Source of the DNA: Thermoanaerobacter kivui
GTDB lineage: Bacteria > Bacillota > Thermoanaerobacteria > Thermoanaerobacterales > Thermoanaerobacteraceae
Length of the DNA: 64,000 nt
Reading direction: 5' to 3'
Assembly (NCBI RefSeq): GCF_000763575.1
Contig: NZ_CP009170.1
Coordinates: 273,501-337,500, forward strand
Shown: positions 1 through 64,000 of the stretch, piece after piece
Numbering within the stretch: position 1 is the stretch's first letter
How the letters are laid out: each line of letters opens with the position of its first letter
Translations under genes and position numbers: made by a program
Notes under the pieces: generated by a model
What the model was told of the DNA's origin: nothing
Seen by the model: only the letters and a program-made list of their open reading frames with translations
Database searches by the model: none

Positions 1-133
1 CAACAGTACCAGCGGCAATTAGAAGCATAGCGTTTACGAGGGAGCCTGTTATTAGTTGAGGCATTTTTAAAAACTGAAATATTAAAGTAATAGCTAATAG
101 GATAGCTGTTCTAGTTATAAATTTTGTATTCAC
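1..133 (-). CDS. ECF-transporter S-component-like membrane protein, 5' end only
   Basis: Only the first 44 codons are in the window, read leftwards from a GTG at 133-131; the gene runs off the left edge. The start is chosen because GGAGG lies 8 nt upstream. The peptide is hydrophobic after a short basic start ([16 protein letters not shown]...), with [20 protein letters not shown] following. That pattern resembles the first helices of ECF vitamin or cofactor S-components (family knowledge). The substrate cannot be told from this fragment. A matching leftward promoter lies at 168-196. Another small polytopic membrane protein is possible. Confidence 0.55.
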
Positions 134-167
134 ACAAATCGCCTCCTTTCCTCTTATTGTCAATTAT

Positions 168-196
168 ATTTTATTACTTTAGAAGAAGAATGTCAA
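168..196 (-). promoter_or_regulatory. Leftward sigma-A promoter for the partial ECF-like gene
   Basis: On the minus strand, TTGACA (196-191) is followed by a 17-nt spacer and TAAAAT (173-168). It lies 35 nt upstream of the GTG at 133. Confidence 0.6.
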
Positions 197-232
197 ATAA
201 ATATCAACGTTCCAAAGAAATTTTTGACTCTG

Positions 233-261
233 TTGACTTTCGCACAAAGAAAGGATACAAT
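233..261 (+). promoter_or_regulatory. Sigma-A promoter of the fetA-fetB operon
   Basis: TTGACT (233-238), a 17-nt spacer and TACAAT (256-261) predict a start near 268. The perfect palindrome at 273-288 lies just downstream, as expected for a repressor that blocks promoter clearance. Confidence 0.7.
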
Positions 262-272
262 TTAGATATAAA

Positions 273-288
273 TGTAACAATTGTTACA
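273..288. promoter_or_regulatory. Perfect 16-bp palindrome, candidate operator
   Basis: TGTAACAATTGTTACA is a perfect inverted repeat between the predicted transcription start and the ribosome binding site of the FetA-like gene. Position and symmetry suggest a dimeric repressor site. It does not exactly match the Fur, MntR or Rex consensus sequences I know, so the regulator is unknown. Confidence 0.55.
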
Positions 289-303
289 ATAGAGGTGATT
301 TAT

Positions 304-1029
304 GTGAATGAAATAGAATTTAAAGATGTAAGCTACAATCGTTTTGGAAAAGAGATATTAAAAAACATTTCTGTAAAATTTGAAGGTGGAGCAATACATA
401 CTATTGTCGGCCCTTCTGGAGCTGGAAAATCCACGTTGATTAAACTGATAAACCGATTGATAGATCCAACCCATGGCAGTATTTTAATAGACGATGTGGA
501 TATTAAAACAATAGATGTGATAGACTTAAGAAGGAGAGTTGGAATGGTTTTTCAGCAGCCTCATCTTTTTGAAGAAACAGTTAAAGAGAATATTGAGTAT
601 GGTCCAATGCTTAAAGGCGAAAAAAATGTCAATGTGGAGTATTATTTGAGCATTGTAGGATTGAATATTGAGTATGCTACAAGAGATGTGAAAAATTTAT
701 CAGGAGGGGAACAGCAAAGAGTTTCTATAGCGAGAACTCTTGCAAATAATCCTGAAGCTCTTTTACTTGATGAACCTACTTCAGCCCTTGACCCTACTTC
801 TACAGAAATAGTAGAGAAATTGATATTTAACCTAAAAGAAAAAATGAATTTGACGATTATTTGGATAACTCACAACATGGAACAGGCTAAGCGCATTGGA
901 GATTACACAGCACTGCTTAACAAAGGGCAATTAATAGAATATGCTAAAACTTATGATTTTTTTACAAATCCCCAAAATGAAATTACAAAATTGTTTATAC
1001 AAGGTAAGTTAAAGGAGGAAGTTAAATGA
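304..1029 (+). CDS. fetA: ABC transporter ATP-binding protein, FetA/YbbL type
   Basis: A 241-residue ABC ATPase. Walker A is GPSGAGKST (residues 36-44), the Q-loop FQQP, the signature LSGGEQQR, Walker [13 protein letters not shown] and the switch THN. The GTG at 304 is preferred because AGAGGTG ends 6 nt upstream; an in-frame reading upstream to 124 has no ribosome binding site and would run through the promoter. The stop overlaps the next start by ATGA, and that next gene is a UPF0014/FetB permease, which gives the subfamily. Characterised FetAB (E. coli) is linked to iron export and oxidative stress resistance. The substrate here is inferred only. A promoter and palindromic operator lie directly upstream. 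Confidence 0.82.
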
Positions 1030-1781
1030 GTGTATTGTCTTTGACATTGGCGTCAAGTCTTGTGCTAATATCAATTTTTGTTTCTTATTACCAAAAGCTA
1101 GGGATTGAAAAGGAAATAGTTATAGGTACTATAAGAGCAGTTGTGCAGCTTACAATAGTGGGATACATTTTACACTACATATTTGCTGCAAATAATGCTT
1201 TATTTACCTTGGCAATGGTGGCTTTAATGATAGTAGTTGCTGGAAATAATGCTTCAAAGAGAGGGAAGGGCATACCGAATGTTTTTTATTTTATCACTTT
1301 TTCAATTGCCTTAAGTGCCGCGATTACAATTTCTCTGCTCATTTTGTTTGGAAATATACACTTTAGACCCCAGGAAGTTATACCTGTATCAGGAATGATA
1401 ATAGGAAATTCAATGGTAGCCTCAGGACTTGCTGTTTCAAGACTAAAAGACGAAATAAAAAATAAGTCAGAGGAAATAGAGGCGTATTTGTCACTTGGTG
1501 CAACTTCAAGGCAAGCCGCACAAAAAGTGATAAAGACTGCGATAAAGACGGGAATGATACCAACAGTTGACAGCATGAAAACTCTTGGTATCGTCCAACT
1601 TCCAGGGATGATGACAGGTCTCATATTGGGAGGAGTGGACCCTATTGAGGCAGTTAAGTACCAGATAATGGTTACTTTTATGCTGGCATCAACTGTTGCT
1701 ATATCCTGTTTTAGTGTAACTTTCTTGACATATAGAGAATTTTTTACAAGTAATCATCAGTTAAAAGAGGTAGGGAATTAA
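1026..1781 (+). CDS. fetB: UPF0014 family permease, FetB/YbbM type
   Basis: A 251-residue polytopic inner-membrane protein with about seven hydrophobic segments. Conserved UPF0014 stretches are visible: [20 protein letters not shown] near the N-terminus, [17 protein letters not shown] in the middle, and the nearby [20 protein letters not shown]. It overlaps the ATPase gene by 4 bp and forms its membrane partner. Family members are annotated as iron export permeases; metal specificity is not shown here. The stop is followed by a terminator shared with the converging gene. Confidence 0.85.
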
Positions 1782-1798
1782 GTGGCGAGATGGGAAAG

Positions 1799-1824
1799 AA
1801 AAGGCAGGATTACCCTGCCTTTTT
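1799..1824. terminator. Bidirectional terminator between converging genes
   Basis: The stem AAAAGGCAGG / CCTGCCTTTTT with a short loop has A and T tracts on both sides. It can therefore end both the fetB transcript and the leftward sigma-factor operon. Confidence 0.8.
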
Positions 1825-3826
1825 ATGGAATAGATATTTGTGATTTAACTGGGTTGTATTCATACATTAATGATATTCCATCAGTGGAGATATTGAACAT
1901 TAGCTTATCTTGATTCCAGAAGTTTGCCTCTATTTCATCAATTTTTGTATCTTTAAATAATGTTTCTAAATCAGTTTTTTCTCCTGTTTTTAGATTGTAC
2001 AGGTACACTTTTTGCTTTCCATCATCGGAGAAAAAGTTCGCTGCCAAAAAGTTCCCGTTTCCATCAAGCTTAAGTTCAGCAAAAGCTCCATTGTCAATGC
2101 TGTTAACAAGTTTAAAAGTTTTTGTGTCTAAGTTATAGCTTAAAAGTTTTGACTGACGGTTATCCAGTCCCAAAACTGTAAAGTATAGCGTGTTTGTCTT
2201 GGCGTCAAAAGCAGAAGCTGTAAATCTAAAATTTCCTTCAGGAAGGTATTCTTTTGGAATGTCAGTTTCTCTAAAAAGAGACTTTCCTTTTTCTCTATTA
2301 ATGCGTTCATAAAAGGTATTATTTTTATCATAAAACTCTAATGTTTCCAAGCCTTTTATGCTGTCAATTATATAACCATTTTCACTGGGTGTAACGTAAT
2401 ATCTTTGTTTTTCTATGGAATAATAGGTATCTCCCCAATATCCCATGTATAGCTCTGCATCCACATATGTCTTTTCACCTTCTTTGCCAGTCCCTAATAT
2501 ATTATATCCTACAGGGTGAGGATTTGATATTGTCAGGAAAGAAGGAGGATTTTTCATAAGCATTTTTGCAAAATCGTCATCCCTTGCTATTAAAGCCTGT
2601 AAAAATCTTCTTACAGTGTAGTCAGCTGATAATTTTTCTTTTGAAAGGTCTATTTTCATAAGAGTCATCATATTTCCTCTTACATCTTCATTTAAATTTT
2701 TCAAAACATATATACTGTTAGAATCATTGCTCCAGGAAGGCAGATAATAATCATACTCTCCTTCTGTAACTAAGTCGGATTTTATTGGCGAATTTTTATT
2801 TTTTTCTTTCACACTTTCTACAAGACTTTTCAAATTTGGCTTTGAAAAGTTCTCTGTAACCTGTTTTTTAGTGGCAAAGCCTACGGCATCAGTGACCCAC
2901 ACATTGCTTATATGCTCTGTTACCTCTACTCCGTCAATGGTAGAGTTTTTTATCTCTGATTTTACATATGCTATATAGTTTCCATCAGGAGATACAGAAG
3001 GAAATCTGCCTTCAACTACTGTTTTTTCTTCTCCTGTCTTTAGGTCTTTGTAAATGATCTTATTGTCTTTTTCAAAAACAATGGCATTTTGATTTTTTAC
3101 ATAGCTTCCATAAGAGCCTTCGGCTATTTCTGTAAGCTGTGAAGTTTTGAGGTCATACTCCCATAAAGTTGATTTTTTTTCAAAACCATGACCTCCTTCT
3201 CTTGGAGTGTATACATTTTTAGTAAAGATTATCTTATTTCCATCAGGAGAAAAAGAAGGGCTTTCATAGAAAATGTCTAAACCATTGCCTGTTACACGAA
3301 TTTTTTCTGTTTTATCTATTGAAAGGTCTTTTATATAGTATTGGTAGTTTAAAGAATATAAAAGTTTTTTTCCATCTGGAGATACAGCTACGTCTCCTAC
3401 TCCAATGGGCACGTTTTTGCTTTTTTCACCCACTATCTGTCTAAAGCCGTTTTTATTATATTCAAAAAGCCCTTTTTCGGGGATGGCTATATAAAGGGTG
3501 CCATTGTATTCAGCAATTCTTCCCGTGTTACCCTTGCCAATGTCAAAAAAGGAGATTTGATTGGCAATTTTTAAATCTGCAGCGTTTGCTTTTGAGATGA
3601 AAGGACTGGGGCTTGTTATATAATTTGGACTGTAATTGTTGTGGGATAAAAAGCTTGCAAGGGCAAATCCTACGATTAAAAGTAAAGAAGCGGCAATGGC
3701 TATAAACTTGTAACTTTTTTTAGTATTTTTCTTAAACTCTTTTTTTAATTTTTCTTTTAATTGATAATTTACAGGGATGTGTTCTTTTAGTTTTTCTAGA
3801 TTTTTTTCTATATCTTTCTCTTTCAT
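1823..3826 (-). CDS. Membrane-anchored TolB-like beta-propeller protein, putative anti-sigma factor
   Basis: A 667-residue protein. Residues 1-40 are a charged cytoplasmic N-terminus, about 41-60 a single transmembrane helix, and the rest extracytoplasmic. TolB/WD40-like blades recur: VAVSPDGKKLLYS, PSFSPDGNKIIFT, PSVSPDGNYIAYV, PSWSNDSNSIYVL. An NTF2-like segment follows near residues 400-500 (TVRRFLQALIARDDDFAKML). The ATG at 3826 has GAGGG just upstream and lies 3 nt after the sigma-factor stop, so the two are co-transcribed. The architecture (short cytoplasmic domain, one helix, external sensor) and the pairing with an ECF sigma factor support an anti-sigma role. No ZAS zinc motif (HxxxCxxC) is present, so the inhibitory mechanism is uncertain. 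Confidence 0.65.
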   Translation of the reverse strand: MKEKDIEKNLEKLKEHIPVNYQLKEKLKKEFKKNTKKSYKFIAIAASLLLIVGFALASFLSHNNYSPNYITSPSPFISKANAADLKIANQISFFDIGKGNTGRIAEYNGTLYIAIPEKGLFEYNKNGFRQIVGEKSKNVPIGVGDVAVSPDGKKLLYSLNYQYYIKDLSIDKTEKIRVTGNGLDIFYESPSFSPDGNKIIFTKNVYTPREGGHGFEKKSTLWEYDLKTSQLTEIAEGSYGSYVKNQNAIVFEKDNKIIYKDLKTGEEKTVVEGRFPSVSPDGNYIAYVKSEIKNSTIDGVEVTEHISNVWVTDAVGFATKKQVTENFSKPNLKSLVESVKEKNKNSPIKSDLVTEGEYDYYLPSWSNDSNSIYVLKNLNEDVRGNMMTLMKIDLSKEKLSADYTVRRFLQALIARDDDFAKMLMKNPPSFLTISNPHPVGYNILGTGKEGEKTYVDAELYMGYWGDTYYSIEKQRYYVTPSENGYIIDSIKGLETLEFYDKNNTFYERINREKGKSLFRETDIPKEYLPEGNFRFTASAFDAKTNTLYFTVLGLDNRQSKLLSYNLDTKTFKLVNSIDNGAFAELKLDGNGNFLAANFFSDDGKQKVYLYNLKTGEKTDLETLFKDTKIDEIEANFWNQDKLMFNISTDGISLMYEYNPVKSQISIP

Positions 3827-3829
3827 TAT

Positions 3830-4318
3830 TCATCCCTCCAAACATTTAATAACAAGATTTTTTAATTTTTGAATAATCCTATGGGCTTTCATTTTTACTG
3901 CATCTTCAGTTTTTTCAATTAACTGTGATATTTCTTTATGGGTCATTCCCGAAAAATACTTTAAGTTTATTATTTCAATTTCATTTTTTGGAAGGCTGTA
4001 AATTGATTTTTTTAAGCAATTAAGTTCTACTTCTTTGTTAAATTTGTCCTCCCAAATATCCGGATAATAGTATTTTTCAAGTTCATCATTTGTTACAATT
4101 TCTTTCTTCTTTCTATAAAAGTCTGTGACAGTATTTCTTGCAATCGAGAAAAGCCAAGACTTTGGATTGGTTCTTATTGTACTATAATTTTCATAGGCTT
4201 TTTTAAAAATTTCACTTACGATGTCATCGGCATCCCAGCTATTACCTACTTTAAAATACACGTACCGGTACACATCGTCAAAAAAAGTTTCATAAAAGCT
4301 TAAAAAACCATCTTTCAC
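3830..4318 (-). CDS. ECF subfamily RNA polymerase sigma factor
   Basis: A 162-residue sigma-70 family protein. Region 2 covers about residues 10-75 (VGNSWDADDIVSEIFKKAYE and PKSWLFSIARNTVTDFYR). Region 4 lies at about 105-155 (LPKNEIEIINLKYFSGMTHK, then EISQLIEKTEDAVKMKAHR). The GTG at 4318 is chosen because AAAGGAGG ends 7 nt upstream; the more upstream ATG at 4336 overlaps that ribosome binding site. It is followed after 3 nt by a membrane propeller gene, probably its regulator. Two identically spaced motifs upstream (GTTACTT-N14-CGTCTA) look like ECF promoters, which suggests autoregulation. Confidence 0.87.
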   Translation of the reverse strand: MKDGFLSFYETFFDDVYRYVYFKVGNSWDADDIVSEIFKKAYENYSTIRTNPKSWLFSIARNTVTDFYRKKKEIVTNDELEKYYYPDIWEDKFNKEVELNCLKKSIYSLPKNEIEIINLKYFSGMTHKEISQLIEKTEDAVKMKAHRIIQKLKNLVIKCLEG

Positions 4319-4341
4319 CCATGGGCCTCCTTTCACTTATA

Positions 4342-4368
4342 TAGACGCATCAAAATTTTATAAGTAAC
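4342..4368 (-). promoter_or_regulatory. Candidate ECF promoter, proximal copy
   Basis: On the minus strand, GTTACTT (4368-4362) is separated by 14 nt from CGTCTA (4347-4342), 23 nt upstream of the GTG at 4318. The -10 element contains the CGTC core common to ECF promoters. The motif is repeated with identical spacing at 4405-4431. Confidence 0.55.
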
Positions 4369-4404
4369 TTTTTGGAACTCGGCTGTTTTTAATTTCCACA
4401 ATCA

Positions 4405-4431
4405 TAGACGAATTATAAGGCGCAAAGTAAC
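4405..4431 (-). promoter_or_regulatory. Candidate ECF promoter, distal copy
   Basis: GTTACTT-N14-CGTCTA occurs again on the minus strand, exactly 63 bp upstream of the proximal copy, with an unrelated spacer sequence. Conservation of both boxes and of the spacing, but not of the spacer, is what selection on a promoter would leave. Confidence 0.5.
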
Positions 4432-4470
4432 AGTTTTAATTACTTTAATTATAAAGATTTTCAAAAGATA

Positions 4471-4499
4471 TTGCATTTATTTCTATTTTGTAATAAAAT
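4471..4499 (+). promoter_or_regulatory. Sigma-A promoter of leuS
   Basis: TTGCAT (4471-4476), a 17-nt spacer and TAAAAT (4494-4499) lie directly upstream of the T-box leader. Confidence 0.65.
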
Positions 4500-4509
4500 A
4501 ATGTACAAA

Positions 4510-4742
4510 TCAATTTGTAAATGCAATGAAGTGGAGCAGTAGGCATTGTAAGCTTTAAGAGAGCCGTTGGTGGGTGCAAAACGGTAGCCTAAGATGCCGA
4601 AACTCGCCATGGAGCAGGCATACTGAAGTGTAGTAGGTATGCACGGTTACTGCCGTTACAGGTTTAAGTGGGCTTATGCCAAGAAGAGTGGTACCACGGA
4701 AGTGCAAGTCTTTCGTCTCTTAAAGATGAAAGACTTTTTTTA
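4510..4742 (+). ncRNA. T-box riboswitch, leucyl-tRNA responsive
   Basis: The leader holds the T-box sequence AGAGTGGTACCACGGAAG (4685-4702), followed by an intrinsic terminator with stem AAGTCTTTC / GAAAGACTT (4706-4736) and a U-run. Stem I is visible from GGCAU near 4542 pairing with AUGCC just 3' of a CUAAG loop. CUA is therefore the likely specifier triplet, a leucine codon that matches the downstream leuS. Uncharged tRNA-Leu is expected to stabilise the antiterminator. The element is certain as a class; the specifier assignment is an inference from pairing. Confidence 0.9.
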
Positions 4743-4787
4743 ATAAAATCGAGTTTGCTAAAAAATCATAGATAGGAGTGGAGGTTT

Positions 4788-7238
4788 ATGGCTTACTCAG
4801 TGGATGTTGATAGAAAATGGCAAAAAAGATGGGAAGAGACAAAACTTTACAAGTTTAATCCTGAAAATGTAGATAAAAAGCTTTATTGCCTTGAGATGTT
4901 TTCTTATCCTTCGGGTGCAAAGCTCCACGTAGGACATTGGTACAATTACGGACCTACTGATTCTTGGGCGAGAATGAAAAGAATGCAAGGCTATGAGGTT
5001 TTTCATCCAATGGGATTTGATGCCTTTGGACTTCCTGCAGAAAATTACGCGATAAAAACAGGAATACATCCTTATGATTCCACTATGGAAAACATAAGAA
5101 CAATGGAAAAGCAGTTAAGAGAAATGGGGGCAACTTTTGATTGGGACTATGAAGTAATAACTTGCTTACCGGAATACTATAAATGGACACAGTGGATTTT
5201 CCTTAAGCTTTTTGAGGTAGGCCTTGCCTATAGAAAAAAAGCTCCAGTGAATTGGTGCCCAAGCTGTCAAACTGTTCTTGCAAACGAGCAAGTTATAGAT
5301 GGAAAATGTGAAAGGTGTGGCACTGAAGTTACAAAGAAAGATTTGACTCAGTGGTTTTTCAAGATAACTGCTTATGCAGAAGAACTCCTTGAAAAACTGG
5401 ATGAACTTGATTGGCCTGAGAAGACAAAAATAATGCAGAGAAATTGGATTGGAAAGTCGGATGGGGCAGAGATAGAATTTAAAGTTGACGGCAAAGACCT
5501 GACATTTAAGGTGTTTACAACAAGAGCTGACACGTTATATGGAGCGACGTATGTAGTTATTGCGCCAGAACATGAGATTGTGGATTTAATTACTACAGAA
5601 GAATATAAACAAGCTGTTGAAGAGTATAAAGAATACGCGAGAAAACAGAGTGAGATTGAAAGGTTGTCTACTGAAAAAGAAAAGACAGGGGTATTTACAG
5701 GAGCCTATGCTATACACCCTCTGACGGGAGAAAAACTTCCTATTTGGATAGCAGATTACGTCCTTGCAACATATGGAACAGGATGTGTCATGGCTGTTCC
5801 TGCCCATGATGAAAGAGATTATGAATTTGCAACAAAATACAACCTTCCTATAAAAAGAGTGATAAAAGGAATAGGAGATATAGACGATAGTTTGCCTTTT
5901 GTTGAATTTGGAAAGCTTGTAGACAGTGGAGAGTTTACAGGTTTGAAATCAGAAGAAGCGAGGATAAAAATTGTAGAAAAATTAAAGCAAGAAGGTAGAG
6001 CAGAGTTTAAAGTAAATTACAGATTGAGGGATTGGCTTGTTTCAAGGCAGAGATACTGGGGTGCTCCAATACCTGTCATTCACTGTGAACGCTGTGGCAT
6101 AGTCCCTGTCCCAGAAGAAGATTTACCAGTATTACTTCCTTATGATGTGGAATTTGCTCCAACAGGTGAGTCTCCACTTAAAAAGCATGAGGGCTTTATG
6201 AATGTAACTTGTCCTAAATGTGGAGGTAAAGCGTTAAGAGACCCCGATACTCTTGACACTTTTGTAGATTCTTCTTGGTACTTTTTAAGATATCCCGATA
6301 ACAAAAACGACAAAGAGCCTTTCAATAAAGAATGGATAAATAAAATGTTGCCTGTTGACAAGTACGTAGGTGGAGCAGAGCATGCAACAATGCATCTTTT
6401 GTATGCAAGGTTTGTTACAAAGGCTTTGAGAGACTTAGGATATCTTGACTTTGATGAGCCGTTTAAATCTTTGGTGCATCAAGGCACAATATTGGGACCT
6501 GATGGCAGCAGAATGAGTAAATCTAAAGGAAATGTAATTTCGCCTGACGAATACATTAAAGAATACGGTTCTGATGTATTCAGACTCTATCTGATGTTTG
6601 GATTTGCTTATTCTGAAGGTGGGCCATGGAATGATGATGGTATTAAGGCAATTTCCAGATTTGTCAATAGAGTGGAGAGATTTATAGATAAATTCATAGA
6701 GACAAGAAACAATCCTGGCAAGACTAAAGACGAAATGGGAAAAGATGAAAATGAATTAAACTATGTGAGACATTATGCTATAAAAGGTGTGACAGAAGAT
6801 GCAGAGAGATTTCAGTTTAATACTGCAATAGCGAGGATAATGGAGCTGGTAAACGCTCTTTATAAATACGAGACGGATGTGGAAGTTAAAAATATCAAAT
6901 TTTATGAAGAAGTGGTGACAGATTTAATAAGACTTTTAGCTCCATTTGCTCCTCACTTTTCTGAAGAAATGTGGGAAAAACTTGGATATGAATATTCTGT
7001 TTTCAATCAAATATGGCCAAAGTGGGATGAAAAAGCTCTACAAAGAGATGTTGTAGAGATAGCTGTCCAAGTAAATGGCAAGGTAAGGGGAAGACTTGAA
7101 GTTCCTTCAAATGCTACTGACGAAGAAGTACAGAGGATTGCACTTTCAGATGATAAAATAAAATCCTATCTTGATGGAAAAGAGATAAAGAAGGTCATAG
7201 TTGTTAAAGGCAGGCTTGTAAATATCGTTGTTAAATAA
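4788..7238 (+). CDS. leuS: Leucyl-tRNA synthetase
   Basis: An 816-residue class Ia synthetase of the usual bacterial length that charges tRNA-Leu in the cytoplasm. The HIGH motif appears as KLHVGH (about residues 45-50) and KMSKS as RMSKSKGN (about 575). A zinc-ribbon-like Cys cluster ([22 protein letters not shown]) and the CP1 editing domain with [12 protein letters not shown] lie between. A second Cys-pair cluster (CERCG, CPKCGG) is in the catalytic insert. The anticodon-binding domain and the C-terminal module ([13 protein letters not shown]) complete it. GGAGTGGAGG precedes the ATG. A leucine T-box and a promoter lie upstream and a terminator downstream, so this is a single-gene unit. 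Confidence 0.98.
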
Positions 7239-7240
7239 TT

Positions 7241-7267
7241 AAAGGCAGGAGGCTCACTCCTGCTTTT
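7241..7267 (+). terminator. Intrinsic terminator after leuS
   Basis: The stem GCAGGAG (7245-7251) / CTCCTGC (7257-7263) with a GCTCA loop is flanked by AAA and TTTT. Confidence 0.8.
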
Positions 7268-7302
7268 AAAAAAATAAATATTTTTTAGTGATGGTGAGGT
7301 TT

Positions 7303-8004
7303 ATGATAGTAGATGGTGATGTTAGGAAGAGTATAAATGGAGTTAAAAGTGCACTACCTATTGTGTTAGGATATTTGCCAATAGGCTTTGCCTATGGACT
7401 CGTTGGTGTGAAAAGCGGTTTTACTATTTCACAAGTGGTGGCATTGTCCCTTTTTGTATATGCGGGTTCAGCACAATTTATTGCTATAAGTTTGCTTAGT
7501 GCAGGAACAAGTATTGTTACACTGGTATCTACAATATTTATAGTAAATTTGAGGCACTTTTTATATAGCACATCGCTATCGCAGTATATGAAACACATAT
7601 CGAGGAAACATATACCAATATTATCTTTTTTTATTACTGATGAGACATATGCTGTTGCGATTACAGATTTGCAAACTAACTCTGAATATACTGAAGGTTA
7701 TTTCTACCAACTATTTTTAACCTCGTATACTGCCTGGGTATTTTCTTCATTTTTAGGTGCTGTATCAGGAAGTTTGATAGGAGGCTCTATAAACATAGGG
7801 CTTGATTTTGCACTTCCAGCAATGTATATTGCCTTGTTGTTAATGCAAATATCAGGGTATAAAAAAGTTTTTATAAGTGTCTTTTCGGGGCTGTTGTCTA
7901 TAACTTTGATGTTTGTATTACCGGGAAATACAAATGTCATTGTAGCCGCATTAATAGGTGCAGGAATGGGGGTATTGCTTGACAAATGGGTACGAAATTT
8001 ATAA
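7303..8004 (+). CDS. azlC: Branched-chain amino acid exporter large subunit, AzlC family
   Basis: A 233-residue polytopic membrane protein. AzlC hallmarks are PIVLGYLPIGFAYGLVGVKS near residue 20 and LSLFVYAGSAQFIAISLLSA around 50, followed by NLRHFLYSTSLSQYM. With AzlD it exports branched-chain amino acids and toxic analogues in characterised relatives. The ATG at 7303 is preferred because GGTGAGG lies just upstream; GTG 7288 and ATG 7291 are in-frame alternatives. Its 3' end overlaps azlD by 19 bp. The location after leuS may be coincidental, since leuS has its own terminator. Confidence 0.88.
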   Translation: MIVDGDVRKSINGVKSALPIVLGYLPIGFAYGLVGVKSGFTISQVVALSLFVYAGSAQFIAISLLSAGTSIVTLVSTIFIVNLRHFLYSTSLSQYMKHISRKHIPILSFFITDETYAVAITDLQTNSEYTEGYFYQLFLTSYTAWVFSSFLGAVSGSLIGGSINIGLDFALPAMYIALLLMQISGYKKVFISVFSGLLSITLMFVLPGNTNVIVAALIGAGMGVLLDKWVRNL

Positions 8005-8309
8005 TAAGTGTTATTGGAATGTTTTTAGTGACATATATTCCGCGATTTATGCCTGTTTATGGCTTAACTAAAATAGAACTTCCTCAAGCTGTAAAGTCGT
8101 TTCTTGAGTATGTGCCTGTAGCAGTTCTTTCAGCTCTTTTATTTCCGGTAATTTTCATTAAGGATGGAAGGTTATTTCTAGCTTTGTCAAATATATATTT
8201 ACTTTCAGCAATACCGACATTTATAGCTGCGTATTTTACGAGAAAGTTATTTACACCTGTTGTTGTTGGTATTGTCAGCTATGTGATTTTATCATTTATT
8301 ATTAAGTAG
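7986..8309 (+). CDS. azlD: Branched-chain amino acid exporter small subunit, AzlD family
   Basis: A 107-residue protein with three or four hydrophobic segments. The AzlD signature is visible in FLVTYIPRFMPVYGLTKIEL and VKSFLEYVPVAVLSALLFP. The start overlaps the end of azlC by 19 bp, which indicates translational coupling; only a weak GGGGG-type ribosome binding site is present. It is the obligate small partner of the AzlC exporter. Confidence 0.87.
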   Translation: MGTKFIISVIGMFLVTYIPRFMPVYGLTKIELPQAVKSFLEYVPVAVLSALLFPVIFIKDGRLFLALSNIYLLSAIPTFIAAYFTRKLFTPVVVGIVSYVILSFIIK

Positions 8310-8340
8310 ATTGGTATGCTTTCTGGATAATAATGTTTTT

Positions 8341-8368
8341 ACTGCTTTTTAAAATAAGCAGTTTTTTT
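8341..8368 (+). terminator. Intrinsic terminator after azlD
   Basis: ACTGCTT (8341-8347) pairs with AAGCAGT (8356-8362), followed by a T-run. Confidence 0.8.
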
Positions 8369-8381
8369 GTTTGCATTTTTG

Positions 8382-8390
8382 TGATATAAT
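8382..8390 (+). promoter_or_regulatory. Extended -10 promoter of psuK-psuG
   Basis: TGATATAAT is an extended -10 element with a perfect TATAAT; no good -35 is seen. Transcription would start near 8397, which argues against translation starts upstream of 8440. Confidence 0.5.
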
Positions 8391-8439
8391 ATACTTGCAA
8401 ATGTTTGATAAACAAATAATTGTTTGGGAGTGTATTGAT

Positions 8440-9543
8440 GTGGCATTGACACAGAGGGAAAAAGAGATATTGAGATTTATAAAGAAAAATCCAATGATTT
8501 CTCAAGAAGAATTAGCACAGCTTATGGGTATTAGCAGGTCAGCTGTTGCAGGGCACATAGCAAACCTCATGAAAAAGGGCTTTATATTAGGAAGAGGCTA
8601 TGTGGTGAGGGACTTTAAAGGTATTACTGTAATTGGAGGAGCAAATATAGATATAAAAGGTAAACCCTATTCAGAGCTTAAGCAGCATACTTCAAATCCG
8701 GGACACATAAACATAGCACCTGGTGGTGTAGGAAGAAATATTGCTCACAACCTTGCACAGCTTAGCTTACCTGTTACACTTTTGAGCGTTGTGGGTAATG
8801 ATGATGAAGGAAGAAGGCTTCTTGAGGAGACAAGGCAAGCAGGGGTAAATGTTGAACAGATTGTAATTTCAAACACAAGACGTACAGGCATATATCTTGC
8901 CATTCTTAATGCAATTGGCGATATGGATGTAGCTCTTTCAGGAATGGACATTTTAGAAGAGTTAAATATACAATATCTTGAGTCCAAGATGGAAGTTATA
9001 AAAAATAGTGAGATTGTAGTTTTTGATACAAATATTCCCAAAGACAGCATCAAATATATTGTGGAGTTTTGCTACAATAATAATATTCCTGTAGTGGCAG
9101 AGCCCGTTTCCATCGACAAAGCAAAAAAATTAATAGGTGTACTTGACAAAATCGATTATGTAACTCCAAATAAAGAAGAACTTGAATCGATATCTGGAGT
9201 TAAAATAGCAAATGATGAGGATATGAAAAAAGCAGTTAAATATTTAAGACAAAAAGGTGTCAAAAATGTCATAGTAACTTTAGGAGAAAGAGGGGTATAT
9301 ATTTCTTCAGAAGAAGTTGAAAAATTTATAGAACCATATCAAGCCGAAATTGTTGATGCTACAGGTGCAGGAGATGCTTTGACGGCTGGCTTGGTCTATG
9401 GTATTTTTAATGGCTATACTCTGGATGTATCGGCAAAACTTGGTCTTGCTGCGGCATCTTATACAATATCCTCACCTTATACAGTAAATCCATTTTTAAA
9501 TGAAAATCAATTAAAAAATATAGTAAAGGAGATTGTAAAATGA
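8440..9543 (+). CDS. psuK: PfkB-family sugar kinase with N-terminal HTH, probable pseudouridine kinase
   Basis: A 367-residue protein. Residues 1-60 form a winged HTH (TQREKEILRFIKKNPMISQE, then LAQLMGISRSAVAGHIANL). The rest is a PfkB ribokinase fold with GGANIDIKG, APGGVGRNIAHNLAQL and the catalytic GAGD motif (DATGAGDALTAG near residue 310). The GTG at 8440 is used, with GGGAG 9 nt upstream; the earlier in-frame ATG at 8401 would fall at the predicted transcript start. The gene overlaps psuG by 4 bp. PsuK phosphorylates pseudouridine and PsuG splits the product to uracil and ribose 5-phosphate. HTH-PfkB fusions of this type occur widely; whether the HTH binds DNA here is untested. Confidence 0.82.
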   Translation: MALTQREKEILRFIKKNPMISQEELAQLMGISRSAVAGHIANLMKKGFILGRGYVVRDFKGITVIGGANIDIKGKPYSELKQHTSNPGHINIAPGGVGRNIAHNLAQLSLPVTLLSVVGNDDEGRRLLEETRQAGVNVEQIVISNTRRTGIYLAILNAIGDMDVALSGMDILEELNIQYLESKMEVIKNSEIVVFDTNIPKDSIKYIVEFCYNNNIPVVAEPVSIDKAKKLIGVLDKIDYVTPNKEELESISGVKIANDEDMKKAVKYLRQKGVKNVIVTLGERGVYISSEEVEKFIEPYQAEIVDATGAGDALTAGLVYGIFNGYTLDVSAKLGLAAASYTISSPYTVNPFLNENQLKNIVKEIVK

Positions 9544-10463
9544 ATAAGTTTATTGATTTGTCAAAAGAAGTTAAAGAAGCAATGGAAGAAAGGAAGCCTG
9601 TTGTTGCCCTTGAGTCCACTATAATATCTCACGGAATGCCTTATCCTGAAAACATTGAGACGGCTAAAACTTTGGAGAATATTGTAAGAGAACATGGAGC
9701 TATACCTGCTACAATTGCCATTATAAATGGAAGAATAAAAATTGGATTAAGCGAAGAAAAACTCGAATTTATGGGAACTTCAAAAGAAATATTAAAAGCT
9801 AGCAGAAGAGATTTACCCGTAGTTTTAGCAAAAGGACTTAGTGCAGCCACTACAGTTTCCGCAACAATGATTTGTGCAAATCTTGCGGGCATAAAGATTT
9901 TTGTTACAGGAGGTATAGGAGGTGTCCACCGAGGAGCAGAACAAACATTTGATATATCTGCTGATTTACAAGAACTTGCAAATACAGACGTAGCAGTTGT
10001 ATGCGCAGGTGCAAAGGCAATACTTGACCTCCCACGTACTTTAGAGTACCTTGAAACCTTTGGGGTTCCTGTGGTAGGGTTTAAAACTTGGGAATTTCCA
10101 GCTTTTTATACAAGAGAAAGCGGACTTAAAGTTGATTATAAAGTTGATGACGAAATAGAGGCTGCAAAAATTATAAAGATAAAATGGGATTTAGGCTTAA
10201 AAGGTGGGGTTTTGATTGCAAATCCTATTCCAGAAGAATATGCCTTGGATAAGGCTTATATAGATAAAGCAATAGAAGATGCTCTTTATGAGGCAGAAAA
10301 ACGCAATATAAAAGGTAAAGAAATAACGCCTTTTTTGTTGGATAAAATAAAAGATTTGACACAAGGTGAAAGTTTAAAAGCTAATATTGAACTTGTCAAA
10401 AATAATGCCCATGTAGGTGCGAAAATTGCCATTGAATTAAATAAATTGTATAAAGAGGCGTAG
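9540..10463 (+). CDS. psuG: Pseudouridine-5'-phosphate glycosidase
   Basis: A 307-residue IndA/PsuG-family enzyme of typical length. Conserved blocks are VVALESTIISHGMPYPEN (active-site Glu), LAKGLSAATTVSATM (active-site Lys), VFVTGGIGGVHRG-type FVTGGIGGVHRGAEQTFDIS, and ILDLPRTLEYLETFGVPVVG. The ATG overlaps the psuK stop as ATGA, with GGAG upstream. It cleaves the C-C glycosidic bond of pseudouridine 5'-phosphate. The stop codon lies inside the left copy of the duplicated terminator that flanks the repeat element at 10474. Confidence 0.93.
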   Translation: MNKFIDLSKEVKEAMEERKPVVALESTIISHGMPYPENIETAKTLENIVREHGAIPATIAIINGRIKIGLSEEKLEFMGTSKEILKASRRDLPVVLAKGLSAATTVSATMICANLAGIKIFVTGGIGGVHRGAEQTFDISADLQELANTDVAVVCAGAKAILDLPRTLEYLETFGVPVVGFKTWEFPAFYTRESGLKVDYKVDDEIEAAKIIKIKWDLGLKGGVLIANPIPEEYALDKAYIDKAIEDALYEAEKRNIKGKEITPFLLDKIKDLTQGESLKANIELVKNNAHVGAKIAIELNKLYKEA

Positions 10464-10473
10464 TCTACTCTTT
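10452..10473 (+). terminator. Left, degenerate copy of the psuG terminator
   Basis: AAAGAGGCGTAGTCTACTCTTT overlaps the psuG stop. It matches the intact terminator at 10742-10763 at 17 of 22 positions. Only the outer AAAGAG/CTCTTT arms still pair well. Confidence 0.5.
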
Positions 10474-10741
10474 CAAACTGTAGACAAACTTTCGTAAGGG
10501 AGAGATTTTGCATAAGGAGCGACTTGTTACAAAGCGATAACAAAACTTAGCAAGACCGAGGGTGGAGGCAGGGCCGAAGCCATGGATGGCGGAGGCGGGC
10601 ACCTTAAGGCATGGATGCCGGTTGTGCCCGGTACCCTGCCGGAGCCTGAAGGTCGAGCTTTTAGTTTTGTCGCTTTGGAACATCGGAGCGACGATGCAAA
10701 ATATCTACTTTGAAAATTTTTTTAACTTTATCAACAAATTG
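10474..10741. repeat. Long-hairpin repeat element, copy 1 (268 bp)
   Basis: Non-coding and GC-richer than its surroundings. It begins CAAACTGTAGACAAAC and ends with the roughly inverted CAACAAATTG. The whole element folds on itself: ATTTTGCAT near the left end is repeated inverted near the right end, CAAAGCG...ACAAAACTTAGC pairs with its inverted counterpart near 10650-10676, GGCAGGG pairs with CCCTGCC, and a GGGCAC/GTGCCC stem encloses GGCA/TGCC. A second copy lies at 18926-19188. Short open frames across it are by-products of its composition. It is placed exactly between two copies of the psuG terminator. A MITE-like mobile element or a structured RNA are both possible. Confidence 0.75.
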
Positions 10742-10763
10742 AAAGAGGCGTAATCCGCCTCTT
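10742..10763. terminator. Intact terminator between the repeat element and tlp
   Basis: AAAGAGGCG / CGCCTCTT hairpin with a TAATC loop region. It also serves the leftward tlp gene, whose stop lies 5 nt away. Confidence 0.75.
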
Positions 10764-10767
10764 ATAC

Positions 10768-11025
10768 CTACTTTCTGTCGTTGTCGTGTACTTCATCTAT
10801 TATTTCTTCTCTCATGTTCTGTATACTTGTCAGCCTGTTTTTGTTTTTCTGTTTAATCCTTTCTATTTCTTCAGGAGAAAGTTCTTCTGCGTGTAATTTT
10901 AGGTAATCTTCTGCTTCTCTATAATTTTCTATAGTATCGTGTATCATCTGTTGCAATTTCTCTACATTATCTGAGCGGTCATCCGGCTTTGGAGGTTTTG
11001 TGTATTTATCATTTTCCTTTGCCAT
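10768..11025 (-). CDS. tlp: Small acid-soluble spore protein, Tlp family
   Basis: An 85-residue, highly charged protein. The Tlp core is KPPKPDDRSDNVEKLQQMIH, continuing into TIENYREAEDYL, with a C-terminal EIERIKQKNKNRLTSIQNMR. GGGGTGATG precedes the ATG. Tlp proteins accumulate in the forespore, so this gene argues for an endospore-forming host. The region upstream was checked for a sigma-G type promoter without a convincing match. Confidence 0.88.
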   Translation of the reverse strand: MAKENDKYTKPPKPDDRSDNVEKLQQMIHDTIENYREAEDYLKLHAEELSPEEIERIKQKNKNRLTSIQNMREEIIDEVHDNDRK

Positions 11026-11093
11026 AACATCACCCCAATTTTAAAATTTCTCATATTTATTTTGTTCATAAAGAATATTTATATGTATTGTAG

Positions 11094-11143
11094 AAAAAGC
11101 ATGTTTTTAAGTGCAGAAAATTTTAAAACATGCTTTTTGTTTT
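11094..11143 (+). terminator. Strong orphan hairpin-terminator in the tlp/pit divergent spacer
   Basis: AAAAAGCATGTTTT (11094-11107) pairs perfectly with AAAACATGCTTTTT (11125-11138) across a 17-nt loop, followed by GTTTTTT. No gene reads into it from the left on this strand: the neighbour tlp is transcribed away. It lies immediately upstream of the pit promoter. Confidence 0.6.
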
Positions 11144-11150
11144 TTAAAAT

Positions 11151-11179
11151 TTGAAGTACATGTAAATAACTTGTATAAT
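11151..11179 (+). promoter_or_regulatory. Sigma-A promoter of the pit operon
   Basis: TTGAAG (11151-11156), a 17-nt spacer and TATAAT (11174-11179). A long untranslated leader of about 57 nt would follow. Confidence 0.65.
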
Positions 11180-11242
11180 TGTGTTAAGTATTTGTGCGTA
11201 AAATAAAAGTTAAATATATACTTTTTTACTTGAGGTGATGTC

Positions 11243-12241
11243 ATGGATTTTTATTCTATCACAATCATAGTAATATTTTTTTATATATTTGTAACTGGTT
11301 TTCACGACGAAGGAAATCTTGTTGCTACTATTATATTTTCAAGGTCTATAGATGCAAAAAAAGCTTTTATTCTTGCAGCTGTTGCACAATTTTTGGGTAC
11401 AACAATAATAAGTACTAATGTCAGTCAAACAATGGCAAAGGATATTGTAAAATATGAGTATTTATTTAAAAGCGGTTCCACTATTAGTTTATTGATATTA
11501 TCCAGTTTAATAGGTGCCATGACATGGAACTTTATCACTTGGTATTTTGGAATACCTTCTAGTTCTTCTCACGCGTTAATTGGCGGAATGTTGGGACCTT
11601 TTGTCTTAGAATATGGTTTTAACTCAATAAATGTACAAGGTATACTATTTAGAGCTATTCTTCCGTTGTTTCTGTCTCCTATAATAGGATTTGTTACGGG
11701 ATATTTAGTAACATTTTTTTTATCAGAAATATTGAAAAATCAAACACCGGAAGCGAATAACGTGCTTAAAAAACTGCAATATTTTACTCTCTTTTTTCTT
11801 AATGCAGGACAGGGGTCAAATGATGCCCAAAAAGGAATGGGTTTAATCGTTATTTTAATGATGATAAAGGGGCAAACTCATAATTTTGAAGTACCTTTTA
11901 ACATAAAATACATGGCAGCTTTAATGATTTCTTTAGGACTTATATTAGGAGGATTTAGGATGATCAAAAGTGTAGGAACAAGAATATACAGAATAAAGCC
12001 TTTTCATTCCTTTAATGCACAGCTTTCTTCCCTTTTAGTTGTAAGTATAGCATCAATCATTGGTGCACCAATCAGCGGGACACAGTTAATTAACTCTTCG
12101 ATTTTAGGCATTGGGGCGAAAGAAAGGCCTACTGCTGTCAGATGGCAGTTTGCCAGAGGAATGATTATGGCGTGGTTCATAACAATTCCCGTTTCTTTTA
12201 TAATCTCTTATTTAATTTACGGTTTGACTAAACTTTTATGA
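11243..12241 (+). CDS. pit: PiT-family inorganic phosphate transporter
   Basis: A 332-residue membrane protein with about ten helices. Two inverted PiT signature repeats are visible: VTGFHDEGNLVATIIFSRSI near residue 20 and NAGQGSNDAQKGMGLI near residue 190. The motif WNFITWYFGIPSSSSHALIG follows the first repeat. These match phosphate:cation symporters. The first signature has DEGN where DxAN is usual. GAGGTGATG precedes the ATG. The next gene encodes its usual DUF47 partner, which supports a phosphate role, although divalent-metal phosphate or other anions cannot be excluded. Confidence 0.88.
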   Translation: MDFYSITIIVIFFYIFVTGFHDEGNLVATIIFSRSIDAKKAFILAAVAQFLGTTIISTNVSQTMAKDIVKYEYLFKSGSTISLLILSSLIGAMTWNFITWYFGIPSSSSHALIGGMLGPFVLEYGFNSINVQGILFRAILPLFLSPIIGFVTGYLVTFFLSEILKNQTPEANNVLKKLQYFTLFFLNAGQGSNDAQKGMGLIVILMMIKGQTHNFEVPFNIKYMAALMISLGLILGGFRMIKSVGTRIYRIKPFHSFNAQLSSLLVVSIASIIGAPISGTQLINSSILGIGAKERPTAVRWQFARGMIMAWFITIPVSFIISYLIYGLTKLL

Positions 12242-12255
12242 GGGAGGTGAAGAGA

Positions 12256-12870
12256 ATGAATGTATTTAAATGGTTATTTTCTAAAGAAATAGATTTCTAT
12301 AAATTACTAGAAGAACAATCAAAATTGACATTACAAGGAGTTTGTGCTCTTGAAAAATACATGATGACAGGGAATATAGAAGATGGGCATGAAGTAAATA
12401 AATTAGAAAAAATTGCGGACAGAAAAAGGGAAGCATTAGTAAATGAGCTCGACAAGACTTTTATAACTCCTTTTGACAGAGAAGATATTTTTCAATTGTC
12501 GAAGGCTATTGATGATATACTGGATTATTCCGATACTACTGTAAAGGAGATGGAAATGTACAAACTTAAACCGACTGAAGAGATATTGGAAATTGTTACG
12601 GTCATAAAAATAAGCACAGAATTTATACACAAATCTGTCTGTAATCTTAATAAAAATAAAAAAGAAGGTATGAAACAGGCATTAAAAGCTAAAAAATATG
12701 AAAATGAAGTGGAGAATTTATATAGAAAAAATTTAGCGAAATTGTTTGAAGAAGAAGATGTAAAATATATTTTAAAAATGAGGGAAATTTTCAGGCATTT
12801 AAGCAACTGTGCAGACAAAATAGACCTTGCAGGGGATATATTAGGGCATATTTATGTAAAGATGATGTAG
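12256..12870 (+). CDS. DUF47 / PhoU-like phosphate transport regulator
   Basis: A 204-residue, mostly helical cytoplasmic protein of the DUF47 (TIGR00153) family. It begins MNVFKWLFSKEIDFYKLLEE and carries the typical KLEKIADRKREALVNELDKT and REDIFQLSKAIDDILDY stretches. The ATG at 12256 is chosen because GGGAGGTGA lies 6 nt upstream; the earlier in-frame ATG at 12238 overlaps the pit stop and has no site. DUF47 proteins accompany PiT transporters and are thought to modulate them. A weak hairpin near 12888-12913 followed by T-rich sequence may end the unit. Confidence 0.87.
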   Translation: MNVFKWLFSKEIDFYKLLEEQSKLTLQGVCALEKYMMTGNIEDGHEVNKLEKIADRKREALVNELDKTFITPFDREDIFQLSKAIDDILDYSDTTVKEMEMYKLKPTEEILEIVTVIKISTEFIHKSVCNLNKNKKEGMKQALKAKKYENEVENLYRKNLAKLFEEEDVKYILKMREIFRHLSNCADKIDLAGDILGHIYVKMM

Positions 12871-13019
12871 AAGCTATAATTGCTTTTATGAAGGAGTCCT
12901 GCGGGTTCTTTTTATTTATATAGAAAAATTCCTTAGAAATCTTAATAATGATTAAGTGTTTTAAAGTGTATTATTTTTTGTCTTTTATGATAAAATGTAT
13001 CGTAAAGGTGGCGAAGGAT

Positions 13020-13649
13020 GTGAAAAGAATTGACAAAGTTTATAATTGTCTAAAGGAATTGTGCAATAAGCAATTCGCTGAAAAAAGAGAAGTAGTGGGA
13101 GTTTCAGCTATGGAAATTGCACATGCCCTTAATATACAAAGAACAAATGCTTCCAGCGATTTAAATACCCTTTTTAGAGAAGGAAAAGTCATAAAAGTTG
13201 AAGGTAAACCAGTTTTGTATAAGGTTAAAGAACTTGATATGGTTTCTGATGAAAGTGATATGGTAGTGAAAGATGTATTTGACAGCATAATAGGAGCTAA
13301 TTTAAGCCTTAAAAATGCCGTACAGCAAGCAAAAGCTGCTATAATTTATCCTCCTAATGGCCTTCATACACTTTTGCTTGGGGAGACGGGTACTGGCAAA
13401 TCCATGTTTGCAGAAGTCATGTATAGTTTCCCAAAAGAAATTGGGAGAATAAAAAGAAATGCTCCTTTTGTGACTTTTAACTGTGCTGACTATGCTAATA
13501 ATCCGCAACTTTTAATGTCACAACTGTTTGGAGTGAAAAAAGGAGCGTATACAGGTGCCGATAAGGATAGAATAGGCCTTGTTGAAAAAGCAGATGGTGG
13601 CATACTTTTTCTTGAAGAATTATCCGAAAACAATGGATTTGTTGATTAA
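13020..13649 (+). pseudogene. Truncated LevR-type sigma-54-dependent activator (N-terminal part only)
   Basis: 209 residues survive. An N-terminal HTH (about 1-70; SAMEIAHALNIQRTNASSDL) is followed by the start of an AAA+ sigma-54 interaction domain: Walker A GETGTGKS, the GAYTGA sigma-54 contact loop, and Walker B GGILFLEE. The frame then leaves the family and stops. Full-length LevR-type regulators are about 900 residues with PRD and EII-like domains, so about three quarters is missing. The GTG at 13020 follows AAAGGTGG. A clean terminator follows at once. The sequence upstream of the truncation is undamaged, so a short protein may still be made. It sits next to the mannitol operon, a common setting for PTS regulators. 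Confidence 0.78.
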
Positions 13650-13651
13650 TC

Positions 13652-13681
13652 ATAACCGGTTTTTTCGCCGGTTATTTTTTT
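13652..13681 (+). terminator. Terminator after the truncated activator
   Basis: ATAACCGG / CCGGTTAT hairpin followed by seven T residues. Confidence 0.8.
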
Positions 13682-13689
13682 ATCTTCAA

Positions 13690-13716
13690 TTTTGTCAAAG
13701 AAAACGAATGACAAAA
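13690..13716. promoter_or_regulatory. Inverted repeat, probable MtlR operator
   Basis: TTTTGTCA-N11-TGACAAAA is centred about 63 nt upstream of the predicted mtlA start. It resembles the TTGTCA/TGACAA half-sites described for MtlR of Gram-positive bacteria, and its position suits an activator. Confidence 0.6.
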
Positions 13717-13731
13717 CTGATTTTCTTTGAA

Positions 13732-13760
13732 TTGCATAAATGCATATAGGGGTTTACAAT
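13732..13760 (+). promoter_or_regulatory. Sigma-A promoter of the mtl operon
   Basis: TTGCAT (13732-13737), a 17-nt spacer and TACAAT (13755-13760). Confidence 0.65.
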
Positions 13761-13798
13761 AATTATAGAAGAATAAATGCAAAAAGGAGGTAAAACTT

Positions 13799-15235
13799 AT
13801 GCAAAATACTAATGCTCTCATAACTGGTGGCGGAAGTGTGAAAGCGAAGTTGCAAAAGCTTGGTGGCTTCTTGGCTGGCATGGTAATACCTAATATTGGT
13901 GCCTTTATAGCATGGGGACTTATTACTGCTTTCTTTATTCCAACAGGGTGGATTCCAAATGAACATTTGGCTAAACTTGTTGGACCTATGATAACTTATC
14001 TTTTACCAATTTTAATCGGTTATACAGGTGGTAAACTTGTATACGATGTAAGAGGTGGAGTGGTAGGAGCCATTGCAACAGCAGGTATCATAATCGGTTC
14101 ATCTATACCGATGTTTCTCGGTGCTATGCTGATGGGTCCTTTAGGAGGCTATGTTATTAAAAAATTTGACGAGCTTGTAGAGGGAAAAATCCCAGCAGGT
14201 TTTGAAATGCTTGTCAACAATTTCTCAGCAGGCATTTTAGGTGGTTTATTAGCGATTATAGCATTTCTTTTCATTGAACCTGTTGTAAACGGCATCTCAG
14301 TAGGGTTGGGCGCAGCAGCTCAATGGGTTACAAATAAAGGCTTATTACCGTTAATAGCGATTTTTATAGAACCAGGGAAGATATTGTTTTTGAATAACGC
14401 TATAAATCACGGTATATTGGCTCCTCTTGGAGTAGCAGAAGTTAAAGAGTTTGGAAAGTCAATATTCTTTTTGCTGGAAACTAATCCGGGTCCAGGTTTG
14501 GGAGTTTTGCTGGCATATTGGTTCTTTGGAAAAGGCGATGCAAAACAATCAGCTCCAGGTGCCATCATAATACACTTCTTTGGCGGAATACATGAAATAT
14601 ATTTCCCTTACGTTTTGATGAATCCATTACTACTCTTGGCAGTTATAGGTGGTGGAATGGCTGCAGACGCGACATTTGTTTTGACAAAAGCAGGGTTGGT
14701 AGCTACACCTTCACCTGGTAGTATATTTGCAGAGATAGCTATGGCACCAAAAGGCGGACTACTTCCTGTACTTGCAGGTATTACAGTTGGTGCTATTGTT
14801 TCCTTCCTCATAGCTTCTGTTATTGTAAAAAGGGCAAGTGAAGAAAGCATGAGTGCCGAAAGCATGACTTTTGCTCGCTCGATCGTTAGCGGACTTAAAG
14901 CGCAAAGCAAAGGACAAAAAGTTGAAGAAGTAAATCCTAGTGTACAAAAAATAGAAGGTATGCCTAAAATGATTGTTTTTGCTTGCGATGCTGGTATGGG
15001 TTCTTCAGCAATGGGAGAAACTATTTTAAAGAAAAAATTAAAAGAAGCAGGATTGGATATTGTAGTTAAGCATTCTGCTGTAAATCAAATACCAAAAGAG
15101 GCCGATGTTGTATTTACACAGGAAAACCTTGCAGAAAGAGCTTCTCAAGTTGTGCCCCATGCTAAAATTGTAACGGTCAAAAACTTTTTAGACAATACAG
15201 TCTATGATGAATTTGTAAAGAACCTTAAAAAATAA
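13799..15235 (+). CDS. mtlA: PTS mannitol-specific EIICB component
   Basis: A 478-residue PTS transporter. The EIIC membrane domain spans about residues 15-345 ([20 protein letters not shown] at the start; [18 protein letters not shown] late). The EIIB domain occupies about 385-478 with phospho-Cys396 in [14 protein letters not shown]. No EIIA domain is attached; that is supplied by mtlF. It imports and phosphorylates mannitol to mannitol 1-phosphate. AAAAGGAGG precedes the ATG. It is first in the operon mtlA-mtlR-mtlF-mtlD behind a promoter and an MtlR-like inverted repeat. Confidence 0.95.
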
Positions 15236-15245
15236 AATAAAATTT

Positions 15246-17300
15246 ATGGTGAAGAGTATGGAAGATCTAACTGTAAGACAAAAATTTATATTAAAAACTT
15301 TATTAGAGAAAGGTCCTTTCAATATAAAGGACCTTTCCAACCTTATGGATGTAAGTGAAAGAACTATTATGAGAGAAATAGCCTCTATAAACAATAATTT
15401 AAAAAAATATAAAGCTGTTATTATAGAGGACAATGGACAAATCATTTTAAAAGGAGAGGAAGAAGCGTTAGATAAAATCCATGCTTCTTTAGGCGCCATT
15501 CCTCTCCAATGGCTTTTAACTCCAGAGCAAAGGCAAATATTGATGACAATACAATTGTTGCTTTCAGAGGAACCTATAAAAGCTGCTTATTTTAGTTATC
15601 AATTTAATGTTGTAGAAGGAACTATAAGTCTCTATCTAGACAAAATAGAAGAATGGTTGAAAATGAGAAATTTATCTCTTATCAGAAGAAGAGGTTACGG
15701 GATTAAAGTAGAAGGAAGTGAATTAGATAAAAGAAATGCAATTGTGGAGCTGTTTTATAACTATAAACCCATAGAAGAACTTTTAGCTTTTGTCTATAAT
15801 GATGAAAAAGACAAATATGTATACACATTTTTTAGCACAGTTTTTGACAATGAGTTAGTTCAATTAGTGAAAAGAATTGTACAACAAATTAAAAATGTTA
15901 TACATGATCACTTATCTGACTTAAATTACTTTGGAATGTTTATACATTTACTTGTTTCTATTTACAGAACAAAAATAGACAAGCCAATACAACTTAACGA
16001 TGAATTTGTAAAGGACATTTTACTTTCTAATGAATTTATTTTCATGAAAGATGTAGAAAAAATATTGAAAGAAAATGAAATATATTTGCCAGATGCTGAA
16101 TTGGCATATTTGGCTATTCATTTAAGTCCCAAAAAATACGTTTATAAACAAAATAGATTTGAAGAACTTGGCATTTCTTTACAAGATTTATCAAAAGAGG
16201 TTGTGGAAGAAGTTTCTCGGCTTTTAAACATAAAGATAAATTGCGACGAACAACTTATTGTAGGGCTGTCACAGCATTTTGAACCTGCCCTTTATAGATT
16301 GACAATGGGACTTCAGACTACCAATCCATTAGTAGAAGAAATTAAAAATTACTATGGTGATTTGTTTAAAGCGGTAAATAGAGCTTGCAAGTTAATTTTT
16401 TCTAAATATAATCTTATGATACCTGAAGAAGAGATTGGTTATATTACAATGCATATTGGAGCTGCAATTGAAAGACAGCAAGCTTTATCAAAAAAACTGA
16501 GAGTTTTTGTTATATGTCCGAATGGAATGGGAACTGCGAGAATATTATCAGCTAAATTAAAAACTCTTTTTAGAGAAATTGATGCTATTGACATAGGGTC
16601 AATATGGGAGTATAAGAAAAAGAGTGATGACTATGACCTAATAATTTCTACAGTAAAGCTTGAAGATTTAAAAGATAATGTAATTGTGGTATCGCCTTTT
16701 TTGACAGAAGAAGATATTAAAAAGGTCGAAGAGTTTATAGAGAAATATGCAGTCAAGAAAGAAAAAGAATTGCCAGGGAATTTGCCGATGGTGAAAAAGA
16801 GACAAAACTTTGAAATAGCAGATGAAATACTTCGGAATTTGCAGTTGAAATACGTGGAAGCAAAAACTATTGCAGATTTAATAAAATTCATTGCAAAAGA
16901 TTTATATGATTTAATGCTTACTGAAGATGCAAAAGAAATAGAAGAGCTAATCTTTAAAAGGGAAGCCATGGGCAATGTTGTCATACCAAACACACACATT
17001 GCTTTAATTCATACAAGAAGTGACAAAATGGTAATGCCTTTTGTCGGCGTCTATAAACTAAAAACTCCATTGAAAATGAAAAGTGTTGGTTTTTCTTATG
17101 AAGAAGTAGATACTTTTCTTGTGATGTTAGCAAGGAAAACAGAAAGCAGTGAAATATTAGAGATGTTAGGTAAAATAAGTATTTCGCTAATTGAGGATAA
17201 AGCTTTTAATGAAATATTGAGGTTTGGTGATATTAAAGATATTAGAAATAGCTTAGTTAAAATACTAAATGATACACAGGAGGCTTTGGAGGATGAATAG
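15246..17300 (+). CDS. mtlR: Mannitol operon transcriptional activator MtlR (BglG/PRD family)
   Basis: A 684-residue multidomain regulator. N-terminal HTH domains (about 1-110; DLSNLMDVSERTIMREIASI) are followed by two PRD domains (about 180-410, with MHIGAAIERQ in the second), an EIIB-like domain (FVICPNGMGTARILSAKL, about 415-500) and an EIIA-like domain (about 535-680; VVIPNTHIALIHTRSDKM). Activity is expected to be set by phosphorylation of PRD, EIIB and EIIA residues according to mannitol flux. The operator candidate is at 13690-13716. It overlaps mtlF by 8 bp. Start at 15246 follows a short gap after mtlA; an ATG at 15258 is an alternative. Confidence 0.92.
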   Translation: MVKSMEDLTVRQKFILKTLLEKGPFNIKDLSNLMDVSERTIMREIASINNNLKKYKAVIIEDNGQIILKGEEEALDKIHASLGAIPLQWLLTPEQRQILMTIQLLLSEEPIKAAYFSYQFNVVEGTISLYLDKIEEWLKMRNLSLIRRRGYGIKVEGSELDKRNAIVELFYNYKPIEELLAFVYNDEKDKYVYTFFSTVFDNELVQLVKRIVQQIKNVIHDHLSDLNYFGMFIHLLVSIYRTKIDKPIQLNDEFVKDILLSNEFIFMKDVEKILKENEIYLPDAELAYLAIHLSPKKYVYKQNRFEELGISLQDLSKEVVEEVSRLLNIKINCDEQLIVGLSQHFEPALYRLTMGLQTTNPLVEEIKNYYGDLFKAVNRACKLIFSKYNLMIPEEEIGYITMHIGAAIERQQALSKKLRVFVICPNGMGTARILSAKLKTLFREIDAIDIGSIWEYKKKSDDYDLIISTVKLEDLKDNVIVVSPFLTEEDIKKVEEFIEKYAVKKEKELPGNLPMVKKRQNFEIADEILRNLQLKYVEAKTIADLIKFIAKDLYDLMLTEDAKEIEELIFKREAMGNVVIPNTHIALIHTRSDKMVMPFVGVYKLKTPLKMKSVGFSYEEVDTFLVMLARKTESSEILEMLGKISISLIEDKAFNEILRFGDIKDIRNSLVKILNDTQEALEDE

Positions 17301-17733
17301 AGAAATACTAAACGAAAATAATATCGTATTAAATGTACCATCAGAATCTAAAATACAAGCTATTGAGAGAGTAGGAAATTTGCTTTTTAAAAATGGCTAT
17401 GTTGAAAAAGAATATATAGAAGGTATGAAAAAAAGAGAAGAAGATGTAACAACTTATATAGGTAATGGTATTGCTATTCCTCACGGTGTTTCTGGGTATG
17501 TAAAATATATAAAAAAATCTGGAATAGTTATAGCGCAATATCCTAAAGGAGTAGATTTTGGAGATGGAAATATTGCCTATATTGTCATAGGAATTGCAGG
17601 CAAGGGAGATGAACATTTAGAGATATTATCAAAAATAGCTCTTACCTGCCAGTATGAAGAAAATGTCGAGAAATTGAAAAAGGCAAGGACAAAACAAGAA
17701 ATAATAGAAATACTTCAAAAAGGTGATGAATAA
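17293..17733 (+). CDS. mtlF: PTS mannitol-specific EIIA component
   Basis: A 146-residue EIIA of the mannitol/fructose type. Phospho-acceptor His64 lies in [11 protein letters not shown], the usual position. It passes phosphate from HPr to MtlA EIIB. The ATG at 17293 is chosen because AGGAGG lies 9 nt upstream and because it removes an unconserved N-terminal extension. The start lies inside the last codons of mtlR, which indicates coupling. Confidence 0.93.
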
Positions 17734-17734
17734 T

Positions 17735-18901
17735 ATGTTAAAAGCGGTTCATTTTGGAGCAGGGAATATAGGCAGAGGATTTATAGGGTATTTGCTTTAT
17801 AAATCTGAATATGAAATAACTTTTGTTGATATATCTAAAGAATTGGTAGAAAGTATAAATACCTATAAAAGATATAATGTGATTATTTTAAAAGATAATG
17901 TGGAAAAGGAAGAAGTAAAAAACATCAAAGCTATTCATATCGAAGATGAAGAAAATCTATCCAAGGCTATTGTAGATGCAGATATAATTACGACTTCAGT
18001 AGGAGCTAATAATCTTAAGAGCATAGGGGAAAAATTAAGAAATTATTTAAAGATAAGAAAAGCTAACATTGATAAACCTTTGAATATAATGGCATGCGAA
18101 AATGCACTGTTTGCAACAAATATACTAAAAAATAGTATATTGGAAAAAGAGGATAAAGATTTTATTGAGTACGTAAATCAAAAAATTGGTTTTCCTAATA
18201 CGGCTGTGGACAGGATAGTACCGAATGTAGATATAAAGAAAGAACTGCCAATAGATGTAGCAGTTGAAGATTTTTATGAATGGGATATTGACAAAAAAGC
18301 AATTATTGGGGATTTAAATATCAAAGGGGTGGAACTTGTCGCTGACCTTGAACCTTATATAGAGAGAAAATTATTTTTATTAAATGGAGCCCATGCTACC
18401 ACTGCATATTTAGGATATTTAAAAGGGTATAAATATATACATGAAGCGATTGAGGATGATTTTATAAGAAATATAGTGTCTGGAATGCAAGAAGAAGCTT
18501 CTCTTGCGCTTTCTAGAAAGCACAATATAAAAAAAGATGAGTTAGGGAGGTATGCAAGTAAGGTAATAAAAAGGTTTAAAAACTCCTATTTAAAAGACGA
18601 AGTTGTAAGAGTAGGGAGAGAGCCTACAAGGAAATTAGCGGGAAATGACCGGTTAATGATGCCTGCTAAGTTTTGCTACGAAATTGGAGTTATGCCCCAA
18701 TTTATACTATACGGTATAGCTGCAGGGCTTTTGTTTGATTATAAGGAAGACCCTAAAGCTTGTGAAATCCAAAATGACATTAAAAATTTCGGTTTAGAAA
18801 AAACAATAAGCAAAGTTACAGGTTTAGAAGAAAATAGTGGTTTATTGCAGGAAATTGTAAAAAAATATAAAGAATTGAAAGAAGCTTTTGGAAAAAGATG
18901 A
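17735..18901 (+). CDS. mtlD: Mannitol-1-phosphate 5-dehydrogenase
   Basis: A 388-residue NAD-dependent dehydrogenase that converts mannitol 1-phosphate to fructose 6-phosphate. The Rossmann motif is at the N-terminus ([15 protein letters not shown]). The catalytic-domain signature [20 protein letters not shown] includes the conserved Lys and Asn-Gly-Ala-His region. The ATG at 17735 follows AAAGGTGATG at a normal distance; the more upstream in-frame starts lie within that site. Last gene of the mtl operon; its terminator hairpin begins at the stop codon. Confidence 0.95.
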
Positions 18902-18925
18902 TATAGATTGGATTCTATATTATCT
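18896..18925 (+). terminator. Left copy of the mtlD terminator hairpin
   Basis: AGATGATATAGATTGG followed by ATTCTATATTATCT forms a hairpin beginning at the mtlD stop. It is 28/30 identical to 19189-19218 on the far side of the repeat element, and has lost its T-run to the element. Confidence 0.6.
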
Positions 18926-19188
18926 CAGACTGTAAACAAACTTTCGGAAAGGAGATATTTTGCATAAGGAGCGACTTGTGACAAAGCGTTAACAAAACTT
19001 AGCAAGACCGAGGGTGGAGGCAGGGCCGAAGCCAAGGAGGGCGGAGGCGGGCACCTGAGACAGGATGTCGAATGTGCCCGGAACCCTGCCGGAACCCGAA
19101 GGTCGAGCTTAGTTTTGTCGCTTTGGAACACTGGAGCTACGATGCAAAATATCTCCTTTAAAAAATTTTTGACTTTGTCAACAAACTG
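18926..19188. repeat. Long-hairpin repeat element, copy 2 (263 bp)
   Basis: Second copy of the element at 10474-10741, in the same orientation relative to the upstream gene. It begins CAGACTGTAAACAAAC and ends CAACAAACTG. GGAGATATTTTGCAT near the left end recurs perfectly inverted near the right end. Internal helices match copy 1. The tip differs in a structure-preserving way: GACA/TGTC here where copy 1 has GGCA/TGCC. No protein-coding capacity. Flanked by two copies of the mtlD terminator. Confidence 0.75.
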
Positions 19189-19223
19189 AGATGATATAGA
19201 TTGAATTCTATATCATCTTTTTC
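19189..19223 (+). terminator. Right copy of the mtlD terminator
   Basis: Perfect hairpin arms AGATGATATAGA / TCTATATCATCT followed by a T-run; the functional terminator after element copy 2. Confidence 0.75.
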
Positions 19224-19408
19224 TAAAGGAAGATTATTATAATAAATTTAAAAATGTCTACAATACTAAGTAAACGTATAAAAGAAAAAGCAAAGGGGAG
19301 TAAAATTGGAAATAAATATGTGACATTGTCCTAAATCGTTGTTGAAGGTCAAAAAAGTGTTTTATATAATTATATTAAGACTTGTCTGACATCTGATGTA
19401 TGATGTAA
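19224..19408. other. AT-rich spacer without a recognisable gene
   Basis: Between the right-hand terminator and the Pho-box-like repeats. I see no open frame with a ribosome binding site and no known RNA element here. Confidence 0.5.
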
Positions 19409-19446
19409 TTTACACAAAATTAATAATAGTTTAACTTCTATTTAAC
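19409..19446 (+). promoter_or_regulatory. Four Pho-box-like direct repeats upstream of the nucleotidase gene
   Basis: TTTACA (19409), TTAATA (19420), TTTAAC (19430) and TTTAAC (19441) occur with 10-11 bp periodicity. PhoP boxes of Bacillus are TTAACA-like direct repeats with this helical spacing. A TATGCT element follows at 19457-19462, placing the repeats about -60 to -25. This suggests induction on phosphate limitation. Confidence 0.55.
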
Positions 19447-19566
19447 ATTCATCTGGTATGCTTAAAATGTCAGGAATTTTTCCGCATTGTTGTATTATAT
19501 GGAGGTGGTCAATAGGAGATATATTTATTTAGTTGATCCAAAGATCCAGTGAAAGGGAGGATGTAA

Positions 19567-22500
19567 ATGTTTAGGCAAAGGTCAAGGGTACTGGCTATAC
19601 TTGTTGCAGCAATAATGGTATTTAGCATGTTTTTCTCTGCAATACCGCAGATAGCCTTTGCTGCAACGTCAAAAACGTTTGACTTTATTGAAGTTACCGA
19701 TTTTCACGGTTATTTACAAAATGATGGTAAATTAAGTAATGGGACAACTTATAAGCAGCAAATAGCAGGTGTTTTGGCAAAACAAATTAAAGATATAAAA
19801 GCTCAAAATCCTGACAGAACTGTAATTTTATCTGGCGGAGATATGTTCCAAGGAACGCCGCTTTCCAACGTCTTAAAAGGACAGCCAGTTATTGACATGA
19901 TGAAAAACATTGGCTTTGACGCAATAACTCTTGGGAATCACGAATATGACTGGGGTATTAATTCAGTAATTGATACGCAAAATGCTACACTTAAAGATTC
20001 AGCAATTCCCGTTCTTGCAGCAAATGTGTATGATAAAACAACTGGGAAGCCTGTGAGTTATGTAAAGCCCTATGTAATTATTGAAAGAGATGGAGTAAAA
20101 ATCGGCATAATTGGCATCGTAGACAATAAAGAATTCCCAAATATAATAATGCCTGCATATATACAAAATGTTGAATTTAAAGATCCTGTTCCAATTGTAA
20201 ATGACTTAGCGCAGCAGTTAAGACAACAAGGTGTGCAAATTGTTGTTGTACTGGCACATATGGGTGCATATCAAGATAAGTCAGGTAATGCAACAGGCAA
20301 TCTTATAGACTTTGCAAAACAAGTTAAAGGTGTAGATGCTATATTTGGTGGACATACACATTCAATTGTCACTACAAGAGTAAATGGAATTCCTGTAGGG
20401 GTTGCTTACTATTATGGCAGAGGATTCATCGATTTAAAGATAACATTAAATGATGATGGCACAGTTACAACAGGCGATATGCAATACATTGATATTACAG
20501 GTTTGTATTCTACACAAAATCCTGTAGTGGATCCTGATGTACAAGCCATTGTTGATAAAGCTTCTAAAGATGTGGGACCTATATTTAACGAAGTGATAGG
20601 TCAAGCTGCAATTGACTTGACAAGGACTCAAAGTGCGCAACCTTATGGAGACTCTCTCTTAGGTAACTGGGCAGCACAAGTGACAAAGGATGCAGTAGGA
20701 GCAGATTTTGGTTTTGCTAATAATGGTGGGCTTAGGAGAGATATTCCAAAGGGCGATATAACTGTTGGAATGATGTATCAGCTGATGCCTTTTGACAACA
20801 CAATAGTTACAATGAAAATGACAGGTGCGCAAGTAAAAACTATCCTTGAGCAGGCTGTTCAAGATGGAGGAAAGGGCATACAAGTTGCAGGACTTTCCTT
20901 TAAATATGACCCAACGAGACCTTCAATGCACAGAGTATTTGACATGAAAAAATCCGACGGAACACCAATAGCAATGGATAAGACTTATCTTGTTGCTACA
21001 AACAATTTCATGGGTACTGGCGGAGATGGCTTTAAAGGTTTTACAGACCCTGATGTTGTAAAAACCTATGTTGACACATATAAGCTTGTAAGAGATGCAT
21101 TTATAGAGGCAGTTAAAGCGCAAAAAGTTGTTACTTCAAAAGTAGATAATAGAATTGCACCTGGTGCAAATAACAGTATATTAGTAACAGTACTTGCTAC
21201 ATCAGATATACATGGCAATATATTCCCATGGGACTACAACACTGCAAAACCTGCGAATAGAGGTCTTGCCAAAGTAGCTACTTATGTAAAACAAGTAAGA
21301 GAACAATATCCATATGTAGCATTAGTTGATAATGGAGATACAATTCAAGGAACGCCACTTTCTTACTACTATGACAAAATAGATACTAAAGCAGAGTATC
21401 CACTGGCGAAAGTAATGGGAGCAATGAAATATGATACCTGGACATTGGGCAACCATGAATACAATTATGGACTTGACGCCTTAAATAGGGTCATAAAAGA
21501 CATGAGAAGTGAAGGTATCCATGTGCTTTCAGCAAATACTTACAAAGATGACGGAACAAACTTTGTTGACCCTTACTATATTAAGACATTTGATACGCCA
21601 CAAGGACCTGTAAAAGTGGGTATATTAGGCCTTACAACCAAAACTATACCATCATGGGAAGATAAAGACCACTATGCAGGATTACACTTTAATGACCTTG
21701 TAGAGGAAGCAAATAAGTGGGTGCCTAAGTTAAGAGCAGCAGGAGCAGACATTGTAGTTGTTACTATGCATACAGGCGAAGAAAAGCCGACAGATGTGAT
21801 ACCAGAAAATCAAGTTATTGCTGTAGCAACGAAGGTAAATGGCATTGATGCAATAGTTGCAGGACATACACATATTAATATACCAGAACACGATTATAAG
21901 AACCCTGCAGGAAATACTGTTATAGTAACACAACCTGGTAAATGGGGTGAATATGTATCACAAATATACTTTGACATTGTCAAAAATGCGGAAGGCAAAT
22001 GGGTAGTAGGAGATAAATGGAGCACGACTGTAAAAATGGACGATTCTATACAGGCAGATCCTGACATCATTAAACTGGCACAACCATATCAAGATGCAAC
22101 ACTTAAATACATAGGAACAAAAATTGGTGTTGCAGCAGGTGACTTCTTAGGTACTGAACAGACAGTAAAAGAGACAGCTATAATGGACCTTATCAATAAA
22201 GTTCAAAAATATTATGCAAAAACTGATCTATCAATTGCTGCACCACTTAGCAGTTCAGCAAAGATATTGAAAGGCGATATAACAATTCAGGACATCATGG
22301 GTGTATATGTATATGAAAACTACTTGTATGGAATAAAGATGACAGGAAAACAATTAAAAGACTGGATGGAATGGTCAGCAAGGTATTACAAACAAGTTTC
22401 CTCGCCAAATGATCCTATAACAAAAGATCCTACTTTAAATATACCTGATTACAATCTTGACCAACTATACGGCGCAAGCTATGTAATAGATTTAACACAA

Positions 22501-23217
22501 CCAGCAGGGCATAGAATTAAGAATCTCAAAGTCAATGGCAAACTTGTAAAAGATGACGATGTATTCACAGTAGCAATAAACAACTATAGGTTTAACGGCG
22601 GCGGTGGATTTATGCAAGCTGCTGGAATAACAAATCCAGAAATCGTATTTGATTCCGCAAAAGCTTATGGCGACGACGGACAGGTAAGGAATTTGATGAT
22701 CAGATACATTCAGGAGCATGGTACAATTACACCAACTGTTGAAAATTACTGGTATATCTCAACAACACCTGTAGAAGAAGAAATTGAAGCACCAGTACTA
22801 CAACCTGCACCACAACCTGTATACAACTATGGCATTGTAACTGCATCAGCGCTTAACGTGAGGGCCGGCGCAAGCACTTCAGACAAAATTTTAGGAGTCC
22901 TTCCTGCCGGAAAAGTTGTGACATTGCTTGAAGAAGTCAACGGATGGTACAAGATTGACTACAATGGCAAGACAGGATACATCTACGGCAAATACGTTGC
23001 TGAAACGCCAAATCCGTCAAATGTAACTGTTTTGAAAGCTGTAAAAGTTACTGCTAAGAGCGGATTAAATGTAAGAGTAGGGAATTCTATAAATGCAAAG
23101 AAGATAGGAGCAGTACCATATGGTACAGAACTAAAAGTAGTTGGAGAATATAATGGATGGTATCAGATACAGTATAATGGCGGATTTGGATATGTATACG
23201 CAAAATATACAAAATAA
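19567..23217 (+). CDS. Secreted double-domain 5'-nucleotidase / 2',3'-cyclic phosphodiesterase with SH3b repeats
   Basis: A 1216-residue exported enzyme. A signal peptide (about 1-33, ending AFAA) is followed by two complete metallophosphatase plus 5'-nucleotidase C-terminal units. Unit 1 (about 38-530) shows EVTDFHGYL, GGDMFQGTPLSN, GNHEYDWG and GGHTHS. Unit 2 (about 538-1065) shows TSDIHGN, DNGDTIQGTPLS, GNHEYNYG and AGHTHIN. Two bacterial SH3 domains (about 1090-1150 and 1160-1216; ALNVRAG..., GLNVRVG...) probably bind the cell wall. All metal ligands appear intact in both units. GGGAGG precedes the ATG. The role is likely phosphate scavenging from extracellular nucleotides, consistent with the Pho-box-like repeats. 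Confidence 0.9.
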   Translation: MFRQRSRVLAILVAAIMVFSMFFSAIPQIAFAATSKTFDFIEVTDFHGYLQNDGKLSNGTTYKQQIAGVLAKQIKDIKAQNPDRTVILSGGDMFQGTPLSNVLKGQPVIDMMKNIGFDAITLGNHEYDWGINSVIDTQNATLKDSAIPVLAANVYDKTTGKPVSYVKPYVIIERDGVKIGIIGIVDNKEFPNIIMPAYIQNVEFKDPVPIVNDLAQQLRQQGVQIVVVLAHMGAYQDKSGNATGNLIDFAKQVKGVDAIFGGHTHSIVTTRVNGIPVGVAYYYGRGFIDLKITLNDDGTVTTGDMQYIDITGLYSTQNPVVDPDVQAIVDKASKDVGPIFNEVIGQAAIDLTRTQSAQPYGDSLLGNWAAQVTKDAVGADFGFANNGGLRRDIPKGDITVGMMYQLMPFDNTIVTMKMTGAQVKTILEQAVQDGGKGIQVAGLSFKYDPTRPSMHRVFDMKKSDGTPIAMDKTYLVATNNFMGTGGDGFKGFTDPDVVKTYVDTYKLVRDAFIEAVKAQKVVTSKVDNRIAPGANNSILVTVLATSDIHGNIFPWDYNTAKPANRGLAKVATYVKQVREQYPYVALVDNGDTIQGTPLSYYYDKIDTKAEYPLAKVMGAMKYDTWTLGNHEYNYGLDALNRVIKDMRSEGIHVLSANTYKDDGTNFVDPYYIKTFDTPQGPVKVGILGLTTKTIPSWEDKDHYAGLHFNDLVEEANKWVPKLRAAGADIVVVTMHTGEEKPTDVIPENQVIAVATKVNGIDAIVAGHTHINIPEHDYKNPAGNTVIVTQPGKWGEYVSQIYFDIVKNAEGKWVVGDKWSTTVKMDDSIQADPDIIKLAQPYQDATLKYIGTKIGVAAGDFLGTEQTVKETAIMDLINKVQKYYAKTDLSIAAPLSSSAKILKGDITIQDIMGVYVYENYLYGIKMTGKQLKDWMEWSARYYKQVSSPNDPITKDPTLNIPDYNLDQLYGASYVIDLTQPAGHRIKNLKVNGKLVKDDDVFTVAINNYRFNGGGGFMQAAGITNPEIVFDSAKAYGDDGQVRNLMIRYIQEHGTITPTVENYWYISTTPVEEEIEAPVLQPAPQPVYNYGIVTASALNVRAGASTSDKILGVLPAGKVVTLLEEVNGWYKIDYNGKTGYIYGKYVAETPNPSNVTVLKAVKVTAKSGLNVRVGNSINAKKIGAVPYGTELKVVGEYNGWYQIQYNGGFGYVYAKYTK

Positions 23218-23227
23218 GAGCTAAAGA

Positions 23228-23265
23228 AGAGAAAAGCTGTGGGAAACCGCAGCTTTTCTCTTTTG
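23228..23265 (+). terminator. Strong terminator after the nucleotidase gene
   Basis: A 15-bp stem (23228-23242 with 23247-23261; core AGAGAAAAGCTG / CAGCTTTTCTCT), a GAAA tetraloop and a T-run. Confidence 0.9.
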
Positions 23266-23293
23266 TAAAGACAGTTAGAGAGAAGAAAATATA

Positions 23294-23302
23294 TGATAAA
23301 AT
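23294..23302 (+). promoter_or_regulatory. Extended -10 promoter of dus
   Basis: TGATAAAAT lies between the upstream terminator and dus; the -35 region is poor. Confidence 0.4.
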
Positions 23303-23357
23303 ATATAGGTAAGTAGATTATATACAGGAGATTGACAGCGAAAGGGATGAAATAAGT

Positions 23358-24320
23358 TTGAAAATAGGCGATGTAGTTTTAAAAAATAACGTATTTTTAT
23401 CTCCTATGGCAGGAGTTACAGATAAGCCCTTTAGATTGATTTGTCAAGAAATGGGTTGTGGCCTTGCATATTCAGAAATGGTAAGCGCCAAAGGCCTTTA
23501 TTATGGCAGTGAAAATACAAAAGTGTTGACAGATATTGATGAGGAAGAGAAGGTGGCTCTTCAAATATTTGGTTCTGATCCAGATATTATGGGGGAGATA
23601 GCAAGAAGGCTAAATGATAGCAAAGCTTTAATTCTCGATATAAACATGGGATGCCCTACCCCTAAAATAGTTAAAAATGGTGATGGGGCGGCACTCATGC
23701 TAAAACCAGAATTGGCAGAAAAAGTGATGGAATCTGTCGTAAAGGCTTCAAATAAACCTGTAACAGTTAAAATAAGAAAAGGTTGGGATGATAGTCACGT
23801 AAATGCAGTAGAAATAGCGAAAATCGCTGAAAGCTGTGGTGTCAAGGCGGTAGCTGTTCATGGAAGGACGAGAGAACAATTTTATTCTGGAAAAGCAGAC
23901 TGGAGTATAATAAAAAAAGTTAAAGAAAGTGTAAAAATACCTGTTATGGGCAATGGCGATATATTTACACCAGAAGATGCAAAAAGAATGTTGGAGGAAA
24001 CGGGATGCGATGCAATTTTAATAGGACGAGGGGCGCAGGGTAATCCCTGGATATTCAAAAGAACTGTACATTTTTTAAATAGCGGAGAATTACTTCCTGA
24101 GCCGACAATACAAGAAAAAATAGAAGTGATTATCAGGCATTTGGAAATGATGATAGAATACAAAGGTGAACGTACAGGTATTCTTGAAATGAGAAAACAT
24201 ATTGCTTGGTATTTAAAGGGATTATATGGAAGTGCCAAACTCAGGGAAGCAGTGTTTAAAATGGAAAAGTATGAAGAAATAAAAGAATTTTTGTTAAATA
24301 TAGGAAAGACCTATGTTTAG
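23358..24320 (+). CDS. dusB: tRNA-dihydrouridine synthase, DusB/NifR3 type
   Basis: A 320-residue FMN enzyme reducing uridine to dihydrouridine in tRNA. The TIM-barrel signature VFLSPMAGVTDKPFR is at the N-terminus. The catalytic Cys lies in MGCPTPKIVKNGDGAALM, with KIRKGWDD, VHGRTREQFYSG and NGDIFTPEDA following. The start is a TTG with AAAGGGATGA upstream; no better start exists since the nearby ATG at 23347 is out of frame. The gene stands alone between terminators. Confidence 0.92.
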   Translation: MKIGDVVLKNNVFLSPMAGVTDKPFRLICQEMGCGLAYSEMVSAKGLYYGSENTKVLTDIDEEEKVALQIFGSDPDIMGEIARRLNDSKALILDINMGCPTPKIVKNGDGAALMLKPELAEKVMESVVKASNKPVTVKIRKGWDDSHVNAVEIAKIAESCGVKAVAVHGRTREQFYSGKADWSIIKKVKESVKIPVMGNGDIFTPEDAKRMLEETGCDAILIGRGAQGNPWIFKRTVHFLNSGELLPEPTIQEKIEVIIRHLEMMIEYKGERTGILEMRKHIAWYLKGLYGSAKLREAVFKMEKYEEIKEFLLNIGKTYV

Positions 24321-24329
24321 CTGTAATTT

Positions 24330-24359
24330 AAAAGTCTTGCAATATTTAGCAGGGCTTTT
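24330..24359 (+). terminator. Terminator after dus
   Basis: AAAAGTCTTGC / GCAGGGCTTTT, an 11-bp stem with G-U pairs and an 8-nt loop. The repeat-element end at 24360 begins at the next base. Confidence 0.65.
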
Positions 24360-24373
24360 CAGACTGTAGACAA
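24360..24373. repeat. End-only remnant of the long-hairpin repeat element
   Basis: CAGACTGTAGACAA is identical or nearly identical to the left ends of the two full copies and lies directly after a terminator hairpin, as they do. The body and right end are not recognisable in the following 270 bp. That stretch also holds GAAGAATCTTAG near 24420, which resembles part of the dispersed repeat at 51812-51878. Confidence 0.5.
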
Positions 24374-24645
24374 GGTCATTTAATAAGTCTCCGCTTTTAT
24401 GCGCAAAGTGCATTGCGGAAGAATCTTAGTGTGCCTTGGCGAAGTTTTGGATAAGCAGCTTCTCATGAGCAGTATAAAAATGCATACCACCTTTAAAAAT
24501 GCTTTTCTAATTTGTATAAAAGCTATATTTCGGATTATATAATATGCAGTAAAAATGATTTTTGACGCTATAAAACATTAAAGTAAGACATGCACAAATG
24601 ATTTAAAGAAACCACATATATGTATCATAGGGAGATGATGCATAT
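24374..24645. other. Gene-free spacer with decayed repeat sequence
   Basis: No supported open frame. It contains GCGCAAAGTGCATTGCGG next to GAAGAATCTTAG, and AT-rich sequence before the ribosome binding site GGGAGATGATG at 24631. I saw no clear promoter hexamers. Confidence 0.4.
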
Positions 24646-25392
24646 ATGATGAGGGACAATATAGAGAAAAAATATGGTGGAATTGATATTATAGAATTTT
24701 ATTATAAAGAGGGAATTAAAAAGAAAAAGGCAATACCTAAAGAAACTTTTTATGACAGATTTCTAAAAATTGGAGACCTTATAATGATATCAAAACCTTA
24801 TGAAAGGAAGTTGGACGCAAAAAAATATAAAATCAGCCTATATGAGCTTTTGAAAGACGTAGATTATGAAGAAGTATTTGGGATAAACATCTCTCCCAAA
24901 AGAAAAAAAGAGATCTATTACAACAATCTCTCTTTTAAAAATTTTACCATAGGCGATATTGTTTTGGCTACAAGTCCTGGCTTTCACATACAAGGTGCTA
25001 TTAGACATGCTGCTATATTCGATAGCAGAAGATATCATGGGAGCGTTGATGATGAATGCTTACTCACTGCAGAACCAAACAAAGGAGTAATATACGAATC
25101 TATTCGATTTTATCATGAAAACTTTGGGGAAGCTTGGGGACTTTATGTGCCTAATACAACTTTACAGCAAAGAATTGCGGTTGTTGATGAACTTACAAAA
25201 CACTTAGGAGAGAGATATTATTGGAGCGCCCATAAAAACAATCCAAAGGCGTGGTATTGTTCTTTAGTTCCTTGGAGAGGCTATTACAATATAACGGGAA
25301 TCGACATCGATTATAATGATGGATACTGGGTTTTGCCTATAGATATTTTTATGAGTGAATACACTGAAGTTTTTGAGTATTCGAGGGGATAG
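24646..25392 (+). CDS. Putative permuted papain-like (YiiX/NlpC-P60-related) hydrolase
   Basis: A 248-residue protein without a signal peptide. In the C-terminal half the order His then Cys is visible: GFHIQGAIRHAAIFDS (candidate catalytic His) and later PKAWYCSLVPWRGYY (candidate catalytic Cys). That is the order of circularly permuted NlpC/P60 enzymes such as YiiX. The first 100 residues are lysine-rich and I do not recognise them. GGGAGATGATG precedes the ATG. The assignment rests on motif pattern only; substrate is unknown and could be peptidoglycan peptide or lipid. Confidence 0.5.
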   Translation: MMRDNIEKKYGGIDIIEFYYKEGIKKKKAIPKETFYDRFLKIGDLIMISKPYERKLDAKKYKISLYELLKDVDYEEVFGINISPKRKKEIYYNNLSFKNFTIGDIVLATSPGFHIQGAIRHAAIFDSRRYHGSVDDECLLTAEPNKGVIYESIRFYHENFGEAWGLYVPNTTLQQRIAVVDELTKHLGERYYWSAHKNNPKAWYCSLVPWRGYYNITGIDIDYNDGYWVLPIDIFMSEYTEVFEYSRG

Positions 25393-25413
25393 GGATTGCC
25401 TCCTATCTTTTTT
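25388..25413 (+). terminator. Terminator after the papain-like gene
   Basis: GATAGG / CCTATC stem followed by six T residues. Confidence 0.7.
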
Positions 25414-25424
25414 AAAAAGAAAAA

Positions 25425-25448
25425 CAAAACAGGCTGATGGCTGTTTTG
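25425..25448 (-). terminator. Terminator of the zinc-uptake operon
   Basis: CAAAACAG / CTGTTTTG hairpin; on the minus strand it is followed by a T-rich tract. Confidence 0.65.
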
Positions 25449-25473
25449 TTGAGTAGATTGTTTATATTCAAAT

Positions 25474-26268
25474 TTACCTTTTTTTCAAAGAGGCAAGTCC
25501 CATGATTATTAGTGATACAATGACTATGCTGCCGCCAGGTGAAAGATTTAAGTAAAAGGATAAAAATATTCCCAAAAAAACTGATATAAATGAAAACAAG
25601 ATTGCATAAAATATTGTCTGTTTAAAGCTTTGGGCAATTCTTAGACTTGCGGCAGCCGGTATTACCATTAAAGCAGATACTAAAAGTGCTCCTACAATTC
25701 TCATGGAAAGAGCGACGGTCAATGCTACAAGTATTGTAAAAAAGAAGTTTATATAGCTTACGGGTATTCCTGAAATTTTTGCTGCTTCTTCGTCAAATGT
25801 AATGTATAAAAGTTCTTTATATAGTAAAACAATTGATAAAACTACTATAATGCCAAGGGTTAAAATCAAAAGAACATCGGTATTTGTTACAGAGACAATA
25901 CTTCCAAAGAGATAATTCATTATGTTGGTGGCGCCGCTTCTTGAAAGACTTAAAAGAATTATTGCTACTGCCATTCCTGCAGACATTACTATGGCTATTG
26001 ATATTTCTGAATACCTGAAATATGTATTTCTCAGTCTTTCTATTCCAAAAGAAGCTAAAAGTACTACAATTATGGAACCTAGTGTAGGATTTATTCCAAG
26101 TAAAATACCTGCTGCCACTCCTGCTAAAGCAACGTGAGAAAGGGTATCACCTATTTGTGAAAGCCGTCTTAGGACAAGAAAGCTACCTGTTAAAGGTGCA
26201 ATTATTGAAATGATACTTCCTGCGATAAAGGCTCTTATCATAAATTTATATGAAAAAATATCAATCAT
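25474..26268 (-). CDS. znuB: Zinc/manganese ABC transporter permease, ZnuB family
   Basis: A 264-residue polytopic permease of the ABC-3 family with about eight helices. Typical stretches are AGSIISIIAPLTGSFLVLRR, SQIGDTLSHVALAGVAAGI and MRIVGALLVSALMVIPAAAS. The ATG at 26268 is preferred over one 15 nt upstream because GGGAGTG lies 6 nt before it. The start overlaps the znuC stop by 8 bp. Zinc is the most likely metal because the operon begins with a Fur-family gene behind a Zur-box-like site. Confidence 0.9.
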   Translation of the reverse strand: MIDIFSYKFMIRAFIAGSIISIIAPLTGSFLVLRRLSQIGDTLSHVALAGVAAGILLGINPTLGSIIVVLLASFGIERLRNTYFRYSEISIAIVMSAGMAVAIILLSLSRSGATNIMNYLFGSIVSVTNTDVLLILTLGIIVVLSIVLLYKELLYITFDEEAAKISGIPVSYINFFFTILVALTVALSMRIVGALLVSALMVIPAAASLRIAQSFKQTIFYAILFSFISVFLGIFLSFYLNLSPGGSIVIVSLIIMGLASLKKR

Positions 26269-27025
26269 TGTTAACACTCCCATTGTGATGATGTTTTGCT
26301 ATTTTTACTGGATATCCGTATACTTCAGCTAATTCTCCTGCTGTAAGGTCGACGGCTTCACACTTTTCGTTGATTTTACCTTCACTCATGCATATTATTC
26401 TTGTAACCTTGTTGGTAATTGCCCAAACGTCGTGGGTTACCATTACAATTGTTATGCCTTTTTCTTTATTTAGTTTTTCAAGGATAGCGTATAAAGCCTT
26501 TTCAGACTTTGCATCAATTCCTGCTGTAGGCTCATCCAAAAAAAGTATTTCTGGTTTTGCAACTAAAGAGCGAGCTATGAAAACCCTTTGCAGTTGTCCA
26601 CCCGATAGTTTTCCTATTAAACTTTGTTTATAATCGAGCATGTCTACAATTTTTAAAGCCTCATAGACTTCTTCCCAATCTTTTTTGGATAGTCTTTTAA
26701 ATAACCCCTTTTTTGCGTATAATCCCATTGATACTACTTCTTCTACACTGGCAGGAAAAGAGGCATTAAAAGAATAAGATTTTTGGGGTACATAACTTAT
26801 AAAAGACCTATTTTTTATATTTTGTAGGTTTACTCCATCGTACAAAACTTCGCCGGAAGTGGGAATGAGATTTCCCACCATGATATTGATAAGTGTGCTT
26901 TTTCCTGACCCGTTTGGTCCAATGATTGCTATGAATTCTCCTTTATTTATTTTTAAAGAAACGTTGCTGAGAACTTTTTTACTATCGTAAGAAAAATTCA
27001 CATTTTTAAGTTCAATCAAATTCAT
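26261..27025 (-). CDS. znuC: Zinc/manganese ABC transporter ATP-binding protein, ZnuC family
   Basis: A 254-residue ABC ATPase. Walker A is GPNGSGKST, the Q-loop YVPQKSY, the signature LSGGQLQRV, Walker B ILFLDEPTAGID and the switch VTHD. A His-rich tail (AKHHHNG) is common in zinc systems. The ATG at 27025 is taken, with GGAGTAGGTGA upstream. It lies 6 nt after the znuA stop in a four-gene operon. Confidence 0.92.
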   Translation of the reverse strand: MNLIELKNVNFSYDSKKVLSNVSLKINKGEFIAIIGPNGSGKSTLINIMVGNLIPTSGEVLYDGVNLQNIKNRSFISYVPQKSYSFNASFPASVEEVVSMGLYAKKGLFKRLSKKDWEEVYEALKIVDMLDYKQSLIGKLSGGQLQRVFIARSLVAKPEILFLDEPTAGIDAKSEKALYAILEKLNKEKGITIVMVTHDVWAITNKVTRIICMSEGKINEKCEAVDLTAGELAEVYGYPVKIAKHHHNGSVNND

Positions 27026-27031
27026 TTTCAC

Positions 27032-27913
27032 CTACTCCAATGCTTTTATTAAGTTTTCAAGGTTTTGTTTCATTAAAGAGATGTAATCTTCTTTTTTCTT
27101 TATGTCCTCTTTCGTCAGTCCTTCAATAGTATTTAGAGGCAAAACTTGCACTCCTGTTTCTTTTGCTATAGTCTGTATTGGCTTTGGTGAAGTTAAAGGC
27201 TCTGTAAAAATGTACTTTATGTTTTCTTTCTTTATTAAGTTTATAATTTCACCTATTCGAGCAGGACTTGCTTCTGCCTCTTCATTCATTCCCACCAGTG
27301 CTTCTTGCTTTAGTCCATAGTCTCTTGCCAAATAATCAAAAGCGCTGTGGTATACGATAAATGTTTTGTGTTTTGTCTGTGAAAGAGCGTCAGTATATTC
27401 TTTATCAAGATTTTCTAATGTATTTTTTAAGCTTTGATAATTCTTTTCAAAATAATCTTTGCTTTTTGGGTCTGCTTTTTGCAACGCTTCCTTTATGTTT
27501 TTAGCCATTATCAAAGCTTCTTTTGGAGACAACCATATGTGTGGATTTGTCTCATTGCCGTATTTTATTGGGTTTACACCTTTTGATACTTCATAAAATG
27601 CTACATTAGGAGCATTGCTTTTTATTTTGTCAATCCAGGAATCCATACCAAGTCCTAAATACAATATAGTGTTTGCCTTTGTCATCTCAGCCACATCTTT
27701 TGTAGTAGGTTCCCAATCGTGAGGTTCAACACCCGATGGTATAATGGTTTTTACAACTATTTTGTTTCCACCTATTTTAGATGACAAGTCATAGATGGGA
27801 TAAAAAGATGCGTATACTACTGGTTTTGAAGGTTCAGCTGTCTTTGTGCCACAAGAAGTTAAACCTAAAACTAAAGCCATTATAAGTATCATAGAGATTA
27901 AAGCTTTTTTCAT
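27032..27913 (-). CDS. znuA: Zinc-binding lipoprotein of the ABC uptake system
   Basis: A 293-residue cluster A-I solute-binding protein. The lipobox is LTSC with lipid Cys21. Metal-ligand regions are visible: SGVEPHDWEPTTKD, NPHIWLSPKEAL and YHSAFDYLARDYGL, with an acidic residue in YIFTEPLTSPKP. The His-rich loop often seen in zinc-specific proteins is absent, so manganese cannot be excluded from the protein alone. It lies between the regulator gene and znuC. Confidence 0.9.
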   Translation of the reverse strand: MKKALISMILIMALVLGLTSCGTKTAEPSKPVVYASFYPIYDLSSKIGGNKIVVKTIIPSGVEPHDWEPTTKDVAEMTKANTILYLGLGMDSWIDKIKSNAPNVAFYEVSKGVNPIKYGNETNPHIWLSPKEALIMAKNIKEALQKADPKSKDYFEKNYQSLKNTLENLDKEYTDALSQTKHKTFIVYHSAFDYLARDYGLKQEALVGMNEEAEASPARIGEIINLIKKENIKYIFTEPLTSPKPIQTIAKETGVQVLPLNTIEGLTKEDIKKKEDYISLMKQNLENLIKALE

Positions 27914-27931
27914 AAATATTACCTCCGATAG

Positions 27932-28348
27932 TTAGTTTTTATTGGCTCTGCAGTCTTTGCAATAACCAACAATTTCTATTTTGTGGTCAACAATTTCAAA
28001 GTCTTTTATTTGGTTTATCCAAAGTTCAAGAGGGCATATGTTTAGCTCAAAAATTTTACCGCATTTTAGGCATTTCATAGTGTGATTGTGTATTTCTTTT
28101 TGCATTACATACATAATATTATTGCCAATTGTTGTTTCATTTAAAATATTTATGTTTTTTAAAAGGCTTAAGTTTCGATAAACTGTGTCAATGCTTATCT
28201 GAGGGAAAACCTCTTTCACTTTTTCATATATTTCCCTCACAGATAAATATCCCTGCTGGTTTAACATTATATCCAGTATTAATTCTCGCTGGGGTGTGAG
28301 CTTGTAATTGTGGTCTTTTAATTTTTTGATTGCTTCTTGTTTACGCAT
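27932..28348 (-). CDS. zur: Fur-family metal regulator, probable Zur
   Basis: A 138-residue Fur-family repressor. The winged-helix N-terminus contains LTPQRELILDIMLNQQGYLS and QISIDTVYRNLSLLKN. The dimerisation domain has HNHTMKCLKCGKIFELNICP and a C-terminal YCKDCRANKN, the two CxxC pairs of the structural zinc site. ATG 28348 is used, with AAAGG upstream; GTG 28357 is too close to it. It is the first gene of the regulator-znuACB operon. The promoter overlaps a site matching the left half of the Zur box, so zinc-dependent autoregulation is likely. Confidence 0.85.
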   Translation of the reverse strand: MRKQEAIKKLKDHNYKLTPQRELILDIMLNQQGYLSVREIYEKVKEVFPQISIDTVYRNLSLLKNINILNETTIGNNIMYVMQKEIHNHTMKCLKCGKIFELNICPLELWINQIKDFEIVDHKIEIVGYCKDCRANKN

Positions 28349-28390
28349 TGTAATCACAACCTTTTATTAAATAAGAAATCTTTCTTAATT

Positions 28391-28408
28391 AAGATAATAT
28401 TACGATTT
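28391..28408. promoter_or_regulatory. Zur-box-like operator
   Basis: Read on the minus strand, AAATCGTAATATTATCTT carries the left half AAATCGTAAT of the Bacillus Zur box exactly, with a degenerate right half. It covers the -10 of the operon promoter. Confidence 0.65.
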
Positions 28409-28422
28409 AACAAAAATGTCAA
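28394..28422 (-). promoter_or_regulatory. Sigma-A promoter of the zur-znuACB operon
   Basis: TTGACA (28422-28417), a 17-nt spacer and TATTAT (28399-28394) on the minus strand. Confidence 0.75.
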
Positions 28423-28472
28423 CAGAAATTTTGTTATAAATTTATATAAAATGTTAACTTTTACATATGCTA

Positions 28473-28501
28473 TTGATATTTGAAAAAATGTTTTCTATAA
28501 T
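28473..28501 (+). promoter_or_regulatory. Distal promoter upstream of lemA
   Basis: TTGATA (28473-28478), a 17-nt spacer and TATAAT (28496-28501). A second TATAAT with a weak -35 lies at 28664-28669, close to lemA. A 13-codon open frame (28556-28597; RBS AAAAGGTGAT) lies between the two promoters. Confidence 0.6.
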
Positions 28502-28703
28502 AAAAAAGTAAAGATGTTTAAAAATCAAAATTTGTATAGAAAAAGGTGATCCAAATGAAAGAATACAGAAAAATATTAGAGAATATTATAAATTAACATT
28601 AAAAAAGTAATAATAGGAAAAAGAGAATATGGAAATATAGATTTTACTTTACAAAATAAATTGTATAATAGTATTGTAAAAAATTTTTGAGAGGGGAATG
28701 GAA

Positions 28704-29276
28704 GTGAAAAATCCTTTAGTCGTTGTATTGATTGTTTTAGTTTTAATAGTTATACTGGCATTTGGGACGATTTACGGCACATATAATCAACTGGTAGCAT
28801 TAGACGAAAATGTAAACAGTAAATGGAGCCAGATTGACAACCAGCTCCAAAGAAGGGCTGATTTAATTCCTAATTTAGTTGAGACTGTTAAAGGATATGC
28901 AGCCCATGAAAAAGAAGTTTTTGAAAGTGTAAATAAAGCGAGAGAAAAACTTTTAAGCGCTAACACTGTTGCTGAAAAAGCAGCTTCAAATGATGAATTA
29001 AATACAGCATTGGGAAGGCTTCTTGCTATTGCAGAAAATTACCCTAATTTAAAAGCTGATGCAAATTTCAGGCAGTTAAGCGACGAACTAGCGGGGACTG
29101 AAAACAGAATAGCTGTAGCGAGAATGGATTATAACAATGCTGTTCAGGCGTATAATACCAAGATAAGGTCTTTTCCTACCTCTATCATTGCTAATATGTT
29201 TGGCTTTAAAGAGAGAGAATATTTTAAAGCAGATGAAGCTGCAAAAACTGTGCCCAAGGTGGATTTTTCCAAATAA
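28704..29276 (+). CDS. lemA: LemA family membrane protein
   Basis: A 190-residue LemA-family protein. An N-terminal transmembrane helix (about 5-27) is followed by a helical bundle domain. The family signature is NSKWSQIDNQLQRRADLIPN, with LVETVKGYAAHEKEVFE after it. The GTG at 28704 is favoured because GAGGGG ends 7 nt upstream; the in-frame ATG at 28698 lies 1 nt from it. LemA genes are usually followed by a TPM-domain gene. Here that partner is 5.5 kb downstream (34749), separated by unrelated DNA. The biochemical function of LemA is not established. Confidence 0.9.
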   Translation: MKNPLVVVLIVLVLIVILAFGTIYGTYNQLVALDENVNSKWSQIDNQLQRRADLIPNLVETVKGYAAHEKEVFESVNKAREKLLSANTVAEKAASNDELNTALGRLLAIAENYPNLKADANFRQLSDELAGTENRIAVARMDYNNAVQAYNTKIRSFPTSIIANMFGFKEREYFKADEAAKTVPKVDFSK

Positions 29277-29384
29277 GCATTCCTGTAATAAATTAAAATA
29301 GGACTTTGCAAAAATGGTTAATATTTTACTTTATCTCAGTTTTTTGCGGAGGTCCTGTTGTCAAAATGTTGAAGCTGATGGGTT

Positions 29385-29438
29385 ATTTTAATCGGTGTGG
29401 CTGCAGGTTGTGCTTTGTGGCGCTACCTTATGCTGTAA
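29385..29438 (+). pseudogene. C-terminal fragment of an unidentified membrane protein
   Basis: A short frame ending at TAA 29436-29438 reads ILIGVAAGCALWRYLML, a typical last transmembrane helix. Nothing upstream in the frame is recognisable. It may belong to the same decayed import as the adjacent LysR remnant. Confidence 0.3.
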
Positions 29439-29998
29439 TTATAAAGGTGTTTTATAAACTCTTCGAACAGATTCGACTTGAACTTATCTTTATGATAAAT
29501 GATGCTAAACTTCCTTTCAAACCTTATATTTTCAATGTCAACTTTTACGAGCCTACCGCCTCTTATCTCCTTTTTCACGGCCAGCTTGGATATGACCGAA
29601 ACGCCTATATTGGCTTGGACGGCCTTTTTTATGGCCTCTGTATTGTTAAGAACGTATTTTATTCTGTACCTCATATTATTTTTCGCCATGGTCTCCTCAA
29701 AAACCTCCCTCGTCCCGCTTCCCTTTTCTCGCATGATTATATCCTCATTTTCAATCTCTGCGGGGCTGATGCTTTTTTTTCTGCCCACCTGTGGTTTTTT
29801 GAGCATACAAGATATAGCTCATCGTCTATATAGGGTGTTACAACAATGTCCCTTGAATGAACTGGCCCTTCGACAATGCCAAGGTCTATAGAATTGTCAA
29901 ATATCAGCTTTTCTATCCCTGCCGTATTGTCAATCGTAAAGTAGACGTCGACACTGAACCTTTTCCTGAACTCGCCGATTATCTCCGGGAGCAGGTAA
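29423..29998 (-). pseudogene. LysR-family regulator remnant, substrate-binding domain only
   Basis: The minus strand encodes a CysL/CbbR-like effector domain in two frames. The upstream part reads LLPEIIGEFRKRFSVDVYFT, then IDLGIVEGPVHSRDIVV. The downstream part reads ENEDIIMREKGSGTREVFEE and NIGVSVISKLAVKKEIRGGR. The frames join near an 8-A run (29772-29779). The HTH domain and start are missing beyond about 29998. It is therefore a pseudogene with truncation and frameshift. Base composition is richer in GC than the flanking operons, which fits acquired and decaying DNA. Confidence 0.8.
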
Positions 29999-30214
29999 AT
30001 TCATAATATCATATTATTTTACTAATGAAAAGATAAAAGGAAAATTTTGGTATTATTTAACTCCCTCAAGTCTTGCGCTTTACTGCCTTTGTGATTTTTT
30101 CGAATTTTAGAGTTTAGTTTACTATAGTATAAAGAAATAGACGCACAAAATTGTAAGTTTATGCAAATGATCATTCATAATATAATTGTTATGCATAATA
30201 TAACTATTTATTAT
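29999..30214. other. AT-rich spacer upstream of asrABC
   Basis: No gene is visible. CATAATATAA occurs twice (30176-30200 region), a possible regulator site upstream of the asr promoter. Confidence 0.4.
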
Positions 30215-30243
30215 TAGACTAAAATTTTTGTAAATGTTATAAT
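30215..30243 (+). promoter_or_regulatory. Promoter of asrABC
   Basis: TAGACT (30215-30220), a 17-nt spacer and TATAAT (30238-30243). The -10 lies within the first of two tandem 21-bp units. Confidence 0.5.
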
Positions 30244-30273
30244 TATATCAAAGAATGTTATAATTATATCAAA
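30233..30273. repeat. Tandem 21-bp duplication in the asr leader
   Basis: AATGTTATAATTATATCAAA is present twice in tandem (30233-30252 and 30254-30273), each with a TATAAT core, between the -35 element and the asrA ribosome binding site. Confidence 0.8.
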
Positions 30274-30298
30274 TTAGTTGGTTAAGAGGAGGAGGAAG

Positions 30299-31378
30299 AT
30301 GAGCTATTGTGTAAACATTAAAAGGATGAATGAAATCTTAAAAGAATTGCAAAAAGAGTATAAGATATATGCTCCTGTGCGCTTTGAAAAGCGTGGTCGT
30401 TATTCAGACACTGATTTGATCAGATATGCAGAAATTAATTCAATTGAGGATGTAGTCTACGATGAGAAATCAGATTTCTCACCAAAGGAAGTGATATATC
30501 CGATTACCCAGCGATTATTCTACTTTACTGAAGATGAATATATGGAAAGCAAAGTGGATGACAAAAAGATTCTGATACTTGCTCGCCCTTGTGACATAAA
30601 TGGTTTTAGACGACTTGATACCATATTTCTCAAAAACGGGGGAACGGAAGATATTTACTACAAGCGTTTACGGGAAAAAGTAAAATTTATTTTAATGGAA
30701 TGCAAAAAAGGAGGTTGGGATAGTTGTTTTTGCGTCTCAATGGGTTCTAATAAAACCGACGACTACAGTTTAGCAATTAGATTTGATAGTGATAACATAT
30801 TGGTAGAAATAAAAGACAATGAATTTACCGGTTTATTTGCCAATGAAAAAGAAGTAGAATTTACTCCTGAATTTGTTACTTCTAACCCGACAAAAGTTAA
30901 TATTCCTGAAATTGATAGCTATGAGTTATTAAAAAAAATTTACGATCTCGATATGTGGAAAAGTTATAATTCAAGATGTATAAGCTGTGGAGCCTGTACC
31001 GCCGTGTGTATAACTTGCAGCTGTTTTACCACATTAGACGTAACATACACTGAAAACGGAAAAGTTGGCGAGAGGAGAAGGGTTCAGGCCAGCTGTATGC
31101 ACGAAGATTTCACGACAATGGCAGGTGGATTAAGTTTCAGAAAAACTGCGGGAGAGCGGATGAGATTCAGAACTCTGCATAAAATTTATGACTACAAACT
31201 TCGTTTTAAAGACGAACACATGTGTGTAGGATGCGGGCGATGTGATGAAAGATGTCCTGAATTAATATCTTTTCCTGCTACAATTAATCGCTTGTACGAT
31301 GAAGTGGAAAAACTCAAAAAAGCGGAGACAATTAAAAAAGATATAAGGCAAACAGCATCAATTGAGGAGGTAAAGTAA
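30299..31378 (+). CDS. asrA: Anaerobic sulfite reductase subunit A
   Basis: A 359-residue iron-sulfur protein, the ferredoxin-like electron-entry subunit of AsrABC. Two [4Fe-4S] Cys clusters are seen near residues 220-240 (CISCGACTAVCITCSCF) and 305-320 (CVGCGRCDERCPE). The N-terminal half has the family feature LARPCDINGFRRLDTIFLKN. The ATG at 30299 follows AGGAGGAGG; an in-frame GTG at 30278 overlaps that site. The enzyme reduces sulfite to sulfide with NADH in anaerobes. First gene of a tight three-gene operon. Confidence 0.93.
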   Translation: MSYCVNIKRMNEILKELQKEYKIYAPVRFEKRGRYSDTDLIRYAEINSIEDVVYDEKSDFSPKEVIYPITQRLFYFTEDEYMESKVDDKKILILARPCDINGFRRLDTIFLKNGGTEDIYYKRLREKVKFILMECKKGGWDSCFCVSMGSNKTDDYSLAIRFDSDNILVEIKDNEFTGLFANEKEVEFTPEFVTSNPTKVNIPEIDSYELLKKIYDLDMWKSYNSRCISCGACTAVCITCSCFTTLDVTYTENGKVGERRRVQASCMHEDFTTMAGGLSFRKTAGERMRFRTLHKIYDYKLRFKDEHMCVGCGRCDERCPELISFPATINRLYDEVEKLKKAETIKKDIRQTASIEEVK

Positions 31379-32170
31379 ATGAGTGGAAATATAATGCTTC
31401 CAACTCCCCATAAAATAATCGATATTATACGCGAAACAGAAAATGAATATACTTTCAGGATAGAAACCATTGCAAAGGTAAAACATGGACAATTCTTTCA
31501 GGTATCTTTACCTAAGGTAGGAGAAGCCCCCATATCGGTAAGTGCGATGGGAGATGGTTGGGTAGAGCTCACCATACGAAAAGTGGGAAAGGTCACCAAT
31601 GAAATATTTAATTTAAAACCCGGTGATAAGATATTTATGCGAGGGCCTTATGGTAATCCATTTCCTCTAGATGATTTTAAGGGTAAGGATTTAGTTATTA
31701 TCGCTGGTGGTACTGGGGTTTCCCCCGTCAGAAGCCTTTTAAAGTATTTTTATGAACATCCAGATGAAATACACTCTCTGTATTTCATTGCGGGATTTAA
31801 GGACGAAAAGAGTATACTGTTCAAGGAGGATTTAAGTAATTTTAGAAAAAGGTTTAACACGATTTATACTCTTGATAAAGATAAGATAGAAGGCTTTGAG
31901 GTCGGCTTTGTTACAGAGCACATTCAAAAAATACCGTTTAACAATTTTGAAAATTACAATGTAGTAATTGTAGGTCCTCCTGTTATGATGCACTTTGCTG
32001 CTTTAGAATGTTTAAAGAAGGGTGTGACCGAAGATAAAATCTGGTTATCTTTTGAAAGAAAAATGTCTTGTGGTGTTGGCAAGTGTGGCCATTGCAAGAT
32101 AAATGAGACATATGTTTGCTTGGAAGGACCTGTCTTTAATTATACTAAAGCAAAAAATCTGTTGGATTAA
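31379..32170 (+). CDS. asrB: Anaerobic sulfite reductase subunit B
   Basis: A 263-residue FAD/NAD(P)-binding protein of the ferredoxin reductase type. The FAD barrel is at about 1-100 (KPGDKIFMRGPYGNPFPL), the NAD domain at about 105-225 (DLVIIAGGTGVSPVRSLL), and a C-terminal [2Fe-2S] Cys motif is CGVGKCGHCKINETYVC. It passes electrons from NADH to AsrA and AsrC. The ATG directly abuts the asrA stop, with GAGGAGG upstream. Confidence 0.94.
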   Translation: MSGNIMLPTPHKIIDIIRETENEYTFRIETIAKVKHGQFFQVSLPKVGEAPISVSAMGDGWVELTIRKVGKVTNEIFNLKPGDKIFMRGPYGNPFPLDDFKGKDLVIIAGGTGVSPVRSLLKYFYEHPDEIHSLYFIAGFKDEKSILFKEDLSNFRKRFNTIYTLDKDKIEGFEVGFVTEHIQKIPFNNFENYNVVIVGPPVMMHFAALECLKKGVTEDKIWLSFERKMSCGVGKCGHCKINETYVCLEGPVFNYTKAKNLLD

Positions 32171-32186
32171 TAGGAGGGATAATTAT

Positions 32187-33200
32187 ATGAGTTATGATAT
32201 AGATATAAAAAAACTTCGAAAAAATTGTTACCGCCAGTCAAAAGTGCGTGGGGAATTCATGCTCCAAATGCGTGTTCCTGGTGGTGTCATAGAGGCAAAA
32301 TATTTATCGCTCTTTCAGCATATTGCGGAAACCTGGGGAAATGGAGAATTTCACTTTGGGCTCAGGCAGACGGTGTCAATACCAGGGATCAAATATGAAT
32401 ATATAGATGAGGTTAACAAATATATAAGACCATATATCGAAGAAATTGAAGTAAATTTATGCGGCGTTGATATGGTAGTTGATGACAACGGGTATCCGAC
32501 TATAGGTGCTCGTAATATAATGGCTTGCATAGGCAATCGCCACTGTATAAAAGCCAATATAGACACAACCGACCTTGCTAGAAAGATAGAAAAAGTCATA
32601 TTCCCCAGTGACTATCATATAAAGATAAGCATAGCAGGATGTCCTAACGACTGTGCTAAAGCTCATTTCACTGATTTCGGCATAATAGGTATTACAAAAA
32701 CTGAATACGATTATGAACGCTGTATAGGGTGTAAAAAGTGTGTAGAAGCGTGTGCTCGTCATGCAACGGGTGTTTTATCTGTAGAAAAAGGAAAAATCGT
32801 GAAAGATACCTGCTGCTGTGTCGGTTGTGGCGAATGCGTCCTAGTGTGTCCAACCGGTGCTTGGACCAGGAACCCTAAAAAATTCTACAGGGTATTGATC
32901 GGTGGCAGAACAGGAAAGCAAACACCTCGTATGGGAAAAATCTTTTTAAACTGGGTTACAGAAGATGTAGTTTTAGGCGTACTTAAAAACTGGGAGACAT
33001 TTTCTGCTGATGTTATGAACAACAAACCTGAATACATCCATGGTGGACACCTTATTGACAAAGTGGGATATGACAAATTTAAAGAAATGATATTAAAAGA
33101 TGTCAAACTAAATCCAGAAGCTATGGTGGCTCAAAGGGTATTATGGGCAGAAACCGAATACAGGTCTAATTTTAATGTAAAACCCGTAACCCAACGTTAA
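32187..33200 (+). CDS. asrC: Anaerobic sulfite reductase subunit C, siroheme protein
   Basis: A 337-residue nitrite/sulfite reductase family subunit carrying siroheme-[4Fe-4S] and a ferredoxin insert. Siroheme/cluster Cys positions fall in ACIGNRHCIKANIDT and ISIAGCPNDCAKAHFTDFG. The inserted 2[4Fe-4S] ferredoxin reads CIGCKKCVEACARHA and CCVGCGECVLVCPTGAW. The ATG at 32187 follows GGAGGG; a longer reading into asrB lacks a site. Its siroheme needs precorrin-2, whose synthesis genes lie at 59-64 kb. No clear terminator follows. Confidence 0.94.
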   Translation: MSYDIDIKKLRKNCYRQSKVRGEFMLQMRVPGGVIEAKYLSLFQHIAETWGNGEFHFGLRQTVSIPGIKYEYIDEVNKYIRPYIEEIEVNLCGVDMVVDDNGYPTIGARNIMACIGNRHCIKANIDTTDLARKIEKVIFPSDYHIKISIAGCPNDCAKAHFTDFGIIGITKTEYDYERCIGCKKCVEACARHATGVLSVEKGKIVKDTCCCVGCGECVLVCPTGAWTRNPKKFYRVLIGGRTGKQTPRMGKIFLNWVTEDVVLGVLKNWETFSADVMNNKPEYIHGGHLIDKVGYDKFKEMILKDVKLNPEAMVAQRVLWAETEYRSNFNVKPVTQR

Positions 33201-33911
33201 TGTTAAAGAAAAAACAGTGAGGAACATGCGCTATACTATCTGTACGCAATTAGATATAACATAAATAATATCCATCTTCCGAATAATCTAAAGTCTATGG
33301 GCTACTACAATAGTAGTACGCCCTTTATTAGCATCTTCAGCACTTTTGTTTTTCTGAGGCTGAATCTAAAAACGGAAGCAGGCTTTATCAACAATATAGG
33401 AGTATCAGTTGCACAAAATGAACGATTGGCTGAAGTTATTAACCGTATGGATGATGAAGCTGATTATAATGTTGTTAAAAAAGAAGTTTTTGTAACTTGA
33501 TGTAGTTTAACAAAGATCTAGAATAGGGCAGGTGAATAAGATTGATGAAAGAAATTGTAGATTCTCATCTCATGTACATGTTTCATTACTTCCATTCGAA
33601 GGATGGGAGAGTATGGCACTAGCCGGAGTAAGGAAAATTATTGGCTGCTTCCTATTTTTTGGGCAAAACATGCAGAAACACTCTTTGATCATTTCCATCA
33701 GATGTTAACTCTTTCTATAAGTAATGCCGCTGAAAATGATATTAAGCTTTACGTTGCTGCTATGATCCGCTGAGCGTACCCAAACCGTGTGGTACCTAGA
33801 ATTGAACGGAGCTTCCCCGGAAATCATTGCTCGAATTTGAGGCCTAACGCTTCTCCGCGTAATAATATAACCTAATTTTTTAGAAAAGGCAACATATTTT
33901 AAAAATTTGTA
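33201..33911. other. Decayed, gene-poor DNA downstream of asrC
   Basis: Short frames only. A 67-codon frame (33297-33500) ends AQNERLAEVINRMDDEADYN and is unrecognised. Two overlapping frames could be one frameshifted small gene: 33545-33622 (MKEIVDSHLMYMFHYFHSK, preceded by GGCAGGTGA) and 33603-33773 (ENYWLLPIFWAKHAETLFDH). I cannot name either. A GC-richer stretch at 33770-33860 holds nothing identifiable. Confidence 0.4.
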
Positions 33912-33940
33912 TTGATACTTATTATTATCTATGCTAATAT
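33912..33940 (+). promoter_or_regulatory. Orphan sigma-A promoter
   Basis: TTGATA (33912-33917), a 17-nt spacer and TAATAT (33935-33940). It is followed by about 230 nt of untranslated sequence and then a start (GGGAGAAG before GTG at 34174) whose frame ends after four codons, at the edge of the IS110 remnant. Confidence 0.45.
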
Positions 33941-34188
33941 ACTAGACATGAGGAAAAGTAAATTAAATTATCAAAAACAAAAACTAAATTATACAAAATA
34001 TGTAATATATAAACGTCAAAAACTTCATTTGAGCATTGAAAATTAAATGAATGTGAAAAGGGAGTCTAAACGAAAGAATGTAATACATTAAAATAGTTTA
34101 AATTTAGCGAAAAAATGATATTTTTAAAGCTTAATTAAGTTAATCACAAAATATTGAGATAGGGAGAAGTAGTGTGAAAGTAAAATAG

Positions 34189-34480
34189 TTAAATTTGGGC
34201 ATAAGGAGTAAGACCAGCCCAAGAGCAAAGGTGCTTGTCAGATTTAAAAACTGTCATATCCGTGCCAATTTCAGCGATGATATAAGTTGCCGATTTTTCG
34301 GTTATGCCAGGTAGGGTAACAGAGATATCAATCAAGTCTTGATAAGGTTTGGCCAATTGAGAAATGGCTTTATCCAACTCAGAAACACAAAGATTGATAA
34401 AGTCATAGTGTTTTCTGCAAACCTTCATCTTGACTGATTGATCAACCCTAGAGATAAAAATTAAAATATATAGACATTGA
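34189..34480 (-). pseudogene. IS110-family transposase remnant (Transposase_20 part)
   Basis: The minus strand reads LAKPYQDLIDISVTLPGITE, then KSATYIIAEIGTDMTVF and HLCSWAGLTP. This is the C-terminal helix-hairpin-helix region of IS110 transposases (family knowledge). The catalytic N-terminal DEDD domain is missing and the frame stops just after WAGLTP. The open frame extends to 34605 but that part is not transposase-like. A dead fragment. Confidence 0.8.
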
Positions 34481-34748
34481 CTGAATATCCAGCACAAAAA
34501 CACTAAGGAATTGCTTATACAATGATTAGTGTACGTGATCAAAGTCACACTTATTTGTGCTTGAGAAGATATTCTACACATGTTAAAATGCGGACTTGAG
34601 TCCAATGAGTGGTAAAAATAATTCCACTCCCTCCTCCGTGCTTTGTAGTATATCTATATATTTTAAAGAAATTATATCAAAAATATCGCTCAATAGCACA
34701 CTTTCATTACAATTTGTGCTTGAGCAAAGCGAAAGGATGTGGGTTAAA
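34481..34748. other. Gene-free DNA with a 13-bp direct repeat upstream of the TPM gene
   Basis: ATTTGTGCTTGAG occurs at 34553-34565 and 34712-34724. The second copy leads into the ribosome binding site AAAGGATG of the TPM-domain gene. No promoter of good quality is seen for that gene. Confidence 0.45.
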
Positions 34749-35553
34749 ATGAAAAAGAAAGTTTTTTTACTTCTAATTGCCTTTTTATTATTATTTTTTT
34801 AATTCAATAGCATTTTGTGCTCCTGATGTTCCACCTAAACCTATTCAGTTTAGATATGTATATGACTATGCGGGGCTTATGTCCCAAAATGATATAGAAG
34901 AGATGGAAAAACTAGGGAAAGCTTTGGATGATGCAACAAAGGCGCAAATAATAGTTGTGACAGTTGACAGCATTGGAGATTACCCAATAGAGGAATATTC
35001 TCTTAGCCTTTTTAGAAAGTGGGGAATAGGAGACAAAGAAAAAAACAACGGTGTTCTCTTTTTAGTGGTAAAAGATAGACTTTTAAAAGGGCAATCTGGC
35101 AAAGTGAGAATTGATGTAGGTTATGGCTTGGAAGGGGCAATACCGGATTCTGTTGCAGGAAGGATTTTGGACGATTTTGTTTTGCCTTACTGGGCAAGGG
35201 GTGAATACTCTAAAGGCATATATGAAGGTTATATGGCAATAGCTTCAAGAGTTGCAAAAGAGTACAATATAGACCTCCAGGGACTGGATGCTTCCAAATA
35301 CAGTGTCAATGCAAGTAGCAATGATAGCGGTATATCGTGGGAAGATATTGCTGTAGTGATTATACTCATTTTAATATTTATTATCTTTGGAAGAGGAGGA
35401 AGAAATATAAGGGGAAACTGGTGGGGACCGGGAAGCTTTGGTTCTGGAGGAGGCTTTGGAGGTTTTAGAGGTGGTGGCTTCGGCGGCGGAAGTTTTGGCG
35501 GCGGAGGAGGCTTCGGCGGAGGTTCTGCCGGCGGTGGAGGAGCCAGCCGCTAA
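34749..35553 (+). pseudogene. TPM-domain (YgcG/DUF477) membrane protein, frameshifted in the signal peptide
   Basis: Translation from the well-placed ATG at 34749 gives MKKKVFLLLIAFLLLFF and then a stop. After removal of one T from the 7-T run (34794-34800) it continues as NSIAFCAPDVPPKPIQF into a complete TPM domain (YDYAGLMSQNDIEEMEKLG; VDVGYGLEGAIPDSVAGRIL), a transmembrane segment and a Gly/Ser/Phe-rich tail (GGGFGGGSFGG). A TTG at 34777 could start the intact frame but would give a defective signal peptide. The rest of the gene is undamaged. This may be slippage, a recent mutation or a sequencing error. It is the usual partner of lemA. Confidence 0.78.
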
Positions 35554-35593
35554 GCGTAAATTTTCAAAATAATTATTGAATTTTTTAGGTTTG

Positions 35594-35602
35594 TGGTATA
35601 AT
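35594..35602 (+). promoter_or_regulatory. Extended -10 promoter of the thiamine operon
   Basis: TGGTATAAT lies 36 nt upstream of the TPP aptamer, with a poor -35. Confidence 0.5.
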
Positions 35603-35637
35603 TACTTAAGCGCATTGGACAAAACTAAATAAGACAA

Positions 35638-35723
35638 GTGCTAGGGGAGCCAAAAAGTGGCTGAGAGGGGATTCGTTCCCGACCCTTTGAACCTGTCAGG
35701 GTAATGCCTGCGCAGGGAAGCAC
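35638..35723 (+). ncRNA. TPP riboswitch
   Basis: Conserved THI-element blocks are intact: AGGGGAGCC, GGCTGAGAGG, GACCCTTTGAACCTG, and GGGTAATGCCTGCGCAGGGAAGC at the 3' side (last block spans 35700-35721). GTGCT and AGCAC close helix P1. A GC-rich hairpin (35748-35765) with a T-rich 3' flank acts as the likely terminator. The switch precedes thiD-thiE-thiM-thiW. Confidence 0.96.
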
Positions 35724-35746
35724 GTTTTACGAAGTTTGTAAAAAGT

Positions 35747-35780
35747 GCTCACCTGAACAGGTGGGCATATTTTATTATTT
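35747..35780 (+). terminator. Riboswitch-controlled terminator before thiD
   Basis: CTCACCT / AGGTGGG stem with loop GAAC followed by a T-rich tract. Confidence 0.65.
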
Positions 35781-35793
35781 TGGAGGTGTTTTT

Positions 35794-36588
35794 ATGAAAT
35801 TAGCCCTTACTATTGCCGGCTCTGACTCTGGGGGAGGAGCAGGTATACAGGCAGATTTAAAGACTTTTTCAGCCCATGGAATATACGGCATGAGTGTCAT
35901 TACTTCAATAACAGCGCAAAACACCATGGGAGTTTTGGGAATTGAGGATATAAGTCCTGATATGGTGTATTTGCAGATGAAGGCAATTTTTGAGGATTTG
36001 TATCCCGATGCAGTGAAGATAGGTATGGTGTCTAATGAAGACATAATTAAGATGATTGCAAAGGGATTAAAAGATTACAATGTAAAAAATGTTGTGCTGG
36101 ACCCTGTCATGATTTCAAAAAGTGGAAGCTATTTATTGAAGCCGCAAGCAGTGGAGGCTTTGAAAAAAGAATTGATACCTTTAAGCCTTGTAGTCACGCC
36201 AAATCTTATGGAGGCAGGGGAGTTAATCGGAAAAGAAGTCAAAAGTGTATCCGATATGAAAGAAGCAGCTAAAAAAATTTTAGATTTTGGAGCAAAAACA
36301 GTAGTTGTAAAAGGTGGACATCTTACAGGTGATGCTTTAGATGTATTTTACGATGGAAAAGAGTTTTATGAAATTACATCAGAGAGGATTGATACTAAAA
36401 ACACCCATGGTACAGGCTGCACATTTTCCTCAGCTATAGCTGCCAATATCGCTTTAGGCCATGATTTAGTTGAGTCGATAAAAAGAGCGAAAGCATACAT
36501 TACAGGGGCTATAAAACATTCGTTGGCCATAGGGCATGGAGTAGGTCCTACTAACCATTTTTGGAATATAGAAATAAGGAAGGTGTGA
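35794..36588 (+). CDS. thiD: Hydroxymethylpyrimidine (phosphate) kinase
   Basis: A 264-residue ribokinase-fold enzyme that phosphorylates HMP and HMP-P. The N-terminal signature is [20 protein letters not shown], and the catalytic region [20 protein letters not shown] is near residue 210. GGAGGTG precedes the ATG at 35794; a longer reading would enter the riboswitch. No thiC is near, so the operon looks designed for precursor salvage. Confidence 0.95.
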
Positions 36589-36591
36589 GAT

Positions 36592-37233
36592 ATGGACTTA
36601 ACCCTTTATGCTATAACGGATAGGTCTTACATAAAGAATATGGATAATGCTGAAGCAGTAGAACTAGCGATAAAAGGCGGTGCAACAGTAATTCAACTGA
36701 GAGAAAAAGATATATCAAGTAGGGAATTTTATGAAATTGCTCTCAAAGTTAAAGAAGTGACAAAAAGAAATAGAATCCCTATCATTATTAACGACAGAGT
36801 GGATATAGCTTTGGCAGTAGATGCAGATGGAGTTCACGTTGGACAGGAGGATTTGCCGGCAGATATTGTAAGAAAAATAATAGGTCCTCATAAAATAGTA
36901 GGGGTATCAGCGAGGACAGTGGAAGAAGCTTTAAAGGCACAAAGGGATGGAGCGGATTATTTAGGGGTAGGTGCGGTGTTTAAGACTCCAACAAAGCCGG
37001 AAGCGGAAGCCATTGGAATAGAAGGGTTAAAAAAAATAAAAGAGTCAGTCAATATTCCCGTAGTTGCAATAGGTGGTATAACAAAAGATAATGTCTATGA
37101 AGTCATGTTAAAGTCGGGAGTAGACGGTATAGCTTCAGTTTCAGCTGTCTTTTATGGGGATATCGAAAGCAATACCAGAAAACTTTTAGAAGTTATAACA
37201 AAAGCGATAAATGACAGGAGGAATTTGAAATGA
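36592..37233 (+). CDS. thiE: Thiamine-phosphate synthase
   Basis: A 213-residue TIM-barrel enzyme that joins HMP-PP and thiazole phosphate. Conserved stretches are [53 protein letters not shown], and [27 protein letters not shown] precedes the ATG. It overlaps thiM by 4 bp. Confidence 0.96.
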
Positions 37234-38021
37234 AAAAAGAATTGTTGAAAATTTTAAGAGAGAAAAAACCTTTAGTTCACCATATTACAAATATAGTTAC
37301 TGTCAATGATTGTGCTAATATAACACTGGCTATAGGAGCACTGCCAGTCATGGCCCATGCCTTGGAAGAAGTAGAAGAAATGGTAAGTGCAGCAGATGCT
37401 TTAGTTTTAAATATAGGCACTCTTACAAATGAACAAGTAGAAGCGATGATAAAGGCAGGAAAGGCTGCAAATAGATTTAAAGTACCAGTTATATTGGACC
37501 CTGTTGGAGCGGGAGCTACAAGGCTTAGGACACAAAGCTCAAAAAAGATATTAGAAGAGGTAAAAATTTCTGTGATAAAAGGGAATAGTGCTGAGATTTC
37601 AATACTTGCAGGCAAAGGTGGGAAGATACGGGGTGTAGAATCTCAAAGCGGAACAGATGATATTGCTGAGGCTGCTAAAGATTTAGCAAATACTTATAGC
37701 GCTGTAGTAGCAGTATCAGGCGCTACAGATATAATCACTGATGGAAAAAGAATTGCCTATGTAAAAAATGGACATCCTATGATGGGCACTATCACCGGTA
37801 CGGGCTGTATGCTTACCTCTGTAGTAGCGAGTTTCTGCGGAGTATGTGAAGATTATTTTGAAGCTACAGTAGAAGCTTTTGTAGCTTTTGGAATAGCCGG
37901 TGAAAAAGCAGCTCAAAGCAGCAGTGTCAAAGGTCCTGGTAGTTTTAAAGTGACATTTTTTGATGAGATATATAATCTCACGCCGGAGATAATAGAAAAA
38001 GATAAGAAGGTGGAAGTATGA
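37230..38021 (+). CDS. thiM: Hydroxyethylthiazole kinase
   Basis: A 263-residue salvage kinase for the thiazole moiety. Signature stretches are [49 protein letters not shown] and [17 protein letters not shown] (catalytic Cys region). It is coupled to thiE and thiW by ATGA overlaps. Confidence 0.96.
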
Positions 38022-38509
38022 ATAAAATACATCGTATGGTTTTTATGGCACTTATTATTGCTATAGGCACCTTGACTTCTCAATATGTATGGTTTAGTGT
38101 AGGTGTTGCCAAAGTTACACCCGTTCAACATGCTATTAATGTTATTTCAGCAGTTTTTTTGGGCCCTTGGGGAGCGTTAGAAGTAGCTTTTATTATAGGG
38201 CTTTTGAGGAATATCCTTGGTGTTGGGTCGCTTCTGGCATTTCCTGGAGGCATGGTTGGAGCTTTCATTGCTGGATATCTTTATAGATTTACACGTAAAC
38301 TTTATTTTGCGCCTGTAGGAGAAGTTATAGGCACAGGTATTATAGGGGCTTTACTTTCTTATCCTATAGCTAAATATATACTGGGAAGTTCAGGCACGGC
38401 TTTTATGTTTTTCATTCCATTTTCACTTTCTAGTGCAATAGGTTCGGTGATAGGGTATGTAGTGTTATTGGCTTTAGTAAAATATAAGAAATTGGATTAT
38501 TGTAACTAA
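38018..38509 (+). CDS. thiW: ThiW, ECF-type thiazole transporter S-component
   Basis: A 163-residue membrane protein with about five helices. The ThiW signature is [20 protein letters not shown] and [19 protein letters not shown]. ThiW proteins are TPP-regulated and predicted to import hydroxyethylthiazole with a shared ECF module. Position after thiM and the TPP switch supports this. No terminator is obvious after it; the following DNA is a gene remnant. Confidence 0.9.
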
Positions 38510-38520
38510 ATATACTAACT

Positions 38521-38772
38521 TATGGTGAAAGGAGGGGGGAATTAGAGGAAGTAGAAAAACTCTATAAAGAAATGGGGAAGGTTTTCAAAAAGCTCGACAC
38601 ATGGTCTTTTTATTTACTTACTTCCCATGAAAGATTTAAAAAACTCTTTGGAAGAGAGGCTTCTAAGAAAAGAAAGCTTTACAATGGCATGATAAAAGCC
38701 TATTATTGCCAGTATTATGGACCAAAACCTAACAACCGATTTTTGTTGAGTTTTCTTGATTTGATGATATAA
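38521..38772 (+). pseudogene. C-terminal remnant of an RlmL/YpsC-type rRNA methyltransferase
   Basis: The frame reads YGERRGELEEVEKLYKEMGK, then WSFYLLTSHERFKKLFGR and LYNGMIKAYYCQYYGP. This is the end of the THUMP-type 23S rRNA guanine-N2 methyltransferases, from just after the catalytic NPPYGER motif. Everything before YGER is absent; thiW ends 12 nt earlier. A GGAGGGGG run precedes an ATG at 38572 but the product would lack the SAM site. A deletion scar. Confidence 0.8.
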
Positions 38773-38773
38773 T
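38746..38773 (+). promoter_or_regulatory. Promoter before the antitoxin-like gene and cobO
   Basis: TTGAGT (38746-38751), a 16-nt spacer and an extended TGATATAAT (-10 at 38768-38773), inside the end of the rlmL remnant. Confidence 0.5.
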
Positions 38774-38808
38774 TAAAGTAAGAAATTGATAAAATTGGTG
38801 GTGAAAGT

Positions 38809-38982
38809 ATGGATAATGCAGTGAAAAAGAAAGCGAAAGAATATATAGATAAGTTACCTGAGGGTAAGGTGAGAGAAGTCATCGATTTTATGGAATATCT
38901 GAGTGAAAAAATAATTTTTAAAAAGGGGGATTTTTATGAAAAAAGGGTATGTGCAAGTATATACGGGAGACGGAAAAGGTAA
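38809..38982 (+). CDS. Small antitoxin-like protein, DUF2281-like
   Basis: A 57-codon frame with GGTGGTGAAAG before the ATG. The first 35 residues (KKKAKEYIDKLPEGKVREVI, then DFMEYLSEK) resemble DUF2281-type small proteins, often antitoxins. The 3' end overlaps the first 47 bp of cobO in another frame and looks non-conserved, so the natural stop may have been lost. No toxin gene is adjacent. Confidence 0.45.
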   Translation: MDNAVKKKAKEYIDKLPEGKVREVIDFMEYLSEKIIFKKGDFYEKRVCASIYGRRKR

Positions 38983-39466
38983 AACAACAGCAGCTTTGGG
39001 GCTGGCTTTTAGAGCAGTAGGAAGAGGCATGAAGGTGATAATGTTTCAGTTTTTAAAGGGTATGGCTACAGGTGAACTCAAAACAGCAGAGTTACTTAAG
39101 CCAAATTTTGAAATACGTCGCTTTGCTGAAGCAAAGAAGTTTACGTGGGATCTTACAAAAGAAGAATTTGAGGAGCTAAAACAAAAGGTAAAAAGTGAAT
39201 ACAATCAACTTCTCGATATACTAAAAAGCGGAGATTATGATATTGTCATTGTGGATGAGGCTATGGCAGCCATACATAGAGGTCTTCTTACAGTAGAAGA
39301 GGTAGTAAGGCTTATTGACGAAAAGCCTGAAACTGTTGAATTGGTTTTAACAGGTAGAAGTGCACCGCAGGAGATTATTGAAAAAGCTGATTTGGTTACA
39401 GAAATGAAAGAAATTAAGCATTACTTTAAAAAAGGTGTACCAGTGAGAGTTGGAATTGAAATTTAA
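38936..39466 (+). CDS. cobO: Cob(I)yrinic acid a,c-diamide adenosyltransferase
   Basis: A 176-residue CobA/CobO/BtuR-type enzyme. The P-loop is YTGDGKGKTTAALGLAFRAV at the N-terminus, followed by FLKGMATGELKTAELL and DIVIVDEAMAAIHRGLL, with VLTGRSAPQEI near the C-terminus. It transfers the adenosyl group from ATP to the corrin cobalt. AAAGGGGG precedes the ATG. It stands apart from the main cob cluster, among decayed transport genes. Confidence 0.94.
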   Translation: MKKGYVQVYTGDGKGKTTAALGLAFRAVGRGMKVIMFQFLKGMATGELKTAELLKPNFEIRRFAEAKKFTWDLTKEEFEELKQKVKSEYNQLLDILKSGDYDIVIVDEAMAAIHRGLLTVEEVVRLIDEKPETVELVLTGRSAPQEIIEKADLVTEMKEIKHYFKKGVPVRVGIEI

Positions 39467-39511
39467 AATTTAATAAATACACCAAAAGTTTTAAAATTAA
39501 AAAGGTTTGTT

Positions 39512-39634
39512 ATGTGGACTCTGGGCAGTTTTTCTGGCTTCACGTGGCCTCAAATTGCAGTCCTTGTTTTTATTTCCTTTCATACGCTTTTTGCAGCATT
39601 TTTGCTTTCTAAACCTTTAAATGTATCAATATAA
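39512..39634 (+). pseudogene. BtuC/FecCD permease fragment
   Basis: MWTLGSFSGFTWPQIAVLVF and the following 20 residues match an internal segment of BtuC-like permeases (WTLGSFSG... W). Both ends of the gene are missing and a stop follows at 39632. A duplicate of the intact btuC at 43268. Confidence 0.75.
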
Positions 39635-39636
39635 CA

Positions 39637-40381
39637 GGATTAAAAGGGCAAATTATCTGTCTTTTAGGACCTAATGGTTCTGGAAAATCTACTATATTAA
39701 AGACTCTTTCGGGGCTTTTATCCCCCATATCGGGAGCTGTTTATATAAAGGGGGAAGAAATTACAAGTATTAAGCCGCAAAATATAGCAAAAAAGCTTTC
39801 TGTTGTTCTTACGGAACCTTTAACTGCTGAACTTATGACAGCATTTGATATTGCCGCTTTAAAAGATTGTATGACATAAAGTGGGCGGATTATAACAGCC
39901 TTTTGGGAAGTATAGAACTTTTGTATGACTTACCTCCATCTGTTTTTGTGGTAGGAGGTGGCGGTACAGGTACGAGATTTTTCGTATTTTAGCAAAACAG
40001 GGATTTGGAATGTATACAGGCATTATTCACGAAAATGACGTTGATTTTTATGTGGCGACTTCTATGGGAATTAAAGTGATAAAGGAAAAAGCCTTTGAAG
40101 CCATAGCAAACGATACTTTTGAAAAAGCATTACAAAAATTAAATGAAATAAATTACGTTATTGATGCGGGATATCCTGTGGGTGTTTTGAATGAAATGAA
40201 TACTCAGCTTATCAAAGAAGCTGTAAAAATGGGCAAAAAGGTCTTTAGTGTGCGAGCAATAGAAGAGGGTAAAAAGTTGTTTAAAGGTGTGGAAGAAGGG
40301 ATTACATTTTTAAACAATACCGCTTCTCTTGTTAAAATATTATCAACAGCTAAGGAGGTAGAAAATGGTGATGATATATGA
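39637..40381 (+). pseudogene. BtuD-like ABC ATPase remnant with C-terminal domain
   Basis: The first part keeps Walker A (LLGPNGSGKSTILKTLSGLL) but runs into a stop at 39877 after VVLTEPLTAELMTAFDIAA. The signature, Walker B and switch are deleted. A second segment (ADYNSLLGSIELLYDLPPSV, then VVGGGGTGTRFF) stops near 39991. The remaining frame (40010-40381; YTGIIHENDVDFYVATSMG, NYVIDAGYPVGVLNEMN) is intact and overlaps cbiZ. Deletion plus frameshift mean it cannot power a transporter. The extra C-terminal domain is seen in some corrinoid ATPases but its role is unknown. Confidence 0.78.
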
Positions 40382-41504
40382 AACCTCTATGAAAGACCCT
40401 GTTTACAGGTATCAAAACGCAATTGTCATTTCTTTTAACGGAAAAAGGAATGTATTATCTACTTCACCATTAAATGGAGGGTATAGAGAAGATATAAAGG
40501 CAGTGTTTAATCAAGGTGAGAGTGCAAATTCATGCACTGCCTGTAAGGAAAAGACGCCTGCTCCCAAGGAAAGCGGCTGTAAGATGAGAGCACCCACTTA
40601 TGAAGAGCACTTGGCAATTATCGCAAAAGAGCTAGGATTGGATGCTAGTTACACAACAGGACTCAGCACAGCAGCTTTTGCGGAGAATGCGGCTATTGTG
40701 GAAGAAAAGCATAAAAGCCTTACAGTTACTGCAATAGTGACAGGAGGAGTTGAGGTAAATGGGGGAAGGGTGGGAGACCCTGCCTCTTTTGATGAAATGG
40801 ACAAAAAGGTACCTGTACGCGAGGGTACAATTAATATAATTTTATTAATAGATGCCAATTTGCCACCTGGGACTCTTACAAGAGCTTTAGTCACTTGTAC
40901 AGAAGCTAAGACAGCGGCTCTTCAGGAACTTATGGCACAGAGCAATTATTCCAGTGGACTGGCTACAGGTTCTGGCACTGATGGGACAATTGTCGTGTCG
41001 AATATGGAGTCTGATATTCACTTGACCTGGGCGGGTAAGCATTCTAAGTTGGGTGAGTTGATAGGAAGGGTAGTGATAAAAGCTGTCAAGGAAGCTCTTT
41101 ACAAGCAAACAGGATTAAGTCCTCAAATGCAACACAGCCTTTTGAGAAGGATTAAGAGGTATAAAGTTACAGAAGAGACTATGTGGAATAGGTATAGAGT
41201 ATTATTTGGAGATGACGGTTACAAAAAATTTGATTTTATGCATAATCTGCATTTATTGGATAGGCAAGAGGATTTGGTTACTTTGACTTCTTTGTACGTT
41301 CATTTGCTGGACCAGCTTCAATGGGGTTTGCTTAACAAAAGAGAGGTGAAAAAGGCTTCTGAATTTATCTTAAAGGAAATAGCTGAGGATGTGGTATTGG
41401 AAAAAGCTGACCCTTCGAAATCCGATGAAGATTTTATAAAAGATTTGCTGGAACTTTATGAAGAAACGTTAATCTCTCGCATAAGGAGGGAGTCGGGTGT
41501 TTAA
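40365..41504 (+). CDS. cbiZ: Adenosylcobinamide amidohydrolase
   Basis: A 379-residue protein with the CbiZ domain (about 1-240). Conserved stretches are TTGLSTAAFAENAAIVEEKH, LTVTAIVTGGVEVNGGRVGD and the nearby TALVTCTEAKTAALQEL-type ALVTCTEAKTAALQELM. The C-terminal 140 residues are helical and of unknown role. CbiZ removes the aminopropanol side chain of salvaged cobinamides or cobamides to give adenosylcobyric acid. AAGGAGG precedes the ATG. It is intact although genes on both sides are decayed. Confidence 0.9.
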   Translation: MVMIYETSMKDPVYRYQNAIVISFNGKRNVLSTSPLNGGYREDIKAVFNQGESANSCTACKEKTPAPKESGCKMRAPTYEEHLAIIAKELGLDASYTTGLSTAAFAENAAIVEEKHKSLTVTAIVTGGVEVNGGRVGDPASFDEMDKKVPVREGTINIILLIDANLPPGTLTRALVTCTEAKTAALQELMAQSNYSSGLATGSGTDGTIVVSNMESDIHLTWAGKHSKLGELIGRVVIKAVKEALYKQTGLSPQMQHSLLRRIKRYKVTEETMWNRYRVLFGDDGYKKFDFMHNLHLLDRQEDLVTLTSLYVHLLDQLQWGLLNKREVKKASEFILKEIAEDVVLEKADPSKSDEDFIKDLLELYEETLISRIRRESGV

Positions 41505-41900
41505 GTTGTTGTTGATATTTGATCACGGTATGGAGTCTTCTTAGGTGCTCATTATTTCAAAAGCTTTAACGAAATTTTAGATAAAATCAGAGGGCATAAA
41601 AAGTTTTTCTTTGATTCGGGCATTGAAGACGAGGTTTTATCATTAAGGGATAAGATGGGATTGACCCAACAGGAGTACTATACCATTTACAGGTACTATA
41701 AAATGAGGTCAAAGGAAAACACAAAAAATTTAGTACTGTGGATGGCTCACCATTTTAAGGGTCTAGACCTTCAATATGAAGAAGCTATAAAACCTAAGTG
41801 GGAAGGGATTTACCATCCTTTGAGAAATATTCATGACGAACAAGGTTACATAGAAGAAATTTTACAGCAAGGTAAAATAGTAGTAGGTGTGCCTACCTAA
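41497..41900 (+). pseudogene. CobN-like cobaltochelatase remnant (N-terminal part)
   Basis: A GTG at 41497, overlapping cbiZ, opens a frame reading VFKLLLIFDHGMESS and then a stop. A second frame continues as LGAHYFKSFNEILDKI, LTQQEYYTIYRYYKM and LKGLDLQYEE-type HFKGLDLQYEEAIKPKWEGI, resembling CobN/BchH-family N-terminal sequence. It ends at 41898-41900 after about 130 codons, where family members exceed 1000. Truncated and frameshifted. Confidence 0.65.
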
Positions 41901-41920
41901 ATTATTTTTGAGAAGGGAAT

Positions 41921-41938
41921 AAAAGGCATCTGCCTTTT
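41921..41938 (+). terminator. Hairpin after the cobN remnant
   Basis: AAAAGGC / GCCTTTT with an ATCT loop; weak because only TTTT follows. Confidence 0.5.
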
Positions 41939-41959
41939 CGAAGGTATCTTCAAAGACTA

Positions 41960-41988
41960 TTGACTTAAATAATGAGTAGAGGTAAAAT
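41960..41988 (+). promoter_or_regulatory. Promoter of the cobalamin operon
   Basis: TTGACT (41960-41965), a 17-nt spacer and TAAAAT (41983-41988), about 24 nt upstream of the riboswitch P1 helix. Confidence 0.75.
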
Positions 41989-42011
41989 AAAGGTGTACAA
42001 GTGAAGACAGA

Positions 42012-42190
42012 AATCTTATGGTCCAAAAGGTTAAAAGGGAAAGCGGTGAAAATCCGCTGCAGCCCCCGCTACTGTGAGCGAGGATGAAGCCCTAATATGC
42101 CACTGTCCGGCATTTGGCGTTGGTGTTGGGTGTTGGATGGGAAGGCAGGGCGGAAGATGAATCGCGAGCCAGGAGACCTGCCATAAGATT
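42012..42190 (+). ncRNA. Cobalamin (AdoCbl) riboswitch
   Basis: The B12 box AGCCAGGAGACCTGCC is at 42167-42182. Further conserved blocks are GGGAAAGCGGTGAAAATCCG and GCAGCCCCCGCTACTGTGA. A perfect 10-bp P1 (AATCTTATGG / CCATAAGATT) closes the aptamer. A variable arm at about 42095-42145 is unusually long. The downstream terminator at 42249-42279 is the likely output. Confidence 0.96.
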
Positions 42191-42248
42191 TAAGAAGTTC
42201 GCCTTCGGAGGGAAGGGGAAGTGGTATTTTTTTGCTTAATTTTGCGAA

Positions 42249-42279
42249 AAAGGTCTACCTCCGCGGGTAGGCCTTTTTT
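42249..42279 (+). terminator. Riboswitch-controlled terminator before btuF
   Basis: AAGGTCTACC / GGTAGGCCTT stem with loop TCCGCG followed by a T-run. Confidence 0.8.
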
Positions 42280-42312
42280 GATACTTAAAAAATTTTAATG
42301 AGGAGGGTACCT

Positions 42313-43266
42313 ATGAGAAAATTTAAAGGTTTACTTGCTTTATTGTTAGTATTTGTTTTAGCTTTTTCCCTTACAGCATGTTCAACAAACACTGCTACCA
42401 AACCAGAAAACACTTCTCAAACAGCAACTGAAACTGTTAAAAGTCAATTCCCTTTAAAGATTACTGATTTTTTGGGAAGAGAGGTAACTATTGAGAAAGA
42501 ACCCCAAAGGATAGTTTCTCTTGCGCCTTCTATAACAGAGCTTATATATGCTTTAGGAGCAGGAAATAAAGTTGTGGGTGTTACAGACTTTGATAATTAT
42601 CCACCTGAGGTTAAAGATGTGCCAAAAGTGGGAGGTTTTAAAGGACCAAATATAGAAGCGATTACTGCTCAGAAGCCTGATATAATATTTGCTTCCACTC
42701 TTTCAGGTAAAGAGCAAATGGAATCTTTAGAAAAGATGGGTATACCTGTTGTAATGCTGGAAGCTAAAAACATTGACCAGATATACCAGTCTATAAAATT
42801 GATAGGCCAAATAACAGGGACAGAGAAAAAAGGCGAAGAATTAATTAAAGAAATGCAAGACAAAATAAAAGAAATAAATGACAAAGTCAAAGACCTTCCG
42901 AAAGTCAGCGTATTTTATCTGGTCTCTCTTGACGGAAACTGGACAGCAGGTAAAGGCACATTTATTGATGAGCTTATAAACCTTGCAGGTGGGGAAAATG
43001 TTGCAGATGATGTAAACGGTTGGGCTCAGTACAGTGTGGAAGAATTAGTCAAGAAAAATCCTGATGTGATAATAGCCTCTTCAATGGGAGGTAAAGTAAA
43101 TATAGAAGATATCAAAAAGATGGCAGGATACAAAGACACAAATGCTGTTAAAAACGGTAAGGTATTTGTGGTAAGCAATGATGACATAATATCAAGAGCT
43201 TCTAATAGAATTGTTTTAGGACTTGAAGAAATTGTAAAATTCTTACATCCGGAGGCATTTAAGTAA
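42313..43266 (+). CDS. btuF: Corrinoid ABC transporter substrate-binding lipoprotein
   Basis: A 317-residue class III binding lipoprotein. The lipobox is LTAC (Cys23), followed by a Thr-rich linker and the BtuF/FhuD fold: PQRIVSLAPSITELIYALGA, VVGVTDFDNYPPEVK, KPDIIFAS and FYLVSLDGNWTAGKGTFIDE. The ATG at 42313 follows GAGGAGGG. The riboswitch and downstream corrin genes make a corrinoid the likely ligand rather than a ferric siderophore. Confidence 0.9.
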   Translation: MRKFKGLLALLLVFVLAFSLTACSTNTATKPENTSQTATETVKSQFPLKITDFLGREVTIEKEPQRIVSLAPSITELIYALGAGNKVVGVTDFDNYPPEVKDVPKVGGFKGPNIEAITAQKPDIIFASTLSGKEQMESLEKMGIPVVMLEAKNIDQIYQSIKLIGQITGTEKKGEELIKEMQDKIKEINDKVKDLPKVSVFYLVSLDGNWTAGKGTFIDELINLAGGENVADDVNGWAQYSVEELVKKNPDVIIASSMGGKVNIEDIKKMAGYKDTNAVKNGKVFVVSNDDIISRASNRIVLGLEEIVKFLHPEAFK

Positions 43267-43267
43267 A

Positions 43268-44260
43268 GTGAAACTGAAAAGAGGTATATATTTTGTTACA
43301 GCTTTTTTGCTGCTTGTTTTCACAATGATTTTATCTATTTCTGCAGGGGTGGTAAAAATACCCCTGCAGGAAATTTTAAATATTTTTTTAGGCGGGGGAA
43401 ATGAAACCTCTAGGACAATAATTCTTAATTTAAGACTTCCAAGAGCTATTGAATCTGCGATTGTAGGTATGGGACTTTCTGTTGTTGGAACATTTTTTCA
43501 AGGGCTTTTGAGAAATCCAATGGCAGACCCTTATGTTTTGGGGATATCTTCAGGAGCAGCTTTTGGCGCTACTATTGCGATAATATTAGGGCTTGGAATA
43601 TTTGGACTGAGTTTTATGGCATTTGTTACTTCTTTAATGACTGTGTTTTTTGTGTACACTATCTCTAGAACTGGCACAAGAGTATCCATGACCACAATGT
43701 TGCTTGCGGGAATAGCCATAAGCGCTTTTATGTCTGCAATTATTTCTCTTATGATGCTTTTAAACCATGATGAGTTTTCGCGAATTGTTTTTTGGACTAT
43801 GGGAGGATTTAGCCTCATAAATTGGAATCATGTGGCTTATTCTACTCCTGTTATATTGATTGGTTCTTTTGTTATGTATGTATTTTCAAGGGATGTAAAT
43901 GCGATATTGACAGGAGAAGAGGTTGCAGAACATTTAGGTGTCAACACAGAATTGGTCAAAAAAATAATTCTTGTGACAGGGTCATTGGTTACTGCAACAG
44001 CGGTATCAGTCGGTGGAATTATAGGTTTTGTTGGTCTTATTGTGCCCCATATATCAAGGCTTATTGTAGGACCTGACAATAGAATTCTTGTACCTTTTAG
44101 TGCTATATCAGGAGCGATATTTTTAACTTTTGCAGACCTATTAGCACGAGTTATTTTAAAACCAATGGAAATTCCAATTGGGATAATTACTGCGGCATTT
44201 GGAGGACCATTCTTTTTGTATCTGTTAATAAAGAGCAAACAAAAAAGTGAAGGAATGTGA
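43268..44260 (+). CDS. btuC: Corrinoid ABC transporter permease
   Basis: A 330-residue FecCD/BtuC-family permease with about ten helices. Typical stretches are LRLPRAIESAIVGMGLSVVG, QGLLRNPMADPYVLGISSGA and GFVGLIVPHISRLIVGPDNR. A GTG starts 1 nt after the btuF stop, with GGAGG 12 nt upstream. It overlaps the upstream region of btuD. Confidence 0.92.
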   Translation: MKLKRGIYFVTAFLLLVFTMILSISAGVVKIPLQEILNIFLGGGNETSRTIILNLRLPRAIESAIVGMGLSVVGTFFQGLLRNPMADPYVLGISSGAAFGATIAIILGLGIFGLSFMAFVTSLMTVFFVYTISRTGTRVSMTTMLLAGIAISAFMSAIISLMMLLNHDEFSRIVFWTMGGFSLINWNHVAYSTPVILIGSFVMYVFSRDVNAILTGEEVAEHLGVNTELVKKIILVTGSLVTATAVSVGGIIGFVGLIVPHISRLIVGPDNRILVPFSAISGAIFLTFADLLARVILKPMEIPIGIITAAFGGPFFLYLLIKSKQKSEGM

Positions 44261-44264
44261 TGAT

Positions 44265-45065
44265 ATGGCTATTTTACAGGTAGATAAATTACATTTTTCT
44301 TATGGGGAAAGGGAAGTTTTAAGAGGGATAGATTTCACCATAAATAAAAGCATAGTGATAGGGATAATTGGTGCAAATGGAAGTGGCAAGACTACACTTT
44401 TAAAGAATATATCAGGGTATTTGACGCCAACCTATGGTAATGTCTTTGTGTTAGGGAAAAATATAAAAGACTTTACTATAAAAGAAAAGGCAAAATATAT
44501 AGGTTATGTGCCTCAAGATATAGTTTACGACTTTGAATTTAGCTGTTATGACGTAGTAATGATGGGAAGAATTCCTTATCTTAAAAGGTTTCAGTCGGAG
44601 AAAAAAGAGGACAGAGATATTGTAAGAGAGTGCATGGAAATTACAAATACATGGCAGTTTAAAGACAAAAGCATAAAAGAGTTAAGCGGCGGTGAGAGGC
44701 AAAGAGTGTATATAGCGAGGGCATTAGCACAAAAAGCTCGAATTTTACTCATGGATGAGCCAGTTTCTCACCTTGATATAAAATACCAAGTTGAAATACT
44801 ATCTCTTGTAAAAGATTTATCTTTAAAAGGAATACTTGTAATTGTTGTGCTTCACGATATTAACCTTGCTTCACAGTTTTGTGATGAGATTTTCATTATG
44901 AAAGAAGGCAAAATAATAGCATCTGGATCTCCCAGAAATGTTTTAACATTGAACAACATAAAGTCTGCCTTTTCAATAGAGGTGGAAGTATTTGAAAATC
45001 CCATCACCCATATTCCTTACGTCATTCCCTCATTAAATGGAAAGGAGCAACTCAAAGTTGTGTAA
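44265..45065 (+). CDS. btuD: Corrinoid ABC transporter ATP-binding protein
   Basis: A 266-residue ABC ATPase. Walker A is GANGSGKTT, the signature LSGGERQRV, Walker B LLMDEPVSHLD and the switch LHD. The ATG at 44265 is preferred; GTG-rich sequence upstream carries AAGGAATGTGATG. It completes BtuFCD for corrinoid uptake and replaces the decayed copy at 39.6 kb. Confidence 0.91.
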   Translation: MAILQVDKLHFSYGEREVLRGIDFTINKSIVIGIIGANGSGKTTLLKNISGYLTPTYGNVFVLGKNIKDFTIKEKAKYIGYVPQDIVYDFEFSCYDVVMMGRIPYLKRFQSEKKEDRDIVRECMEITNTWQFKDKSIKELSGGERQRVYIARALAQKARILLMDEPVSHLDIKYQVEILSLVKDLSLKGILVIVVLHDINLASQFCDEIFIMKEGKIIASGSPRNVLTLNNIKSAFSIEVEVFENPITHIPYVIPSLNGKEQLKVV

Positions 45066-46440
45066 AGCTGTGATGATTGCAGGCACCCATTCAGGGGTAG
45101 GTAAAACTACTGTAAGCCTTGGTCTTATGGGAGTGCTATCAAAAAGATATAAAGTTCAGCCTTTTAAAGTAGGTCCAGATTATATAGATGCTGCGTATCA
45201 CCGATATGTCACAGGGAATTTTTCCTGCAATCTGGATTTGTACATGTTGGGTGAACAAAACCTTAAATCGCTTTTTTACAAAAATGCCTGTAATGCTGAT
45301 ATTTCTGTAATTGAAGGCGTTATGGGGATGTACGATGGAGTTGATACTACAAAAAAGGGAAGCAGTGCTGATATTGCAAAGATTTTAGATATTCCTGTAA
45401 TTTTAGTTGTGGATGCCTCTTCTATGGCGACAAGTGTATCAGCCTTAATAATGGGATATATGCACTACGACAGGGAAGTAAAAATTGCGGGGGTAATATT
45501 AAATAAAGTTGGAAGCGAAAAGCACTATACCCTTTTGAAAGAATGCATAAAAAGAGATTTGGGTATCGAGGTTTTTGGTTATCTTCCAAAGGATGCAAAA
45601 TTAGATTTGCCAGAAAGGCACTTAGGCCTTGTACCGATATATGAGATGCCAGAAATTAAACACAAGTTTGATGCTCTATGTGATCATATTGAAAAATACA
45701 TTGATATAGAAAAGATTCTCAATGTTGATGCGATTGAGTGTTCAAATACTTTTAGAGACACAACTGGGAAGCACCATGATTTAAAAAGGGTAATAATAGG
45801 GTATGCGTTTGATGAGGCTTTTAACTTTTATTACAGAGAGGGATTACAAGTTTTTGAAGAAATGGGTGCAGAGCTTGTACCCTTTAGTCCTCTTACGGAT
45901 TATAAGCTGCCAGACGGAATATCGGGTTTATACATAGGAGGAGGGTTTCCAGAGGTTTTTGCAGAAAAACTAAGTAAAAACGAAAAAATGTTAAAGTCGG
46001 TTAAAGATGTAATAGATGCTGGTATGCCTGTATATGCAGAGTGTGGCGGCTTTATGTATCTCACAAAAAGCATAACAGATTTAGAGGGAAATACGTTTAA
46101 CATGGCAGGTGTTTACGATTTTGAAACTGTTATGACAAAAAGGCTTCAGAGATTTGGCTATGTTGAGGCAGAAGTTATTGAAGATAACATCCTTTTTAGA
46201 AAAGGAGACAAAATAAAAGGACATGAGTTTCACCACTCAATAATAAAAGGTTTTTCACAGAAAGCCTCATACGTTGTGCATAAACCGGGAAAAGAAGAGG
46301 CTTGGGAATGTGGATTTATGCATAAAAATTGCCTCGCGACGTATGTTCACATAAATTTATACACATATAGAGAAGCTGTCAAGAGATTTGTTGGTAAATG
46401 CCTTCAATACCAAAACTTAAACGCTTTTCAGGAGGATTAA
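45058..46440 (+). CDS. cbiA: Cobyrinic acid a,c-diamide synthase
   Basis: A 460-residue amidotransferase. The P-loop is [20 protein letters not shown] at the N-terminus. The glutaminase-like domain has [16 protein letters not shown] and the nucleophile Cys in [10 protein letters not shown]. It amidates the a and c side chains. A TTG at 45058, 10 nt after AAAGGAG, is the likely start; it lies in the last codons of btuD. ATG 45037 (upstream of the site) and ATG 45073 are alternatives. Confidence 0.92.
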
Positions 46441-46441
46441 T

Positions 46442-47965
46442 ATGGCACTTAAATTGATGATACAAGGGACTGCATCTTCTGTGGGCAAAAGCTTGTTGGT
46501 TGCCGCTTTTTGCAGGATTTTCAAGCAGGATGGTTACAGAGTAGCCCCTTTTAAGTCCCAAAACATGGCTTTAAATTCCTATATAACCGATGAAGGTTTG
46601 GAAATGGGAAGAGCGCAAGTTATGCAGGCGGAAGCGGCAGGAGTTAAGCCTTCTTATCACATGAATCCAATCCTTTTAAAGCCCAGCTCTGATAGAATGA
46701 GTCAGGTGATTTTAAGAGGCAAAGTTTATAAAAACATGTCTGCAACTGAATACCACAAGTTTAAGCCTGAACTTTTAAAGTTTATTAAAGAGGACTTTGA
46801 TATTCTTGCAAAACAAAGTGACATTATTGTCATAGAAGGTGCTGGAAGTCCTGCGGAAATAAATTTAAGGGATAGAGATATTGTAAACATGGGTATGGCA
46901 GAGATGACAAATGCGCCAGTACTTCTTGTAGGAGATATTGATAAAGGCGGTGTATTTGCCTCAATTGCTGGCACTTTACTTCTTTTAAATGAAGATGAGA
47001 GAAGGCGCATTGAAGGTGTAATTATAAACAAGTTTAGAGGAGACATAGAAATATTAAAACCGGGTTTAAGGATGTTAGAAGACATTGTACACAAAAAAGT
47101 TTTAGGTGTTGTTCCTTATGTTGATGTGCACGTTGATGAAGAGGATGGTGCGACAGACAGATTCTATCGCACAAATGCTAAAGGAGATGTAGAGATTGCG
47201 GTTATAAATCTTCCTCACATATCAAATTTTACAGATTTTGAACCTCTTGCTAAAATTCCTGGAGTTAAGCTGCGGTATGTAAATAAAGGGGAAAGGATAA
47301 ATGATTGTGATGTAGTTATAATTCCAGGGACAAAAAACACAATTGGAGATTTGCAAGTACTAAAACAATATAAGCTTGACGAGGAAATTTTTGAATTGCG
47401 AAAAAAGGGGAAATTTATAGTTGGCATTTGTGGGGGCTATCAGATGTTGGGTAAAAGCATTAAAGACCCTAATCAAATTGAAAGTTCTCTTAAAGAAATT
47501 GAAGGGCTCGGACTTCTTAACATTGATACAGTAATTGAAACTGAAAAGACGACGACTCAGGTGAAAGCAGTTGTTTTAGATAATTTGCCTCAAGTATTGT
47601 TATCTCTTAGAAATATTATTGTAGAAGGATATGAAATACACATGGGCAAAAGTCGCATTTTTGAGGATTCTAAACCTTTTTCAGTGATAACTTATAGAAA
47701 TGGAGAAAAAATTGAAGTCTATGACGGTTGTGTAAGCGATGATGGAAAAGTGTTTGGGACTTATATACACGGGATTTTTGAAAACAGAGAGTTTGTCAGA
47801 GAATTTATAAATATTGTGAGAAAATCAAAAGGACTTTCTCCTGTAGATGAAATTATTGATTACAAAGAGTTTAAAGAAAGAGAATATGATAGGCTTGCTG
47901 ATATTGTAAGAAAAAGTATCGACATGAAAGAAGTCTATGAAATTATGGAAAGGTATAGGGATTGA
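46442..47965 (+). CDS. cbiP: Adenosylcobyric acid synthase
   Basis: A 507-residue amidotransferase adding four amides (b, d, e, g). The N-terminus [20 protein letters not shown], the nearby [15 protein letters not shown], and the glutaminase Cys in [12 protein letters not shown] are diagnostic. AGGAGG precedes the ATG, 1 nt after the cbiA stop. Confidence 0.95.
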
Positions 47966-48903
47966 TGGAAGTGGTATTAGCCTACATTTTGGATTTGTTA
48001 ATAGGAGACCCTGAAGGGTATCCTCATCCTGTAAGAATTATAGGCAGAATGATATCGAGTGTGGAAAGTATACTCAGAAAGTATGCTAAAAGCGGTAAAG
48101 TTTTAAAAATAGCAGGTTTTATACTGTGTGGATTTACAGTAAGTGTAGCATTTGTGACAACATACGCGCTTCTTTATATTGCAGGGTTGATTAGCCTGTA
48201 TTTGAAGTATGCGTTAAATGTTTTAATCATATATACCTGCCTTGCGACAAAAGACCTTGGTAAAGCTGCGGGAAAGGTGTATGAGGAGTTGTCAAAAGAC
48301 GATATAGTTGAAGCGAGGAAAAAATTATCTCTTATAGTTAGTAGGGATACAGAGAGGCTTGATATAGAGGGCATATCCAGAGGGGCAATAGAAACAGTTG
48401 CAGAGAATATATCAGACGGCATAATAGCGCCTATGTTTTACGCATTTATAGGGGGTGCGCCGTTGGCTATTTTTTATAAAGCGGCAAGCACTCTTGATTC
48501 CATGGTAGGTTATAAAAATGAAAAATACATTGATTTAGGATTTGCCTCTGCAAAACTTGACGACATATTAAATTTCATCCCTGCACGCATAACAGGCTTT
48601 CTCATTGCTGTGTCAGCTTTTCTCATGGGTTATGACTGTAAAAACAGTTGGAGGATTTTTTTAAGAGACAGATTAAAACATCAAAGCCCAAACAGCGCCC
48701 ACGGGGAAGCGGCAGTTGCCGGGGCTTTAAATATACAACTGGGAGGTCTCAACTATTACTTTGGAAAGCCTGAAATTAAACCAACTATTGGGGATAGAAA
48801 AGAAAAAATTACTCCACAGCACATAAAAGACAGCATCAAAATAATGTACATGACTTCATTTTTGGGGCTTATAGTATTTTATATAGGGAGGGAATTGATA
48901 TGA
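47965..48903 (+). CDS. cbiB: Adenosylcobinamide-phosphate synthase
   Basis: A 312-residue membrane protein attaching (R)-1-aminopropanol phosphate to cobyric acid. It begins with the signature AYILDLLIGDPEGYPHPVR. Further family stretches are ISRGAIETVAENISDGIIAP, FYKAASTLDSMVGYKNEKY and QSPNSAHGEAAVAGAL. The ATG at 47965 shares one base with the cbiP stop. Confidence 0.94.
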   Translation: MEVVLAYILDLLIGDPEGYPHPVRIIGRMISSVESILRKYAKSGKVLKIAGFILCGFTVSVAFVTTYALLYIAGLISLYLKYALNVLIIYTCLATKDLGKAAGKVYEELSKDDIVEARKKLSLIVSRDTERLDIEGISRGAIETVAENISDGIIAPMFYAFIGGAPLAIFYKAASTLDSMVGYKNEKYIDLGFASAKLDDILNFIPARITGFLIAVSAFLMGYDCKNSWRIFLRDRLKHQSPNSAHGEAAVAGALNIQLGGLNYYFGKPEIKPTIGDRKEKITPQHIKDSIKIMYMTSFLGLIVFYIGRELI

Positions 48904-49385
48904 AAGAAAAAGCAAATACATTAAAAAATGTCAAAATTCTTACTCTTGTTGCCATGCTTATAGCCTTAAGTGCTGTAGGTGCCCTTGTAAAAGTTTTTAA
49001 TACAGTTGCCTTTGACTCAATGCCAGGGTATTTTGCTGCGCTATACCTTGGAGCGGGGTATGGAGCCCTTGTGATAAGCTTAGGCCACCTGCTCACAGCA
49101 ATCACTTCTGGATTTCCTTTAGGCCTTACAAACCACTTATACATAGCAGTGCAAATGGCAGTATACGCCTATTTATTTAGATTTTTTTATCAAAAGTTCA
49201 ATATTTATATTGCTGTAATTGGTGCTACCATATTAAATGGCCCTGTTGCAGCCCTTTTGATGGTGCCTATATTCGGATGGGGATTTTTTGCGGCATGGGT
49301 ACTTCCCCTAACAATTGCGTCATTTGCAAATGTATTTCTTGCAGCATTAATTTACAAAGCGATACCGAAAAGGAGTAGGGAATAA
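48900..49385 (+). CDS. cblT: ECF transporter S-component, probable alpha-ribazole transporter CblT
   Basis: A 161-residue membrane protein with about five helices and an ECF S-component look: LTLVAMLIALSAVGALVKVF at the start, MPGYFAALYLGAGYGALVIS, GHLLTAITSGFPLGLTNHLY. It overlaps cbiB by ATGA. The next gene is a CblS-like kinase. The CblT-CblS pair in Listeria and Geobacillus imports and phosphorylates alpha-ribazole (established). The specificity here is inferred from context; cobinamide or cobalt are less likely alternatives. Confidence 0.75.
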   Translation: MKEKANTLKNVKILTLVAMLIALSAVGALVKVFNTVAFDSMPGYFAALYLGAGYGALVISLGHLLTAITSGFPLGLTNHLYIAVQMAVYAYLFRFFYQKFNIYIAVIGATILNGPVAALLMVPIFGWGFFAAWVLPLTIASFANVFLAALIYKAIPKRSRE

Positions 49386-49388
49386 AAA

Positions 49389-50120
49389 GTGATTGAGAGA
49401 TACAGAGATTTAGTGATAATTTATGAAAATGATGTGGCATATGTGATATCTTGTGACAGCCTCGGAGCAATAGGGAATAAAGAGCATGATGTATTAAAAG
49501 TTGATGAAGAGATTGTAGGGAGGACTACTGTAAAAGTAGCTCTTTCGGAGGCTTTATGTGTAGGAGCAAAGCCTCTTGTTATATCAGATACTTTATCTGT
49601 TGAAATGAATCCCACAGGAGAAAAAATTTTAAGAGGCATAAAAAGTGAGCTTGAGGAGAACGGGCTTTTAGACATAGTTTTTACAGGAAGTACTGAAGAA
49701 AATTTCCCCACATCTATGACAGGTATAGGGATTACAGTAATAGCAAAAGCAAATGTTTGTGATTTAAAGATAAAAAAAGTTAAAGCAGGTTTGCATGTTT
49801 CTCTTTTAGGATATCCCCGCGTGGGAAGTGAAGTCTTAAGCTCAAACGATGTGCTTACATTGAAAGACTATGTAAAAATTTCTAACTCTAAAAAAATAAT
49901 AGAAGCAATACCGGTGGGTTCAAAAGGGATAAAATATGAAATTGGCATATTAGAGAAAATATCGGGATTAAAGGTGGAGGCGAATTTTCCACAACATCTT
50001 GATGTATTAAAATCAGGAGGTCCTTCTACCTGCTGCCTTGTAGTCCACAGCGAAGAAGATACAGCATCTATTAAAAGACTGACAGACAAACCTTTAACAT
50101 ATATTGGAAATCTAATTTAG
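49389..50120 (+). CDS. cblS: AIR-synthase-like kinase, probable alpha-ribazole kinase CblS
   Basis: A 243-residue protein of the PurM/ThiL superfamily: ISCDSLGAIGNKEHDVLKVD at the N-terminus, ALSEALCVGAKPLVISDTLS after it, and FPTSMTGIGITVIAK. CblS phosphorylates alpha-ribazole to alpha-ribazole phosphate, bypassing CobT. Start is a GTG with AAAGGAG some 13 nt upstream. Its place after an S-component gene in a cobalamin operon lacking cobT strongly supports CblS. Confidence 0.78.
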   Translation: MIERYRDLVIIYENDVAYVISCDSLGAIGNKEHDVLKVDEEIVGRTTVKVALSEALCVGAKPLVISDTLSVEMNPTGEKILRGIKSELEENGLLDIVFTGSTEENFPTSMTGIGITVIAKANVCDLKIKKVKAGLHVSLLGYPRVGSEVLSSNDVLTLKDYVKISNSKKIIEAIPVGSKGIKYEIGILEKISGLKVEANFPQHLDVLKSGGPSTCCLVVHSEEDTASIKRLTDKPLTYIGNLI

Positions 50121-50143
50121 GGTAAAGGAAAGAAGGTGTTTCA

Positions 50144-51229
50144 ATGAAGCCTTATGAGCATGGCGGAAATGTTTATGACTATGAAGGAGAAATAATTGAT
50201 TTTAGCTCAAATATAAATCCTCTTGGGGTGCCGGAATGGGTTTTTGATATTATCAAAAAAGTTGATTTGACAAAATATCCGGATATAAAATATCGAAAAC
50301 TTAAAAAGGCGATTTCACAGTATGTGGGGTATTCGCAAGAAAATATAATTGTTGGGAATGGTGCGGCAGAGCTTATACACCTTTTTGTGAGAGCATTTAA
50401 GGTGAAGAGACCTCTCATTCCATCTCCTGCTTTTTTGGAATATGAAAGGGCAGTTAACATAAACGGTGGTGAACCGATATATTTCAGGCTGGAAGAAGAC
50501 TATGGGTTTAAAGTAAATCTTGCAAAACTTCTTTCACAAATGGAAGAGGCGGATGCTTTAATCATTGGGAATCCCAACAATCCTACAGGACAAGCCATAA
50601 TAAGAGAAGAAATAGGAATTTTATTAAAAAAAGCAGAGATTTTGAACATACCTGTCATGATAGATGAAGCTTTTATTGAATTTATGAAGGACTACAAAAA
50701 CTATGAAGCTTTGCCCCTTATAAAAAGACACAATAAATTGTTTGTTGTAAGAGCTGTAACAAAATTTTTCGGTATGCCAGGAGTGAGATTAGGGTATGGA
50801 ATTGGAAGTCCTTCTTTAATACAAAAGTTAGAAGAGCACAAAGAACCTTGGACAGTAAATACCTTTGCAGAGGCGATAGGAAGAGAATTATTTAAAGACA
50901 AAACTTATATAGAAAAGACGAGAGAATATATCCACAGAGAAATAGACTATATGCTTTATGCTTTAAGAAAAATTGATTATTTAGTTGCTTTTGATACAAA
51001 AGTAAATTTCCTATTATTGAAGCTAAAAACGGGAAGCGTAGATGACCTTAAACAAATGCTTTTAAAAAGAGGAATTCTTATAAGAGATGCTTCTAATTTT
51101 AGATACCTCGACAAAAGCTTTTTTAGGGTTGCTATAAAAAAGCGCCAAGAGAATGAAAAACTTTTACAATCTCTTGAAGAAATAAATATGAAAAACCTGA
51201 TGGAAAATAAAGAAAGGGTTGTAATATAG
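50144..51229 (+). CDS. cobD: L-threonine-O-3-phosphate decarboxylase
   Basis: A 361-residue class I/II aminotransferase-fold PLP enzyme making (R)-1-aminopropanol phosphate. It begins with the CobD-type HGGNVYDYEGEIIDFSSNIN. IGNPNNPTGQ and the PLP-Lys region VRAVTKFFGMPGVRLGYGIG follow. Histidinol-phosphate aminotransferases are similar, but the N-terminus and operon favour CobD. AAGAAGGTG precedes the ATG. Confidence 0.9.
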   Translation: MKPYEHGGNVYDYEGEIIDFSSNINPLGVPEWVFDIIKKVDLTKYPDIKYRKLKKAISQYVGYSQENIIVGNGAAELIHLFVRAFKVKRPLIPSPAFLEYERAVNINGGEPIYFRLEEDYGFKVNLAKLLSQMEEADALIIGNPNNPTGQAIIREEIGILLKKAEILNIPVMIDEAFIEFMKDYKNYEALPLIKRHNKLFVVRAVTKFFGMPGVRLGYGIGSPSLIQKLEEHKEPWTVNTFAEAIGRELFKDKTYIEKTREYIHREIDYMLYALRKIDYLVAFDTKVNFLLLKLKTGSVDDLKQMLLKRGILIRDASNFRYLDKSFFRVAIKKRQENEKLLQSLEEINMKNLMENKERVVI

Positions 51230-51784
51230 ATGAAGCTTATTATGGTTACAGGCGGTGCACGGTCTGGAAAAAGTGAATTTGCTGAAGAATTGGCTTTAAA
51301 AGAAGGAGGAGACAATGTCCTCTACATAGCTACTTCTATTCCTTTTGATGAAGAAATGAAGGAAAGAATTAAAAGGCATAAAGAAAGAAGGCCACCTTCA
51401 TGGGAGACAAAAGAAGCGTACAAAAATTTATATGAAGTAATATCGAAAAGCAGTGCTAAAGTTGTATTAATTGATTGCCTTACAGTTATGATTACAAATT
51501 TTTTAATGGAAGTCGATTTGATGTGGGAAAAGGCAAATATAGAGGAAATTGATAAAATAGAAAGTCAAATTGCCGCTGAAGTGGAAAAAATTTTGAAAGC
51601 TAAAAAAGTTTTTAAAGGAGATATAATCCTTGTGACAAATGAAGTAGGGATGGGATTAGTGCCAGAATACAAACTGGGCAGGATATTTAGAGATATAGCA
51701 GGCAGGATGAATAAAAAAGTGGCGGAGGCTGCAGATGAGGTTTATTTGATGGTGTCAGGAATACCGCTTAAAATAAAGGGATGA
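51230..51784 (+). CDS. cobU: Adenosylcobinamide kinase / guanylyltransferase
   Basis: A 184-residue bifunctional enzyme. The P-loop is VTGGARSGKSEFAEELAL; YIATSIPFDEEMKERIKRHK, RRPPSWETKEA and VTNEVGMGLVPEYKLGRIFR are CobU signatures. It makes GDP-cobinamide. The ATG directly follows the cobD stop. The usual next gene, cobS, is absent; a dispersed repeat follows instead. Confidence 0.95.
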   Translation: MKLIMVTGGARSGKSEFAEELALKEGGDNVLYIATSIPFDEEMKERIKRHKERRPPSWETKEAYKNLYEVISKSSAKVVLIDCLTVMITNFLMEVDLMWEKANIEEIDKIESQIAAEVEKILKAKKVFKGDIILVTNEVGMGLVPEYKLGRIFRDIAGRMNKKVAEAADEVYLMVSGIPLKIKG

Positions 51785-51811
51785 TTGAAGGGGATGCAAT
51801 ATTTTATTGTC

Positions 51812-51878
51812 ATGACCTAAAGCGCAAGCGAAGCCGTGAGGGTAAGCGAAGGGGTGCAAAGGACGTCGAAGAATCTCA
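51812..51878. repeat. Dispersed CGAAGAATCTC-type intergenic repeat
   Basis: The interval between cobU and cbiX carries TGTCATGACC, AAGCGAAGCCGTGAGGGTAA and CGTCGAAGAATCTCAGACC. This resembles the GTCATTCTGAGCG...GAAGAATCTC repeat common in intergenic DNA of many Firmicutes and other bacteria. It interrupts an otherwise tightly packed operon without a terminator or promoter. Confidence 0.5.
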
Positions 51879-51917
51879 GACCATAGAGGAATACTTCAAA
51901 AAAGAGGAGAGATTTTT

Positions 51918-52283
51918 ATGGAAAAAGCATTACTCATAATAGCACATGGAAGTCGCATTGAAAAAACGCGAGAGGTGGTATACAAAGTTATAGATAGGAT
52001 AAAGAGCCTAAAGAAATACAAAGACGTGAAAGCAGGGTTTATGGAATTTAACGAGCCTGATATATCTACCTCTATAAAAGAGTTTGTAGAAGAAGGAATT
52101 TATGACATCATTGCAGTTCCAATGTTTTTATTTGAAGGGAACCATATACTGCACGACATACCTGAGGTTTTTGAAAAAGAAAAAGAAAAATATCCGGGGC
52201 TTTCCATTAAGTTTGCAAGGTCTATTGGCTATGATGACAGGATTGCGGACATAATACTTGAAAGGGCGCAAGAGATAGAATAA
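51918..52283 (+). CDS. cbiX: Sirohydrochlorin cobaltochelatase, short CbiX form
   Basis: A 121-residue single-domain chelatase, half the length of common bacterial CbiX or SirB. Active-site His residues lie in IIAHGSRIEKTREV and FEGNHILHDIPEVF. It inserts cobalt into sirohydrochlorin, the first committed step of the anaerobic route, and would work as a homodimer. The short form is best known from archaea. It might also serve siroheme by inserting iron. GAGGAGAG precedes the ATG. Confidence 0.88.
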   Translation: MEKALLIIAHGSRIEKTREVVYKVIDRIKSLKKYKDVKAGFMEFNEPDISTSIKEFVEEGIYDIIAVPMFLFEGNHILHDIPEVFEKEKEKYPGLSIKFARSIGYDDRIADIILERAQEIE

Positions 52284-52312
52284 AATTTACTTAAAGGAAA
52301 GGATTGTTTTTC

Positions 52313-52936
52313 ATGAGCTATATTACTGACCCTAAAGAGATTGAAAAAAGAAGCTTTGAAATAATAAGCCAAAATATTGATGAGACAAAGTTTGAAAAAA
52401 GAGAACTTATGATTGTAAAAAGGGTTATCCACACAACAGCAGACTTTGACTTTGCTGACATAATAAAAATCTCTGATGGGGCAATAGATGCGGGTTTAAA
52501 AGCGCTAAAAGAAGGAAGTACAATTGTCACAGATACAAAAATGGTTGAAGCAGGAATAAACAAAAAGGCTTTAAAATCTATAGGAGCAAGTGTTAAATGT
52601 TATATTGATATGCCACAAGTAGAGGAGCTTTCAAAAACGTACGCCATTACAAGGTCAATGGCATCAATGGTTATAGCTTCAAAAGATAAAAAAAATAAAA
52701 TATTTGCCATTGGCAATGCCCCAACAGCCCTTTTTAAACTTTGTGAACTTGTAAATTCTGGTGAAATAAAGCCTTACCTTGTAATTGGCGTTCCTGTTGG
52801 TTTTGTTGGAGCACAAGAAGCAAAAGAAGAAGTGAAAAAACTTGGAATTCCTTATATCATAACAGAAGGTAGAAAAGGTGGAAGCACAATAGCGGCTGCT
52901 ATAGTTAATGCTCTTTTGTACATGATATATAATTAA
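52313..52936 (+). CDS. cbiC: Cobalt-precorrin-8 methylmutase
   Basis: A 207-residue enzyme moving the C11 methyl to C12. The catalytic His lies in VKRVIHTTADFDFADIIKIS. VTDTKMVEAGINKKAL, TRSMASMVIA, AIGNAPTALFKLCELVNSG and VPVGFVGAQEAKEEVKKLG are typical. ATG 52313 follows AAAGGAAAGG. Confidence 0.96.
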   Translation: MSYITDPKEIEKRSFEIISQNIDETKFEKRELMIVKRVIHTTADFDFADIIKISDGAIDAGLKALKEGSTIVTDTKMVEAGINKKALKSIGASVKCYIDMPQVEELSKTYAITRSMASMVIASKDKKNKIFAIGNAPTALFKLCELVNSGEIKPYLVIGVPVGFVGAQEAKEEVKKLGIPYIITEGRKGGSTIAAAIVNALLYMIYN

Positions 52937-52968
52937 TGCAAATGACAGGTGCAAAAGTGGGTGAAATT

Positions 52969-54069
52969 ATGGAGGTTTATACAATTAAAGAAGGTAAAAA
53001 GCTGAGATATGGCTATACTACTGGTTCTTGTGCGGCTGCTGCCTCAAAAGCTGCGGCTTACATGCTTTTTACAGGGAAGAGAATAGATACTGTAGAGATA
53101 GATACGCCAAAGGGGTGGCATCTTATCCTTGACGTATTAGATGTAACGTCAGGGGAAGGTTGGGTGAAGTGCGGCATAAGAAAAGACGGAGGCGATGACC
53201 CTGATGCAACCCACGGGCTTATAATATATTCAAAAGTGGAATTAAAAGAAGGAGAAGGAATCGAGGTATATGGGGGAGAGGGAGTAGGTGTTGTTACAAA
53301 ACCGGGACTTCCTGTAAGCCCTGGGAAACCAGCTATTAATCCTGTTCCAATGTCCATGATTTTAAATGAAGTCAAAAAAGTACTGCCAGAAGGGAAAGGC
53401 GTAAGAGTTACCATAAGCGTGCCAGGGGGAGAAAAAGTAGCTTTAAAGACTTTTAATCCGCGGCTTGGAATAGTAGGAGGGATATCAATCCTTGGTACAT
53501 CAGGGATTGTAGAGCCGATGTCTGAAGAAGCTTTAAAGGCGTCTCTTGAGATGGAACTTTCCATTCTTTCTGCTGAGGGACATAAAAAGGTAGTTTTTGC
53601 TCCGGGAAATTATGGCAAAGAATATGCTTTAAAAGAGGGCATTGAAGAAAGGCTCATCATATCTTATGGAAATTTCCTGGGGTTTATGTTGGAAAAGGCA
53701 GTACAATATGGCTTTACTCATGTAGTATTGGCAGGGCATATAGGAAAGCTCGTAAAAGTTGCAGCAGGCATATTTAACACCCATAGCCATGTTGCAGATG
53801 CGAGAGCAGAGATAATGGCGGCTTACGCAGCCCATTTTGGTGCAGACAAAGAGACTGTTGACAAAGTACTTGATTCAAATACAACCGAACAAGCGCTTGA
53901 TATAATCGAAAAAGCGGGAATCAATACAAAAGAGTTCAGCCAGTTTATCGCTGACAGAGTCTACATGAAATGTAGGCAATATGTTTATGACCAATTAAAT
54001 ATCGAGGTTCAGCTCATTTCGCTAAAAAGAGGCATTATTGCAAAGGCAGGGGAGAAAGTAAAATGGTGA
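52969..54069 (+). CDS. cbiD: Cobalt-precorrin-5B C1-methyltransferase
   Basis: A 366-residue CbiD. The signature is LRYGYTTGSCAAAASKAAAY at the N-terminus, followed by RKDGGDDPDATHG, GVGVVTKPGLPVSPGKPAIN and LGTSGIVEPMSEEAL. The ATG at 52969 is used because GGGTGA lies upstream; ATG 52936 and 52942 have no site. It overlaps cbiE by 7 bp. Confidence 0.96.
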   Translation: MEVYTIKEGKKLRYGYTTGSCAAAASKAAAYMLFTGKRIDTVEIDTPKGWHLILDVLDVTSGEGWVKCGIRKDGGDDPDATHGLIIYSKVELKEGEGIEVYGGEGVGVVTKPGLPVSPGKPAINPVPMSMILNEVKKVLPEGKGVRVTISVPGGEKVALKTFNPRLGIVGGISILGTSGIVEPMSEEALKASLEMELSILSAEGHKKVVFAPGNYGKEYALKEGIEERLIISYGNFLGFMLEKAVQYGFTHVVLAGHIGKLVKVAAGIFNTHSHVADARAEIMAAYAAHFGADKETVDKVLDSNTTEQALDIIEKAGINTKEFSQFIADRVYMKCRQYVYDQLNIEVQLISLKRGIIAKAGEKVKW

Positions 54070-54674
54070 CAATTGTGGGAATAGGTCCGGGAAACAAAAA
54101 ATTCATTACTCCCTATGCCCTTGAAAAAATAAAAGAGGCGGATGTGCTGGTGGGAGGAAAGCGCCATCTTAAGGAATTTGAAGATATTGATTGTGAAAAG
54201 ATTGCGATAAACGCTTCAACAGATTACCAACATATACTCAATAAAAAAGGCAATATTGTCATTTTGGCATCAGGAGAGCCGTCTTTGTACGGCATAACCG
54301 AAGTAATTTTAAAGTACGTGGACAAAAGCCAATTAGAAATAATTCCAGGTATAAGTTCAATACAATACATGTGTGCAAAACTTAAAATAACAATGAATCA
54401 TTTAACAGTTGTAAGCTTACACGGCCGCAGTGAGGATTTGGTAAAAAAAGTAAAAAAAAATGAAAAAGTTGCTGTTTTGACTGATAACACTCATACACCA
54501 CAATTTATTGCAGCCTTATTGAAAGAAGAAAATTTGTATGATAGAAAAATATACGTTGGTGAAAATCTGTCTTACGACAGCGAAAGAATTTACTCTTTTA
54601 CAGTAGAGGAACTTTTAAACAGTAATAAAAAATTTGATTTAAATGTAGTGGTGATAACATGTGGCAATATATGA
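54063..54674 (+). CDS. cbiE: Cobalt-precorrin-7 C5-methyltransferase
   Basis: A 203-residue SAM-dependent methyltransferase of the tetrapyrrole class: VTIVGIGPGNKKFITPYALE, VLVGGKRHLKEF, ILASGEPSLYGI and IIPGISSIQYMCAKL. With CbiT it performs the steps fused in aerobic CobL. GGGGAG precedes the ATG; it overlaps cbiT by 16 bp. Confidence 0.95.
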   Translation: MVTIVGIGPGNKKFITPYALEKIKEADVLVGGKRHLKEFEDIDCEKIAINASTDYQHILNKKGNIVILASGEPSLYGITEVILKYVDKSQLEIIPGISSIQYMCAKLKITMNHLTVVSLHGRSEDLVKKVKKNEKVAVLTDNTHTPQFIAALLKEENLYDRKIYVGENLSYDSERIYSFTVEELLNSNKKFDLNVVVITCGNI

Positions 54675-55246
54675 CACCGGGAATTCCCGATGAATATTTT
54701 ATAAGAGGCAATGTACCCATGACAAAAGAAGAGATACGAGCTTTGTCAATATCAAAGTTGAGGCTTAAAGAAGACAGTATAATATGGGATATTGGTGCAG
54801 GTACAGGTTCTGTTTCTATTGAGGCTGCTTTAATATCAAAAAAAGGCGTTGTCTATTCTATAGAAAAAGAAGAAGAAGGAATAGCGCTTGTAAAAGAAAA
54901 CATCAAAAGATTCAATGTAGAAAATATTGTTGTGGTAGCCGGTGAAGCGCCTGATGCCCTTTTAGATTTGCCTTCTCCTGACAGGATATTTGTTGGAGGA
55001 ACAGGGGATAAAATGTATCAAATATTTGATATTGCTGCAGCTAAATTAAAAGAAGACGGGATAATTACAGTTAATGGGATTACGCTTGATACAGCATATT
55101 CTGCCCATAATTATTTTAAACAAAGAGGCTACAGCGTTCAGACAATATGTGTGAATGTTTCCGTATCCAAAGAGGCGGGAGATAAGACGATAATGACGGC
55201 GAGAAATCCTGTTTACATAATAACAGCTAAGAAAAGAGAGGGATAG
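54659..55246 (+). CDS. cbiT: Cobalt-precorrin-6B C15-methyltransferase (decarboxylating)
   Basis: A 195-residue Rossmann methyltransferase. TPGIPDEYFIRGNVPMTKEE and the SAM motif IWDIGAGTGSVSIEAALIS are diagnostic. An internal ATG at 54671 is an alternative start. Overlaps cbiE. Confidence 0.95.
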   Translation: MWQYMTPGIPDEYFIRGNVPMTKEEIRALSISKLRLKEDSIIWDIGAGTGSVSIEAALISKKGVVYSIEKEEEGIALVKENIKRFNVENIVVVAGEAPDALLDLPSPDRIFVGGTGDKMYQIFDIAAAKLKEDGIITVNGITLDTAYSAHNYFKQRGYSVQTICVNVSVSKEAGDKTIMTARNPVYIITAKKREG

Positions 55247-55247
55247 A

Positions 55248-55922
55248 ATGGCAAAATTATACGGCATAGGAGTGGGACCGGGGGAGGAAAGCCTCATTAC
55301 TTTAAAAGCTGTAAAAATACTTCAAAAGGTAGATGTGGTGATAGCGCCCACAAGCAAAGGAGAAGGAAGTATTGCGTATGAAATTGCAAAGCCTTATATA
55401 AAAGGCGATGTAGTATTTATGGAATTTCCCATGACGTACTCAAAAGAAGACCTCAAAACAAAGTGGGAGGAAAATGTTAGAAAAATCAAAAAGTTGCTTG
55501 ATGAGGGAAAAGATGTAGCTTTTATAACAATAGGTGACCCCATGATTTATAGCACCTACATATACATTTTAAAAGGAATTGGGGATTATGAATCAGAGAC
55601 GATTCCTGGAATTACCTCATATAGTGCAGCCGCTTCAAGGTTAAATATCCCAATTGCGGAGGGAAACGAGACTTTTGCAGTGATTCCGTCAGGAGATGTG
55701 AAGGAAATTTCAAAAGCACTTGATATGTTTGACAATGTAGTGTTGATGAAAATTTCGAGAAGATACGAAGAAATAGTAAATCTTCTTAAAGAAAAAAGCT
55801 TCAAAGGATACCTTGTGATAAAGTGCGGCCATCAAGATGAAGAAATATCCTACGACCTTGATAAATATATAGGAAAAAAGATAGACTATTTGTCACTCAT
55901 TATTGCAAAGAAGGTGAAGTAA
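55248..55922 (+). CDS. cbiL: Cobalt-precorrin-2 C20-methyltransferase
   Basis: A 224-residue tetrapyrrole methylase: LYGIGVGPGEESLITLKAVK, VVIAPTSKGEGSIAYEIAKP, FITIGDPMIYSTYIYIL and IPGITSYSAAASRLNIPIAE. GAGAGGG precedes the ATG, 1 nt after cbiT. Confidence 0.94.
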   Translation: MAKLYGIGVGPGEESLITLKAVKILQKVDVVIAPTSKGEGSIAYEIAKPYIKGDVVFMEFPMTYSKEDLKTKWEENVRKIKKLLDEGKDVAFITIGDPMIYSTYIYILKGIGDYESETIPGITSYSAAASRLNIPIAEGNETFAVIPSGDVKEISKALDMFDNVVLMKISRRYEEIVNLLKEKSFKGYLVIKCGHQDEEISYDLDKYIGKKIDYLSLIIAKKVK

Positions 55923-55924
55923 CC

Positions 55925-56680
55925 ATGGTTTATTTTATTGGTGCAGGGCCGGGAGACCCTGAACTTATAACATTAAAAGGGATGAAAGTCATACAGTCTT
56001 GTGATGTTATCATATACGCAGGGTCACTTGTCAATAAAGAGATATTGAAATACGCCAAACCAGAGGCTGAAATTTACAACAGCGCTTTAATGGACCTTGA
56101 TGAAATAATTGAGGTTATGGTGAAATCCCACAAAGAGGGAAAAGATGTGGCAAGAATACACACAGGAGACCCTGCTATTTATGGTGCCATACATGAACAG
56201 ATTAAAAGGCTGGAAGAGAAAAATATAGATTATGAAGTAATTCCTGGTGTTAGTTCTTTTTTGGCAGCAGCGGCAGTCTTGAAAAAAGAGCTGACGATTC
56301 CTGAAATAACTCAGACGGTGATTATAACACGAATAGGCGGAAGGACAAAAGTTCCTCCAGAGCAGGACTTAAAAGATTTATCCCGTCACAGAGCTACAAT
56401 GGCGATATTTTTAAGCGTGCAGGACATTGACAATGTTGTTTTAGAGCTGAAAGAGGGTTATGAAGAGACTACTCCTGTTGCAGTTGTATACAAAGCCACT
56501 TGGGAAGACCAAATGATTGTTACAGGCACCCTTAATGATATTTCACAAAAGGTCAAATCAAAAGGGATAGATAAAACAGCTATGATACTTGTAGGAGATT
56601 TCTTGAAAGATATAAAATCTTATTCAAAGCTTTATGATAAGGAATTTTCTCATAGCTTCAGGAAGAAGGAAGATTTATGA
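55925..56680 (+). CDS. cbiF: Cobalt-precorrin-4 C11-methyltransferase
   Basis: A 251-residue tetrapyrrole methylase with the CbiF/CobM pattern: [57 protein letters not shown] and [27 protein letters not shown] precedes the ATG; overlaps cbiG by 4 bp. Confidence 0.95.
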
Positions 56681-57702
56681 GAATAGCGATAATTGCTCTT
56701 ACAAAAAATGCTTCAAAGCTGGCGAATGAGATTGGCCAAAAATTAAAAGGGGACGTGTATGTAAAAGAAAAATACGCCGTTTCAGGAAACTATGCAATAG
56801 AAGGAGATTTTGTGGAGTTTGTTCACAAAATATTCAGCAAATATGAGGGTCTTGTTTTTGTAATGGCTACAGGGATTGTGGTAAGAGCAATTGCAGGGGT
56901 GGTGAAGGACAAATTTACTGACCCTGCTGTTGTGGTAGTAGATGAAAAAGGGAGGTTTGCAATAAGCCTTTTATCGGGCCATGTTGGTGGTGCAAATAGG
57001 CTCGCTTTAGAGGTTGCTTCTGCAATCGGAGCACAGCCTGTTATAACCACTGCAACAGACGTGGAGGGGGTCATCTCCTTAGATGTTATTGCCAAAGATT
57101 ACGGGTACCAAATTGAAAATATAGAGGATTTAAAAAAGGTCAGTGCAGCCCTTGTAAATGGAGAAAATGTACGCTTTGTCTTTGATGAAGATGTTGAGGA
57201 AATACCTTTACTAAAAGATTATGTAAAAAACGATGATGACGGTGAAGTTGATGCTTTTGTTTATGTAACTGACAAAGAAATAAAAAAACTGTTAGAAAAA
57301 CCTTATGTTATATTAAGGCCTAAAAATATAGTTATTGGCTTAGGATGTAAAAAAGGAATAGCTTTTGAGGATTTGCGTACCTTTGTTAGTGAAACCTTTA
57401 AAAACTTAAATTTAAGCTTAAAAAGCATCAAGTCAATTGCTACTATAGATATAAAAAAAGAAGAAAAAGGGATACATCAGTTGGCGGAATTTTTAAAAGT
57501 TCCTGTTGTTTTTTACACAAAAGAAGATTTAAAAAAAGTAGAAAACAAATTTCCTATTTCGGATTTCGTTTTTCATACAGTGGGAGTTGGAAGTGTTGCA
57601 AGGCCTTCTGCTTATTTATCTAGTGATGGTGGCAAAGAGATAGCATATCTTAAAAAGGATGGGATAACACTTGCTATATATAAATCCAGAAAGAAGGATT
57701 GA
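56677..57702 (+). CDS. cbiG: Cobalt-precorrin-5A hydrolase
   Basis: A 341-residue CbiG. The N-terminal domain has FVMATGIVVRAIAGVVKDKF, DPAVVVVDEKGRFAISLLSG and HVGGANRLALEVA. The C-terminal CobE-like domain begins near residue 220 (NIVIGLGCKKGIAFEDL) and ends VGSVARPSAYLSS. It opens the lactone and releases acetaldehyde. Coupled to cbiF by ATGA. Confidence 0.94.
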   Translation: MRIAIIALTKNASKLANEIGQKLKGDVYVKEKYAVSGNYAIEGDFVEFVHKIFSKYEGLVFVMATGIVVRAIAGVVKDKFTDPAVVVVDEKGRFAISLLSGHVGGANRLALEVASAIGAQPVITTATDVEGVISLDVIAKDYGYQIENIEDLKKVSAALVNGENVRFVFDEDVEEIPLLKDYVKNDDDGEVDAFVYVTDKEIKKLLEKPYVILRPKNIVIGLGCKKGIAFEDLRTFVSETFKNLNLSLKSIKSIATIDIKKEEKGIHQLAEFLKVPVVFYTKEDLKKVENKFPISDFVFHTVGVGSVARPSAYLSSDGGKEIAYLKKDGITLAIYKSRKKD

Positions 57703-57703
57703 C

Positions 57704-58435
57704 ATGGGATGGATTAAAGTCGTGGGAATAGGTCCCGGTGATATAAATGACATGACTCTTAAAGCCTACAATGCCTTAAAAGAATGTGATGTAGTTGTAG
57801 GATATACTACTTATATCAATCTTATTAAGCCTTTAATTGAAGACAAAGAGGTAATCTCATCAGGGATGAGAAAAGAAGTTGATAGATGTAAAAAAGCTGT
57901 TGAGTTGGCTTTACAGGGTAAAAATATATGCATTGTTTCCAGCGGTGATGCAGGCATATATGGCATGGCAGGGCTTATGTATGAGGTTGTCCATAAAGAA
58001 AACATAGATTTAGAAATAGAAGTAATACCGGGGGTAACTGCTTTAAATTCTGCGGCAGCCATACTGGGAGCGCCTGTAATGCAGGACTTTGCGGTGATAA
58101 GCCTTTCAGACCATTTGATACCTTGGCAGGTGATAGAAAAAAGGCTGGAACTTTCATCACAAGCTGATTTTATAATTGTCCTCTACAACCCTAAAAGCAA
58201 AGAAAGACCGGAAAACCTTATAAAAGCACAGAAAATTATTATGAAATATAAAAAAGGCGACATCCCTGTTGGGATAGTAAAAAATGCCTCAAGAGAAGGG
58301 CAAGAGACAGTAATTACTACATTAAAAGAGATGGCAAATCATGAAATTGATATGAGGACAATTATAATAATAGGAAATGAAAGTACTTATGTGCGAAATG
58401 GCAAAATGATAACGCCGAGGGGATATATTTTATGA
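57704..58435 (+). CDS. cbiH: Cobalt-precorrin-3 C17-methyltransferase
   Basis: A 243-residue tetrapyrrole methylase: IKVVGIGPGDINDMTLKAYN, VVVGYTTYINLIKPLI, IVSSGDAGIYGMAGLMYEVV, IPGVTALNSAAAILGAPVMQ and LYNPKSKERPENL. ATG 57704 lies 1 nt after the cbiG stop, with AGAAGGA upstream. No C-terminal ferredoxin-like extension is attached. Confidence 0.95.
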   Translation: MGWIKVVGIGPGDINDMTLKAYNALKECDVVVGYTTYINLIKPLIEDKEVISSGMRKEVDRCKKAVELALQGKNICIVSSGDAGIYGMAGLMYEVVHKENIDLEIEVIPGVTALNSAAAILGAPVMQDFAVISLSDHLIPWQVIEKRLELSSQADFIIVLYNPKSKERPENLIKAQKIIMKYKKGDIPVGIVKNASREGQETVITTLKEMANHEIDMRTIIIIGNESTYVRNGKMITPRGYIL

Positions 58436-59187
58436 TACTGGTTTTAGCAGGTACAAAAGACGGAAGAGAGGTTGCAGAAAGATTAAAGCTTAAAGGTATG
58501 GAGGTTATAGCAAGTACAGTGACAGATTATGGTGCAAGCCTTTTTAGTGAGGGAATTAAAGTCCACAAAGGCGCACTGGGTGAAGTAAGCCTCATTGAGT
58601 TTATTTATAAAAACAACATAGACATTTTAGTTGATGCAACGCATCCTTTTGCAAAAGATGTAAGCATAAATGCTATAAATGCCTGTAACAAAACTGGCAT
58701 CAAGTATATAAGGTATGAAAGAAAAAGCCTTTATTACGATAATGCCATTGTAGTTGAAAATTTCGAAGAAGCAGCTGAGAAATGCAAAGAATACCACAGC
58801 ATTTTTTTGACTGTAGGCAGTAAAAACCTCGAAAAATTTAAGTTTCTCTGGGAAATGGGGAAAAAGGTGACGGCAAGAGTGCTGCCTTTAAGTAGTGTCA
58901 TAAAAAAGTGTGAAGATTTAGGATTAAAACCAAAAGATATAATAGCGATGGAGGGCCCTTTTACCAAAGAGCTTAATTATCAAATGTTTAAAGAAAGGAA
59001 TGCGGAAGTAATTGTGACAAAAGACAGTGGCATTGTGGGAGGAGTTTTGCAGAAGTTTGAAGCCGCTAAAATGCTCAATATACCTGTCATCCTTATAAAA
59101 AGGCCTGATATAAATTATCCTGTTGTAGTAACAGATGTTGACAGTCTCATAAAAGAGGTGACAAAAAGTGGACATAAACAATATTAA
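58432..59187 (+). CDS. cbiJ: Cobalt-precorrin-6A reductase
   Basis: A 251-residue NAD(P)H-dependent reductase: ILVLAGTKDGREVAERLKLK at the N-terminus, LVDATHPFAKDVSINAINAC, FLTVGSKNLEKF and VTKDSGIVGGVLQKFEAAKM. Its 3' end overlaps hemA by 20 bp. Last gene of the corrin-ring block. Confidence 0.94.
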   Translation: MILVLAGTKDGREVAERLKLKGMEVIASTVTDYGASLFSEGIKVHKGALGEVSLIEFIYKNNIDILVDATHPFAKDVSINAINACNKTGIKYIRYERKSLYYDNAIVVENFEEAAEKCKEYHSIFLTVGSKNLEKFKFLWEMGKKVTARVLPLSSVIKKCEDLGLKPKDIIAMEGPFTKELNYQMFKERNAEVIVTKDSGIVGGVLQKFEAAKMLNIPVILIKRPDINYPVVVTDVDSLIKEVTKSGHKQY

Positions 59188-60355
59188 AATGGTGGGAATA
59201 GGCAAAGATGTTCCTTTAGAGTTGAGAGAAAAAGTCTCTTTTAAGGATATTGAAGATGCTTTAATAAAATTAAAAGAATTGGGGTTGGAGGAGGTTGTAA
59301 TACTTTCTACCTGTCACAGGAGTGAGATTTACTATTACTCACAAAAAATAAGTCCACAACAAGTAAAAAATTTTTTTATTAAATACTTTGATTTAAAAGA
59401 GGATTTTTTAACATACTTACACCAAGTTTGCGGACTTGAGGCAGTAGAACATATTTTTAGAGTTGCCTGTGGACTTGAATCTATGGTAGTAGGTGAAGAC
59501 CAAATACTGTCACAGGTGAAGGAGGCTATAAACACTGCGCAGGTCTTTAATTCTGCCGGAAAGATACTTTTTAAACTCTTTAGAGATGCAGTAACTCTCG
59601 GCAAAAGAGCCCGTGCCGATACTGGCATAAAAGATTTAGCTTTATCGATAAGCTATATTGCAGTTAAATTTGTTCAGGAGGTTTTTAATGACATAGCAGG
59701 CAAAAAAGCTTTTGTGATAGGTCTTGGTGAGATGGGGCAAAAAGCCATAAAAAATCTTATAGATAAAGGTGCTGATGTATTTGTCACAAACAGGACTTTT
59801 TCAAAAGCTATTGAACTAAAGGAGCAAGTTCCTGAGATACACATTGTGCCTTATGAACAAAAATATCAGTACATTGCCAGTAGTGATATTGTAATAAGTG
59901 CTACAAACGCACCTCACTACACAGTGGATTATGATAAATTCAAGCAAGCATATAACGGTAGAAAAATTTGTATGGTGGATATAGCTCTTCCAAGGGATAT
60001 AGACCCGAGGATAGGACAACTAGAAGGGGTGAGCCTTTATACTATTGACGATTTAAAGAGGACGGCGGAGGAAAACAAAAAAGAGAGACTTTCCCTTATC
60101 GGAGTAATTGAAAAAATGGTGAAAGAGGAAGTTAAAGAATTTGACAAATGGTACAAAACCCTTGAAATAGAGCCTTATATAAAAGAAGTAAGTAGATATG
60201 CCTATGAAGTTTATAATGCAGAATATAAAAGGATTATAAATAAATTGACTAATGCATCTGAAAAAGACAAGGAAAATATAAAAATCGCTTTAAAAAGAGT
60301 TGCGAACAAAATGGCTAATAAAATGATAATGCACCTTAAAAGTAACGCCTATTAA
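59168..60355 (+). CDS. hemA: Glutamyl-tRNA reductase
   Basis: A 395-residue GluTR, the first enzyme of C5-pathway tetrapyrrole synthesis. The catalytic Cys lies in STCHRSEIYYYS; most relatives have STCNRTE, so Asn-to-His and Thr-to-Ser changes are notable. ACGLESMVVGEDQILSQVKE, an NADPH-binding domain (GLGEMGQKAIKNLIDKGADV) and a C-terminal dimerisation helix follow. Start is GTG 59168 with GAGGTGA 6 nt upstream. Confidence 0.95.
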   Translation: MDINNIKMVGIGKDVPLELREKVSFKDIEDALIKLKELGLEEVVILSTCHRSEIYYYSQKISPQQVKNFFIKYFDLKEDFLTYLHQVCGLEAVEHIFRVACGLESMVVGEDQILSQVKEAINTAQVFNSAGKILFKLFRDAVTLGKRARADTGIKDLALSISYIAVKFVQEVFNDIAGKKAFVIGLGEMGQKAIKNLIDKGADVFVTNRTFSKAIELKEQVPEIHIVPYEQKYQYIASSDIVISATNAPHYTVDYDKFKQAYNGRKICMVDIALPRDIDPRIGQLEGVSLYTIDDLKRTAEENKKERLSLIGVIEKMVKEEVKEFDKWYKTLEIEPYIKEVSRYAYEVYNAEYKRIINKLTNASEKDKENIKIALKRVANKMANKMIMHLKSNAY

Positions 60356-60375
60356 AAGGATGATGGAGGTAAATG

Positions 60376-61275
60376 ATGAAAAAAGTTATAAGAGTTGGGA
60401 CAAGGTCAAGCGAATTGGCTTTAAAGCAAACTGAAATGGTTATAAATGAAATAAAAAAGTTTAGGCAGGATTTTGAATTTGAAATAGTAAGGATCACTAC
60501 ACAAGGAGATAAATTAATTGACAAACCTGTAAACGAAATAGGCGGTAAAGGAGTTTTTGTAAAAGAAATAGAAAGTGCATTGTTAAAAGGCGAAATTGAC
60601 ATGGCAGTCCACAGCATGAAGGACATGCCTTATGAAATACCTGAAAAGCTCAAACTCATGGCAGTTTTAAAAAGAGAAGACCCAAAAGATGTGTTTATTT
60701 CAAGAGATGGGACGCGATTTATGAATTTAAAAAAAGGGGCTAAAATTGGGACCAGCAGTTTAAGAAGGCAAGTGCAGCTTAAAGCTTTAAGGCCAGATAT
60801 AGAAATTGTTTCAATAAGAGGGAATATAAAGACGAGACTCAAAAAAATGGAGGAATTAAACCTTGATGGCATTGTTTTGGCAGCGGCGGGTTTGCACAGG
60901 TTAGGATTTGAGAATGTTATTACTGAGTATTTTCCACCTGATGTAGTTGTGCCGGCACCCTGTCAGGGAATTCTTGCAGTAGAAATTGCGGAAAATTTTG
61001 AGGATATCTTTCAAGAGTTTTATTCACACATTGTTGATGTAAAAACGCTTTTTGAAGCTTCTGTTGAAAGAAAACTTTTAAAAACCTTTGGATTAGATTG
61101 CAGACAGCCTTTTGGTGCCTATGCCCAATATGGAAAAGAGAATGATGGAGAAAAAATAAACATAAAAATTGCTTATCAAAAAGAGAATAAACTTTTAAAA
61201 GGTGAAGTGACTGGTTTAATTGACGAAACCGATAAAATGATAGAAAAGCTTATTAAAGAATTTGGAGGTTTATGA
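60376..61275 (+). CDS. hemC: Porphobilinogen deaminase (hydroxymethylbilane synthase)
   Basis: A 299-residue enzyme. RVGTRSSELALKQTEMVINE, GGKGVFVKEIESALLKGEID, MAVHSMKDMP, GTSSLRRQVQLKALRPDIE and RGNIKTRLKKM are diagnostic. The cofactor-binding Cys is in GLDCRQPFGAYA. ATG 60376 lies 6 nt after GGAGG and is preferred to ATG 60373. Confidence 0.95.
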   Translation: MKKVIRVGTRSSELALKQTEMVINEIKKFRQDFEFEIVRITTQGDKLIDKPVNEIGGKGVFVKEIESALLKGEIDMAVHSMKDMPYEIPEKLKLMAVLKREDPKDVFISRDGTRFMNLKKGAKIGTSSLRRQVQLKALRPDIEIVSIRGNIKTRLKKMEELNLDGIVLAAAGLHRLGFENVITEYFPPDVVVPAPCQGILAVEIAENFEDIFQEFYSHIVDVKTLFEASVERKLLKTFGLDCRQPFGAYAQYGKENDGEKINIKIAYQKENKLLKGEVTGLIDETDKMIEKLIKEFGGL

Positions 61276-62768
61276 TGTCAGGGATTGTGTATTTGATAGG
61301 AGCAGGACCTGGAGATATTGGGCTTTTGACTTTAAAAGCGGTCGAATTGATAAAAAATGCAGATGTGCTGGTGTATGACAGGCTAATTAATGAAGATATT
61401 TTAAAAATGGCAAAAAAAGATGCAGAGCTTATTGATGTTGGAAAGTTTCCGCATAATCACAAAGTACCTCAAAGTAAAATAAACGAAATAATTGCCCAAA
61501 AAGCTCTTTGTGGCAAAAAAGTAGCAAGAATTAAAGGAGGAGACCCATTTGTATTTGGTAGAGGTGGCGAAGAAGCCGAATACCTTTCGCGAAAAGGAAT
61601 ACCTTATGAGGTAGTGCCAGGAATAACATCTGCGATAGCTGTTTTATCTTATGCAGGGATTCCTGTAACCCATAGAGAGTTAAGTTCGTCATTTCACATA
61701 ATAACAGGCCATGAATGGGAAGGGAAAGATAAAAACCTCGATTGGGAGGTAATATCAAAACTCGATGGGACACTTGTATTTCTCATGGGGATAAAAAATA
61801 TAGAAAAAATTGTGAAAAAACTTCTCTATTACGGGAAAGACCCTAACACACCTACAGCAGTAGTAATGGAAGGCACTACTCCAAACCAAAAAGCTGTGAC
61901 TGGGAAACTGATTGATATTCCACGACTTGTACTAAAAGAAGGAATAAAAAATCCTGCAGTTATCGCTGTAGGAGATGTTGTAGCATTAAGGGATAGATTA
62001 AAATGGTACGAAAACAAAAAGCTTTTTGGGAAAAGGATTTTGCTTGCAAGGACCTATGAACAATCACAGCAGATGAAAAAAATTTTGAGTAAAGAGGGAG
62101 CAGATGTTGTTGTTTGTCCTACTATTAAAATCACGCCCTTTTTAGATAATATAGTAAAGTTTTTAGAAGAGATACATAAATTCGATTATGCTGTATTTAC
62201 AAGTGTAAATGGCGTTTGGAGTTTTATTGAAGCTGTTAGAGAAAAAAGGTTTGATTTAAGAAATTTAAGTATTAAAGTAGTAGCGATAGGAAGTAAGACT
62301 GCGGAAGCTTTAGAAAATATTTTTATATATCCAGATATAATTCCTGAGGAATATACCTCATACTCTTTGGCAAATGTCCTTAAAAAACATGCTGATGGAA
62401 AAAACATTGCTCTTTTGACATCTCAAATAGGCGGGGATATATTGATGGAAAGTCTTGAAGATTGTGCTAATGTACAAAAAATTGTCGCATATAAAAATGA
62501 ACCAAATTATGAATTAAAGGAAAAGCTTATAAGTGAACTCCGCAAAGGAATAGATATTGCTGTATTTACAAGTTCCTCTACTTTTAATTATATGTATCAA
62601 TTAATAGGAGACGAAATAAATCTTCTAAAAAACTCTAAAATAGCTGCAATAGGACCTGTAACAAAAAAAGCTATAGAGGAGAAAGGTTTTAATGTAAATA
62701 TAATGCCAAGTGAATACACAACGGAAAAACTTATTGAAGAAATATTAAAAAACCATCAGAGTCTATAA
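61275..62768 (+). CDS. cobA-hemD: Uroporphyrinogen-III C-methyltransferase / uroporphyrinogen-III synthase fusion
   Basis: A 497-residue fusion. Residues 1-245 are CobA/SUMT ([72 protein letters not shown]). Residues about 250-497 are HemD ([52 protein letters not shown]). It closes hydroxymethylbilane to uroporphyrinogen III and methylates it to precorrin-2. The fusion is common in Firmicutes. ATG 61275 sits 6 nt after GGAGG. Confidence 0.94.
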
Positions 62769-62785
62769 ACGGGAGAGGAGATAAA

Positions 62786-63760
62786 ATGGATTTAGTAAAA
62801 AGACCGCGAAGGCTTAGAATAAATAGCATTGTAAGGGATATGGTGAGAGAAACTTCTTTGGATATAAAAGACCTTATATATCCTCTTTTTGTTGTGCAAG
62901 GAGATAATATAAAAGAAGAGATAGATTCAATGCCGGGTGTTTACCATTTTTCTATAGATTTGCTTATAGAAGAAGTCAAAGAAGTGCGTGACGTTGGAAT
63001 TCCTGCTATTTTACTTTTTGGTGTGCCTTCATATAAAGATAAATTGGGGTCAGAGGCTTATAGTGAGGAAGGCATCGTTCAAAAAGCGGTGAGAAAAATA
63101 AAAGAAAAAGTACCAGAAATTGTAGTAATAACAGATGTGTGTATGTGTGGATATACAATTCATGGGCATTGTGGTATTGTTGAAAATGGCCAAGTTCTAA
63201 ATGACAAAACAGTAGACTACATTGCTAAAATAGCCTTGTCCCATGTGGAAGCAGGAGCGGATATTGTAGCGCCTTCTGACATGATGGATGGAAGAGTAGC
63301 TGCCATAAGAAAGCTTTTAGATAGTAAAGGATTTGTAAATACACCTATTATGGCTTACAGTGCTAAATACGCTTCCTCTTTTTATGGACCTTTTAGAGAA
63401 GCAGCTAATTCCGCCCCACAATTTGGCGACAGAAAGTCTTATCAAATGGACTATGGGAACTCCAATGAAGCCTTAAGAGAAATAGCTCTTGACATTGAAG
63501 AAGGAGCAGATATTGTCATGGTAAAGCCGGCACTTTCTTATCTTGATATTATAAGGCGGGTAAAGGATAATTTTAACATTCCTATTGCTGCTTATAATGT
63601 AAGTGGAGAATATTCAATGGTAAAGGCGGCAGCTAAGATGGGTTGGATTGATGAAAAATCGGTAGTCTTAGAAATACTCACTTCAATTAAAAGGGCAGGG
63701 GCAGATATGATTATAACCTACTTTGCAAAGGATGTTGCAAAATGGTTTACTACCCTGTAA
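62786..63760 (+). CDS. hemB: Delta-aminolevulinic acid dehydratase (porphobilinogen synthase)
   Basis: A 324-residue enzyme. The zinc-type Cys cluster is [19 protein letters not shown]. The Schiff-base Lys lies in [16 protein letters not shown], with [20 protein letters not shown] before it. GGGAGAGGAG precedes the ATG. Its stop lies inside the next gene's start region. Confidence 0.96.
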
Positions 63761-64000
63761 TGCTTAATATAAAAAACAAAAAATGCCTTGTTGTAGGAGG
63801 AGGGAAAGTCGCCTATAGAAAGATTTTATCTTTACTGGAGGTAGAAGCTTTAGTTACTGTCATTTCTCCTTCTTTTGATGAAGGAATATTACAGCTTGCA
63901 GCAAAAGAAAAGGTGGAACTTATAAGACGTGAGTACCAACAAGGGGATGTAAGGGGATTTTTTGTTGCGATTGCTGCTACAGATGATGAGAAGGTAAATA
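63742..64000 (+). CDS. Precorrin-2 dehydrogenase (siroheme synthase N-terminal type), 5' part
   Basis: The first 86 codons are in the window and the gene continues past the right edge. The start ATG overlaps the end of hemB by 19 bp, with AAAGGATG upstream. [20 protein letters not shown] and [20 protein letters not shown] are the NAD-binding fold of CysG-N/Met8/YlnF proteins. It oxidises precorrin-2 to sirohydrochlorin, the branch point to cobalt corrinoids (CbiX) and siroheme (for AsrC). Whether a ferrochelatase domain is fused cannot be seen. Confidence 0.9.

Follow-up and report, generated by a model that had tools for sequence, protein, structure and literature searches.

Bacterial MITEs are short, non-coding elements, present in many copies, which share their terminal inverted repeats with an autonomous IS and are accompanied by a target duplication. 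Group IIC introns insert beside terminator hairpins, and REP/BIME are palindromes of 20-40 bp associated with a RAYT (Y1) transposase and a GTAG/CGTC tag. IS1272 and TnSha1, IS1182 relatives from staphylococci, target terminators and other hairpins without any sequence consensus, and the hairpin is deleted or replaced, with no duplication left (PMC4923244, PMC5678879). Duplication of the hairpin has been drawn as a hypothetical alternative, through attack at the 5' foot (PMC5678879, Fig 13, pathway b). On the RNA side, the loops of the family TwoAYGGAY (RF01731), which is typed as cis-regulatory by Rfam, were earlier proposed as CsrA sites (PMC4333381).

A stretch of 64,000 nucleotides of the Thermoanaerobacter kivui genome (the window) was found to carry two copies of an element that is very probably a non-autonomous transposon (MITE) with a structured RNA of TwoAYGGAY type as its interior. 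The element has its ends in common with an IS of the IS1182 family, and both insert at terminator hairpins and have a full hairpin on each side. There are precedents for each ingredient, namely the MITE, the targeting of hairpins by IS1182 and TwoAYGGAY. Judged by the literature searched, what is new is that a family of structured RNAs already named is linked to transposons in several lineages, and that an IS1182-type system duplicates the hairpin as a whole; no report of IS1182 with hairpin duplication, of CsrA sponges carried by mobile elements or of TwoAYGGAY as a mobile element was found there.

Copy 1 (10474..10741, + strand in the RNA sense, 268 bp; L001 1505-1772) begins and ends with CAAACTGTAGACAAAC...TATCAACAAATTG, and copy 2 (18926..19188, + strand, 263 bp; L007 1502-1764) is 89% alike across most of the length. 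These boundaries, of transposon type, were obtained independently from a comparison of 72 copies, and they coincide with those that an initial annotation had drawn from the two copies. Copy 1 is flanked by an ORF at 9540-10463 and, on the opposite strand, by the small acid-soluble spore protein gene tlp, and copy 2 is preceded by mtlD (mannitol-1-phosphate 5-dehydrogenase). The initial annotation had missed that the local terminator hairpin occurs twice at each copy, once on either side. At copy 1, the left hairpin, AAAGAGGCGTAGTCTACTCTTT, occupies 10452..10473, with the element in the place of its own T-tract, and the right one, AAAGAGGCGTAATCCGCCTCTT, occupies 10742..10763. At copy 2, the left copy of the mtlD terminator hairpin, AGATGATATAGATTGGATTCTATATTATCT, lies at 18896..18925 and the right one, AGATGATATAGATTGAATTCTATATCATCT, at 19189..19218, where it is followed by a T-tract. 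There was no transposase gene inside these elements of ~265 bp; a short ORF merely overlaps the edge of copy 1.

More copies than these two exist: 32 matches, including fragments (~30 copies or fragments), were detected in the T. kivui genome, and many matches were found in all ten congener genomes searched. The general ends of the element are CAGACTGTAGACAAA...TTTGTCAACAAACTG. When the 72 copies were aligned by their ends, a constant boundary, CAGACTGTAGACAAAC ... GTCAACAAACTG, was obtained, outside of which the sequence differed from locus to locus, yet the left flank equalled the right flank. The flanking direct repeats were formed by the complete local terminator hairpin, one per side, with a duplication of 18-33 bp. 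The two flanks aligned at a score of >=12 in 65 of the 72 copies, compared with 1.3% of mispaired flanks between loci, and a strict suffix/prefix rule recovered flank repeats in 57/72 copies vs 0.35% of mispaired ones, these repeats having a length of 13-33 (median 24) and an identity of 96%. The self-complementarity of the repeats was 85% vs 26% in random segments, and the right repeats were followed by about 5 T per 8 bases. The shortest description of these data is that the length of the target duplication is set by the hairpin, without a fixed stagger. Furthermore, in nine other genomes of the genus the site of copy 1 was occupied by a single hairpin with no element, while copy 2 had an orthologue in G002 and its site was empty in the remaining genomes of the genus where it was located.

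When the end sequences were searched for in the T. kivui genome, three pairs of ends were found, each spaced by exactly 1566 bp and delimiting an IS of ~1.57 kb whose terminal inverted repeats, CAGACTGTWGACAAA / TTTGTCAACAAACTG, are common to the MITE. The ORF between these end pairs encodes P0001, which scored 497.7 bits against the IS1182 model NF033551 (curated cut-off 270), placing the partner IS in the IS1182 family. Perfect or near-perfect hairpin duplications flank the T. kivui IS copies L062 (28 bp), L063 and L070, and each of the eight intact IS copies examined in the congener G008 was likewise bordered by hairpin duplications. At locus L168 of G003, the MITE and the IS adjoin within one hairpin, which is now threefold. 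Since both have the same ends and the same target behaviour, and occur together in a single hairpin at L168, we infer that the MITE is moved by an IS1182-family transposase of the P0001 type. The shared ends, the duplications, the empty sites and the autonomous IS1182-family partner together identify as a MITE an element in which the initial annotation had recognised none. Mobility and the target mechanism are the firm result of this analysis.

Some IS copies behaved otherwise. L061 was bordered by just a 6-bp repeat (CTTCAC), with no hairpin at its flanks, so that the choice of hairpins as targets may have exceptions. L069 and the IS copies of G009 were rearranged or lacked a duplication. A strong promoter match, TTGACA-17-TATGAT, was located in the IS end (L063 989-1017), so that the terminal repeat at the same time provides the transposase promoter with its -35 box.

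The interior of these elements is variable. MITEs with IS1182-type ends and unrelated interiors (~45, 170 and 191 bp, and longer) were observed at L064-L067, L078 and L079, and one of them, L064, also carries a duplicated hairpin; as these same-ended MITEs lack the RNA core, the core is dispensable for mobility. Modular variation of the element itself was seen in T. kivui at L008, L015, L017, L021 and L030. In some copies of this genome a further hairpin of 71 bp, CCGGCACTCAAGTA...TACTTGAGTGCCGG, is present around element position 70, and the tip of some is a variant in which ACCTGACGTAGG replaces the GTGCCCGG arm. Additionally, a group II intron-like sequence (GTGCGCCCGGCATGGGCGAT...) was noticed just downstream of the terminator at the orthologous site of copy 1 in G009 (L199), and another one after the right hairpin of an IS copy in G008 (L267). 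Thus, two unrelated kinds of mobile element use the same terminators, that of copy 1 and the IS hairpin in G008.

The comparison with the described systems separates this element from each of them. The partner IS shares an IS1182-type transposase and a hairpin target with IS1272 and TnSha1; however, these remove the hairpin, whereas the Thermoanaerobacter MITE and IS duplicate it entirely, which fits the pathway b drawn in PMC5678879. The element resembles bacterial MITEs in its small size, lack of coding capacity, IS-shared terminal inverted repeats, target duplication and number of copies, and differs from MITEs in general in having a conserved structured-RNA core that in other lineages is found between unrelated ends. 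Like Group IIC introns it adjoins terminator hairpins, but it has no ribozyme core or RT and has instead inverted-repeat ends and a two-sided hairpin duplication. A group II intron remnant was ruled out, as intron ends are absent and the termini are inverted repeats. An assignment to REP/BIME failed with an element of 265 bp and a DDE partner of IS1182 type, and an IS200/IS605 omega RNA or REP was discarded because the partner is of the DDE type and target duplications are present. A stand-alone ncRNA gene was also ruled out by the orthologous sites without the element and by the duplications on its flanks.

The fold of the element was studied in an alignment (A1) of 56 distinct copies, which gave a consensus of 65 pairs formed in 98.1% of the cells, or 98.8% once a one-base loop gap affecting 13 rows was corrected. 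Changes on both sides were found at 20 pairs, compared with 8.1 +/- 1.4 in shuffles (0/500 reaching this number), and sliding the partner by 1-3 columns left <=8 two-sided pairs; these controls are not to be read as probabilities, because the alignment tested is also the one that yielded the fold, and because the copies share ancestry. The covarying pair noticed at the tip of the two window copies proved to be real and general, with 29 G-C and 27 A-U copies at columns 154/163 of the corrected alignment (29 GC, 14 AU and 13 GU before correction). In comparison with dinucleotide shuffles, the folds of copy 1 and copy 2 had z values of -7.5 and -13.9, respectively, with 0/100 shuffles as good.

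A second test, independent of both the derivation of the fold and the relatedness of the copies, was based on parsimony on a tree of the copies read on the + strand. Of the inferred changes away from standard pairs, 49 led to G-U and 16 to A-C, while the corresponding base changes in unpaired columns leaned in the opposite direction, 66 vs 90 (p = 6e-8 for the paired excess). The G-U excess was seen alike in the outer, middle and inner (core) helices, as well as in subsamples. A process acting on double-stranded DNA, or conversion from arm to arm, is disfavoured because neither should distinguish the strands and the excess is one-stranded. These results indicated that the + strand of the element evolved under a constraint that keeps one fold with two GGA apical loops. 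The selection on a folded single strand that had been proposed from the two window copies was thus borne out by the two-sided covariation and the G-U excess, on the + strand only. The selected molecule is likely to be RNA, probably that of the + strand, with single-stranded DNA of the + strand as the alternative.

Regarding the identity of the core, an Rfam search of the whole window at gathering thresholds gave no match on the element, and the initial annotation had recognised no named RNA family in it. At an E-value threshold, however, its inner ~156-160 nt matched RF01731 over the full model (1-168) with 35-43 bits. The cores lie just below the gathering threshold of 43 and fail the formal score test: the best scores were 42.7 in the sister genus, 40.4 in the T. 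kivui genome and 35.2 in copy 2, where the TwoAYGGAY-like RNA core spans 18976..19131 on the + strand. A covariance model, R1, built solely from 20 cores of the genus Thermoanaerobacter recovered, at the same coordinates, above-threshold RF01731 members of many other families with E values of 2e-14 to 1e-3; the RF01731 copies of G153 were missed in this search. TwoAYGGAY and the element have the same order of helices, and in both two hairpins with apical ANGGAY loops stand in a three-way arrangement beneath a long stem. They also have in common a GA flanking the second apical stem on both sides, as in CCUGA-GGCAAGGACGCC-GAAUGG (RF01731, G020) and CCUGA-GACAGGAUGUC-GAAUGUG (copy 2). Because of the reciprocal model matches and the common details of the loops and the GA, the core is treated, despite its sub-threshold score, as a diverged TwoAYGGAY member by homology. 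The element can hence no longer be regarded as foreign to every described family, and it is the mobile setting of RF01731 that was not found described in the literature searched.

The two loops were located in the window copies. In copy 1, apical loop 1 is AUGGAU (10582..10587, + strand), closed by the stem GCC 10579-10581 / GGC 10588-10590, and apical loop 2 is also AUGGAU (10611..10616, + strand), closed by GGC 10608-10610 / GCC 10617-10619; loop 2 is enclosed by the + strand stem GGGCAC 10597-10602 / GUGCCC 10624-10629, with the covarying stem pair. In copy 2, loop 1 was read from the sequence as AAGGAG (19034..19039, + strand) and loop 2 as AGGAU (19062..19066, + strand), the latter with the stem GAC 19059-19061 / GUC 19067-19069.

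Among 398 genomes of the phylum, RF01731 was present in 51, often in many copies (29 in G020), and all the examples read were long inverted repeats. Three TwoAYGGAY families have IS1182-type ends and hairpin duplications, and the others have unrelated ends. In G153, five above-threshold RF01731 loci carry CAGACTGTAGACAAA-type ends, with clear flank repeats at four of them, and an above-threshold locus of G067 (L219) has ends of the same type and an exact 20-bp hairpin, AGGGCCGTTTTTACGGCCCT, on both sides. The RF01731 members of G020/G022, G064/G322, G093, G039 and G047 have other ends, for which boundaries and duplications were worked out in part. The finding of unrelated ends around the same core implies that the RNA module persists as transposon ends change, and the whole suggests that the TwoAYGGAY family travels on transposons. 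In the sister genus (L040-L045), one TwoAYGGAY-like copy without recognisable IS ends was observed between S41 peptidase and glycerate kinase genes. At this conserved ctp/glycerate-kinase site it lies in opposite orientations in different species, which suggests in-place inversion or repeated insertion.

As to how the element came to its present sites, the transposase would act in trans on the MITE ends and join them to the target hairpin at both of its feet, the hairpin being perhaps extruded as a cruciform, after which gap repair would leave the whole hairpin duplicated. With the insertion, the T-tract is separated from the upstream hairpin by the element and stays with the downstream hairpin. 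Because of this, the simplest route to an RNA would be that transcription of the upstream gene reads through the element and stops at the second hairpin, with little harm and with production of the element RNA. In the least certain step, this RNA would bind CsrA through its two GGA loops, titrating it or being handled by it.

This last step belongs to an explanation which we hold tentatively, short of an even balance: the element would be a CsrA-binding RNA spread by transposons, each copy offering two predicted CsrA sites and serving as a dispersed sponge or a CsrA-responsive 3' UTR element. The loops, of the form C-ANGGAY-G, resemble the CsrA site, in agreement with the earlier proposal for TwoAYGGAY (PMC4333381), and GGA was retained in 53/56 copies at loop 1 and 54/56 at loop 2. 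T. kivui encodes csrA, and CsrA was found in 49/51 genomes with RF01731 vs 236/347 of the others (Fisher p = 3e-6, not corrected for phylogeny). Binding of CsrA is a plausible candidate function of the element RNA. Against the explanation, RF01731 matches occur in G213 and G265, where no CsrA was detected, and G003 has CsrA but lost the loops. In the G003 copies read (L162, L168 and L171), both GGA loops are replaced, by GCGAAAGC and CCTGAAAGG, and the ends are kept, with hairpin duplications visible around L162 and L168. An absence of CsrA was ruled out as the cause of this loss, as csrA is present in G003.

Orientation also weighs against the CsrA explanation. No orientation bias relative to the host genes was found, tandem contexts comprising 16 same-sense and 12 antisense copies, so that sense transcription selected by the host at each site was ruled out. 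The occurrence of both orientations in these gene contexts and at the ctp/glycerate-kinase site means that individual copies need not be transcribed in the sense direction. A promoter-like sequence, TAGACA/TTGACA-17-TATTTT, was observed at the + end of 46/56 copies, and no consensus promoter at the element start passed the scan in window copies 1 and 2.

With similar reserve we regard as possible, at rather less than even confidence, that the element is a purely selfish MITE, whose hairpin would matter as DNA alone, in cruciform or single-stranded form, for instance during replication or as a substrate of the transposase, with no functional RNA. The unbiased orientation and the occurrence of both orientations at one conserved site speak for it, as do the same-ended MITEs with unrelated interiors and locus L162 of G003, which has no GGA loops and still shows the hairpin duplication. 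However, a strand-neutral process would not give the 49:16 excess of G-U over A-C on one strand only. Moreover, families whose ends are unrelated still have both GGA loops and the second hairpin with its flanking GA, and the RNA core was conserved while ends were exchanged.

A role in transcriptional punctuation appears improbable. The long hairpin with its two terminators would here be a bidirectional terminator or a REP-like stabiliser of mRNA 3' ends, as might be suggested by the location of nearly all copies at a terminator and by their gene contexts (13 convergent and 0 divergent among the 41 copies with both neighbours called). Nevertheless, this position follows from target choice alone, and the conserved GGA loops and the kinship with TwoAYGGAY are left unexplained. 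Finally, arm-to-arm gene conversion or template switching is a known way in which long quasi-palindromes are corrected, but covariation arising in this manner without selection is very improbable here, as such events would erase internal loops that are in fact conserved and would give G-U no advantage over A-C.

The mobile MITE with a TwoAYGGAY-type interior has several implications. An Rfam family of unexplained function, listed as cis-regulatory, is here and in other lineages a conserved cargo of mobile elements, and the search for its function must change accordingly. The hairpin duplications provide dozens of natural, sequence-independent cases for the recognition of DNA structure by DDE transposases, and the duplication of the terminator offers a simple explanation for the insertion and transcription of an element in a 3' UTR with termination left intact. 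Several lineages supply multicopy material for the CsrA proposal. A wider reading, which we consider somewhat unlikely at present, is that TwoAYGGAY is a transposon-borne regulatory RNA, a module of two CsrA sites that repeatedly gains new transposon ends and spreads in Clostridia-like genomes via terminators. If this were true, how many sites are available to a global post-transcriptional regulator would be set by the copy number of a mobile element.
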